Of a DNA stretch of 35,023 nt, positions 1-35,023 are shown piece after piece. Numbering within the stretch: the first letter of the stretch is position 1; each line of letters begins with the position of its first letter. The DNA comes from Fusobacteriota bacterium. GTDB taxonomy: Bacteria > Fusobacteriota > Fusobacteriia > Fusobacteriales > JAAYPW01. The DNA is taken from the NCBI GenBank assembly GCA_012519615.1, contig JAAYPW010000014.1, forward strand, positions 1-35,023, given 5' to 3'. Position numbers and translations under genes: made by a program. Under the pieces are notes generated by a model, which worked only from the letters and a program-made list of their open reading frames with translations, was not told where the DNA came from and did no database searches.

Positions 1-308
1 AATTTTAATCCAAATGCTAAGTTTTCTCTTACATCCATATGTGGATATAAAGCATAGTTTTGGAATACCATTGCTATATTTCTCTCTTTTGGTGCTACGT
101 TATTTACCACCTTATCCCCTATTATTACCTCTCCACCACTTACATCTTCTAACCCCGCTATCATTCTTAGCGTTGTAGATTTCGCACATCCTGATGGTCC
201 TACGAATACCATAAATTCACCATCTTTAATCTCTAAATTGTGACCGTGAACTGCTTTAAAACCATTTGGATATACTTTTGTCAAATCTTTTAATATTACC
301 TTTGACAT
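1..308 (-). CDS. ABC transporter ATP-binding protein, MalK/UgpC/MsmK type (5' part only)
   Basis: The first 102 codons are present; the rest lies beyond base 1. The protein is the nucleotide-binding subunit that powers uptake of sugars or glycerol-3-phosphate-like substrates at the inner face of the cytoplasmic membrane. The N-terminus has the family pattern: a [11 protein letters not shown] start, a Walker A region GPSGCAKST near residues 38-46, TLRMIAGLE after it, [19 protein letters not shown] (A-loop/Q-loop area) and the start of a [10 protein letters not shown] segment. The start ATG follows an AAGGGGTG ribosome binding site at normal spacing. The Walker A carries Ala where most members have Gly just before the catalytic Lys. 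The permease and binding-protein genes are not visible, so the substrate cannot be told. The general family is secure. Confidence 0.9.
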
Positions 309-418
309 TTTTTCACCCCTTCTCATTTTTTTTTAATACATATCTCGAATTTCTAATAAACTAATAATATCCCTTCTTCTTTAAAAAAATCCCTCATTTT
401 AAAAAATTATCAAATCTT

Positions 419-447
419 ATTATACTACATAATTAGATAAATTTCAA
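419..447 (-). promoter_or_regulatory. Sigma-70-type promoter for the ABC ATPase gene
   Basis: On the minus strand, TTGAAA (442-447) and a consensus TATAAT (419-424) are separated by exactly 17 nt, with TG three bases before the -10 box. It lies about 110 nt upstream of the ABC ATPase start. The DnaA-box cluster at 472-543 sits just upstream of it. Confidence 0.65.
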
Positions 448-471
448 CGATTTTTTTATTATTTTTACAAA

Positions 472-543
472 TGTGGAAAAAAATGTTAAAAAGTGGATAA
501 CTTTTAATAAAACGTTTATTAAAATCGATACTTTTGTGGATAA
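472..543 (+). promoter_or_regulatory. DnaA-box cluster outside oriC
   Basis: Three same-direction 9-mers match the DnaA box TGTGGATAA: TGTGGAAAA (472-480, one mismatch), AGTGGATAA (492-500, one mismatch) and a perfect TGTGGATAA (535-543). They fill the gap between the gyrA terminator and the ABC ATPase promoter, about 9 kb from the main origin. The role is inferred: titration or transcriptional control by DnaA, or an outlying part of the origin. Confidence 0.6.
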
Positions 544-564
544 CTTTATAGTAATCTAAAAATA

Positions 565-599
565 AAAAAAGACTACTCACTTAAGTTCATAGTCTTTTT
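565..599 (-). terminator. Rho-independent terminator of the gyrBA transcript
   Basis: On the minus strand a 10-bp stem (arms 566-575 and 590-599, AAAAAGACTA with TAGTCTTTTT) has a 14-nt loop and is followed by a T-rich tail. It starts 5 nt beyond the gyrA stop codon. Confidence 0.8.
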
Positions 600-603
600 A
601 TTT

Positions 604-3174
604 TTATTCTTCATCATCATATAAATTTTCATTATCATCTTCTTCATAATCCTCATCATTATCTTCATAGTTTTCATATTCTAGTAATTTTTGATTTTCC
701 GATTCTGATTTATTCTCCGAATTTAGATTAAATAATGATAACTGTTCATCCTCTTTATCTTCATTACATATTTTTATGATTGCCACAACATTATCATCAG
801 GATTTATTTTCATTACTCTAACTCCTCTTGTTGCACGACCTATTACAGATATATTATTTACAGAAGTTCTAATTAGTATTCCACCTAGAGTAATAAGCAT
901 TAATTCATCATTTTCAACAACTTCTTTTACTTGAACAACATTTCCATTTCTTTCATCTACTTTTATGTTAATTGTACCTTTTCCACCTCTTGATTGAAGT
1001 GTATACTCAGATAATTTTGTACGTTTTCCATACCCTTTCTCTGTAATTGTTAGAACAGTATTTTCATTATTTGATATTATCATACCAGAAACTACTACAT
1101 CATCTTTTCTAAGTCTAATAGCTTTTACTCCTGATGCACTTCTACCCATTACCCTTACATCTTCTTCTTTAAATTTAATTGAATATCCTAATTTAGTTGC
1201 AATAAATAGTTCATTCGTTCCGTTTGTTACTCCTGCAAATATTAGGTCATCTTCATCTTTTAAGTTAATTGCTCTTAATCCTGCTTTATTCACATTTTTA
1301 AATAGACTTAAATTCGTTCTCTTTGCAACTCCAAGTTTTGTTAAGAAGAAAACCTCATTATCCTCAGAAAATTCTCTTACACACATAACAGCACGTACTT
1401 TTTCTTCGTTTTCTAAATTAATAAGATTAACAATTAACCTTCCTCTTGATTGTCTTGAACTTTCTGGTATTTCATATACCTTTATAGTATATACTTTACC
1501 AGTATTTGTAAATATAAGTAACGTATCTAAATTAGATGCAATATACATATTCTCTACAAAATCATCTTCTTCAGTATTATGAGCTGATATACCACGTCCC
1601 CCTCTATTTTGTGCTTTATACTTATCTAAAGTCATCCGTTTTGTATATCCTTTATTAGTAATTGTAACAATTACTCTTTCATCTTTTATAAGATCTTCCA
1701 TATTAATCTCTTTAGCTTTTGTTTGAATTACAGTTCTTCTTTCATCGCCAAAATCCTCTTTTATTTTAATTATTTCCTCTTTTATTATCTCATATATTTT
1801 ATAATCATTTGCAAGTATATTTTTAAGATGTTCTATAAGAGCTAAAAGATCTTTATATTCAGCTTCTATTTTATCTCTCTCTAATCCTGTTAATCTTTGT
1901 AATTTCATATCTAATATCGCTTTAGCTTGCACTTCTGTTAATTCAAAATTCTCCATTAATTTATCTGTTGCTTCTTTACCATCACTAGATGCTCTGATTA
2001 TCTTAATAATTTTATCAATATTATCTAGAGCAATTCTAAATCCTTCTAATATATGGGCACGTTTTTCCGCTTTATCAAGTTCGAATTTTGTTCTTCTTGT
2101 TATCACTTCGAATCTATGTTCTATATAATAAGTAAGAATTTCTTTTAAATTAAGAACTTTTGGTTCATTATTAACTAAAGCTAACATAATAATTCCAAAT
2201 GTATTTTCTAATTCTGTATACTTATAAAGTTTGTTTAAAACTAATTGAGAACTTTCCCCTCTTCTTAATTCTATTACAACTCTTATTCCGTCTCTATCTG
2301 ATTCATCTCTTAAATCTGATATCCCTTTTATTTTTTTATCTCTAACTAAACTCGCTATTTTCTCAATTAATCTTGCTTTATTTACTTGATAAGGTACTTC
2401 ATTTATAATTATAGCTTCCTTACCATTTTTTAATTCCTCTATTTCTACTTTTCCTCTTACTCTTACTTTTCCACGACCTGTTAGATATGCTTCTTTTATC
2501 CCTCTAGTTCCGTTTATAATTCCACCTGTAGGGAAATCTGGACCCTTTATAATTTTAATTAATTCTTCAATTGAGATATCTCTATTATCGATAACTGCTA
2601 TAATTCCATCTACAACCTCTTTCAGATTATGTGGTGGAATGTTTGTAGCCATACCTACTGCAATACCAGATGCTCCATTTAAAAGTAAATTTGGTAATTT
2701 CGCTGGCATAACTTGTGGTTCATCTAAACTGTCGTCAAAGTTTTTTCTAAAATCCACAGTATTTTTATCAAGATCACCTAATAATTCTGATGTTATTTTT
2801 GCCATTCTAGCTTCAGTATATCTCATTGCAGCAGCAGAATCTCCATCTATTGAACCGAAGTTTCCATGTCCATTTACAAGTTCATATCTATAGTTAAAAT
2901 CTTGTGCCATCCTAACCATTGCACCATAAACTGCAGAGTCACCATGTGGATGGTATTTCCCCAATACTTCCCCAACGATTCTTGCTGATTTCTTAAAAGG
3001 TTTATCGTGGAACATTCCCATATCATGCATTGCATAAAGTATTCTTCTATGTACCGGTTTCAATCCATCTCTTACATCTGGTAGAGCACGACTTACTATT
3101 ACACTCATGGAATAATCTAAATATGATGCTTTTATCTCATCCTCTATATAAATAGGTATTTCATTATTTGACAT
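604..3174 (-). CDS. gyrA: DNA gyrase subunit A
   Basis: GyrA is the DNA cleavage and rejoining subunit of gyrase (A2B2), which introduces negative supercoils ahead of the fork. It has 856 residues, a usual length. The winged-helix cleavage region includes the quinolone pocket [11 protein letters not shown], with Ser80 and Gly84 at the E. coli Ser83 and Asp87 positions, and the catalytic Tyr119 in [10 protein letters not shown]. The C-terminal beta-pinwheel carries the GyrA box as QSRGGKG, with a second related RGGRG motif before it. The last ~50 residues form a strongly acidic tail (runs of D and E). gyrB is immediately upstream. The start ATG has no nearby Shine-Dalgarno (SD) sequence; the SD is 86 nt upstream behind a predicted hairpin (separate entry). 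Identification is certain. Confidence 0.98.
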
Positions 3175-3277
3175 ATATTTACTACTAACAAAATTTATCC
3201 TAAATATTAAATTTCTAATTATATAATTATCTTAATAAATATATAATTGTTAGCAGTTTTTCACCGCCTTCCTTTTT
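3175..3277 (-). promoter_or_regulatory. gyrA leader: distant Shine-Dalgarno joined to the start by a long hairpin
   Basis: The only SD-like tract is AAGGAAGGCGGTGA (core at 3261-3268), 86 nt from the ATG at 3172-3174. The mRNA arms CTGCTAACAA (plus-strand 3247-3256) and TTGTTAGTAG (3182-3191) can pair over 10 bp with one G-U. Folding leaves 4 nt on the SD side and 7 nt on the start side, an effective spacing of about 11 nt. The loop holds a second possible hairpin (arms 3217-3225 and 3240-3248, overlapping the outer arm by 2 nt). An in-frame TAA lies between SD and ATG. Confidence 0.6.
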
Positions 3278-3306
3278 CATTGTATAAATATTATATATAC
3301 TTTTTA

Positions 3307-5290
<1,984 letters not shown>

Positions 5291-5324
5291 AGTTAATCAT
5301 ATATTTTAAAATATAAAAATTTAA

Positions 5325-5582
5325 TTATCTTAATTTATATTTTATATTAATATACTCATTTCCTCTAGATTCAAGTGTCCTGCAAGTATATGAACTAACA
5401 TAAATATTTTTATCTGTGATTATTACACTTTTTTTCTCTCCACTTGATAAATCAATAATTTTTCGTCTATTAACCTCAAAAAAATCACTAGTTTTTCCCA
5501 TTAATTTATAATTTTCATAACTTATTATTGATACTATCTCCTTTAAATTAATAAAAAAATTATTTTCTATAAAAATATACAA
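5325..5582 (-). CDS. remB: RemB/YaaB-like protein (DUF370)
   Basis: An 85-residue protein of the DUF370 family, whose Bacillus members RemA and RemB include a DNA-binding activator of matrix genes. The sequence LYIFIENNFFINLKEIVSI, then a variable middle, then KKSVIITDKNIYVSSYTCRTLESRG matches the family pattern (MYIHIG..., KSVVVTD..IY.S....TL). I start it at the TTG at 5580-5582, nine bases after AGAAAGG, giving the family's MYI start; an upstream in-frame TTG at 5591 would add three residues. It occupies the usual yaaB slot between recF and gyrB. Its function in this organism is not shown by the sequence. Confidence 0.8.
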   Translation of the reverse strand: MYIFIENNFFINLKEIVSIISYENYKLMGKTSDFFEVNRRKIIDLSSGEKKSVIITDKNIYVSSYTCRTLESRGNEYINIKYKLR

Positions 5583-5610
5583 ACTACACAACCTTTCTAT
5601 TTTTCAAAAA

Positions 5611-5626
5611 TGTTTCACATGAAACT
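5611..5626. promoter_or_regulatory. parS-like centromere site (left of origin)
   Basis: TGTTTCACATGAAACT matches the ParB site TGTTTCACGTGAAACA at 14 of 16 positions. It overlaps the last codons and TGA stop of the DciA-like gene. A perfect copy lies on the other side of the origin at 13685. Confidence 0.75.
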
Positions 5627-6511
5627 TTTTTTATAACGTTCTTCATTAATTTTATCTTTTTTTATTTTTTCTAATCTTTTGTCTATTAAATTTTCAATTT
5701 CAACCTCTATTTTATCATTATCATATATATTTTTAGTTAAAATCACATATTTATACGCATAAATATATACTTTATTATACATTTTTTCCAGTAACAACCC
5801 ATCTATTTTATTATCAATATGATCTATAACTTTTATTTTTAGTTTATCATAAAGTTCTGAATCTATATCAGGATATAGCTGTTTAAATTCATAAAATGTT
5901 TTTTTCGGATTATTTAATATTGCGTAATATATATTTTTATGAAATTTCTCACGATAATCACTTTTACAAAGATAACAGATATTCCCATTTCCATTATATA
6001 ATATCCCACAATTTTTACATTTTTTATAGGTAGTATTTAATAAATATTTTTCCCTTTTTATATTTTTAGAAATAATATTATATAATTTAAACTTTAAATC
6101 ATTATCTTCTATAAATTTTATATTCTCTTTTATTCTTCTAATATCCTCTCTATTTAAAGAGATACTCTCTATCTCTTTTGATATATCAATATTTTGTTTA
6201 CCTTCATACATATTGGTTTCATTCTTTATTATACCTACTTTAAATTTAGCATTTTCTATAAATTCCTCACTTATAAATTCATTAATGTTTTTAATTAATT
6301 TAAATCTTAAAAAATTTAATTCTTGTAACCAGGCTGAATTTGCAACAGTAATATATATTATACCATTTTTTATGAAATTTGGTGAAGTTTTTAATGATAA
6401 ATTATCTCCTATGATCTTATCCCAATTACTTTTTATATAATTAAATTTAAAATTTATATTTTTATTTATCTCATTTTGTATAACATTTGAAAGGCTTTTA
6501 ATACTCTTCAT
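5615..6511 (-). CDS. DciA-like DUF721 protein with C-terminal zinc ribbon
   Basis: This 298-residue protein begins with a DUF721 domain (about residues 1-95): conserved Trp30 in SNWDKIIGDNLS, then IIYITVANSAWLQELNFLR, the pattern of DciA, a loader of the replicative helicase DnaB in many bacteria. A charged linker follows, then a four-cysteine zinc ribbon (Cys165, Cys168, Cys179, Cys182 in CKNC and CYLC) and a Lys-rich C-terminal part. Typical DciA proteins are much shorter, so the extra ~200 residues are notable. The start is the ATG at 6509-6511, after GAGGAAGGTG, overlapping the end of recF. A helicase-loading role is inferred from the domain and its place in the dnaA operon. Confidence in the domain is higher than in the function. 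Confidence 0.75.
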   Translation of the reverse strand: MKSIKSLSNVIQNEINKNINFKFNYIKSNWDKIIGDNLSLKTSPNFIKNGIIYITVANSAWLQELNFLRFKLIKNINEFISEEFIENAKFKVGIIKNETNMYEGKQNIDISKEIESISLNREDIRRIKENIKFIEDNDLKFKLYNIISKNIKREKYLLNTTYKKCKNCGILYNGNGNICYLCKSDYREKFHKNIYYAILNNPKKTFYEFKQLYPDIDSELYDKLKIKVIDHIDNKIDGLLLEKMYNKVYIYAYKYVILTKNIYDNDKIEVEIENLIDKRLEKIKKDKINEERYKKSFM

Positions 6512-7577
6512 ACAATACACCTTCCTCAATTTTAAAAAACTTAGCATCAATATCTATTTTCTCTGTTGATGTAATAAATAGCTGCATATTTCTTTTTTTA
6601 AAATACTCTATTACTTTTTTTTGTCTTTCGGAATCAAAAAATGAAATAATATCATCAATTAAAAAAATTGGTGCTTCCTTCTTTTCTTTTATTATCATGT
6701 CAATTTCTGCTATTTTTAATGCAAAAATAACAGAACGTTTTTCGCCTTCGGATGAGAAATTTTTACTTTCTAATCCTGATAATAAAAACATAAAGTCGTC
6801 TTTCTGTGGACCAATTGATGTGTATCCATAATATAAATCTTTCTCTAATTGAGTATTTAAAATCTCTTGAAATATATTATGTACCTCTTTTATATTTACG
6901 ATCTCCACAGAAGGGATATATTTTAGATATAGTTCTGTTTTATTATTAAATAGTTTTCTATAATTTAAATTTAATAGAACTGTTATTTTATTTATATATT
7001 CATATCTTATTTCCATTATTTCACTTGATATTTCAATAAATTTATCATTATATATTTTAAATATATCTGTTTTATGTTTTCTCTCTTTTATATATTTATT
7101 TCTTATTTTTAGAATTTGATTAAATTCTTTCAGTTTACTGTAATATGTGAAATTTGATTGTGATATCTCGTAATCAAAGAAATTTCTTCTTGTAGAAGGG
7201 GAACTCATTATAAGATTAATATCATCTGGTATGAAAGAGATAACATTTATTTTTCCAAAAAATTCATCATACATAATTTTATTTTTATTATAAAAATATT
7301 CTTTTTTACCATTTTTATAGTTTAATGCAATATTTTTTTCCATATCCTTTTCAGTATACTGAATAAAGACTGCACCTGATTTAGCATTATATTTTAATAT
7401 ATTTTTTATATTTGATGTTCTAAAACTTTTTCCAGTGATACCAAAGTAAATAGCCTCTATTAAACTAGTTTTTCCTTGTCCGTTTTTACCATAAAAAAAA
7501 TTAATTTTTTTACTAAATAAACATTTTGCTGATATTAAATTTCTTATATTTAAATAATTAATACCAGTTAAATACAA
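6498..7577 (-). CDS. recF: DNA replication and repair protein RecF
   Basis: RecF is an SMC-like ATPase that helps load RecA at gapped DNA and stalled forks. Its 359 residues are the usual size. Visible motifs are Walker A GKNGQGKT (residues 30-37), the signature SSEGEKRS and Walker B IFLIDDI near the C-terminus, with the usual ITSTE after it. The start is TTG at 7575-7577, placed five bases after AAGGGGTG and 2 nt beyond the stop of the S4 gene, so the two are translationally linked. The sequence is quite divergent outside the motifs, but motif order and gene context make the call secure. Confidence 0.93.
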   Translation of the reverse strand: MYLTGINYLNIRNLISAKCLFSKKINFFYGKNGQGKTSLIEAIYFGITGKSFRTSNIKNILKYNAKSGAVFIQYTEKDMEKNIALNYKNGKKEYFYNKNKIMYDEFFGKINVISFIPDDINLIMSSPSTRRNFFDYEISQSNFTYYSKLKEFNQILKIRNKYIKERKHKTDIFKIYNDKFIEISSEIMEIRYEYINKITVLLNLNYRKLFNNKTELYLKYIPSVEIVNIKEVHNIFQEILNTQLEKDLYYGYTSIGPQKDDFMFLLSGLESKNFSSEGEKRSVIFALKIAEIDMIIKEKKEAPIFLIDDIISFFDSERQKKVIEYFKKRNMQLFITSTEKIDIDAKFFKIEEGVLYEEY

Positions 7578-7579
7578 TT

Positions 7580-7801
7580 CTACACCCCTTGATTTGATTT
7601 TATTTTAAATATTTCCTCTTGAAATTGAACTTGATCATCATTATATAATTTTTTTCCTCGTCTTAATTCAACTTCACCATTAACCTTAATTAATCCCTCT
7701 AATATAAGCATTTTCGCATCGGATCCCATACTTACAACATTAGATAGTTTTAAAAATTGATCTAGCTTTATATACTCTGTTTTAATCTCTACAACTTCCA
7801 T
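7580..7801 (-). CDS. S4-domain RNA-binding protein, YaaA/RlbA family
   Basis: A 73-residue protein made almost entirely of one S4 RNA-binding domain: YIKLDQFLKLSNVVSMGSDA, LILEGLIKVNGEVELRRGKKL, then DDQVQF. This is the small S4 protein encoded between dnaN and recF in Bacillus (YaaA/RlbA), linked there to ribosome assembly. An in-frame TAA directly precedes the ATG at 7799-7801, fixing the start. The nearest strong SD is 33 nt upstream across a hairpin (separate entry). Here the gene follows dnaA directly, with no dnaN between. Confidence 0.88.
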   Translation of the reverse strand: MEVVEIKTEYIKLDQFLKLSNVVSMGSDAKMLILEGLIKVNGEVELRRGKKLYNDDQVQFQEEIFKIKSNQGV

Positions 7802-7843
7802 TTAGTGTTTACCAATATCTAATTTAGTAAACTTCCACCACCC
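7802..7843 (-). promoter_or_regulatory. S4-gene leader: Shine-Dalgarno joined to the start by a hairpin
   Basis: The SD GGGTGGTGG (plus-strand 7835-7843) ends 33 nt before the ATG. The mRNA arms GTTTACTAA (7824-7832) and TTGGTAAAC (7807-7815) form a 9-bp stem with one G-U and an 8-nt loop. Folding leaves 2 nt on the SD side plus 5 nt on the start side, a normal spacing of 7. The TAA just before the ATG excludes an earlier in-frame start. Confidence 0.7.
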
Positions 7844-7847
7844 TTTT

Positions 7848-9260
7848 TTAATTAGTCATTATCTCATCTTTTATAAGATTAATATCTTTTTCAAAATTTT
7901 TATCTAATTTAATATCTTTTTCTATTTTATCAACACTATGCATTACAGTTGAATGATCTCTTCCACTAAATAAATTTCCTATCTCTTTAAATGGTTTATC
8001 TAACATAGTTCGTATAAAATACATAGCAACTTGTCTAGGCACTGCAATCTCTTTTTTTCTACTTTTAGATTTAATTTCATCTAATGTTGCATTATAATGT
8101 TCTGCAACTTTTTCAAGTATTTTTTCTTCATTTATATGTCTTGATTTACTTTTTTTCTCGTCTAAAAATACCTCTTGTACAAGATCAATAGTAACCTCTT
8201 TTCTAAGTAACGATGCTCTGGCTATTATTTGATTTAATGCACCTTCTAATTCTCTAATATTAGAATTAATTGTTTCAGCAATATATCGTAATACATTTTC
8301 AGAAACTTTTATCTTATCAATTTCAGCTTTTTTACGTAATATAGCAACTCTTGTTTCGTAATCAGGTTGCTGTATATCTACAGTTAATCCCCATTCAAAT
8401 CTTGAAATCAATCTTTTTTCAACATTAGAAATATCTTTCGGAGGTCTATCACTTGAGATTACAATTTGTTTACCATCTTGATGTAATTCGTTAAAGGTAT
8501 GGAAAAATTCTTCTTGTGTGCTATCTTTTCCTGCTAAAAATTGTATATCGTCAATTAATAAAAGATCAAGTTTACGATATTTTGCACGGAACTCCATCAT
8601 TTTACCTTTATTAATTGAATTTATTAAATCGTTTGTGAATTGTTCTGATGAACAATAAAATATTTTTTTATTATCATCAATTTCAAGAAATCTATTTCCT
8701 ATTGCATGCATTAAATGTGTTTTACCAAGTCCAACATCTCCATTTATAAATAAAGGATTATATTTACTTTTTTCTGCATTATTTTCTGGTTTATTTGACA
8801 CGAATTCTGCTGCTGCATGTGCTAATTCATTACTTTTACCAACAACAAAATTTTCAAATATATGTTTTTTATTAAGATTGTTACTAATTCCGTTAAATAA
8901 ACTAATAGATCTAGTCTTTTTCTCTTCATAATAATTTTTTCCATATTCATAATCATGATTTTTTTCTGGAATATCAAATTTTTCAGTATTTTTTAAATTA
9001 TCTTTCTCAACAACCTCTATATCAATTGTACTTACATGTTCATTATCGTACATTATAGTATTAAGAGCTTCTTCTAATTTATCAATATAATTTAAAATTT
9101 TATTTTTTTGATAAATGTTTTCAACACTAATTATTAATTTATTATCTTCAAATTTTTTTGGCGTAACATTTTTTAACCATGAATTGTAATCAACTTCATT
9201 TATTAATTGAGAAACTATTTTTAATATACTATTCCACAATTTTTCTGCATTATTTTCCAT
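7848..9260 (-). CDS. dnaA: Chromosomal replication initiator protein DnaA
   Basis: DnaA binds the origin boxes, opens the duplex and recruits helicase. The 470-residue form has domain I (1-80), a polar linker (about 85-130), the AAA+ domain with Walker A GDVGLGKT (174-181) and Walker B LLLIDDIQ (233-240), and the C-terminal DNA-binding domain IV with AVPRQVAMYFIR and the signature GRDHSTVMHSVDKIE. I choose the ATG at 9258-9260, 12 nt after GGAGGT; an upstream GTG at 9293 would put the SD inside the coding region. A DnaA box lies in the leader (9286-9294) and others upstream, consistent with autoregulation. The gene is divergent from rpmH across the origin. Confidence 0.97.
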   Translation of the reverse strand: MENNAEKLWNSILKIVSQLINEVDYNSWLKNVTPKKFEDNKLIISVENIYQKNKILNYIDKLEEALNTIMYDNEHVSTIDIEVVEKDNLKNTEKFDIPEKNHDYEYGKNYYEEKKTRSISLFNGISNNLNKKHIFENFVVGKSNELAHAAAEFVSNKPENNAEKSKYNPLFINGDVGLGKTHLMHAIGNRFLEIDDNKKIFYCSSEQFTNDLINSINKGKMMEFRAKYRKLDLLLIDDIQFLAGKDSTQEEFFHTFNELHQDGKQIVISSDRPPKDISNVEKRLISRFEWGLTVDIQQPDYETRVAILRKKAEIDKIKVSENVLRYIAETINSNIRELEGALNQIIARASLLRKEVTIDLVQEVFLDEKKSKSRHINEEKILEKVAEHYNATLDEIKSKSRKKEIAVPRQVAMYFIRTMLDKPFKEIGNLFSGRDHSTVMHSVDKIEKDIKLDKNFEKDINLIKDEIMTN

Positions 9261-9301
9261 AACAACTAAATTACCTCCAAATTTTTTTTCCACATAATGC
9301 T

Positions 9302-9330
9302 ACTATAGCATATTTTTTAAAAATTTACAA
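9302..9330 (-). promoter_or_regulatory. Candidate dnaA promoter
   Basis: On the minus strand, TTGTAA (9325-9330) and TATAGT (9302-9307) are 17 nt apart, with TG just before the -10 (extended -10). The start of transcription would fall next to the DnaA box at 9286-9294, and two further boxes lie just upstream. Confidence 0.5.
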
Positions 9331-9629
9331 ATTAATACTTTTCCACTTTTCAACATACTTATCCACAAGACAATTTGAATAATTAAAGACTTTTTTCACT
9401 TTTTCCACTTTTTGTTCAAATCTCATATTAACAATTCCACCCTTATTTTTACTTAATCTAATTTTTTTTTTCCACATTTTCTTTTTTTTTGTTAATACAT
9501 TGTTAATATCATATTAATAATATGTTAATAACTTATTTTTAAAAAAATAAATGTGCAGAACTTATTATTTTTCCACAAACAATTAACATACTTATTTAGA
9601 TATAATCCTTATAATATCTCTATTTCAAC

Positions 9630-9660
9630 AATTCCACACCCACTACTACTATTACTATTA
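9630..9660 (+). promoter_or_regulatory. DnaA-trio unwinding element
   Basis: A box-like AATTCCACA (9630-9638; 6 of 9 match) is followed by a C-rich CCCA and then six triplets CTA CTA CTA TTA CTA TTA (9643-9660). Their complement reads 3'-GAT GAT GAT AAT GAT AAT-5', the DnaA-trio consensus. AT-only sequence follows. The arrangement box, GC cluster, trios matches the basal unwinding element known from Bacillus. Confidence 0.75.
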
Positions 9661-9739
9661 TTTTTAATTATATTATTTCTTTATTTGTAATTGTGTAAAA
9701 CTCTTTTTTATTTTTTTTATTTTTTTTTATTTATTTTTC

Positions 9740-9768
9740 TTGACAAATATTTTTATTTTTTATACAAT
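9740..9768 (+). promoter_or_regulatory. rpmH operon promoter
   Basis: A consensus -35 TTGACA (9740-9745), a 17-nt spacer and TACAAT (9763-9768) lie about 50 nt upstream of the rpmH start. Confidence 0.8.
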
Positions 9769-9816
9769 ACATTTCTAATTATATATGTATTAAATATTTG
9801 TAGGAGGTGAATTTAG

Positions 9817-9951
9817 TTGAAAAGAACATTTCAACCAAATAATAAAGAAAGAAAAAAAGATCATGGCTTTTTCCAAAGAATGAAAACTAAAAGTGGAAGA
9901 AACGTACTAAAAAGAAGAAGACAAAAAGGAAGAAAAAAATTATCAGCATAA
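9817..9951 (+). CDS. rpmH: 50S ribosomal protein L34
   Basis: A 44-residue, very basic protein of the large ribosomal subunit. The sequence begins [17 protein letters not shown], has [21 protein letters not shown] in two shorter conserved blocks, and ends KLSA, the full L34 pattern. The start is TTG at 9817-9819, six bases after AGGAGGTGA. It is the first gene right of the origin and has its own strong promoter. A hairpin between it and rnpA probably lowers expression of the downstream genes relative to L34. Confidence 0.97.
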
Positions 9952-9980
9952 AACCCGGTGCTTTATTTCACCGGGTTTTT
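9950..9980 (+). terminator. Terminator or attenuator between rpmH and rnpA
   Basis: A GC-rich stem (AAAACCCGGTG at 9950-9960, CACCGGGTTTT at 9969-9979) with an 8-nt loop and a short T run overlaps the rpmH stop codon. rnpA starts only 20 nt later with no promoter seen between, so partial termination is likely. Confidence 0.8.
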
Positions 9981-9999
9981 CAAAAGGAGATATTTTATT

Positions 10000-10338
10000 A
10001 TGTATAAAATACAAAAAAATTATGAATTCCAAAACATCTATAATACAAATAGTAAATTTTTTGGAAAATATATTGTAGTATATATAAAAAAAAATAATCT
10101 TTCTTATTCTAGAATTGGTGTTGTTGCTAGTAAAAAAGTAGGTAATGCTGTTGTTCGTAATAGAACAAAAAGATTATTTAGAGAAGCTTTAAGAATTAAT
10201 TTAGATAATTTCAAATACAATATAGATATAATATTAATTGCTAAAAAAATAATAGGTGATAAAATTAATATTTTAAGGCTTAATGATATTAATAACGATC
10301 TTATTAGAATTTTAAAAAAGGAGAATATCTTAATATGA
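10000..10338 (+). CDS. rnpA: Ribonuclease P protein component
   Basis: The protein subunit of RNase P, which with its RNA removes 5' leaders from pre-tRNAs. It has 112 residues, the usual size. The conserved core is [17 protein letters not shown] followed by [10 protein letters not shown], the RNR RNA-binding motif. The start ATG at 10000 follows AAAGGAGAT at eight bases. The 3' end overlaps yidD by four bases (ATGA), implying coupled translation. The rnpB RNA gene is not in this window. Confidence 0.96.
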
Positions 10339-10544
10339 AAAAAATTCTAATTAATAGTATCAAAGGTTATCAAAAGTTAATTTCTCCATTACTTGGTAAA
10401 AATTGTAGGTTTTATCCTACTTGCTCTAGCTACACTATTCAAGCTTTAGAAAAATATGGTATTATTAAAGGCTTGTTTTTAGGTTTAAAAAGGATTTTAA
10501 AATGCCATCCTTTTAATAAAGGGGGATTTGATCCGTTAAAATAG
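10335..10544 (+). CDS. yidD: Membrane protein insertion efficiency factor YidD
   Basis: A 69-residue protein with the family core [20 protein letters not shown], followed by [12 protein letters not shown] and ending with the [16 protein letters not shown] block. Three cysteines are conserved (in CRFYPTC and LKCHP). YidD is a small inner-face membrane-associated protein that assists insertion of proteins by YidC. It overlaps rnpA and sits 23 nt before yidC, the standard arrangement. Confidence 0.96.
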
Positions 10545-10567
10545 ATTTTAATTTAAGGAGAAAAATT

Positions 10568-11584
10568 ATGAAACGAAAACTTAATAAAATATACATACTA
10601 TTTTCTATTTTAGTATCTATATTTATCTTTTCATCTTGTACAAAAGAAAATGTTGATGTTTATAACTATGAAAATAACTATAAAATAAGTTTTTCTGATA
10701 ATAAAATCAATATTATATCTAATAAAAATTTTAAAACTGCTGAATTTGAAATTAACTATATAATATATAATGATCAAGTTAGCGACATAGAAAAAGATAG
10801 ACTAATTAAAATAAAAAATAATTTTAAAAAAAATAAAACAATTATAGAGATAAATAACAAGAAAAAGATGATAATGAAAGAAGAAATTATTTTTAGCTTA
10901 ATTATAGATAGCGATATAGAAAAAATAATAGATACATTACAAATTAAGTTAAAACAAAGATCTATTATTCCAACAATGATGGAAAAATTTTTAATCTATA
11001 TTAATTTTTTGTTTAATAATTTTGGATTATCAATAATAGCAATTACAATTATAATTAAGTTAATTATGTTACCTCTTACTCTACGAATGGATAAATCAAT
11101 GAGAAATATGAAAAAATTACAACCTGAAGTAGATAAACTAAAAGAAAAATATAAAAATGACCCAAATAAATTAAATACAGAAATGATGAAACTTTGGAGT
11201 GATAATAATATAAATCCTGTTGGTGGGTGTTTACCTGTATTTTTACAAATACCTATCTTCTTTGCTCTATATAGTATTCTTAAAACAGATTCTTTATCAA
11301 ATATTATCCCAAGCGATACTACTTTTTTATATTTTAATCTTACTACTCCAGATAAATTATACATTTTACCTGTATTAAATGGTTTAATTTTATTTTTCCA
11401 ACAAAAAATAATGAAAACAAATGATGATAATTTACAAATGAAGATGTTACAATATACTTTACCAGGAATGATATTTTTTATATCTTTAAATATGCCTGCA
11501 GGATTACAATTATATTGGTTGTTTTCAAGTTTATTTAGCTTTGCACAACAATACTATATTGTAAAATTAACTGAAAAAGAATAA
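10568..11584 (+). CDS. yidC: Membrane protein insertase YidC/Oxa1, lipoprotein type
   Basis: YidC inserts and folds membrane proteins, alone or with Sec. The 338-residue protein begins with a signal sequence ending in a lipobox (IFSSC, Cys24), so it should be a lipid-modified, Gram-positive-type form. A ~100-residue extracytoplasmic segment follows, then the insertase core from about residue 135: FNNFGLSIIAITIIIKLIMLPLT, an MRNMKKLQPEVDKLKEKYKN cytoplasmic loop, NPVGGCLPVFLQIPIFFALY and a final LQLYWLFSSLFSFAQQY membrane segment. The ATG follows TTTAAGGAG. It lies between yidD and jag as usual. Confidence 0.96.
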   Translation: MKRKLNKIYILFSILVSIFIFSSCTKENVDVYNYENNYKISFSDNKINIISNKNFKTAEFEINYIIYNDQVSDIEKDRLIKIKNNFKKNKTIIEINNKKKMIMKEEIIFSLIIDSDIEKIIDTLQIKLKQRSIIPTMMEKFLIYINFLFNNFGLSIIAITIIIKLIMLPLTLRMDKSMRNMKKLQPEVDKLKEKYKNDPNKLNTEMMKLWSDNNINPVGGCLPVFLQIPIFFALYSILKTDSLSNIIPSDTTFLYFNLTTPDKLYILPVLNGLILFFQQKIMKTNDDNLQMKMLQYTLPGMIFFISLNMPAGLQLYWLFSSLFSFAQQYYIVKLTEKE

Positions 11585-11631
11585 AAAACTAATAATTTTT
11601 AAACTTTTTATAAAAAAGGAGTGAATACTAA

Positions 11632-12279
11632 TTGAATAAGGAAATTGAGGTAAAAGGAAGTAATTTAGATGAGGTTACTAAAAAAATTACTGATGAATAT
11701 GGCAATGATTGTAATTTTGAGATTATAGAATTAAAAAAATCTAAATCTATTCTTGGATTTATAAATACAAGTGGTTTATATAAAGTAATACTTAAAGAAA
11801 AAGAGAATGAGAATAAGAAAATCTCAAATGATGAAGTTATAGAGACGAAAACTCCACTTGAGATAGAAACTAAAGTTAAAGAACTTATCGAATTAATGGA
11901 TTTAGATTTAAAATTTAATATTACTGAAACAAATGGTAGATATTTAATTAATTTTAATGGTAAAGATAACGGAATATTAATAGGAAAAAAAGGTAAAACT
12001 TTAAATAGTTTTGAATTTCTTTTATCTAGTATTTTAGATAAATATAAAATTGATATTGATGTAGAAGGATTTAAAGCAAAAAGGGAAGAAACTCTAAAAG
12101 ATCTTGCCAATAAAATGGTTTCTAAAGTTAGAGAAACAGAAAGAGCTGTTAAACTTAATCCAATGCCTCCTAGAGAGAGAAAAATTATTCATGAGGCAGT
12201 TAATTGTTATGAAGATATTGATACTTATAGTGAAGGAAAAGATCCTAAAAGATATATTGTTATTAGAAAAAAAAGGTAG
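11632..12279 (+). CDS. jag: Jag/KhpB-type RNA-binding protein
   Basis: A 215-residue cytoplasmic RNA-binding protein. An N-terminal Jag domain (about 1-50, IEVKGSNLDEVTKKITDEYG with SKSILGFI) is followed by a KH domain with the GILIGKKGKTLNSFEFLLS loop (about 118-140) and a C-terminal R3H domain (RKIIHEAV, then PKRYIVIRKK). In Gram-positive bacteria this family (KhpB/EloR) acts with KhpA in RNA control and cell elongation. The start is TTG at 11632, after AAGGAGTGA. The mnmE start is 9 nt after its stop. Confidence 0.95.
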   Translation: MNKEIEVKGSNLDEVTKKITDEYGNDCNFEIIELKKSKSILGFINTSGLYKVILKEKENENKKISNDEVIETKTPLEIETKVKELIELMDLDLKFNITETNGRYLINFNGKDNGILIGKKGKTLNSFEFLLSSILDKYKIDIDVEGFKAKREETLKDLANKMVSKVRETERAVKLNPMPPRERKIIHEAVNCYEDIDTYSEGKDPKRYIVIRKKR

Positions 12280-12288
12280 GTTTTATGT

Positions 12289-13662
12289 ATGTTTGATACA
12301 GTTGCAGCTATATCAACCCCTATTGGTGAGGGTGGAATTGGTATAATAAGAATTTCTGGAGATGAAGCATTTTCAATATTAGAAAAAATTTTTAAGCCGA
12401 TAAACAATAAAAATATAGATACTATAGCTTCTCATACGATAAATTTTGGATATATTTATGACGGCAAAAATATAATAGATGAAGTTTTAGTGTCTATTAT
12501 GAAAGCACCAAATACGTATACAAAAGAAGATATTGTTGAGATAAATTGTCACGGTGGATTTGTAATAACAAATAAAGTTTTGGAAATAGTATTGAAAAAT
12601 GGAGCTAAATTTGCAACACAAGGGGAATTTACAAAAAGAGCTTTTATGAACGGAAGAATAGATTTAAGTCAGGCAGAATCTGTTATTGAAATTATAAAAG
12701 GTAAAACTGAACAAAGTGTAGAAAATTCTCTTAAACAATTACGTGGGGATTTAAAAGAAAAAATCTCAATCTTAAAACAAAATATTATAGATGTGGCATC
12801 ACATGTAAATGTAGTTATAGATTACCCAGAAGAAGGGATCGATGAACCATTACCAAAAGAATTAGAAGAGAAATTACTAAGTGTAAAAGAAGAAATTACT
12901 GTATTAATAAACTCTTATGATAAAGGTAAAGTATTGAAAAATGGTATTAAAACCTCTATAGTTGGAAAACCAAACGTAGGTAAATCAAGTCTTTTAAACG
13001 CACTACTTAAAGAGGAACGTTCAATTGTAACGCATATTCCAGGTACAACGAGGGATATAATTGAAGAAGTGATTAATATAAAAGGTATTCCATTTATATT
13101 AATTGATACTGCAGGTATTAGAAAAACAGATGATATTGTAGAAAATATAGGTGTTTTAAAAAGTAAAGAGATTATAAATAAATCAGATCTTATACTATTT
13201 ATAATAGATAGTTCAAAAGATATAGATAATGAGGATATTGAAATATATTCTTATTTAGATAAAGAAAATGTAATTGGTATATTAAATAAGATAGATATAA
13301 TTAAAGATGAAAATAAAATATATGAAAGATTTCCCAATATAAAAAATTGGATTAAAATTTCAGCAAAACAAAATATTGGTATAGATGAAATGTTAGATGA
13401 AATTTATAATATTATTATTAGAGATGAGATCCAAAATTCATCTAAGGATATAATTATAACAAACGTTAGACATAAAGTTTCGCTTGAAAATACAAAAAAA
13501 AGCATAGAAAATATATTTAACACAATTAATCTTAATTTCCCTTTGGATTTAATATCTGTTGACTTAAAAGAGGCGATGGATAATTTATCCGAGATAACAG
13601 GAGAAATTACGTCTGAAGATATTCTAGATAATATATTTAAGAATTTTTGTGTAGGGAAATAG
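12289..13662 (+). CDS. mnmE: tRNA modification GTPase MnmE
   Basis: MnmE and MnmG together build the 5-carboxymethylaminomethyl modification on U34 of several tRNAs. The 457-residue protein has the N-terminal folate-binding domain ([11 protein letters not shown]-like start, [23 protein letters not shown]), a central helical region and a Ras-like G domain from about 215: GKPNVGKS (226-233), [15 protein letters not shown] and NKID. It ends with the catalytic C-terminal motif CVGK. The gene closes the rpmH operon; a parS-containing palindrome follows. Confidence 0.98.
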
Positions 13663-13675
13663 ATTGTTGTATAAA
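13647..13675 (+). promoter_or_regulatory. Weak candidate promoter for mnmG
   Basis: TTGTGT (13647-13652), a 17-nt spacer and TATAAA (13670-13675) with a TG before the -10. It lies at the end of mnmE, and a transcript from it would begin in the parS palindrome. Weak match; low confidence. Confidence 0.35.
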
Positions 13676-13717
13676 AATATAAAATGTTTCACGTGAAACA
13701 TTTTATATTTTTTTTGT
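13676..13717 (+). terminator. 34-bp palindrome and T run: likely terminator containing parS
   Basis: Bases 13676-13709 form a perfect 34-bp inverted repeat centred between 13692 and 13693, followed by eight T's. As RNA it would fold into a long stem with a U tail, suiting termination after mnmE. The central 16 bp are a parS site. Confidence 0.65.
13685..13700. promoter_or_regulatory. parS centromere site (perfect consensus)
   Basis: TGTTTCACGTGAAACA is the exact ParB-binding palindrome known from Bacillus and many other bacteria. It lies between mnmE and mnmG about 4 kb from the origin. parA and parB are not in the window. Confidence 0.93.
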
Positions 13718-13727
13718 AATATTTTTT

Positions 13728-13768
13728 AGGAGGAGGGAGTTATTATATTAAATTATAATAACGTAATT
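13728..13768 (+). promoter_or_regulatory. mnmG leader: Shine-Dalgarno joined to the start by a hairpin
   Basis: The SD AGGAGGAGGG (13728-13737) ends 31 nt before the ATG at 13769. A perfect 9-bp hairpin, GTTATTATA (13739-13747) with TATAATAAC (13754-13762) and loop TTAAAT, fills the gap. Folding leaves 1 nt plus GTAATT, an effective spacing of 7 nt. Here the frame is open back to the SD, so initiation at an ATT or ATA codon close to the SD cannot be excluded. Confidence 0.65.
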
Positions 13769-15637
13769 ATGATATATGATGTATTAGTAATTGGAGCAGG
13801 ACATGCAGGTTGTGAAGCTGGATTAGCTGCTGCAAGATTAGGAAAAAAAACTATTATGTTTACTCTTTTTGCAGATAATATAGGGATGATGTCTTGTAAT
13901 CCATCTATAGGTGGTCCTGGAAAAAGTCATTTAGTTTCTGAAATAGATGTCTTAGGTGGAGAAATTGGAAAACATGTAGATAAATATAATATTCAACTAA
14001 AACACTTAAATGAGAGTAAAGGTAAAACCTCAAGAGTTGTTCGTGCACAAGCAGATAAATATTTATATAGAATTAATATGAAAAAAATACTAGAAAATAC
14101 CGATAATTTAGATCTAGTACAAGAAAAAATAGTTGATCTTATTATTAATGATAATAAAGTAGAAGGAGTAATCACCTCTTTAGGGATAAAATATTTTTCA
14201 AAAACAGTAATTATAACAACAGGAACTTTCTTAAAAGGGAGAGTTATTGTTGGTGATATTAAATATAATGCTGGTAGAGAAGGGGAAATGTCGTCTGAAG
14301 AATTACCAGATAATTTAGAAAAATATGGAATAAAAATGTCAAGATTTCAAACTGCAACACCTCCTAGATTAGAAAAATCTTCTATAGATTTTACAAAAGT
14401 TAAAGAACTATATGGAAATGATAATCCTAAATATTTTTCTGTGTTTACCAAAAAAAATAAAAATATTAATATTCCAACATGGTTAACGTATACAACAGAG
14501 GAAACTATCGATGTTGTAAAAAACCTGTTGAAATATTCACCAATTGTAACAGGAATTATAGAAACACATGGACCAAGACATTGTCCATCTTTAGATAGAA
14601 AAGTTTTAAATTTTCCTCATAAAAAAAATCATCAAATATTTTTAGAACAAGAAAGCATAGAAAGTAGTGAAATATATCTTAATGGATTAACAACTGCTAT
14701 GCCACCATTTGCACAAGAAAAAATAATAAGAACAATAGCAGGATTAGAAAATGCAAAAGTTATGAGATATGGATATGCGGTAGAGTATAGCTATGCACCG
14801 TCATATCAGCTAAATCTTTCTCTAGAAAGTAAAAAAATAGATGGCCTTTTTTTTGCAGGACAAATAAATGGTACATCTGGTTATGAGGAAGCAGCTGCAC
14901 AAGGTTTTTTAGCTGGAGTAAATGCTGCAAGAAAATTAAATAATGAAGATCCTATTATAATTGATAGAAGTGAAGGTTATATTGGTGTATTAATTGATGA
15001 TTTAATAAATAAAAAAATGATAGAACCATATAGAATATTACCTTCTAGAGTGGAATATAAACTACTTTTAAGACAAGATAATGCTTTCATAAGATTAATA
15101 GATATATCTAAAAAAATTGGTATAATTAGTAAAGAAGAAATAGATTATTATATAAATATGAGAGAATCTATTGAGATAGAAACAGAAAGATTAAAAAATG
15201 AAAAAATACATCCTGATTATGAAAATAACCTTATATTAGAAGGGATGAACGAAGAAAAAATAAAAAAAACTATAAATAGTTCTGAATTATTACAAAGAGA
15301 AAATATTAATTATGAAGATCTTAAATATTTTATAAATATAAGACACTATCCAAAAGAAATAATTGAACAAGTAGAAATAAATATTAAATACGGAGCTTTT
15401 ATTAATAGAGAAATAGAACAAATTACTAAATTTAAAAAATTAGAGAATCAAAAAATACCAAAAGATCTTAATTATGATATTATTAGAGGTTTATCTAATA
15501 TATCTAAGTCAAATTTTAAAGAGATTAAGCCTTTATCTATAGGTCAAGCTAGTAGAATCTCAGGAGTAAGTAATAATGATATATCAATATTAGCAATGTA
15601 TTTAATGAATTATAAGGAGAATAGTAATGGAATTTAA
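13769..15637 (+). CDS. mnmG: tRNA modification FAD enzyme MnmG (GidA)
   Basis: The FAD-dependent partner of MnmE in U34 modification of tRNA. It has 622 residues, the usual length. The N-terminal dinucleotide-binding motif is VIGAGHAGCEAGLAAARLG; further family blocks are GMMSCNPSIGGPGKSHLV, QTATPPRLEKS, ETHGPRHCPSLDRKV, FAGQINGTSGYEEAAAQG and GYIGVLIDDL, with the C-terminal GQASRISGVSNNDISIL. The ATG at 13769 gives a rather short N-terminus (MIYDV). It overlaps mfd by 11 nt. rsmG and parAB, often next in other genomes, are not here. Confidence 0.98.
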   Translation: MIYDVLVIGAGHAGCEAGLAAARLGKKTIMFTLFADNIGMMSCNPSIGGPGKSHLVSEIDVLGGEIGKHVDKYNIQLKHLNESKGKTSRVVRAQADKYLYRINMKKILENTDNLDLVQEKIVDLIINDNKVEGVITSLGIKYFSKTVIITTGTFLKGRVIVGDIKYNAGREGEMSSEELPDNLEKYGIKMSRFQTATPPRLEKSSIDFTKVKELYGNDNPKYFSVFTKKNKNINIPTWLTYTTEETIDVVKNLLKYSPIVTGIIETHGPRHCPSLDRKVLNFPHKKNHQIFLEQESIESSEIYLNGLTTAMPPFAQEKIIRTIAGLENAKVMRYGYAVEYSYAPSYQLNLSLESKKIDGLFFAGQINGTSGYEEAAAQGFLAGVNAARKLNNEDPIIIDRSEGYIGVLIDDLINKKMIEPYRILPSRVEYKLLLRQDNAFIRLIDISKKIGIISKEEIDYYINMRESIEIETERLKNEKIHPDYENNLILEGMNEEKIKKTINSSELLQRENINYEDLKYFINIRHYPKEIIEQVEINIKYGAFINREIEQITKFKKLENQKIPKDLNYDIIRGLSNISKSNFKEIKPLSIGQASRISGVSNNDISILAMYLMNYKENSNGI

Positions 15638-18620
15638 AGTTACATTAGATTCTTTAAATAATATTTATAGAGGAGCAATCCCTTTTTTACTAAAAGATTA
15701 TCCTAAAAAAAATATTATATATATTACAAGTTCAAATAAAAATATAGATGATTATTATGATGCTTTAGAAGATTTAACATCTAAAAAAATTGTAAAAATA
15801 GAAAATTATGATTTCGATGAAAAAATAAAAATAGGTGAAAAATTAAAATTAATACATAATTTAGATTTAGATGTAGAAAAAATAATTTTTATAAATTTAG
15901 AGATTGCATTAGAAGACTATAATGTAAAAAACAATACTTTAATATTAAAAAAAAATGAAAGTATAAAACCAAATTTTATTATTGAAAAAATAGTAGAAAT
16001 GGGATATATTAATAGTTATTTAGTGGAAAAAAAAGGAGAATATAGTAAAAGAGGGGATATTTTAGATATTTATCCTCTTCACTACGATAACCCTATTAGA
16101 ATAGAGTTTTTTGATGAAATAATAGAAAATATAAGAATATTCGATATAGATACACAAAGATCAATTAAATTTGTAGATGAAATATTAATACCAGCATTAG
16201 AAATAGATGGAGATGTAATGAGTTTATCCAATATAATAGAAAAAAAACATAATGATATTGAGGTTTTTATTGAAAATACGGATATGCTTATATATAAATT
16301 AAAAGAATATATAATGATTAATGAGATTAATGAAGATATCTATACAGATAGGTATAATGAATTAATAAAAAAATATATAAATATAAATTTAATTAGATTC
16401 ACAAATAAAGAGATTGAAGAATTTATGGATTTTAATAAACTTGTGAAAAAAAGTTTTAATAATAATATAAAAATATACACTACAAATAGTGAATATTATA
16501 GTAAATTAGAAAATAGCAATATATCCTACGAAAATAAAGATTTTTTTGAAGGATTTAAATATGGAAAAAATATTATTCTTACAGAGAGAGAAATAAGTGG
16601 TATAAAATCTAGAAAAAGAGTTAATAAACGAAGAGAAGCAGCTAAAATTTCAGATTACACAAGTATAAAAATAGATGATTATGTTGTACATGAAAATTTT
16701 GGTGTTGGAATATATAAAGGGATTGAGACTATTGAAGAAAAAGATTTTCTTAAAATAGCTTATGCTGATGAAGATTTACTGTATGTACCTGTGAATTTCG
16801 TGGATAGAATTGAAAAATATATATCGGATAGCGGAAAAATCCCATCTATTTATAAATTAGGGAGAAAAGGATTTAAGAAAAAAAGTGAAAAATTAAAAAA
16901 AGATATAGAAAGTTTTGCTTTGGAATTAATAAATATTCAAGCAAAAAGGGAACTAAAAATAGGATTTAAATTCTCTAAAGATACGCTATTACAAGAGGAA
17001 TTTGAGGATAACTTTCCTTATAATGAAACTAAAGATCAAAAACAAGCTGTTTTAGATATAAAAAATGATATGGAATCAGGTAAAATAATGGATAGAGTGG
17101 TTTGTGGTGATGTTGGTTATGGAAAAACAGAAGTTGCCATGAGAGCTGCTTTTAAATCTGTAATAGATAATAAACAAGTTTTAATTTTAGCACCCACAAC
17201 AATTTTAGTTAATCAACATTTTAATAGATTTATTGAGAGATTTTCAAAATTTCCAGTAAATATTGAGATGATATCTAGGATGGAAAAAACAAAAAAACAA
17301 AATGAGATAATAGAAAATGTAAAAAATGGGAAAATTGATATTTTAATCGGAACACATAGAGTTTTATCAGATGATATTATTTTTAAGGATTTAGGTCTTT
17401 TAATAATAGATGAGGAACAAAAATTTGGAGTTAAAGCAAAAGAGAGTATAAAAAAATATAAAAATGATATAAATATTTTAACTTTAACTGCAACTCCTAT
17501 ACCAAGAACTCTTAACTTGTCTTTACTTGGTATTAAAGATATCTCAATTATAGAGACACCACCTAAAAATAGAATTCCTATTGATACCAAAATAATTAAA
17601 TATGATACAAAACTAATTAAAGATGCTATTTTAAAGGAAATATCAAGGGATGGACAAGTGTTTTATGTATATAATAGTGTGCAAAATATGAAATATAAAA
17701 TTGCTGAATTAGAAAAAATTCTACCAGAACATATAAAAATAACCTATATACATGGGCAAATGGAATCAAATATAATAAAAGATAAAATTAGTAAGTTTGA
17801 AAGTAATGAATACAATATTTTACTTACAACAACAATTATAGAAAATGGTATTGATATAGAAAATGTAAATACAATAATCATAGAAAATTTTCAAAATTTA
17901 GGAATTTCACAAATTTATCAATTAAGAGGAAGAGTAGGTCGTGGTGGAAAAAAAGCTTATTGTTACCTTATGCATAAAGCAGAAAATATTAGAACATCAA
18001 AAGGAAAGAAAAAAGTAGAGATTTTTGAAGAGATGAATGAATTAGGCACAGGTTTTCAATTATCGCTTGAAGATATGAATATACGTGGTGCTGGTGAAAT
18101 TTTAGGTGAAAAGCAACATGGTGCTATAGAGAGTTTCGGTTATGATTTATATATTAAAATGTTGAAAAATGAGATAAATAGGATAAAGAATAAAAAAGAT
18201 TGCGAATTTGAAGAACCAAATTTAAATTTAAAATTAGAGTTTTATATACCTGATAGCTATATTTCAGGAGATGAAAAATTAAAAATATATAAAAAATTAG
18301 GAACTTTAAATAGCGAAGAGTTATTGGACGATATAAAAATTGAATTAAAAGATAGATTTGGACTTATACCGGAATCTATGGAAAATTTAATTTTTTATTA
18401 TAAAATAAAAATATTATCTCAAAATGCTGGTATTAAAGAGATAATAGAAAAAAAAGAGGGATATTATTTAAAGTTTTTTAAAAATAATCTTGATATAAAT
18501 GCTATAAATATGTTATTATTAAAAAATGAAGTAAATTACATAAGTGAAACAGAGTCAATATTAGTAAAAAAAGATAAAAATATATTAAATATAATAAAAA
18601 AATTAAAAAGGGAGTGTTAA
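15627..18620 (+). CDS. mfd: Transcription-repair coupling factor Mfd
   Basis: Mfd removes RNA polymerase stalled at DNA damage and recruits UvrA. The 997-residue protein is somewhat shorter than the ~1150 of E. coli, mostly in the N-terminal UvrB-homology part. Visible in order: UvrB-like segment with YSKRGDILDIYP, an RNA-polymerase-binding CarD-like domain (DDYVVHENFGVGIYKGIE), the helicase core with Walker A CGDVGYGKTEVAMRA, DEEQ box IIDEEQKFGVKAKE, LTATPIPRTLNLSLLGIKD, and motif VI QLRGRVGRGGKKAYCY, then the C-terminal TRCF domain. AAGGAG precedes its ATG. It lies in the mnmG operon. Confidence 0.97.
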   Translation: MEFKVTLDSLNNIYRGAIPFLLKDYPKKNIIYITSSNKNIDDYYDALEDLTSKKIVKIENYDFDEKIKIGEKLKLIHNLDLDVEKIIFINLEIALEDYNVKNNTLILKKNESIKPNFIIEKIVEMGYINSYLVEKKGEYSKRGDILDIYPLHYDNPIRIEFFDEIIENIRIFDIDTQRSIKFVDEILIPALEIDGDVMSLSNIIEKKHNDIEVFIENTDMLIYKLKEYIMINEINEDIYTDRYNELIKKYININLIRFTNKEIEEFMDFNKLVKKSFNNNIKIYTTNSEYYSKLENSNISYENKDFFEGFKYGKNIILTEREISGIKSRKRVNKRREAAKISDYTSIKIDDYVVHENFGVGIYKGIETIEEKDFLKIAYADEDLLYVPVNFVDRIEKYISDSGKIPSIYKLGRKGFKKKSEKLKKDIESFALELINIQAKRELKIGFKFSKDTLLQEEFEDNFPYNETKDQKQAVLDIKNDMESGKIMDRVVCGDVGYGKTEVAMRAAFKSVIDNKQVLILAPTTILVNQHFNRFIERFSKFPVNIEMISRMEKTKKQNEIIENVKNGKIDILIGTHRVLSDDIIFKDLGLLIIDEEQKFGVKAKESIKKYKNDINILTLTATPIPRTLNLSLLGIKDISIIETPPKNRIPIDTKIIKYDTKLIKDAILKEISRDGQVFYVYNSVQNMKYKIAELEKILPEHIKITYIHGQMESNIIKDKISKFESNEYNILLTTTIIENGIDIENVNTIIIENFQNLGISQIYQLRGRVGRGGKKAYCYLMHKAENIRTSKGKKKVEIFEEMNELGTGFQLSLEDMNIRGAGEILGEKQHGAIESFGYDLYIKMLKNEINRIKNKKDCEFEEPNLNLKLEFYIPDSYISGDEKLKIYKKLGTLNSEELLDDIKIELKDRFGLIPESMENLIFYYKIKILSQNAGIKEIIEKKEGYYLKFFKNNLDINAINMLLLKNEVNYISETESILVKKDKNILNIIKKLKREC

Positions 18621-18625
18621 AAAAA

Positions 18626-19537
18626 ATGAAAAAAAATTTAGTAGTATTATTTGCAGCTAGTTTACTATTATTCACAGCTTGTGGTGAAACAGAAAATAAT
18701 TCAAATAGTAAAAAAAATAGTAATCAAAAAAACGAGGTAAGTAATTCTGTAGTATTAAAAAAATTTGGTAAATTAGAAATTACTGAAAAAGAATTAAATG
18801 ATGAACTTAAAAATGTACCTAGTCAATATAAAGCATACTACGAATCAGAAATGGGAAGAAATAATCTTATTGAGAGAATTGCTCTTGGGAAAATGTTTGA
18901 AGCTGAAGCATTAGCAGAAGGTGTGGAAAAAACATCCGATTTTAAAACAGAATGGGAAAAAACAAAAAACAAATTTTTAATAAGTTATTATATTAATAAA
19001 AAATTAAATGAAATTGAGATTAAAGATAGTGAATTAGAAATAGAATATGAAAAAAATAAAGAAAATTTCAAACGAAACGAGGAAGTAAAAGCATCTCATA
19101 TATTATTAACTGTAAATGTACAAGAGCCACAAGAATCTAAAGAGGAAAAATTAAATAAAATAACAGAAATTTTTAATGATATAAAAGAAGGAAAAATTTC
19201 ATTTGAAGATGCAGCAAAAGAATATTCAGGATGTCCTTCATCAAAAAATGGTGGAGATTTAGGATGGTTTGAAAGAAATAAGATGGTTGCTGAATTTGAA
19301 GCAGCAGCATTTAGTGGTGAAATTGGTCTATATCCTCAAATTGTAGAAACACAATTTGGATATCATTTAATAAATATTATAGATAAAAAACCGGAAGGTT
19401 ATATTCCTTTTGAAGAATTAAAAGAAGGATTAAAAGAAGATATACTAGAAAAAAGAAAAGGTGAAAGATATAGAGAATGGGAAAAAGAATTAAGAGATAA
19501 ATATAAAGAGGAAAAAAAGGAAGAAATTGAAAAATAA
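18626..19537 (+). CDS. Parvulin-type peptidyl-prolyl isomerase, lipoprotein (PrsA/SurA-like)
   Basis: A secreted foldase. The N-terminus MKKNLVVLFAASLLLFTAC is a lipoprotein signal with Cys19 as the modified residue, followed by a Ser/Asn-rich linker. A SurA/PrsA-like helical region (about 35-150) leads into a single parvulin domain (about 155-265): EVKASHILL, SFEDAAKEYSGCPSSKNGGD, LGWFERNKMVAEFEAAAF and TQFGYHLINIIDK. In a diderm it could be anchored in either membrane. The ATG at 18626 is preferred over an upstream GTG at 18614, as GGGAGTG then works as the SD. Total 303 residues. Its end overlaps mazG. Confidence 0.92.
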   Translation: MKKNLVVLFAASLLLFTACGETENNSNSKKNSNQKNEVSNSVVLKKFGKLEITEKELNDELKNVPSQYKAYYESEMGRNNLIERIALGKMFEAEALAEGVEKTSDFKTEWEKTKNKFLISYYINKKLNEIEIKDSELEIEYEKNKENFKRNEEVKASHILLTVNVQEPQESKEEKLNKITEIFNDIKEGKISFEDAAKEYSGCPSSKNGGDLGWFERNKMVAEFEAAAFSGEIGLYPQIVETQFGYHLINIIDKKPEGYIPFEELKEGLKEDILEKRKGERYREWEKELRDKYKEEKKEEIEK

Positions 19538-20324
19538 TATAAATTTAGAAAAAGATTTAGATAAATTTGAAACATTAATAAATATAATGAAAATGTTAAG
19601 AAGTCCCGGGGGTTGCCCTTGGGACTTAGAACAAACTATAGATAGCCTTAAAAAACACTTATTAGAAGAAACTTACGAATTACTTGAATCTATGGATGAT
19701 GAAAATTATAATAATCATAAAGAGGAGTTAGGAGATCTTTTATTACAAATTGTATTTCAATCTAATATAAGGGAAAATGAGAAAAAATTTAATATTAATG
19801 ATGTTATATACGAGATAAATAATAAATTAATACGAAGACATCCACATATTTTTAGTAATGAAATTGCAGAAAATTCATCTGATGTAAATAAAATATGGGA
19901 AAATATTAAAAAAACAGAAAAATCTAATATTAATAGAAAATCAATTTTAGATGGTATCCCAAAATATTTACCATTAACTTTAAAAGCAGAAAAAATGCAG
20001 AATAGAGCCGCAAAAGTGGGTTTTGATTGGGAAAATCCAAATGATGCAGTTAAAAAATTCCATGAAGAGGTAAATGAGCTTTCAAATGCTATAGAAATTA
20101 GTGATATTGAAAATATTAAAGAGGAGATTGGAGATATATTTTTTAGTCTTGTAAATGTAGCTAGATTATATAATATAGATAGTTATGAATCATTTAGTAA
20201 GGCAATTGATAAATTTGAAAGAAGATTTAAATATATTGAAAAAAAAGTAAATATAAACGATACAAATTTAATTGAAATGGATAAATACTGGGAAGAAGCA
20301 AAACATAATGAAAAGGTGAAATAA
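19527..20324 (+). CDS. mazG: Nucleoside triphosphate pyrophosphohydrolase MazG
   Basis: MazG hydrolyses NTPs and dNTPs to monophosphates, cleaning the nucleotide pool. The 265-residue protein has the two-domain architecture of the E. coli enzyme (263 aa): the first MazG domain with SPGGCPWDLEQTIDSLKKHL, EETYELLE and EELGDLLLQIVFQ, the second with KAEKMQNRAAKVGFDWE, EEVNELS and EEIGDIFFSLVNVAR. The EExxE and ExxD metal-binding sets are intact in both. The start is TTG, overlapping the end of the parvulin gene, with AAGGAAG as SD. Confidence 0.95.
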   Translation: MKNNINLEKDLDKFETLINIMKMLRSPGGCPWDLEQTIDSLKKHLLEETYELLESMDDENYNNHKEELGDLLLQIVFQSNIRENEKKFNINDVIYEINNKLIRRHPHIFSNEIAENSSDVNKIWENIKKTEKSNINRKSILDGIPKYLPLTLKAEKMQNRAAKVGFDWENPNDAVKKFHEEVNELSNAIEISDIENIKEEIGDIFFSLVNVARLYNIDSYESFSKAIDKFERRFKYIEKKVNINDTNLIEMDKYWEEAKHNEKVK

Positions 20325-20326
20325 TA

Positions 20327-20572
20327 ATGAGATTAGATAAATTTTTAAAAGTTTCCAGAATAATAAAAAGAAGAACTGTTGCAAAAAAAGTTGGAGAAAA
20401 TGAGAAAATAACAGTTAATGGTGTTATTAGAAAACCGTCTTATACTGTTAAAGAAAATGATATTATAGAGCTTAGTTATTTTGATAAAATAATTAAATTT
20501 CAAGTAGTTGAAGTTCCAACAGGAAATGTAAAAAAAGATGACTCAAAAGATTTAGTTAAAATTATAGATTAA
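20327..20572 (+). CDS. rqcP: S4-domain protein RqcP (YabO/Hsp15 family)
   Basis: An 81-residue S4-domain RNA-binding protein: MRLDKFLKVSRIIKRRTVAK, then VNGVIRKPSYTVKENDIIEL. Family members (RqcP in Bacillus, Hsp15 in E. coli) bind 50S subunits with stalled peptidyl-tRNA; RqcP works with RqcH in adding alanine tails. It directly follows mazG, as yabO follows yabN in Bacillus. AAGGTGA precedes its ATG. No terminator is seen after it. The symbol is based on family and context. Confidence 0.85.
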   Translation: MRLDKFLKVSRIIKRRTVAKKVGENEKITVNGVIRKPSYTVKENDIIELSYFDKIIKFQVVEVPTGNVKKDDSKDLVKIID

Positions 20573-20595
20573 TTTTAAAAAAACAACTGATTAAT

Positions 20596-20624
20596 TTGAC
20601 TTTTAAAATATATTTTGATATAAT
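20596..20624 (+). promoter_or_regulatory. ispE-spoVG promoter
   Basis: TTGACT (20596-20601), a 17-nt spacer and consensus TATAAT (20619-20624) with TGA before it (extended -10). It lies 22 nt upstream of the ispE start. Confidence 0.75.
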
Positions 20625-20646
20625 TAAATTTAAGAAGGTGTAAAAT

Positions 20647-21519
20647 TTGTATAAGGATCTAATAAAATCAAATGCTAAATTAAATTTTGGACTTAATATT
20701 CTTAATAAAAGAGATGATAATTATCATAATATTGATAGTATTTTTGTTCCAATTGATCTATATGATGATTTAGAGATAAATTACACTGGAAAAAATGGTA
20801 AAATTATTATACATACCTATTCAATAAATAAGATTTCTACAGAAGAAAATATTATTTATAAAGTTTATAATGAATTTTATAAAAATTTAAAGTTAAAGAA
20901 AAATAATACAGAGAAAAAAGAGGTTATAGTTAAATTAAAAAAAAATATACCGATTTTTTCAGGATTAGGTGGTGGCAGTAGTAACGGTGCCTTTTTTTTA
21001 AAGTCATTAAATAAATATTATGGAAATATTTTTAGTATTGAAGAGATGATAAATTTTTCTAAAAATATAAGTGCCGATATACCTTTTTTTTTATACAACA
21101 CACCATCAAGGATTAAAGGAATTGGAGAGATTATAGAAGAGATAAAAATTAATTTTAAAGTAAATATTATACTTATAAAACCCAATTTTGGAATATCCAC
21201 TAAGTTAGCATATGAAAATATTAAAAAAATAGACAATGTGAAATATTCAAATATAGAAAAAGTAGTAGAAGGATTAAAAAAAAATGATGTAAAATTAGTA
21301 GAGAGTAATATAGAAAATGTATTAGATCAAGGCTTATTTACAAATACTGATATTATTGAATTTAAAAAAAAATTTACATTACTATTTGAGAACATTAAAC
21401 TTAATATGTCAGGAAGTGGAAGCTGTTTTTATATATTTGATTATTACAACTCAAATTTAATTGAAAAACTTAAATTTAGTTTTCCGGAATTTTTAATTAT
21501 TAAATGTAAACTTGTGTGA
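20647..21519 (+). CDS. ispE: 4-diphosphocytidyl-2-C-methyl-D-erythritol kinase
   Basis: IspE phosphorylates CDP-methylerythritol in the MEP route to isoprenoids, so this organism uses the non-mevalonate pathway. The 290-residue GHMP kinase shows the N-terminal NAKLNFGLNILNKRDDNYHN, the ATP-binding PIFSGLGGGSSNGAFFL (about residues 102-118) and the C-terminal motif 3 LNMSGSGSCFYIF. The start is TTG at 20647, after AAGAAGGTG. It is in the typical position before spoVG. It has its own promoter. Confidence 0.95.
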   Translation: MYKDLIKSNAKLNFGLNILNKRDDNYHNIDSIFVPIDLYDDLEINYTGKNGKIIIHTYSINKISTEENIIYKVYNEFYKNLKLKKNNTEKKEVIVKLKKNIPIFSGLGGGSSNGAFFLKSLNKYYGNIFSIEEMINFSKNISADIPFFLYNTPSRIKGIGEIIEEIKINFKVNIILIKPNFGISTKLAYENIKKIDNVKYSNIEKVVEGLKKNDVKLVESNIENVLDQGLFTNTDIIEFKKKFTLLFENIKLNMSGSGSCFYIFDYYNSNLIEKLKFSFPEFLIIKCKLV

Positions 21520-21553
21520 AAAATACAAAATAAAAGAAAGGTGGTGCATTAAG

Positions 21554-21847
21554 TTGAGAATTACTGATGTAAGAGTAAGAATAACTAAATCTGAAAGCGA
21601 GGCAAAATTAAAAGCATATGCTGATATTACTTTTGAGGAGAGCTTTGTTGTTCATGGATTAAAAGTAATTGACGGTCAAAAAGGTATGTTTGTAGCAATG
21701 CCGTCAAGAAAAATGCCAAGTGGAGAATTTAAAGATATAGCTCATCCAATTTCTCCTGAAGTAAGAGAGATGATAACTAAAACTGTTATTGAAAAATACG
21801 AAGAAGTTTTAGTTACAGATCAATCGGATGATAAAGTTGAAGGATAG
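21554..21847 (+). CDS. spoVG: SpoVG family regulator
   Basis: A 97-residue protein with the near-invariant SpoVG core: RITDVRVRI, LKAYADITFEESFVVHGLKV, GMFVAMPSRKMPSGEFKDIAHPI and PEVREMI in separate blocks. SpoVG is a small nucleic-acid-binding global regulator, kept in many non-sporulating bacteria, so it does not imply sporulation. The start is TTG at 21554, seven bases after AAAGGTGGTG; the open frame runs further upstream but without an SD. A terminator follows the stop. Confidence 0.96.
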   Translation: MRITDVRVRITKSESEAKLKAYADITFEESFVVHGLKVIDGQKGMFVAMPSRKMPSGEFKDIAHPISPEVREMITKTVIEKYEEVLVTDQSDDKVEG

Positions 21848-21878
21848 AAAAAAAACAGTCCTATAGGGCTGTTTTTTT
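21848..21878 (+). terminator. Terminator after spoVG
   Basis: A run of A's and CAGTCC (to 21861), a TATA loop, then GGGCTG and a T run (21866-21878). The stem is about 12 bp with one G-U. Confidence 0.88.
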
Positions 21879-21907
21879 ATTAAAATTTATAAATATGAGG
21901 TGTAATA

Positions 21908-22864
21908 ATGATAAATTTATTTTTAATGATAATTTTAATTCTTGTACTTATAATATTTATTCATTTACCAAAAAATATAGAAAAAATTATATATATAGAT
22001 AGACAAACAGGGGATAGAATAGTAGAGAAAGTTCCTGGTGAATTTTATTTAAAATGGCTTTATTATAATCCTTTTGGAAAATTATGTTTAAATTTAATTG
22101 TAAAAAGAAAAATAATTTCAACTATATATGGAAATAAAATGGATAATAAAAAATCAAAATTAAAAATATTAGATTTTATTAATAAATATGATATTAATGT
22201 AGACGAAAGTTTAAAAAAAATTGAGGATTTTAATAATTTTAATGAATTTTTTTATAGAGAATTAAAAAAAAATAGTAGAAAAATTTCTAATAGTTTTTTT
22301 ATTTCTCCTGCTGATGGAAAAATAATTGTATTTGAAAATATAGATAAAATAGATAACTTTTTTATAAAAGGGGAAAAATTTAATTTAAAAGAGTATTTAA
22401 ATGATGAAATACTTGCAAATGAATATAGTGATGGAAGTATAGCTATTATTAGATTAGCACCAACAGATTATCATAGATTTCATTTTCCATTAGATGGCAG
22501 AATTTTAAAAAATAATAAAATAGTTGGAGATTATTATTCAGTTTCGCCATTAGCATTAGGGAAAAAAATAAATTATTTTTTTAAAAATAAGCGGGAATAT
22601 ACTATTTTAAATAATGATAAAATAGGTAATGTTATAATTTCTGAAGTGGGAGCAACAATGGTTGGATCGATTATTCAAACATTTACCGAAAATAGTTTTG
22701 TAGAAAAGGGTAGTGAAAAGGGATATTTTAAATTTGGTGGTTCAACTGTAATATTAATTTTTAAAAAAGGGCAAATTAAATTTGATAAAGATATCATTGA
22801 AAATACAATATCTGGTTATGAAACTAAAATATTAATGGGTGAAAGTATTGGGAATATTTTATAA
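21908..22864 (+). CDS. psd: Phosphatidylserine decarboxylase proenzyme
   Basis: Psd converts phosphatidylserine to phosphatidylethanolamine at the cytoplasmic membrane. The 318-residue protein begins with a hydrophobic membrane segment (residues 2-19). The catalytic region has SPADGKI, the DYHRFHFPLDG histidine block and the self-cleavage site FGGST; cleavage before Ser279 would give a 40-residue pyruvoyl alpha chain. The motif is GGST rather than the LGST of E. coli. GAGGTG precedes the ATG. PE synthesis fits a diderm envelope. pssA is not in the window. Confidence 0.95.
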   Translation: MINLFLMIILILVLIIFIHLPKNIEKIIYIDRQTGDRIVEKVPGEFYLKWLYYNPFGKLCLNLIVKRKIISTIYGNKMDNKKSKLKILDFINKYDINVDESLKKIEDFNNFNEFFYRELKKNSRKISNSFFISPADGKIIVFENIDKIDNFFIKGEKFNLKEYLNDEILANEYSDGSIAIIRLAPTDYHRFHFPLDGRILKNNKIVGDYYSVSPLALGKKINYFFKNKREYTILNNDKIGNVIISEVGATMVGSIIQTFTENSFVEKGSEKGYFKFGGSTVILIFKKGQIKFDKDIIENTISGYETKILMGESIGNIL

Positions 22865-22881
22865 AAAAATTATAAAAAGTA

Positions 22882-22910
22882 TTGACAAAATAAAAAATAT
22901 AGAGTATAAT
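22882..22910 (+). promoter_or_regulatory. tRNA-Gln promoter
   Basis: Perfect consensus TTGACA (22882-22887), a 17-nt spacer and TATAAT (22905-22910), just upstream of the tRNA. Confidence 0.9.
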
Positions 22911-22922
22911 CTCCATTGTTGT

Positions 22923-22997
22923 TGGGCTGTCGCCAAGCGGTAAGGCAACGGACTTTGACTCCGTCATGCGCTGGTTCAAATCCAGCCAGCTCAGCCA
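22923..22997 (+). tRNA. tRNA-Gln (anticodon TTG)
   Basis: A 75-nt cloverleaf. The acceptor arms TGGGCTG and CAGCTCA pair with one G-U, the discriminator is G and CCA is encoded. The anticodon stem ACGGA/TCCGT encloses loop CTTTGAC with anticodon TTG, reading CAA. The T arm contains GGTTCAAATCC. It stands alone with its own promoter and terminator. Confidence 0.97.
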
Positions 22998-23030
22998 TTT
23001 AAATATCTATAATAATATAATAATACTATA

Positions 23031-23062
23031 AAAAGGAAAAATTTATAATTTTTCTTTTTTTT
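23031..23062 (+). terminator. Terminator after tRNA-Gln
   Basis: AAAAGGAAAAAT and ATTTTTCTTTT form a 12-bp stem with one G-U and a short TTATA loop, followed by more T's. It is AT-only apart from the GG, so only moderately strong. Confidence 0.6.
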
Positions 23063-23092
23063 TATTTGTTTTTAATATAAATTAAATAGATA

Positions 23093-23121
23093 TTGATAAT
23101 GTTAAAATATTATGTTATAAT
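23093..23121 (+). promoter_or_regulatory. Promoter for the outer-membrane protein operon
   Basis: TTGATA (23093-23098), a 17-nt spacer and TATAAT (23116-23121) with TGT before it. It lies about 40 nt upstream of the SLH protein start. Confidence 0.7.
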
Positions 23122-23163
23122 TATAGAAACATTTTTTAAAAATATCCAATTAAAGGTGAAATT

Positions 23164-24846
23164 ATGATTAAAAAAATCTTAGTAATATTTATTCTATTAT
23201 CAACTATTATATTTTCACAAGAAAATACAATGTATAGAGATATAAGTAGCGAACATTGGGCGTATAAATCAATAAAAAAATTAATTGAAAATGGAATAAT
23301 TGAAAAAGATTCATTTTTTTTTAATGGGGAAGATTCTGTTTCTAGATATGAAGTTTCTCTATATTTATATAAAACATTAGAAAAATTTAATGAAGAAAAA
23401 GCAACAATAGATGATTTAATGATACTTGAAAATTTAATCGGTGAATTTTCTGAAGACTTATTAAATTTTGGATTTAATATTGATCTTTATTCTAAAAAGA
23501 TTGATGAATTTGAAAAAAAAATTAATTCAAGTAATATTATAACTATAGAAAATAGCAATAATATTGAGGAGTTAGAGAATAGATTATCTTTATTAGAATC
23601 ATATTTGCTAGATGAAAATAGTGATGATTCTGAAAAAACTAAAGTATTATATAGACAATTTGGAATAATTGAAAATATGACTCTAAAATTGGAAAATAGT
23701 ATATTTTACTATAATAAATTAGAAAAAAATCAGTATAAAAATACTAATAATTTAGAATTTATGATTTATAATAAATTTTACGAGGTTGGTCTTCTATACA
23801 AATCAGATTATGAAGAAAATAATCTTAATTTAAAAGCTAAACTAGATAAAGATATAAATGAATATTTTAATTTTAAATTTAACACAATTGGTTACGAAAA
23901 AAAAATAGATTCACATTTTTCCGTATTAGATTATGATAACTATAATTATAATAAAAGAGAATTCTATACTGATGGTATTACACTAACAATTGGAAATAAT
24001 ATTACGTATATAGAAAAAGATAGAGAAAATGATGAAAAATTATATATTATAGATAAATTAGTTATAAATAATTTTGAAGCTTTAATTATTTCTGATTTAA
24101 ATGAATCAGAAATTGAATATGACGTTTTATTTAAAAAAGATTTTAAAAAAGAAAAATATGGGATAAAAATTGGGTATTCTGATATTATCAAAGAAAATAA
24201 TAACTTAGATAAAGTTGATATTTCAATTATAAATATTAATGGAACTTATAATTATAAAAAATGGCAGTTAAGTAGTGGACTAGAAAAAAAAGATGCAAAA
24301 TCAAATTTATATAATAATTATTATTCACATTTATCATATAAGTTTAAAAATTATGGTAATTTTTACTACAAAATAGAGTATTTCAATTTAAAATTTAATA
24401 GTTATACAAACCATCATTTTATAATAAAAAATGAAAGTGATAAAATTAAAACATATTTTTCATTTTCTAAATATAGAGTTATAAAAGAAAATTACAATCA
24501 AAATGATTTAAGTAAAAGTGATTTTGAAAGTGTAAATGACAAAAATGAATTTATATTAAAAGTTCAATATAACATATCTGATGCAATTGATATAAATTTA
24601 GGATATAGAGAAGAAAAAATATCAAAACAAAATATCAGAAATGGTTTATCTATAGTTGAAATAGGATATAAATTTAAAGAAAATAGGCGTATTTTTGTAA
24701 AATATTTAAAAAATGACGATGTATATTATGATAGAGATAAAGATATTAACCATGAAATTATAGATATTGATTTTAATTCTAATACTGGAATTATCGATAA
24801 AGCAAAAGATGGTAGAATAGAATTTGGGATAGAGCTTATTTTTTAG
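23164..24846 (+). CDS. SLH-domain outer-membrane beta-barrel protein
   Basis: A 560-residue exported protein. Residues 1-19 are a signal peptide (MIKKILVIFILLSTIIFSQ). An S-layer-homology domain follows (about 24-80: YRDISSEHWAYKSIKKLIEN and SRYEVSLYLYKTL), which in related proteins binds the cell wall. Residues about 85-160 look like a coiled coil. The remainder has the alternating aromatic/polar strands of an outer-membrane barrel and ends in phenylalanine (FGIELIF). This plan resembles OmpM/Omp-alpha proteins of Negativicutes and Thermotogae that tether the outer membrane to peptidoglycan. The exact family was not identified. PilZ and pgi genes follow closely. Confidence 0.8.
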   Translation: MIKKILVIFILLSTIIFSQENTMYRDISSEHWAYKSIKKLIENGIIEKDSFFFNGEDSVSRYEVSLYLYKTLEKFNEEKATIDDLMILENLIGEFSEDLLNFGFNIDLYSKKIDEFEKKINSSNIITIENSNNIEELENRLSLLESYLLDENSDDSEKTKVLYRQFGIIENMTLKLENSIFYYNKLEKNQYKNTNNLEFMIYNKFYEVGLLYKSDYEENNLNLKAKLDKDINEYFNFKFNTIGYEKKIDSHFSVLDYDNYNYNKREFYTDGITLTIGNNITYIEKDRENDEKLYIIDKLVINNFEALIISDLNESEIEYDVLFKKDFKKEKYGIKIGYSDIIKENNNLDKVDISIININGTYNYKKWQLSSGLEKKDAKSNLYNNYYSHLSYKFKNYGNFYYKIEYFNLKFNSYTNHHFIIKNESDKIKTYFSFSKYRVIKENYNQNDLSKSDFESVNDKNEFILKVQYNISDAIDINLGYREEKISKQNIRNGLSIVEIGYKFKENRRIFVKYLKNDDVYYDRDKDINHEIIDIDFNSNTGIIDKAKDGRIEFGIELIF

Positions 24847-24854
24847 GAGGATTT

Positions 24855-25526
24855 ATGAAAATAAATGAGTTATTAAAAATAGGTGAGATGGTAGAGGTAG
24901 AAATTTCACAAAATCAATCATATGAGGGGACTTATCTAAGTAAAGTAACGGATATGGATGATAAACAAATATTTTTTTCACTTCCTACAGAAAAAGGACA
25001 TGTTGTACCACTTAGAAAAGGTGAAAAAATAAGTATTAATGTAGTCAAAAAAGACGGTGTATACTCTTTTAAAGGTAATATAATAGATAGAAGTATGAAA
25101 CCTTATATGCATTTTTTAATGAATATACCAAAAGATATAGTTAGATTACAAAGAAGAAATTTTGTAAGAATAATGTTAAATTTAGTAACAACTTTTCAAA
25201 TATATTCTATAAGCGGAGAAGAACTTAGTGAAGAAATACACAAAGGAGTTACAATTAATCTAAGTGGTGGTGGGATGTTTATAGCATCAACTAAAAAACT
25301 CGATTATGGTACTGAAGTTTTAGTAAATTTTAAACTGACTAATGGTATTGAGTGTAATAAAATAAGAGGTATGGTAAGAAGAGAAGAGAGTATTAAAGTA
25401 ATGGGTGGAGAAAAATTAGGATATGGGATAGAATTTCTTGAGATAGATAGTAGAATTAGAGAACATATTATATCTTATCTTTTTGAATTACAAAGAGATA
25501 GAAGAAGTAAAGGGATTGAATTTTAA
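24855..25526 (+). CDS. PilZ-domain c-di-GMP receptor (YcgR/YpfA type)
   Basis: A 223-residue cytoplasmic protein with an N-terminal YcgR-like beta-barrel (about 1-90) and a C-terminal PilZ domain. Both ligand-binding motifs are present: RNFVR (Arg101, Arg105) in the linker and NLSGGG (Asn135, Ser137, Gly140), so it should bind cyclic di-GMP. It starts 8 nt after the SLH protein gene and has AGGAGG as SD. YcgR/YpfA proteins usually restrain flagella, but no motility genes are visible here. The effector output is unknown; a link to the envelope gene next to it is only inferred from position. Confidence 0.88.
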   Translation: MKINELLKIGEMVEVEISQNQSYEGTYLSKVTDMDDKQIFFSLPTEKGHVVPLRKGEKISINVVKKDGVYSFKGNIIDRSMKPYMHFLMNIPKDIVRLQRRNFVRIMLNLVTTFQIYSISGEELSEEIHKGVTINLSGGGMFIASTKKLDYGTEVLVNFKLTNGIECNKIRGMVRREESIKVMGGEKLGYGIEFLEIDSRIREHIISYLFELQRDRRSKGIEF

Positions 25527-25553
25527 TAATAATATATTTAATAGGAGGATGTA

Positions 25554-26900
25554 ATGAAAAAACTAAGTTTTGATTATTCAAAAGCGAAAAATTTCATAAA
25601 TGACTATGAAATTGATTATTTAAAAGAGCAAGTTAATGTTGCTGCAAATCTATTAGATGAGAAAAAAGGTGCTGGAAATGATTATGTAGGATGGGTAGAT
25701 CTACCTGTTAACTACAACAAAGATGAATTTAATAAAGTAAAAGAAGTTGCAAAAAATATAATTGATAATGCAGATGTTCTTTTAGTTGTAGGGATAGGTG
25801 GTTCTTATTTAGGATCAAGAGCTGCTATTGAATTTTTATGTAATACTTTTTACAATAATATGAAAAAAGAAGATAGAAAAACTCCAGAAATATACTTTAT
25901 TGGACATAATATGAGTTCAACTTATATATCACATTTATTTAAATTAATTGAAGGTAAAAGTGTATATGCAAATGTAATTTCTAAATCTGGTACTACAACA
26001 GAACCTGCAATTGCTTTTAGAATAGTAAAAGATTACATTGAAAAAACTTATGGCAAAGAGGAAGCTAAAAAAAGAATTATTGCAACAACTGATGCAAAAA
26101 AAGGAGCATTAAAACAGCTTGCTAATGAAGAAGGGTATGAAACTTTTGTTGTACCAGATGATATAGGGGGAAGATTCTCTGTTTTAACACCTGTAGGATT
26201 ATTACCTATTGCTGTAGCAGGAATTGATATAGATAAATTAATAGAAGGTGCTAAAGATGCATATAATGATTACAAAGCCCCTTATGAAAATAATGATTGC
26301 TATAAATATGCAGCTGTTAGAAATGCACTACTTAGAAAAGGTAAATCAATAGAGATATTAGTTAACTATGAACCAGGACTATATTATATTGCTGAATGGT
26401 GGAAACAACTTTATGGTGAAAGCGAAGGTAAAGATGGTAAAGGGATATTCCCAGCAGCAGTTAATTTTACAACAGACTTACATTCAATGGGACAATATAT
26501 ACAAGATGGTCAAAGAATAATATTTGAAACAGTTTTAAATGTAGAAAAATCAGCTGAAGAGATTATAATTAAAGAAGATAGTGCTAATCTAGACGGATTA
26601 AACTATATAGCAGGAAATACAATTGATTATGTTAATAAAAAAGCTTTAGAGGGGACAATGTTAGCACATACAGATGGAAATGTTCCTAATATTATGATTA
26701 ATATCCCTGAAGCAACACCTTATCATTTAGGATATATGTTCTATTTCTTTGAAAAAGCTTGTGGAATTAGCGGTTATTTACTAGGGGTAAATCCATTTGA
26801 TCAACCAGGAGTAGAGGCATATAAAGCTAATATGTTTGGATTATTAGGGAAACCAGGTTATGAAAAATTGAAAGCTGAATTAGAAGCAAGATTAAAATAA
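25554..26900 (+). CDS. pgi: Glucose-6-phosphate isomerase
   Basis: Pgi interconverts glucose-6-phosphate and fructose-6-phosphate in glycolysis. The 448-residue protein is of the shorter bacterial class. Signature blocks are [18 protein letters not shown], the sugar-phosphate loop [32 protein letters not shown] and the C-terminal [22 protein letters not shown] precedes the ATG. It is third after the SLH and PilZ genes, with a terminator directly after it. Confidence 0.98.
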
Positions 26901-26903
26901 TAG

Positions 26904-26942
26904 AAAAGGGTGTATCATTATAGAAAAATGAGCACCTTTTTT
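26904..26942 (+). terminator. Terminator after pgi
   Basis: AAAAGGGTGTATCAT (from 26904) pairs with ATGAGCACCTTTT (to about 26941), about 14 bp with one bulged A and two G-U pairs, followed by T's. Confidence 0.75.
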
Positions 26943-27298
26943 ACTTTAGAGATATTATAATCTTTTTTTTATAAAATTATAATTAGTATTTTATTTTTAT
27001 TGTTTAAAAGCCTCTAATTATAGATATTATGTCTTAATTCTTTTTCTTTAATTTATTGCAGTATATGTAGCAAAATTACTTGAAAGTTCTACTATATATA
27101 ACGTCAATATTTTAAAAAATAGCTATTATGACAATGTATTTTAGGAGGGGGAGAAATTAGCGACAGATAGGTCTTTTTTTAAGAACTAGATTCTTAACTA
27201 TGAATTTATATCCTAAATTAAATTATTATAAAAGTGGAATTTTTTGAAAAAATAGATTATAATTTATATATAAAATACAAATAATAGGAGGTAAAAAT
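26943..27298. other. Long gene-free interval between pgi and the aminopeptidase gene
   Basis: No recognisable gene or known RNA is seen. It holds an orphan ribosome-binding-like tract AGGAGGGGGAG (27143-27153) with no good start after it, a small hairpin TTAAGAA/TTCTTAA (27179-27197), and near the 3' end a consensus TATAAT (27258-27263) that may be the aminopeptidase promoter, although its -35 is poor. It could be a decayed gene. Confidence 0.4.
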
Positions 27299-28696
27299 AT
27301 GTTATTAAAAAAAGAAAATAAATGGAATAGTTATTCAAAAGAGGAAAAAAAATGGGCTTATGAATTTTCAGATTATTATAAAATATTTTTAGATAAATCA
27401 AAAACAGAAAGAGAATTTATAAAAAATGCTATAGTTTTAGCTGAAAAAAAAGGATTTGAAAACATAGAAAATAGATCAAAATTAGATGTAGGTGATAAAG
27501 TTTATTATTTAAATAGAGAAAAAAATTTAGTTTTAGTGATTATTGGTAAAGAAGACATAGAAAAAGGGGTAAAATTTATAGTATCACACGTTGATTCACC
27601 TAGACTTGATTTAAAACAAAATCCGCTTTATGAAGATTTAGAATTGGCTTTCTTTAAAACAAATTATTATGGTGGAATTAAAAAATACCAGTGGGCTGCG
27701 ATACCACTGGCATTACATGGAATTGTAATACTTGCTAACGGTGAAAAAAAGGAAATTTGTATTGGTGAGAATGAAAATGATCCTGTTTTCACAATACCAG
27801 ATATTCTTCCACATTTATCAAGAAAAATACAAGATGATAGAAAATCTCGTGATGTTATAAAAGGGGAGGAACTGCGTGTTTTGGTAGGATCTATTCCCAC
27901 TAATATTGAAAATATTGAAATTAAAGAAAAAGTGAAATATGCAATTTTAGAAAAATTAAATTATGAGTATGGAATGGTAGAGGAAGATTTTTTATCAGCA
28001 GAATTTGAATTAGTACCAGCTGGTAAGGCAAAAGATATTGGTTTTGATAGAAGTATGATTGGTGGTTATGGACAAGATGACAGGATTTGTGCTTATACTT
28101 CTATGATTTCATTTTTAGATATTTCTAAAGAAGAAAATTTACCAAATAAAACAATAGTTTGTTATTTAGTAGATAAAGAAGAGATTGGTAGTACTGGTTC
28201 AACAGGTTTAGAATCTAACTATTTAGAATATTTCATGTCAGATATTATCTATAAATTAAAAGAAAATTATAATGATTATATGTTAAAAAAAACATTGTGG
28301 AATAGTGAAGCTATATCTGCAGATGTAAATGTGGCTATGGATCCTATATATAAATCAGTACATGACGAATCAAATGCAGCAAAATTAGGATATGGAATTG
28401 TAGTTACAAAATATACAGGTCATGGTGGTAAATACGGTGCAAGTGATGCAGATGCAGAATTTATGTATAAAATAAGAGATATTTTTAATAAAAATAATAT
28501 TGTTTGGCAAACAGGAACATTAGGTAAAGTAGATGAAGGTGGAGGTGGAACTGTTGCTAAATTTTTAGCACATTTCGGAATAAAAACAATTGATGCTGGT
28601 CCAGGCCTACTTTCTATGCACTCACCATTTGAGGTTTCATCAAAGTTAGATCTATTTGAAAGTTTTAAAGCATATAAAGCTTTTTATAAATATTAA
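27299..28696 (+). CDS. M18 family zinc aminopeptidase
   Basis: A 465-residue cytosolic metallo-aminopeptidase of family M18 (aspartyl aminopeptidase-like, the apeA type of clostridia). The metal-site blocks are present: VSHVDSPRLDLK (His and Asp), GGYGQDDRICAY, LVDKEEIGSTGSTG (Glu base and ligand) and the C-terminal GPGLLSMHSPFE (His ligand). The N-terminal KWNSYSKEEKKWAYEF block is typical of bacterial M18 enzymes. It likely trims peptides for amino-acid use. AGGAGG precedes the ATG. It is transcribed alone: a terminator follows and hisF has its own promoter. Confidence 0.92.
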   Translation: MLLKKENKWNSYSKEEKKWAYEFSDYYKIFLDKSKTEREFIKNAIVLAEKKGFENIENRSKLDVGDKVYYLNREKNLVLVIIGKEDIEKGVKFIVSHVDSPRLDLKQNPLYEDLELAFFKTNYYGGIKKYQWAAIPLALHGIVILANGEKKEICIGENENDPVFTIPDILPHLSRKIQDDRKSRDVIKGEELRVLVGSIPTNIENIEIKEKVKYAILEKLNYEYGMVEEDFLSAEFELVPAGKAKDIGFDRSMIGGYGQDDRICAYTSMISFLDISKEENLPNKTIVCYLVDKEEIGSTGSTGLESNYLEYFMSDIIYKLKENYNDYMLKKTLWNSEAISADVNVAMDPIYKSVHDESNAAKLGYGIVVTKYTGHGGKYGASDADAEFMYKIRDIFNKNNIVWQTGTLGKVDEGGGGTVAKFLAHFGIKTIDAGPGLLSMHSPFEVSSKLDLFESFKAYKAFYKY

Positions 28697-28714
28697 TACC
28701 ATAAAAGAGATTAG

Positions 28715-28748
28715 AGAAAGGTAATTTAAAACATACCTTTCTTTTTTA
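28715..28748 (+). terminator. Terminator after the aminopeptidase gene
   Basis: Perfect 9-bp stem AGAAAGGTA (28715-28723) and TACCTTTCT (28734-28742) with a 10-nt loop and a T run. Confidence 0.9.
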
Positions 28749-28779
28749 TTAAAAAATATAATTACATTAAAATTATTTC

Positions 28780-28808
28780 TTGAAAAAAAATGCTATAAAT
28801 AGTATAAT
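28780..28808 (+). promoter_or_regulatory. hisF operon promoter
   Basis: TTGAAA (28780-28785), a 17-nt spacer and TATAAT (28803-28808). It lies 35 nt upstream of hisF, leaving a leader too short for a T-box or riboswitch. Confidence 0.8.
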
Positions 28809-28843
28809 TAAAGAAAATCTTATTTAAAAAGGCTGGTGTTAAC

Positions 28844-29599
28844 ATGTTAGAGAAAAGAATTATCCCTTGTTTAGATGTAAAAGATGGCAGAGTTGTAAAA
28901 GGTGTAAATTTTGTTGAATTAAAAGATGCTGGTGATCCTGTTGAAATTGCTAAACTTTATAATAGTGAAGGTGCCGATGAGTTAGTATTTCTTGATATAA
29001 GCGCATCTAGTGAGAAAAGAAAAACAGCAGTTAATATGGTTTCTAAAATAGCAAACCATGTTTTTATACCATTTACAGTTGGGGGAGGAATTAATTCAAT
29101 TGAAGATATAAAAGCAATATTAGATGCTGGTGCAGATAAAGTTTCTATAAATACAGCTGCATTTAATAACCCAGCACTAGTTAGTGAAGCTGTTAAAATT
29201 TATGGTAGTGAATCAATTGTTGTTGCTATTGATGTAAAATACAACGGGAATTTTTGGGAAGTATATATAAGTGGAGGTAATGTTGGAACTGGTGTAAATG
29301 CCTTAGACTGGGCAAAAGATGTAGAAAAACTAGGTGCAGGTGAAATATTACTTACTTCAATGGATCGTGACGGGACGAAAGATGGCTATGATATTGAGGC
29401 TACAAGAGCAGTTGCAGAAGCAGTTAATATACCTGTGATTGCATCTGGTGGTGCAGGAAATATAGAACATTTATATGATGGAATTAAAAATGGTAAAGCT
29501 GATGCAGTTTTAGCTGCATCTATATTTCATTTTAAAGAAGTTTCAATTAAAGAAGTAAAAGAGTATTTAAAATCAAAAGGGGTAGAAGTTAGGTTATAA
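28844..29599 (+). CDS. hisF: Imidazole glycerol phosphate synthase, cyclase subunit HisF
   Basis: HisF with HisH forms imidazole glycerol phosphate and AICAR in histidine synthesis. The 251-residue TIM barrel has the catalytic Asp11 ([15 protein letters not shown]) and Asp130 ([10 protein letters not shown]), and phosphate-binding loops [22 protein letters not shown] and VIASGGAGN. It is the first gene of a cluster with hisIE, argC, a yhcH-like gene and ribH. hisH and the other his genes are not in the window. The start is preceded by AAGGCTGGTG. Confidence 0.97.
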
Positions 29600-29620
29600 T
29601 TATAAAAATGGAGGATAATA

Positions 29621-30271
29621 ATGTTAAATATTAAAAAAATTAGATTTAATAGTGATGGTTTAGTTCCTGTAATTGTGCAAGATTATAAGGATAATGAAGT
29701 TTTAATGCTAGCTTACATGAATGAAGAAGCTTTTAATAAAACAATGGAAACTGGTAAAGCAACATATTTTAGTAGAAGTCGAAACTCTTTATGGTTAAAA
29801 GGGGAAACTTCTGGACATTTCCAAAATGTAAAAGAGATATATTACGATTGTGACGAAGATACAATTTTACTAAAAATCGAGCAAGTTGGAAATATAGCTT
29901 GTCATACTGGCGAAAGAAGCTGTTTTTATAGAAAAATAAAAGAGTTTGAAAAAATAGAACCTAATATAGATATTTTAGAAAAATTATATGAAACAATTAT
30001 AGAGAGAAAAAATAATCCTATAAATGGATCATATACAAATTATCTATTTGATAAAGGTGTAGATAAAATACTTAAAAAAGTTGGAGAGGAATGTTCTGAG
30101 GTTATTATTGGAGCAAAAAATGATAATAATGAATTAGTATATGAAATTTCTGATTTAATATATCATTTATTAGTTTTAATGGCGGCGTTTAATATAGAAC
30201 CAAAAATTATAAAAGATGAGTTAATCGGACGGGAAAATAAAAAACACGAGAAAGATTATAGTAAAAAATAA
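29621..30271 (+). CDS. hisI: Bifunctional phosphoribosyl-AMP cyclohydrolase / phosphoribosyl-ATP pyrophosphatase
   Basis: HisI/HisIE catalyses the second and third steps of histidine synthesis. In the 216-residue fusion, the cyclohydrolase domain (about 1-110) has the zinc and metal blocks YYDCDEDT and [11 protein letters not shown]; the pyrophosphatase domain (about 120-205) has [15 protein letters not shown] and [13 protein letters not shown], a MazG-like fold. It follows hisF by 21 nt with GGAGG as SD. Confidence 0.96.
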
Positions 30272-30294
30272 AATATAAGAGAAAGGTGATAATA

Positions 30295-31332
30295 ATGAAA
30301 GTATCTATAATAGGAGCATCGGGATATACAGGTATTGAACTTGTTAGAATTCTTTTAAATCATAAACATGTTGAAATTGATAAAGTTGTGTCTAATAGCA
30401 ATAAAGGGACTAAATTTTCAGAATTATTTCCAAATGTAAGAAATATATTTGATAAAGAATTTATAGGAACAGATAATTTAGAGACAGATTTAAAAGAGAG
30501 TGAATATATTTTTTTAGCAGTACCACATAAAGCTGCTATGGAATATGTGCCAACATTATTAAAAATGGGAAAAAAAATTATAGATTTAAGTGCAGATTTT
30601 AGATTAAAAGATAAAGATATATATGAAAAATGGTATAACGAAAAACATATTGCAAGCGAGTATCTCGAGGAAGCAGTTTATGGTATTCCTGAATTAAACA
30701 GAGAAAAAATAAAAAATGCAAGACTTATTGCAAATCCAGGATGCTATCCAACTACAATTATACTTGGTTTAGCACCTCTTTTAAAAAATAATCTAATTGA
30801 TACAAAAATGATCATATCTGATTCTAAATCTGGTGTTTCTGGTGCTGGTAAAAAATGTAATACTACAACACATTTTTCAGAAACTAACGAAAATATAAAA
30901 GCATATGGAATTGCAAGTCATAGACATACACCTGAAATAGAAGAGCAATTATCTTACCTTGCAAATGAAGATATTTATATTAATTTTACTCCACACCTTA
31001 TACCAATGACAAGAGGGATGCTAAGTACAATATATGTTAACTTAAAAGAAAACATTGATATTAAAGAGATATATGATCTGTATAATAATTTCTATAAAAA
31101 TGAAAAATTTGTAAGAATAATAGAAAATGGTGCTGTTGAAACAAAAAATGTAAGAGGAACAAATTATATTGATATATCAATAATAAAAGATGAGCGTACA
31201 AACAGATTAATTGTATTATCAGCAATAGATAATCTTACAAAAGGAGCTTCTGGTCAAGCAGTACAAAATTTTAATATAATGTCAAATAACTACGAAATGG
31301 AAGGTTTAAATTTTATAAGTCCATTACCGTAA
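30295..31332 (+). CDS. argC: N-acetyl-gamma-glutamyl-phosphate reductase
   Basis: ArgC reduces N-acetylglutamyl phosphate, the third step of arginine synthesis. The 345-residue protein has the NADP-binding IIGASGYTGIELVRIL, then LSADFRL, the catalytic Cys150 in IANPGCYPTTIILGL, SGVSGAGKK and HRHTPEIEEQL, and ends with KGASGQAVQNFNIM. The ATG at 30295 is chosen because AGAAAGGTGA lies just upstream; an earlier GTG at 30286 would overlap that SD. No other arg gene is nearby. Confidence 0.97.
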   Translation: MKVSIIGASGYTGIELVRILLNHKHVEIDKVVSNSNKGTKFSELFPNVRNIFDKEFIGTDNLETDLKESEYIFLAVPHKAAMEYVPTLLKMGKKIIDLSADFRLKDKDIYEKWYNEKHIASEYLEEAVYGIPELNREKIKNARLIANPGCYPTTIILGLAPLLKNNLIDTKMIISDSKSGVSGAGKKCNTTTHFSETNENIKAYGIASHRHTPEIEEQLSYLANEDIYINFTPHLIPMTRGMLSTIYVNLKENIDIKEIYDLYNNFYKNEKFVRIIENGAVETKNVRGTNYIDISIIKDERTNRLIVLSAIDNLTKGASGQAVQNFNIMSNNYEMEGLNFISPLP

Positions 31333-31356
31333 GACTAAAAATAAGAGGTGTTTGTA

Positions 31357-31797
31357 GTGAAAAAAGGAAATATAGATGATATTTTAAAAAATGAAACTAA
31401 TGAAAATATAAAAATAGCTCTTAACTGGTTAAAAGAGAATAAAAATTTAAATGTAGGGGAATATGAAATTAAAGAGAGAGATATATTTGCAATTGTACAA
31501 AATTATTATACAAAAGAATATAATTCAAATAATTGGGAAATTCATAGAAAATATATAGATATTCAATATATAGAAGATGGTTTTGAGGAAATAGGGATAA
31601 CAAATAAAGATAATATTACAAATGAGATAACGCCTTATTCAGAGTTTAAAGATATACAATTTTTCGAAGGTAATGGTGAATTATATGAACTAAAGAAAAA
31701 CGAATTGATGATAATTCCAACAAATGACTATCACCAGCCATCTATTGGATGTGGAAATTTTGTAAAAAAAATTGTAATTAAAATAAAAGCAATATAA
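31357..31797 (+). CDS. YhcH/YjgK/YiaL family protein (DUF386)
   Basis: A 146-residue cupin-like protein. The family signature is present: NNWEIHRKYIDIQYIEDG, with the His and Glu thought to bind metal, and the C-terminal IPTNDYHQPSIGC. Relatives (YhcH, TabA, EbgC) are linked to sialic acid, sugar or biofilm functions, but the activity is poorly defined. The start is GTG at 31357, six bases after GAGGTG. It lies between argC and ribH, with no sugar catabolism gene next to it except the GH13 gene further on. Confidence 0.85.
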   Translation: MKKGNIDDILKNETNENIKIALNWLKENKNLNVGEYEIKERDIFAIVQNYYTKEYNSNNWEIHRKYIDIQYIEDGFEEIGITNKDNITNEITPYSEFKDIQFFEGNGELYELKKNELMIIPTNDYHQPSIGCGNFVKKIVIKIKAI

Positions 31798-31811
31798 TTA
31801 TGGAGGATTAA

Positions 31812-32273
31812 ATGAAAATTATTGAGGGAAAATTAATAGCTGAAGGGATAAAAATAGGGATAGTAGTAAGTAGATTTAATGAATTTATAACATCAAAATT
31901 ATTAGGCGGAGCAATAGATGCGCTAAAAAGACATGGTGTATCAGAAAATGATATAGAAGTAGCTTGGATACCAGGAGCATTTGAAATACCGTTAGTTGCA
32001 CAAAAAATGGCAGAATCAACAAAATACCATACAATAATCACATTAGGTGCTGTTATAAAAGGAGCAACACCACATTTTGATTATGTTTCTGCAGAAGTTT
32101 CAAAAGGTGTAGCTAGTGTATCTTTAAATACTGGTGTTCCTGTTATTTTTGGTGTTTTAACAACTGATTCTATTGAGCAAGCAATAGAAAGAGCAGGTAC
32201 AAAGGCAGGGAATAAAGGATATGAGGCAGCGGTTACAGCTATTGAGATGGTAAATTTATTAAAAGAAATATAA
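31812..32273 (+). CDS. ribH: 6,7-dimethyl-8-ribityllumazine synthase
   Basis: RibH makes the lumazine precursor of riboflavin. The 153-residue subunit has the substrate-binding [38 protein letters not shown] with catalytic His88, and [18 protein letters not shown]. It usually assembles into pentamers or icosahedral shells. GGAGG precedes the ATG. ribD, ribE and ribBA are not in the window, so this is an isolated rib gene inside a his/arg cluster. Confidence 0.97.
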
Positions 32274-32291
32274 ATTGGTGGAGGAAATTAT

Positions 32292-35023
32292 ATGCATATA
32301 AATTTAGTAATACTTAAAGAAAATGAAGTGTATAAAAAGGTTTGTATGGAGAAAATACATAGTGATATATACATATTTAAATGGAATAATGTAGATAAAG
32401 ATGGTGCTTATTCATTTAAAATAGAAAGTAGTGGTTTAAGCAAATCATTTACTTTTTCACATACGGTCCCTTTTTCAAAATATTTTGAAGGATCTGTTAC
32501 AGACAAGGATAATCCTAAACCTGTTGGAGGATTTAGAGAAAATGATGATATTTTAATTACATATGACTCTAAAGAAGCAAAATTTTATTTGAAAAGGATG
32601 CATTTCACAAAATTTATGGTAGATACTTCTAAATATGGATATACAAGTGCAAACAAAGTAGAGATGCCCTCTAGTTTTAACGGATGGAATATATATCAAA
32701 GTGAATTGAAAAAAGTATCTGAAAATATTTTTGAAATATTATTAGCTTTAGATGATGGATTTTATGAATATAAATTAGTTATTGATGGTAATTGGGTCCC
32801 GCATGGTGAAAATTTAAAATTAATAGTTGGAGAGATGGGGTATCTATTTCCAAAAGGGGAACTAGGTAATGGAACTTTTGTATATGATGCAAAAGATCCA
32901 TTTGATACACAAAAAGCGATTAAGCATAATGAATACGAACTGAAATATTTAAATCGTTCTTCTAAAAAGGAGATAGAAGTTACTCTTAGAACGCAATTAA
33001 ATGATGTGGAAAAAGTTAAAATATTTATAGAGGAAGATGAAAAAATACAAGAAGTATATGAGATGGAAAGAATCGAAGATTATAAATATGGATTTGATTA
33101 TTTTAAAAAAAATGTAAAATTAAAAAGAAATCCTAAAAAATTTAAATATTATTTTCAATTAAAAGATGGTAGCAGCATAAGATATTTTGGGAAAAATGGA
33201 CTTGTAGAATACGATCCCTTAGAATTTAATATTGACTATGATAGCGAGAATTTTCCTATTTTTGATATTCCAGAGTGGTCTAAAGAAGCTATCTGGTATA
33301 ATATATTTCCAGATAGATTTTATAATGGTGATAAAAATAATGATCCAATTTACAATGAATTTGGTCCAGAAGAATTTAAAAGACCATCTAATGATAATAG
33401 AGCAAGTTTAGTGAAAGATTATCGATGGAGCGGATACACAGATGAATTAGGGGAATTTGAAAATAATGATTGGACATCTGATTTTGAGGAACAAAAAAAT
33501 TGGGAAGTAATAAAAGAGAGCGGAATCGATTACTCTATAAAATATGCTCGTATGTATGGTGGAGATTTAAAAGGGATAAAAGAAAAAATACCATATCTAA
33601 AAGAGTTGGGAATAACTGCTGTATGGTTAAATCCTGTTTTTTTCTCTGAATCAAATCATAAATATGGAGCATCTGATTTTCGTCATATATCTCCTGATTT
33701 TGGTACAATTAAATTATCTAAAACAAATTATAATGTAGAAATTTCTAAAGATAATAAGTTTGGAAACAGATCATATTTAGATGTTTTAGATAATGAAAAA
33801 ATTGATTCATATAGTGAGTTAGAGCTACTTAGAATAAATATAGTAGGTGAAAATCGTAGTAAAAATGGGTATTTTGAAACTGATGATCCTGAAACTTGGG
33901 TTTGGACTGAATCAGACTTAATTGCTGTGGATTTAATAAAAGAATTACACAAAAACGGTATAAGAGTAATATTTGATGGAGTATTTAATCATAGTGGACC
34001 TCGTCACTGGAGTTTTGAAGACATTATGGTAAACGGTAAAGACTCAAAATATATTAATTGGTATAGATTTCATGATTTTCGTAAACATAAAACTATAGAT
34101 AAAAATTTAACTGAAGAGGAAGCTTATAAAATATTTTTAGAAAATAAAAACAATGTACACTATTCTGGATGGGCTGGATTTAGAACTCTTCCAGAATTTG
34201 ACAGTTTTAATAAAGATTTTATGGAATATATTTTTAATATAACAAAAAAATGGCTACTTGGTCCTGATGGAAAAGTATCGGAAAATTGGAAAGAGGATGA
34301 TGGTATAGATGGGTTTAGGCTAGATGTACCAAACTGTCTACATAATCAAAATTTTTGGACTTTATGGCGTAAAGTTATGAAAGAAACTAAAAAAGATTCA
34401 TATATTACAGCAGAGTTATGGGGAGATGCACGTTCAGAAATAAATGATGGATTAAAATATGACACTGTAATGAATTATGAGTGGCTTAAAGTTGTAATAG
34501 GGTATTTTATTAATCAGGGAACTGATTTTAATAAAGAATATAAATTGAAAAGTAGTGAATTTTTTAATGAATTAAAAGAGAAAAGAAGCTGGTATCCATT
34601 ACAAGCACTACAATCATCGCAAAATTTAAATGGTTCACATGATACAGATAGACTTTTATCTAGAATCGTAAATGATAAATTGGGAAGAGATCTAGAGGAA
34701 GGGAAACAATGGGATAAAGGATACAATACAATTAGACCTGATCTAGCAGAAGATAATCATAAAAATACAACAATAAATTGGAAAAATTCAAACATAAAAC
34801 CTAAAGATATACTGAAATTGATATCAATATTTCAGATGACATATATTGGTGCTCCAATGCTTTATTATGGTGACGAAGTTGGGATGTGGGGAGCAACAGA
34901 TCCATACTGTAGAAAACCAATGTTGTGGGAAGAGTTTAAATATGATGATGAAACTGACGGAACTATTGGTAGTGAAAAAACAAAATATAGTGTAGAACCA
35001 GATATTGATTTATTTAATTGGTA
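32292..35023 (+). CDS. Intracellular GH13 alpha-glucan hydrolase (3' end beyond window)
   Basis: At least 910 codons with no stop. There is no signal peptide, so it should act in the cytoplasm. The N-terminal ~125 residues are unassigned, followed by a glycogen-binding (CBM48/AMPK-like) module with SSFNGWNIY and GFYEYKLVIDGNWVPHGEN (about 128-175). A second beta-domain precedes the GH13 barrel, which starts near WYNIFPDRFYNGD. All four GH13 regions are visible: FDGVFNHSG, GFRLDVPN (nucleophile Asp678), ITAELWGD (acid/base Glu708) and NGSHDTDR (His783, Asp784). The family includes neopullulanase, cyclomaltodextrinase and alpha-amylase; which one cannot be told. A good SD (GGTGGAGG) lies 18 nt after ribH. 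Confidence 0.9.
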   Translation, partial: MHINLVILKENEVYKKVCMEKIHSDIYIFKWNNVDKDGAYSFKIESSGLSKSFTFSHTVPFSKYFEGSVTDKDNPKPVGGFRENDDILITYDSKEAKFYLKRMHFTKFMVDTSKYGYTSANKVEMPSSFNGWNIYQSELKKVSENIFEILLALDDGFYEYKLVIDGNWVPHGENLKLIVGEMGYLFPKGELGNGTFVYDAKDPFDTQKAIKHNEYELKYLNRSSKKEIEVTLRTQLNDVEKVKIFIEEDEKIQEVYEMERIEDYKYGFDYFKKNVKLKRNPKKFKYYFQLKDGSSIRYFGKNGLVEYDPLEFNIDYDSENFPIFDIPEWSKEAIWYNIFPDRFYNGDKNNDPIYNEFGPEEFKRPSNDNRASLVKDYRWSGYTDELGEFENNDWTSDFEEQKNWEVIKESGIDYSIKYARMYGGDLKGIKEKIPYLKELGITAVWLNPVFFSESNHKYGASDFRHISPDFGTIKLSKTNYNVEISKDNKFGNRSYLDVLDNEKIDSYSELELLRINIVGENRSKNGYFETDDPETWVWTESDLIAVDLIKELHKNGIRVIFDGVFNHSGPRHWSFEDIMVNGKDSKYINWYRFHDFRKHKTIDKNLTEEEAYKIFLENKNNVHYSGWAGFRTLPEFDSFNKDFMEYIFNITKKWLLGPDGKVSENWKEDDGIDGFRLDVPNCLHNQNFWTLWRKVMKETKKDSYITAELWGDARSEINDGLKYDTVMNYEWLKVVIGYFINQGTDFNKEYKLKSSEFFNELKEKRSWYPLQALQSSQNLNGSHDTDRLLSRIVNDKLGRDLEEGKQWDKGYNTIRPDLAEDNHKNTTINWKNSNIKPKDILKLISIFQMTYIGAPMLYYGDEVGMWGATDPYCRKPMLWEEFKYDDETDGTIGSEKTKYSVEPDIDLFNW

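Follow-up and report, generated by a model that had tools for sequence, protein, structure and literature searches.

The closest described systems are found in phage T4, in the split ribosome binding sites (RBSs) of genes 25 and 38 (Nivinskas and colleagues 1999; Malys and Nivinskas 2009; review PMC3014915). Folding of the leader shortens the spacing between the Shine-Dalgarno sequence (SD) and the start codon from 22 to 5 nt in gene 38 and from 27 to 11 nt in gene 25, and mutations that destabilise these structures reduce initiation (PMC3014915). The four leaders that we analysed in a window of 35,023 nt from an AT-rich Fusobacteriales bacterium (contig JAAYPW010000014.1) resemble the T4 sites in that the SD is too distant from the start codon and a stem-loop, here a predicted one, brings the spacing into range. 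As with gene 25, the arrangement is confined to one lineage and more distant relatives do not have it. The T4 examples, however, number two, span gaps of 22 and 27 nt and have been proved by experiment, whereas half of the bacterial genome studied here yields about 40 cases, with gaps of up to 89 nt, which are known from sequence prediction. Unlike the T4 sites, the leaders studied here also have a near-constant SD-stem-start geometry and stem bases that are common within subsets. Structured standby-site leaders are similar in having 5' UTR structure by the RBS that the ribosome must accommodate (PMC3936740). RNA thermometers and translational riboswitches are likewise leader structures that influence initiation, but they sequester the SD or the AUG and open on a signal, whereas the hairpins studied here exclude both. 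Standby structures sit upstream of an ordinarily spaced SD, while in the leaders studied here the hairpin lies between the SD and the start codon. A literature search, carried out chiefly outside subscription journals, returned only the T4 cases.

In the S4-domain gene, gyrB, gyrA and mnmG the distant SD is the only good SD and the gap is filled by a predicted stem-loop. The gap was counted from the final G in the SD core and was folded alone against 1000 dinucleotide shuffles. The S4-domain gene (7580..7801, minus strand) is yaaA-like and lies in the dnaA-recF neighbourhood; its product scores 82.4 bits against TIGR02988, slightly below the cut-off of 84.75. Its leader (7802..7843, minus strand) has the SD GGGTGGTGG at 7835-7843, which is weak at -7.6 kcal/mol by a Watson-Crick-only score, and the ATG at 7801. 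The arms GTTTACTAA (7824-7832) and TTGGTAAAC (7807-7815) form a 9-bp stem followed by a spacer at 7802-7806, and the gap of 36 nt folds at -7.8 kcal/mol (p 0.006) with 10 nt left unpaired. The gyrB leader (5227..5288, minus strand; coding sequence 3307..5226) has the SD AAAGGAGG at 5281-5288, the ATG at 5226, stem arms at 5261-5279 and 5237-5253 and a spacer at 5227-5236; its gap of 54 nt folds at -9.5 kcal/mol (p 0.003-0.015) and leaves 11 nt unpaired. For gyrA (coding sequence 604..3174, minus strand; NF004043/TIGR01063) the leader occupies 3175..3268 on the same strand, with the SD GGCGGTGA at 3261-3268 and the ATG at 3174. Here the hairpin (3181-3257) is long and branched and is closed by ACTGCTAAC/GTTAGTAGT, with a spacer at 3175-3180, and the gap of 89 nt folds at -16.8 kcal/mol (p 0.003) with 12 nt unpaired. 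Finally, the mnmG leader (13728..13768, plus strand; coding sequence 13769..15637, TIGR00136) has the SD AGGAGGAGG at 13728-13736, the ATG at 13769, and arms GTTATTATA (13739-13747) and TATAATAAC (13754-13762) that form a perfect 9-bp stem before a spacer at 13763-13768; the gap of 32 nt folds at -7.3 kcal/mol (p <=0.002) and leaves 8 nt unpaired. In the wider sequence context the mean pair probability is 0.99 for mnmG and 0.96 for S4, and 0.63 and 0.50 for gyrA and gyrB, in which other folds compete and whose stems are less certain. In the order followed above, the original prediction had given gaps of 33, 53, 86 and 31 nt and effective spacings of about 7, 10, 11 and 7 nt, and the values re-measured here confirm the observation. 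It also held that almost all other genes of the window are ordinarily spaced, and indeed all other called genes have an SD at ordinary spacing. The start sites of the four genes match those of homologues, a check of alternative sites gave no plausible ones, and no start codon in the right frame is found near the distant SD in any of the four leaders. The gap contains an in-frame stop in S4, gyrB and gyrA, and in S4 a TAA stands immediately 5' of the ATG.

The wider survey covered a 0.9-Mb sample, which is half of the same 1.8-Mb genome, with 717 genes called by a home-made gene caller. The anti-SD was inferred from the SD consensus because the assembly yielded no 16S rRNA gene. An unfiltered scan for SD, stem and start motifs gave many intragenic chance matches in every genome and gene-anchored tests were used instead. 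In 51 of the 717 called genes a normal SD is absent and a strong distant one is present. With the SD chosen blind to structure, the gap folds at p<=0.01 in 23 of these 51 (mean z -2.3), where shuffles lead one to expect 0.5, which is a clear genome-wide excess over shuffled leaders; control segments of equal length directly upstream of the same 51 SDs have a mean z of about 0. Among 44 listed candidates, p<=0.01 was obtained in 31, and 34 have an in-frame stop within the gap. The curated set comprises 39 cases, or about 5% of genes in the sample, and includes typA, prfA, pheS, murG, murI, lpxD, purM, ftsH and cheY. The architecture is found throughout the genome and in many functional classes, and the earlier view that replication and tRNA-modification genes close to oriC form a special series does not hold. 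In five other Fusobacteriales genomes there was one case in 1068 genes (G040 0/341, G062 0/182, G091 0/193, G083 0/189, G015 1/163), and 80 unrelated loci were near background; the outgroup consists only of distant phyla that came from a search for GyrB relatives. It could be argued that these are chance inverted repeats in AT-rich leaders combined with miscalled start codons, since hairpins form easily in AT-rich DNA and the 51 distant-SD calls include some miscalled starts. The homologue N-termini, however, align with the called starts, the relative without a single case in 341 genes (G040) has the same GC content as the studied genome (24.3%), and the shuffles account for almost none of the 23 folded gaps. 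For the entire class, chance is refuted and hardly credible as an explanation, although individual members may still be chance.

In the 39 curated cases the only strong SD lies beyond functional distance, with SD-start gaps of 28-89 nt and the near SD absent, and the predicted structure cuts the spacing to the functional range. This set was picked partly by structure, and its geometry figures are thus biased towards the bridging model. With that bias, the unpaired length has a median of 11 nt and rises with gap length with a slope of only 0.10 +- 0.05, and it falls within 5-16 nt in 87% of the 39 as against 52% of shuffled gaps. In the same structure-selected set the end of the SD duplex is a median of 2 nt from the stem (IQR 1-3) and the stem is a median of 7 nt from the start codon (IQR 6-8); in ordinary genes the SD duplex is 6 nt (5-8) from the start. 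The SD-stem-start geometry therefore appears to be nearly fixed and independent of gap length. The stems are nearly perfect, with 31 G-U pairs out of 468, and leave the SD and the AUG outside, whose predicted unpaired probabilities in context at 37°C are moderate (0.55 and 0.47, respectively).

We propose, with a probability of roughly 0.77, that the four leaders are part of a genome-wide class of RBSs in this lineage, with a stem-loop immediately 3' of the SD in place of the ordinary spacer. The most likely explanation of the SD-adjacent hairpins is that they functionally substitute for the spacer in the manner of T4 genes 25 and 38, but genome-wide, and the original prediction of initiation of this type finds support in silico. 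The 30S subunit would pair with the SD while the hairpin is still folded, the hairpin might stack on the SD:anti-SD helix, and the start codon would then reach the P site as it does when the spacer is normal; opening of the hairpin would lengthen the spacing to 30-90 nt, and initiation should fall. A different use of the distant SD would be to serve a short leader ORF, with the gene reached by termination and reinitiation. A start codon is present 4-12 nt past the SD in 11 of the 39 gaps, but shuffled gaps hold more of them (15.4 +- 2.6) and 28 gaps have none, so that this explanation is disfavoured and very improbable. If the hairpins do replace the spacer, then bridging, previously known from two phage genes, would extend to about one gene in 20 across this bacterium. 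Gene finders and initiation models treat SD-start spacing as a near-fixed rule, and a bacterium that breaks it in about 5% of its genes, including many core genes, in a similar way and with near-constant geometry, would provide dozens of natural tests of a hairpin in place of a spacer on the 30S subunit. Start-site annotation in this lineage would also suffer from systematic errors, of which pyrH (predicted to start at the second ATG) and tilS (predicted to start at ATT) appear to be examples, and there is the question of how the hairpins spread.

All 23 homologous leaders, found for 16 query entries, have ordinary SD spacing. The homologue of the S4 gene in G040 has a spacing of 6, in gyrB of relatives L103, L105 and L107 the SD is 5-6 nt from the start, and in gyrA of relatives the spacing is 8-9. 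Since the homologous leaders are ordinary and the relatives have one case in 1068 genes, the hairpins are derived in the studied lineage, where they would have arisen between the SD and the start codon of formerly ordinary genes. We suggest that they were retained because the site functions only when folded. A general mutational tendency to make hairpins was rejected because hairpin density outside SD-start gaps is not raised (0.75 per intergenic kb as compared to 0.79-1.6 in relatives). That the hairpins were caused by loss of S1 or by an expanded set of DEAD-box helicases was rejected too, because the counts of S1-domain and DEAD-box helicase proteins do not depart from those of relatives.

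The original prediction stated that the arms are not a repeat family. This is correct for most arms, which have no sequence in common, but not for two subsets, each with a common stem base. The pattern GGAGGGAGTTAT...ATAAC/ATAGC occurs at seven genome sites, with none for the reversed-pattern control, and the mnmG leader contains one of seven genomic GGAGGGAGTTAT...ATG sites; the second subset consists of CTGCT/AGCAG hairpins. In addition, GGAGG(R)GAGTTAT occurs six times in the sample of the genome itself and not at all in 1.2 Mb of relatives. These common stem bases hint at common descent or recognition, and bridging alone does not account for them. One possibility, which we regard as doubtful, is a dispersed family of SD-adjacent hairpins with conserved bases (GA-GTTAT/ATAAC-G and CTGCTAA/TTAGCAG) and variable upper stems that spread precisely between the SD and the start of dozens of housekeeping genes; it would be either a mobile palindromic element that targets this position or a binding site for a dedicated initiation factor. 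Somewhat less likely is that copies of a dispersed palindromic element came to lie between SD and start, by insertion or by origin in place, and were tolerated, since they fold, without benefit to the gene. The nearly perfect stems, the stem bases common to the two subsets, the six copies of GGAGG(R)GAGTTAT and the hairpin-free leaders of the same genes in relatives are all consistent with this. A freely inserting element would, however, be expected elsewhere, and the density of other intergenic hairpins is not raised; most arms, moreover, have nothing in common, and a position held constant at 2 nt from the SD and 7 nt from the start requires selection or an unusual insertion specificity.

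Another explanation is a regulatory role, in which the hairpins are switches that are opened or kept in place by a helicase, a small RNA or a protein acting in trans, so as to set initiation for a regulon. Opening of the hairpin would put the SD out of range and the stem bases common within subsets could be recognised, but the target genes were not found to have a common pathway and the numbers of DEAD-box and S1 domains are unremarkable, and we consider switches still less likely than the tolerated element. An Rfam scan of the window at gathering score returned only a tRNA, with no match to the leaders, and a known Rfam cis-regulatory element was rejected for the leaders of the window. RNA thermometers were rejected as well, because the stems exclude the SD and the AUG and are predicted to be stable to about 60°C. 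Tuning by temperature had been suggested for these leaders, and the in silico folding speaks against it: the mean stem pair probability is 0.80 at 37°C and 0.77 at 60°C.

The four leaders in which hairpins had been predicted to bridge a distant Shine-Dalgarno (SD) sequence and the start codon, namely, those of the S4-domain gene (yaaA), gyrB and gyrA on the minus strand and of mnmG on the plus strand, were refolded, and p values were obtained from 1000 dinucleotide shuffles of each gap. Counted from the last G of the SD core to the start codon, the gap is 36 nt in the S4-domain gene, where the stem-loop leaves 10 nt unpaired (p 0.006), 54 nt in gyrB (11 nt unpaired, p 0.015), 89 nt in gyrA (12 nt, p 0.003) and 32 nt in mnmG (8 nt, p 0.002). 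All four predicted hairpins thus stand out against the shuffles; folded in silico in context, the stems of gyrB and gyrA are the less secure. The remaining called genes of the window, which has a GC content of 25%, have an SD at the ordinary distance, as had been said of nearly all of them.

The window is one of the 158 contigs of a 1.80 Mb genome that its gene content and relatives place in the order Fusobacteriales; 898 kb of this genome (about half, window included) were sampled with a simple home-made gene caller that combines a hexamer coding score, start-codon type and SD energy. A clear 5' end could be assigned to 717 sampled genes. In about 630 of them a good SD stands at the usual distance (median 7 nt), and 51 lack a near SD and have a strong one, picked on strength alone, 18-75 nt away. 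The original observation is confirmed and extended by this sample, in which there is an excess over shuffled leaders: in 23 of the 51 genes the fold of the gap beats 99% of its own shuffles, as against 0.5 expected. The mean z of the 51 gaps is -2.3, and that of control stretches of matching length taken upstream of these SDs is about 0. A general excess of hairpins in this genome was rejected, since, once SD-start gaps and terminator-like sites are set aside, perfect stems of at least 9 bp number 0.75 per intergenic kb as compared to 0.79-1.6 in relatives. Only the SD-start gap is enriched.

When the list was read by hand and doubtful entries were dropped, 39 predicted hairpin-bridged leaders remained, about 5% of genes. 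Besides the four genes of the window, they precede the C-terminal half of transketolase, two RluA-family pseudouridine synthases, murG, dihydropteroate synthase, ylqF, cheR, rsmI, ftsH, pseI, an anti-sigma-factor antagonist, prfA, typA, murI, homoserine dehydrogenase, fumarate hydratase, two CheY-like regulators, ybaB, purM, pheS and lpxD, among others. No common pathway stands out among the identified genes; some are operon-internal, with the SD less than about 10 nt from the previous stop, and others are first genes. The filters missed further cases (C38:43660, C65:7219 and C2:12136 on other contigs, and pyrH), and by extrapolation the whole genome may hold about 80. In pyrH (contig C1, locus L002, ~6440-6500, minus strand) the first ATG is enclosed by the stem GCTAACAT/ATGTTAGC, and a second in-frame ATG (MKPVYKRVLLKLSGE) follows 7 nt after the stem ends; under the hairpin model this second ATG should be the start.

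A tilS-like gene (reading SGGPDS; contig C48, ~4648-4770, minus strand, locus L159) has the SD GGAGGGAG followed by a GTTATC...GATAAC hairpin, after which there is no in-frame ATG, GTG or TTG until inside the conserved motif; its start may be an ATT codon about 10 nt past the hairpin.

Because the 39 cases were partly selected by structure, their geometry leans to the model, a bias from which the 23 of 51 test is free. Over gaps of 28-89 nt the unpaired length is about 11 nt (IQR 10-13.5), with a slope on gap length of 0.10 ± 0.05. Between the SD duplex and the stem there is a median of 2 nt (IQR 1-3), and between the stem and the start a median of 7 nt (IQR 6-8); in ordinary genes the SD duplex lies 6 nt (IQR 5-8) from the start. 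Given these two distances, the hairpin appears as if inserted at the 3' border of the SD:anti-SD helix and followed by a spacer of normal length. No 16S rRNA gene was found in the assembly of this genome, and therefore the anti-SD sequence itself had to be inferred.

Some stems share bases. Across the whole genome GGAGGGAGTTAT, a variable stem-loop and ATAAC or ATAGC before ATG occur in that order at seven sites, and the reversed pattern at none. GGAGG(R)GAGTTAT has a hairpin-like continuation after all six occurrences in the sample and is absent from 1.2 Mb of relatives. A second subset, GGTGA-(A)n-CTGCT...AGCAG, includes gyrA (with one G-U), typA, a cheY, ybaB and others; CTGCT stands at the gap start in 5 of the 39 cases versus 0.5 in shuffles. 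The remaining arms among the 39 have no clear common sequence. Stem GC is 33% in the outer 4 nt and 16% inside. The shared bases may reflect a common origin, a factor that recognises them or a G-C preference at the stem base.

With the same pipeline, hairpin-bridged leaders numbered 0/341 in the relative nearest by GyrB (G040, 24.3% GC) and 0/182, 0/193, 0/189 and 1/163 in four other Fusobacteriales genomes; 80 gyrB-flanking loci of other phyla were near background. An ordinary SD was present in 23/23 homologous leaders of relatives (16 query entries), and in most alignments the homologues begin at the residue of the called start; judged from these comparisons, the called starts are right. Since all 23 homologous leaders have an ordinary SD, the simplest reading is that the hairpins came in within this lineage, between an SD and a start that were already there. 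Such leaders may occur sporadically elsewhere: the single one in the relative G015 (L232-L236), AAAGGAGG AATGAGTTTTGTG...CAATAACTCAAAAAT ATG (p 0.01), precedes a probable secreted-protein gene, and one lies ahead of mnmG in locus L069 of an uncultured Clostridia. An order-wide search gave two MnmG-like matches per genome in nearly all other Fusobacteriales, the second ~50-58% identical, and one in the window genome.

What is seen in the sequence is a distant SD, a gap-filling stem-loop, nearly fixed flanks and an ordinary SD in relatives; initiation would then take place with the hairpin folded and possibly stacked on the SD:anti-SD helix. The likeness to phage T4 genes 25 and 38 that had been drawn holds, in that the hairpin predicted between SD and start would likewise shorten the gap. 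In T4 the arrangement shortens the spacing from 22 to 5 nt in gene 38 and from 27 to 11 nt in gene 25, and destabilising mutations reduce initiation (PMC3014915). The kind of site is already known from T4; no example of its deployment throughout a bacterial genome, with a geometry this close to constant, was found in the literature searched, where few subscription journals were covered. Tuning by temperature, which had been suggested, is not favoured because in silico folding of the stems persists up to about 60°C, with a mean pair probability of 0.77. Predicted accessibility of the SD and AUG in context is moderate. A leader-ORF role for the distant SD is disfavoured, and counts of S1-domain and DEAD-box proteins do not set this genome apart.

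The dnaA-rpmH intergenic region (window 9300-9800), very AT-rich with several TTATCCACA/TTTCCACA-like boxes, is presumably oriC. Near it are two parS-like palindromes, resembling the ParB/Spo0J/Noc type in sequence: TGTTTCACGTGAAACA (13685-13700) lies between mnmE and mnmG within a longer perfect inverted repeat, and TGTTTCACATGAAACT (5611-5626) lies at the 3' end of the minus-strand gene 5615-6550.

What the first reader, a model, noticed from the sequence alone, without database searches (positions are those of the whole stretch)
9630..9660. DnaA-trio unwinding element at the rpmH end of oriC
Six perfect trios (CTA/TTA, complement 3'-GAT/AAT-5') follow a C-rich spacer and a box-like AATTCCACA. 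This predicts the exact opening site and direction of DnaA filament growth. The box next to the trios is degenerate (6 of 9), which is atypical.
Basis: partly seen in the sequence, partly recalled or inferred. Interest (0 to 1): 0.6.

Follow-up and report, generated by a model that had tools for sequence, protein, structure and literature searches.

The report
Replication origin opening site, two-sided
This is the spot where a bacterium of the Fusobacterium order probably starts to pull its two DNA strands apart for copying; it follows the known DnaA-box/DnaA-trio grammar, but sits on the unusual side of the dnaA gene and faces, across the opening site, a second DnaA box at a nearly fixed distance that relatives also keep.

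Summary
AATTCCACA (9630-9638), CCCA and six perfect trios CTACTACTATTACTATTA (9643-9660) are there; the run is unique in the 35-kb window and essentially never arises in shuffles. The element is a DnaA-trio 'basal unwinding system' (BUS). Relatives from three families keep it between dnaA and rpmH: two boxes 8 bp apart, a 4-bp spacer, then trios pointing to rpmH. 27 outgroup origins share this grammar, but all on the other side of dnaA. New here: a DnaA box in opposite orientation, TTTTACACA (9692-9700, minus), lies 49 bp from the first trio. A box at 47-52 bp is kept in 8 of 12 genera (shuffles: mean 0.2, maximum 2), although the AT-rich DNA between is hardly alignable. Opening and DnaA filament growth towards rpmH are inferred, not shown. 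In passing: the sister family that includes Fusobacterium lacks DnaA; the dnaA slot holds a plasmid-type Rep protein with its own repeats, and the BUS is gone.

The parts
7848..9260 (-). dnaA (470 aa)
   Evidence: NCBIfam TIGR00362 E=4.8e-156; Pfam Bac_DnaA, Bac_DnaA_C, DnaA_N
9261..9816 (.). oriC: 556-bp dnaA-rpmH gap, 18.9% G+C
   Evidence: box core TTCCAC 7 forward, 0 reverse, shuffle mean 0.25; GC skew flips
9338..9367 (+). distal block of three same-facing boxes (TTTTCCACT, TTTTCAACA, TTATCCACA), proposed DnaA anchor
   Evidence: 28 of 30 bases kept in the Haliovirga-type relative; similar in L003
9286..9294 (+). DnaA box TTTTCCACA
9468..9476 (+). DnaA box TTTTCCACA
9569..9577 (+). DnaA box TTTTCCACA
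9622..9630 (+). BUS distal box ATTTCAACA (overlaps the proximal box by one base; 8-bp period)
   Evidence: 8-bp tandem pair seen in relatives and 27 outgroups
9630..9638 (+). BUS proximal box AATTCCACA
9639..9642 (+). 4-bp C-rich spacer CCCA
   Evidence: 4 bp at the BUS position in nearly all relatives and in 27/27 outgroups
9643..9660 (+). six DnaA-trios; the bottom strand 3'-GAT GAT GAT AAT GAT AAT-5' is the predicted strand bound by DnaA
9661..9691 (.). AT-rich rest of the unwinding element; trio register continues to 9681
   Evidence: 45-bp window 9647-9691 is second least stable in the gap, tied with 9506-9550
9692..9700 (-). opposing DnaA box TTTTACACA, 49 bp from the first trio base
   Evidence: 47-52 bp in 8 of 12 genus representatives, shuffles mean 0.2, max 2
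9740..9768 (+). probable rpmH promoter TTGACA-17-TACAAT, outside the opening site
   Evidence: 11 of 12 consensus matches
9817..9951 (+). rpmH
   Evidence: TIGR01030 E=9.6e-21
5615..6550 (-). DciA-domain gene in the same operon, probable helicase operator
   Evidence: PF05258 E=6.5e-13; no DnaD-type PF07261 in this genome

Best explanation
A basal unwinding system. DnaA anchored at the box cluster nearer dnaA delivers DnaA to the tandem pair 9622-9638. The first subunits distort the C-rich spacer, and DnaA then grows as a filament on the bottom strand, one subunit per trio, towards rpmH, opening about 9640-9690. The opposing box at 9692-9700, about five helical turns (53 bp) from the proximal box, binds a further DnaA that bounds or holds the far end of the bubble. 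DciA then helps load the helicases. Shown here: sequence, location, grammar and its conservation, the opposing box and its spacing, conserved DnaA residues, DciA present and DnaD not found. Inferred: binding, opening, direction, and the role of the opposing box.
For: Unique, non-chance trios. Same element in the same place and direction in relatives from three families. Same 8-bp box period and 4-bp spacer in 27 outgroup origins. B. subtilis residues that touch the trio strand (E183, N187, I190, I193, R202, K222, E228) and the arginine finger R264 match in this DnaA (alignment to 8btg; roles from PMC10721633); only N196 to G and E223 to D differ. Opposing box. Negative control: in the sister family without DnaA, the rpmH-upstream regions that could be read have no consensus boxes and no CTA trios.
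Against: No binding or melting data. Both BUS boxes are weak. The segment 9506-9550 is equally unstable. The opposing box is missing in several relatives. The 47-52 bp interval was chosen after looking at the data; outside the Leptotrichia-type genus that suggested it, 7 of 11 genera still have it. In this genome the opposing box overlaps a leftward promoter-like match.
Confidence: 0.85

Rival explanations
1. The real opening site is the GTTAATA-rich segment 9491-9550; the trios are secondary.
For: Window 9506-9550 has the lowest stability, -41.0 against -41.2 kcal/mol for 9647-9691.
Against: No trio array or box-plus-spacer grammar there; the segment does not come up among the best matches to the two relatives compared, while the trio element does.
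Confidence: 0.07
2. The trio run is chance or a simple repeat in an AT-rich gap.
For: The gap is 81% A+T; looser HTA patterns give chance hits elsewhere in these genomes.
Against: 1 of 5000 and 0 of 5000 shuffles; same place, direction and spacing in relatives.
Confidence: 0.02
3. The BUS is real but the opposing box is only part of general box clustering or of a leftward promoter.
For: Promoter-like TTTACA-16-AATAAT overlaps it here; boxes are common in oriC.
Against: It is the only reverse box found in a gap where all other boxes face forward; in the Leptotrichia-type relatives it is a full TTATCCACA or TTTTCCACA at 47-49 bp.
Confidence: 0.3

Closest known systems
Bacillus subtilis BUS (EMBO J 2019 PMC6669920; Nat Commun 2023 PMC10721633)
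   Same: Box pair, short G+C-rich spacer, trios 3'-GAT-5'; six trios for seven DnaA subunits in the cryo-EM model; DnaA trio-contact residues conserved.
   Different: There the BUS is downstream of dnaA and DnaD binds opposite the trios; here it is upstream of dnaA, a DciA gene is present and no DnaD was found, and an opposing box is present.
Clostridioides difficile oriC2 (PMC7561715)
   Same: Almost the same trio run: CACCTACTACTATTACTACTATGA.
   Different: Located in the dnaA-dnaN gap, bipartite origin; unwinding mapped there, and no clear trio on the rpmH side.
DciA-type origin in the dnaA-rpmH gap (PMC5109545)
   Same: Opening mapped on the rpmH side of dnaA, with a DciA-type helicase operator.
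   Different: 13-mer unwinding region described; no CTA trio array mentioned in the passages read.

Membership tests
DnaA-trio basal unwinding system | at least three in-register 3'-NAN-5' trios | tested here: met
   six CTA/TTA, 13 NTN in register
DnaA-trio basal unwinding system | DnaA box within 16 bp of the trios, at most 2 mismatches (search rule of PMC8287927) | tested here: inconclusive
   3 mismatches to TTATCCACA, 2 to TTTTCCACA, the commonest full box of this gap
DnaA-trio basal unwinding system | tandem boxes and short G+C-rich spacer | tested here: met
   8-bp pair and CCCA spacer, as in 27 outgroups
DnaA-trio basal unwinding system | DnaA with trio-binding residues | tested here: met
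   alignment to 8btg, residue roles
DnaA-trio basal unwinding system | strand separation that needs boxes and trios | not testable with these tools
   needs purified DnaA
bipartite oriC1/oriC2 origin | second box cluster downstream of dnaA | tested here: not met
   only about 46 bp separate dnaA from the next gene, an S4-domain ORF

The most novel reading that the evidence does not exclude
The opening site is two-sided: a BUS and an opposing DnaA box on the same helical face form a bubble of fixed length, the opposing DnaA setting the end of the filament or receiving the second helicase. Relatives L003 and L004 even have a second, opposed trio array behind that box. Some outgroup origins have an opposing box one helical turn further away.
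Probability: 0.3. Interest if true: 0.65.

Novelty: new variant of a known kind. Interest (0 to 1): 0.5.

Why it matters
The BUS models read here are one-sided and leave open what limits the bubble and how the second helicase is placed. A phased opposing DnaA box that is kept while the DNA between changes gives a direct mutational test. The order also offers a natural experiment: families with DnaA keep the BUS, and the family that lost DnaA lost it.

Tried and rejected
Duplex stability alone does not choose between 9491-9550 and 9640-9690. Counting boxes over the whole window is uninformative (63 found against 62 expected). A loose HTA pattern over the order gave mostly chance hits. No trios or boxes were found downstream of dnaA. 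The Rep protein of the sister family was not folded, because the structure tool admits only window sequences and some locus sources.

Full report
Observation. Six CTA/TTA trios at 9643-9660 follow AATTCCACA and CCCA. Shuffles of the 556-bp gap reach six trios in 1 of 5000 cases and never with a box in range; no second run of five exists in the window, and the full pattern occurs once without mismatch in the 1.80-Mb genome.

Setting. The gap separates dnaA (minus) from rpmH (plus), with gyrA, gyrB, a DciA-domain gene, recF, an S4-domain ORF, rnpA, yidC, jag and mnmE around it. GC skew is -0.28 to -0.38 on the left and +0.23 to +0.35 on the right. All TTCCAC cores in the gap, seven of them, face rpmH. 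The assembly is a draft (158 contigs). The nearest relative held, G001, resembles Haliovirga abyssi of the order Fusobacteriales: its second contig starts with a gene like the first gene of the Haliovirga abyssi plasmid pHIC.

Comparison. Upstream of dnaA, G001 has ATTTCCACA-TCCC-CTACTACTACTACTACTA; family f3 has ATA trios behind, for example, TTCCCACA-TTTCCACA-GTGC. The pair period is 8 bp and the spacer 4 bp at the BUS position in nearly all relatives; a few f3 loci were anchored by eye (L004, L007, L008, L013, L017, L026, L028), and L008, L013 and L029 fit the grammar poorly; L030 and L043 gave no anchor. Of 80 dnaA loci from other phyla, 27 score as clear BUS: all lie downstream of dnaA and point away from it, all with a 4-bp spacer; the 8-bp period was part of that scan's definition, while the spacer could be 3, 4 or 5. 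So the grammar here is canonical, the proximal box is normally degenerate, and the location is the lineage's own. Opening on the rpmH side is not unique to this lineage: it was mapped there in another DciA organism (PMC5109545).

Opposing box. A reverse DnaA box lies at 49 bp in the window, 51 in G001, 50 in L003 and L004, and 47-49 in the Leptotrichia-type loci. With one locus per genus, 8 of 12 have it at 47-52 bp; 1000 shuffles gave a mean of 0.2 and a maximum of 2. The DNA between trios and box in the window is about as similar to its relatives as composition predicts (0.32-0.48 against 0.40-0.48), while the core is 54-80% identical; some other pairs of relatives do show similarity there (up to 65%), so the loci are not all independent. 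In the outgroup, 5 of 27 have such a box at 59-61 bp, shuffle mean 0.18, about one helical turn further. Both intervals were set after looking. The literature searches made here did not show such a box described.

Protein. Alignment to the B. subtilis BUS structure 8btg with the contacts listed in PMC10721633 shows E183, N187, I190, I193, R202, K222, E228 and R264 conserved; N196 is G and E223 is D. Among the f3 DnaAs aligned, a 5-residue insertion sits at the K222 loop and the trios are mostly ATA; window and G001 keep the AGK loop and CTA trios: a possible co-change, not tested.

Mechanism. Inferred: loading from the box pair, melting at the spacer, filament on the bottom strand towards rpmH, helicase loading through DciA. 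DnaD (PF07261) is not found in this genome.

Side finding and control. All 29 searched genomes of family f4 lack Bac_DnaA_C; in the wider sample, PF00308 gives f4 only weak partial matches, at best E=3.4e-12 against about 1e-45 or better for true DnaA. In f4 loci inspected the gene facing rpmH, followed in L064 by recF and dciA, is a protein of about 590 aa related to the first gene of plasmid pHIC, which is followed by parA and parB, and to the first gene of Ilyobacter plasmids. It matches in nearly all f4 genomes (59 of 61), in none of the f3 genomes, not in G000, and in G001 only on contig 2. Pfam places it only weakly (RPA, E=3.7e-4, one member). Its upstream region has five same-facing repeats TGTNTATNNNCANTAATA in L064 and L067, shuffles about 0.1, no consensus DnaA boxes, and GC skew flips there in three chromosomes. 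A 2007 genome paper called the F. [quoted passage not shown] a 2020 paper knew no DnaA-less free-living bacteria outside cyanobacteria (PMC7198777). In the f4 rpmH-upstream regions that the script could read (14 of 20 loci), no CTA trios or consensus boxes were found.

Verdict. A real, canonical BUS in an uncommon place, with a new conserved opposing box of unproven function.

Noticed in passing
L064:3563-5308:-, L066:1042-2829:+, L070:905-2671:+, L190:1-1653:+: Sister family f4 (Fusobacterium and kin) lacks DnaA; the dnaA slot facing rpmH holds a plasmid-type Rep protein (a homologue starts the rep-parA-parB plasmid pHIC). It looks like a chromosome whose DnaA was replaced by a megaplasmid initiator; not found described in the papers searched.
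   Followed up: partly
L064:5308-5968, L067: Five same-facing repeats TGTNTATNNNCANTAATA about 80-105 bp apart, candidate iterons of that Rep; no DnaA boxes.
   Followed up: partly
L191: pHIC upstream of its rep gene has its own repeats, TTTCTAAAATNANNGTANTG type.
   Followed up: no
window 9338-9367: The best conserved block of the gap is a triple box near dnaA (28/30 in G001), a likely high-affinity anchor.
   Followed up: partly
L003 and L004, minus strand behind the opposing box: A full second BUS-like unit (TTTTCCACA, 4-bp spacer, ATATTATTAATA) faces the first one.
   Followed up: no
A1 alignment, window DnaA residues 241-246: The f3 DnaAs aligned have a 5-residue insertion at the loop that touches the trio strand in B. 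subtilis, and their trios are mostly ATA instead of CTA.
   Followed up: no
L124, L135, L122, L102, L157: Outgroup origins with an opposing box at 59-61 bp from the trios, close to the next gene's start.
   Followed up: partly
window 9491-9530: Repeated GTTAATA motif, easily melted, not among the best matches to the relatives compared; role unknown.
   Followed up: partly
window 5615-6550: The DciA-domain ORF is 311 aa, with the DciA domain only at residues 32-99; dnaN is not next to dnaA.
   Followed up: no
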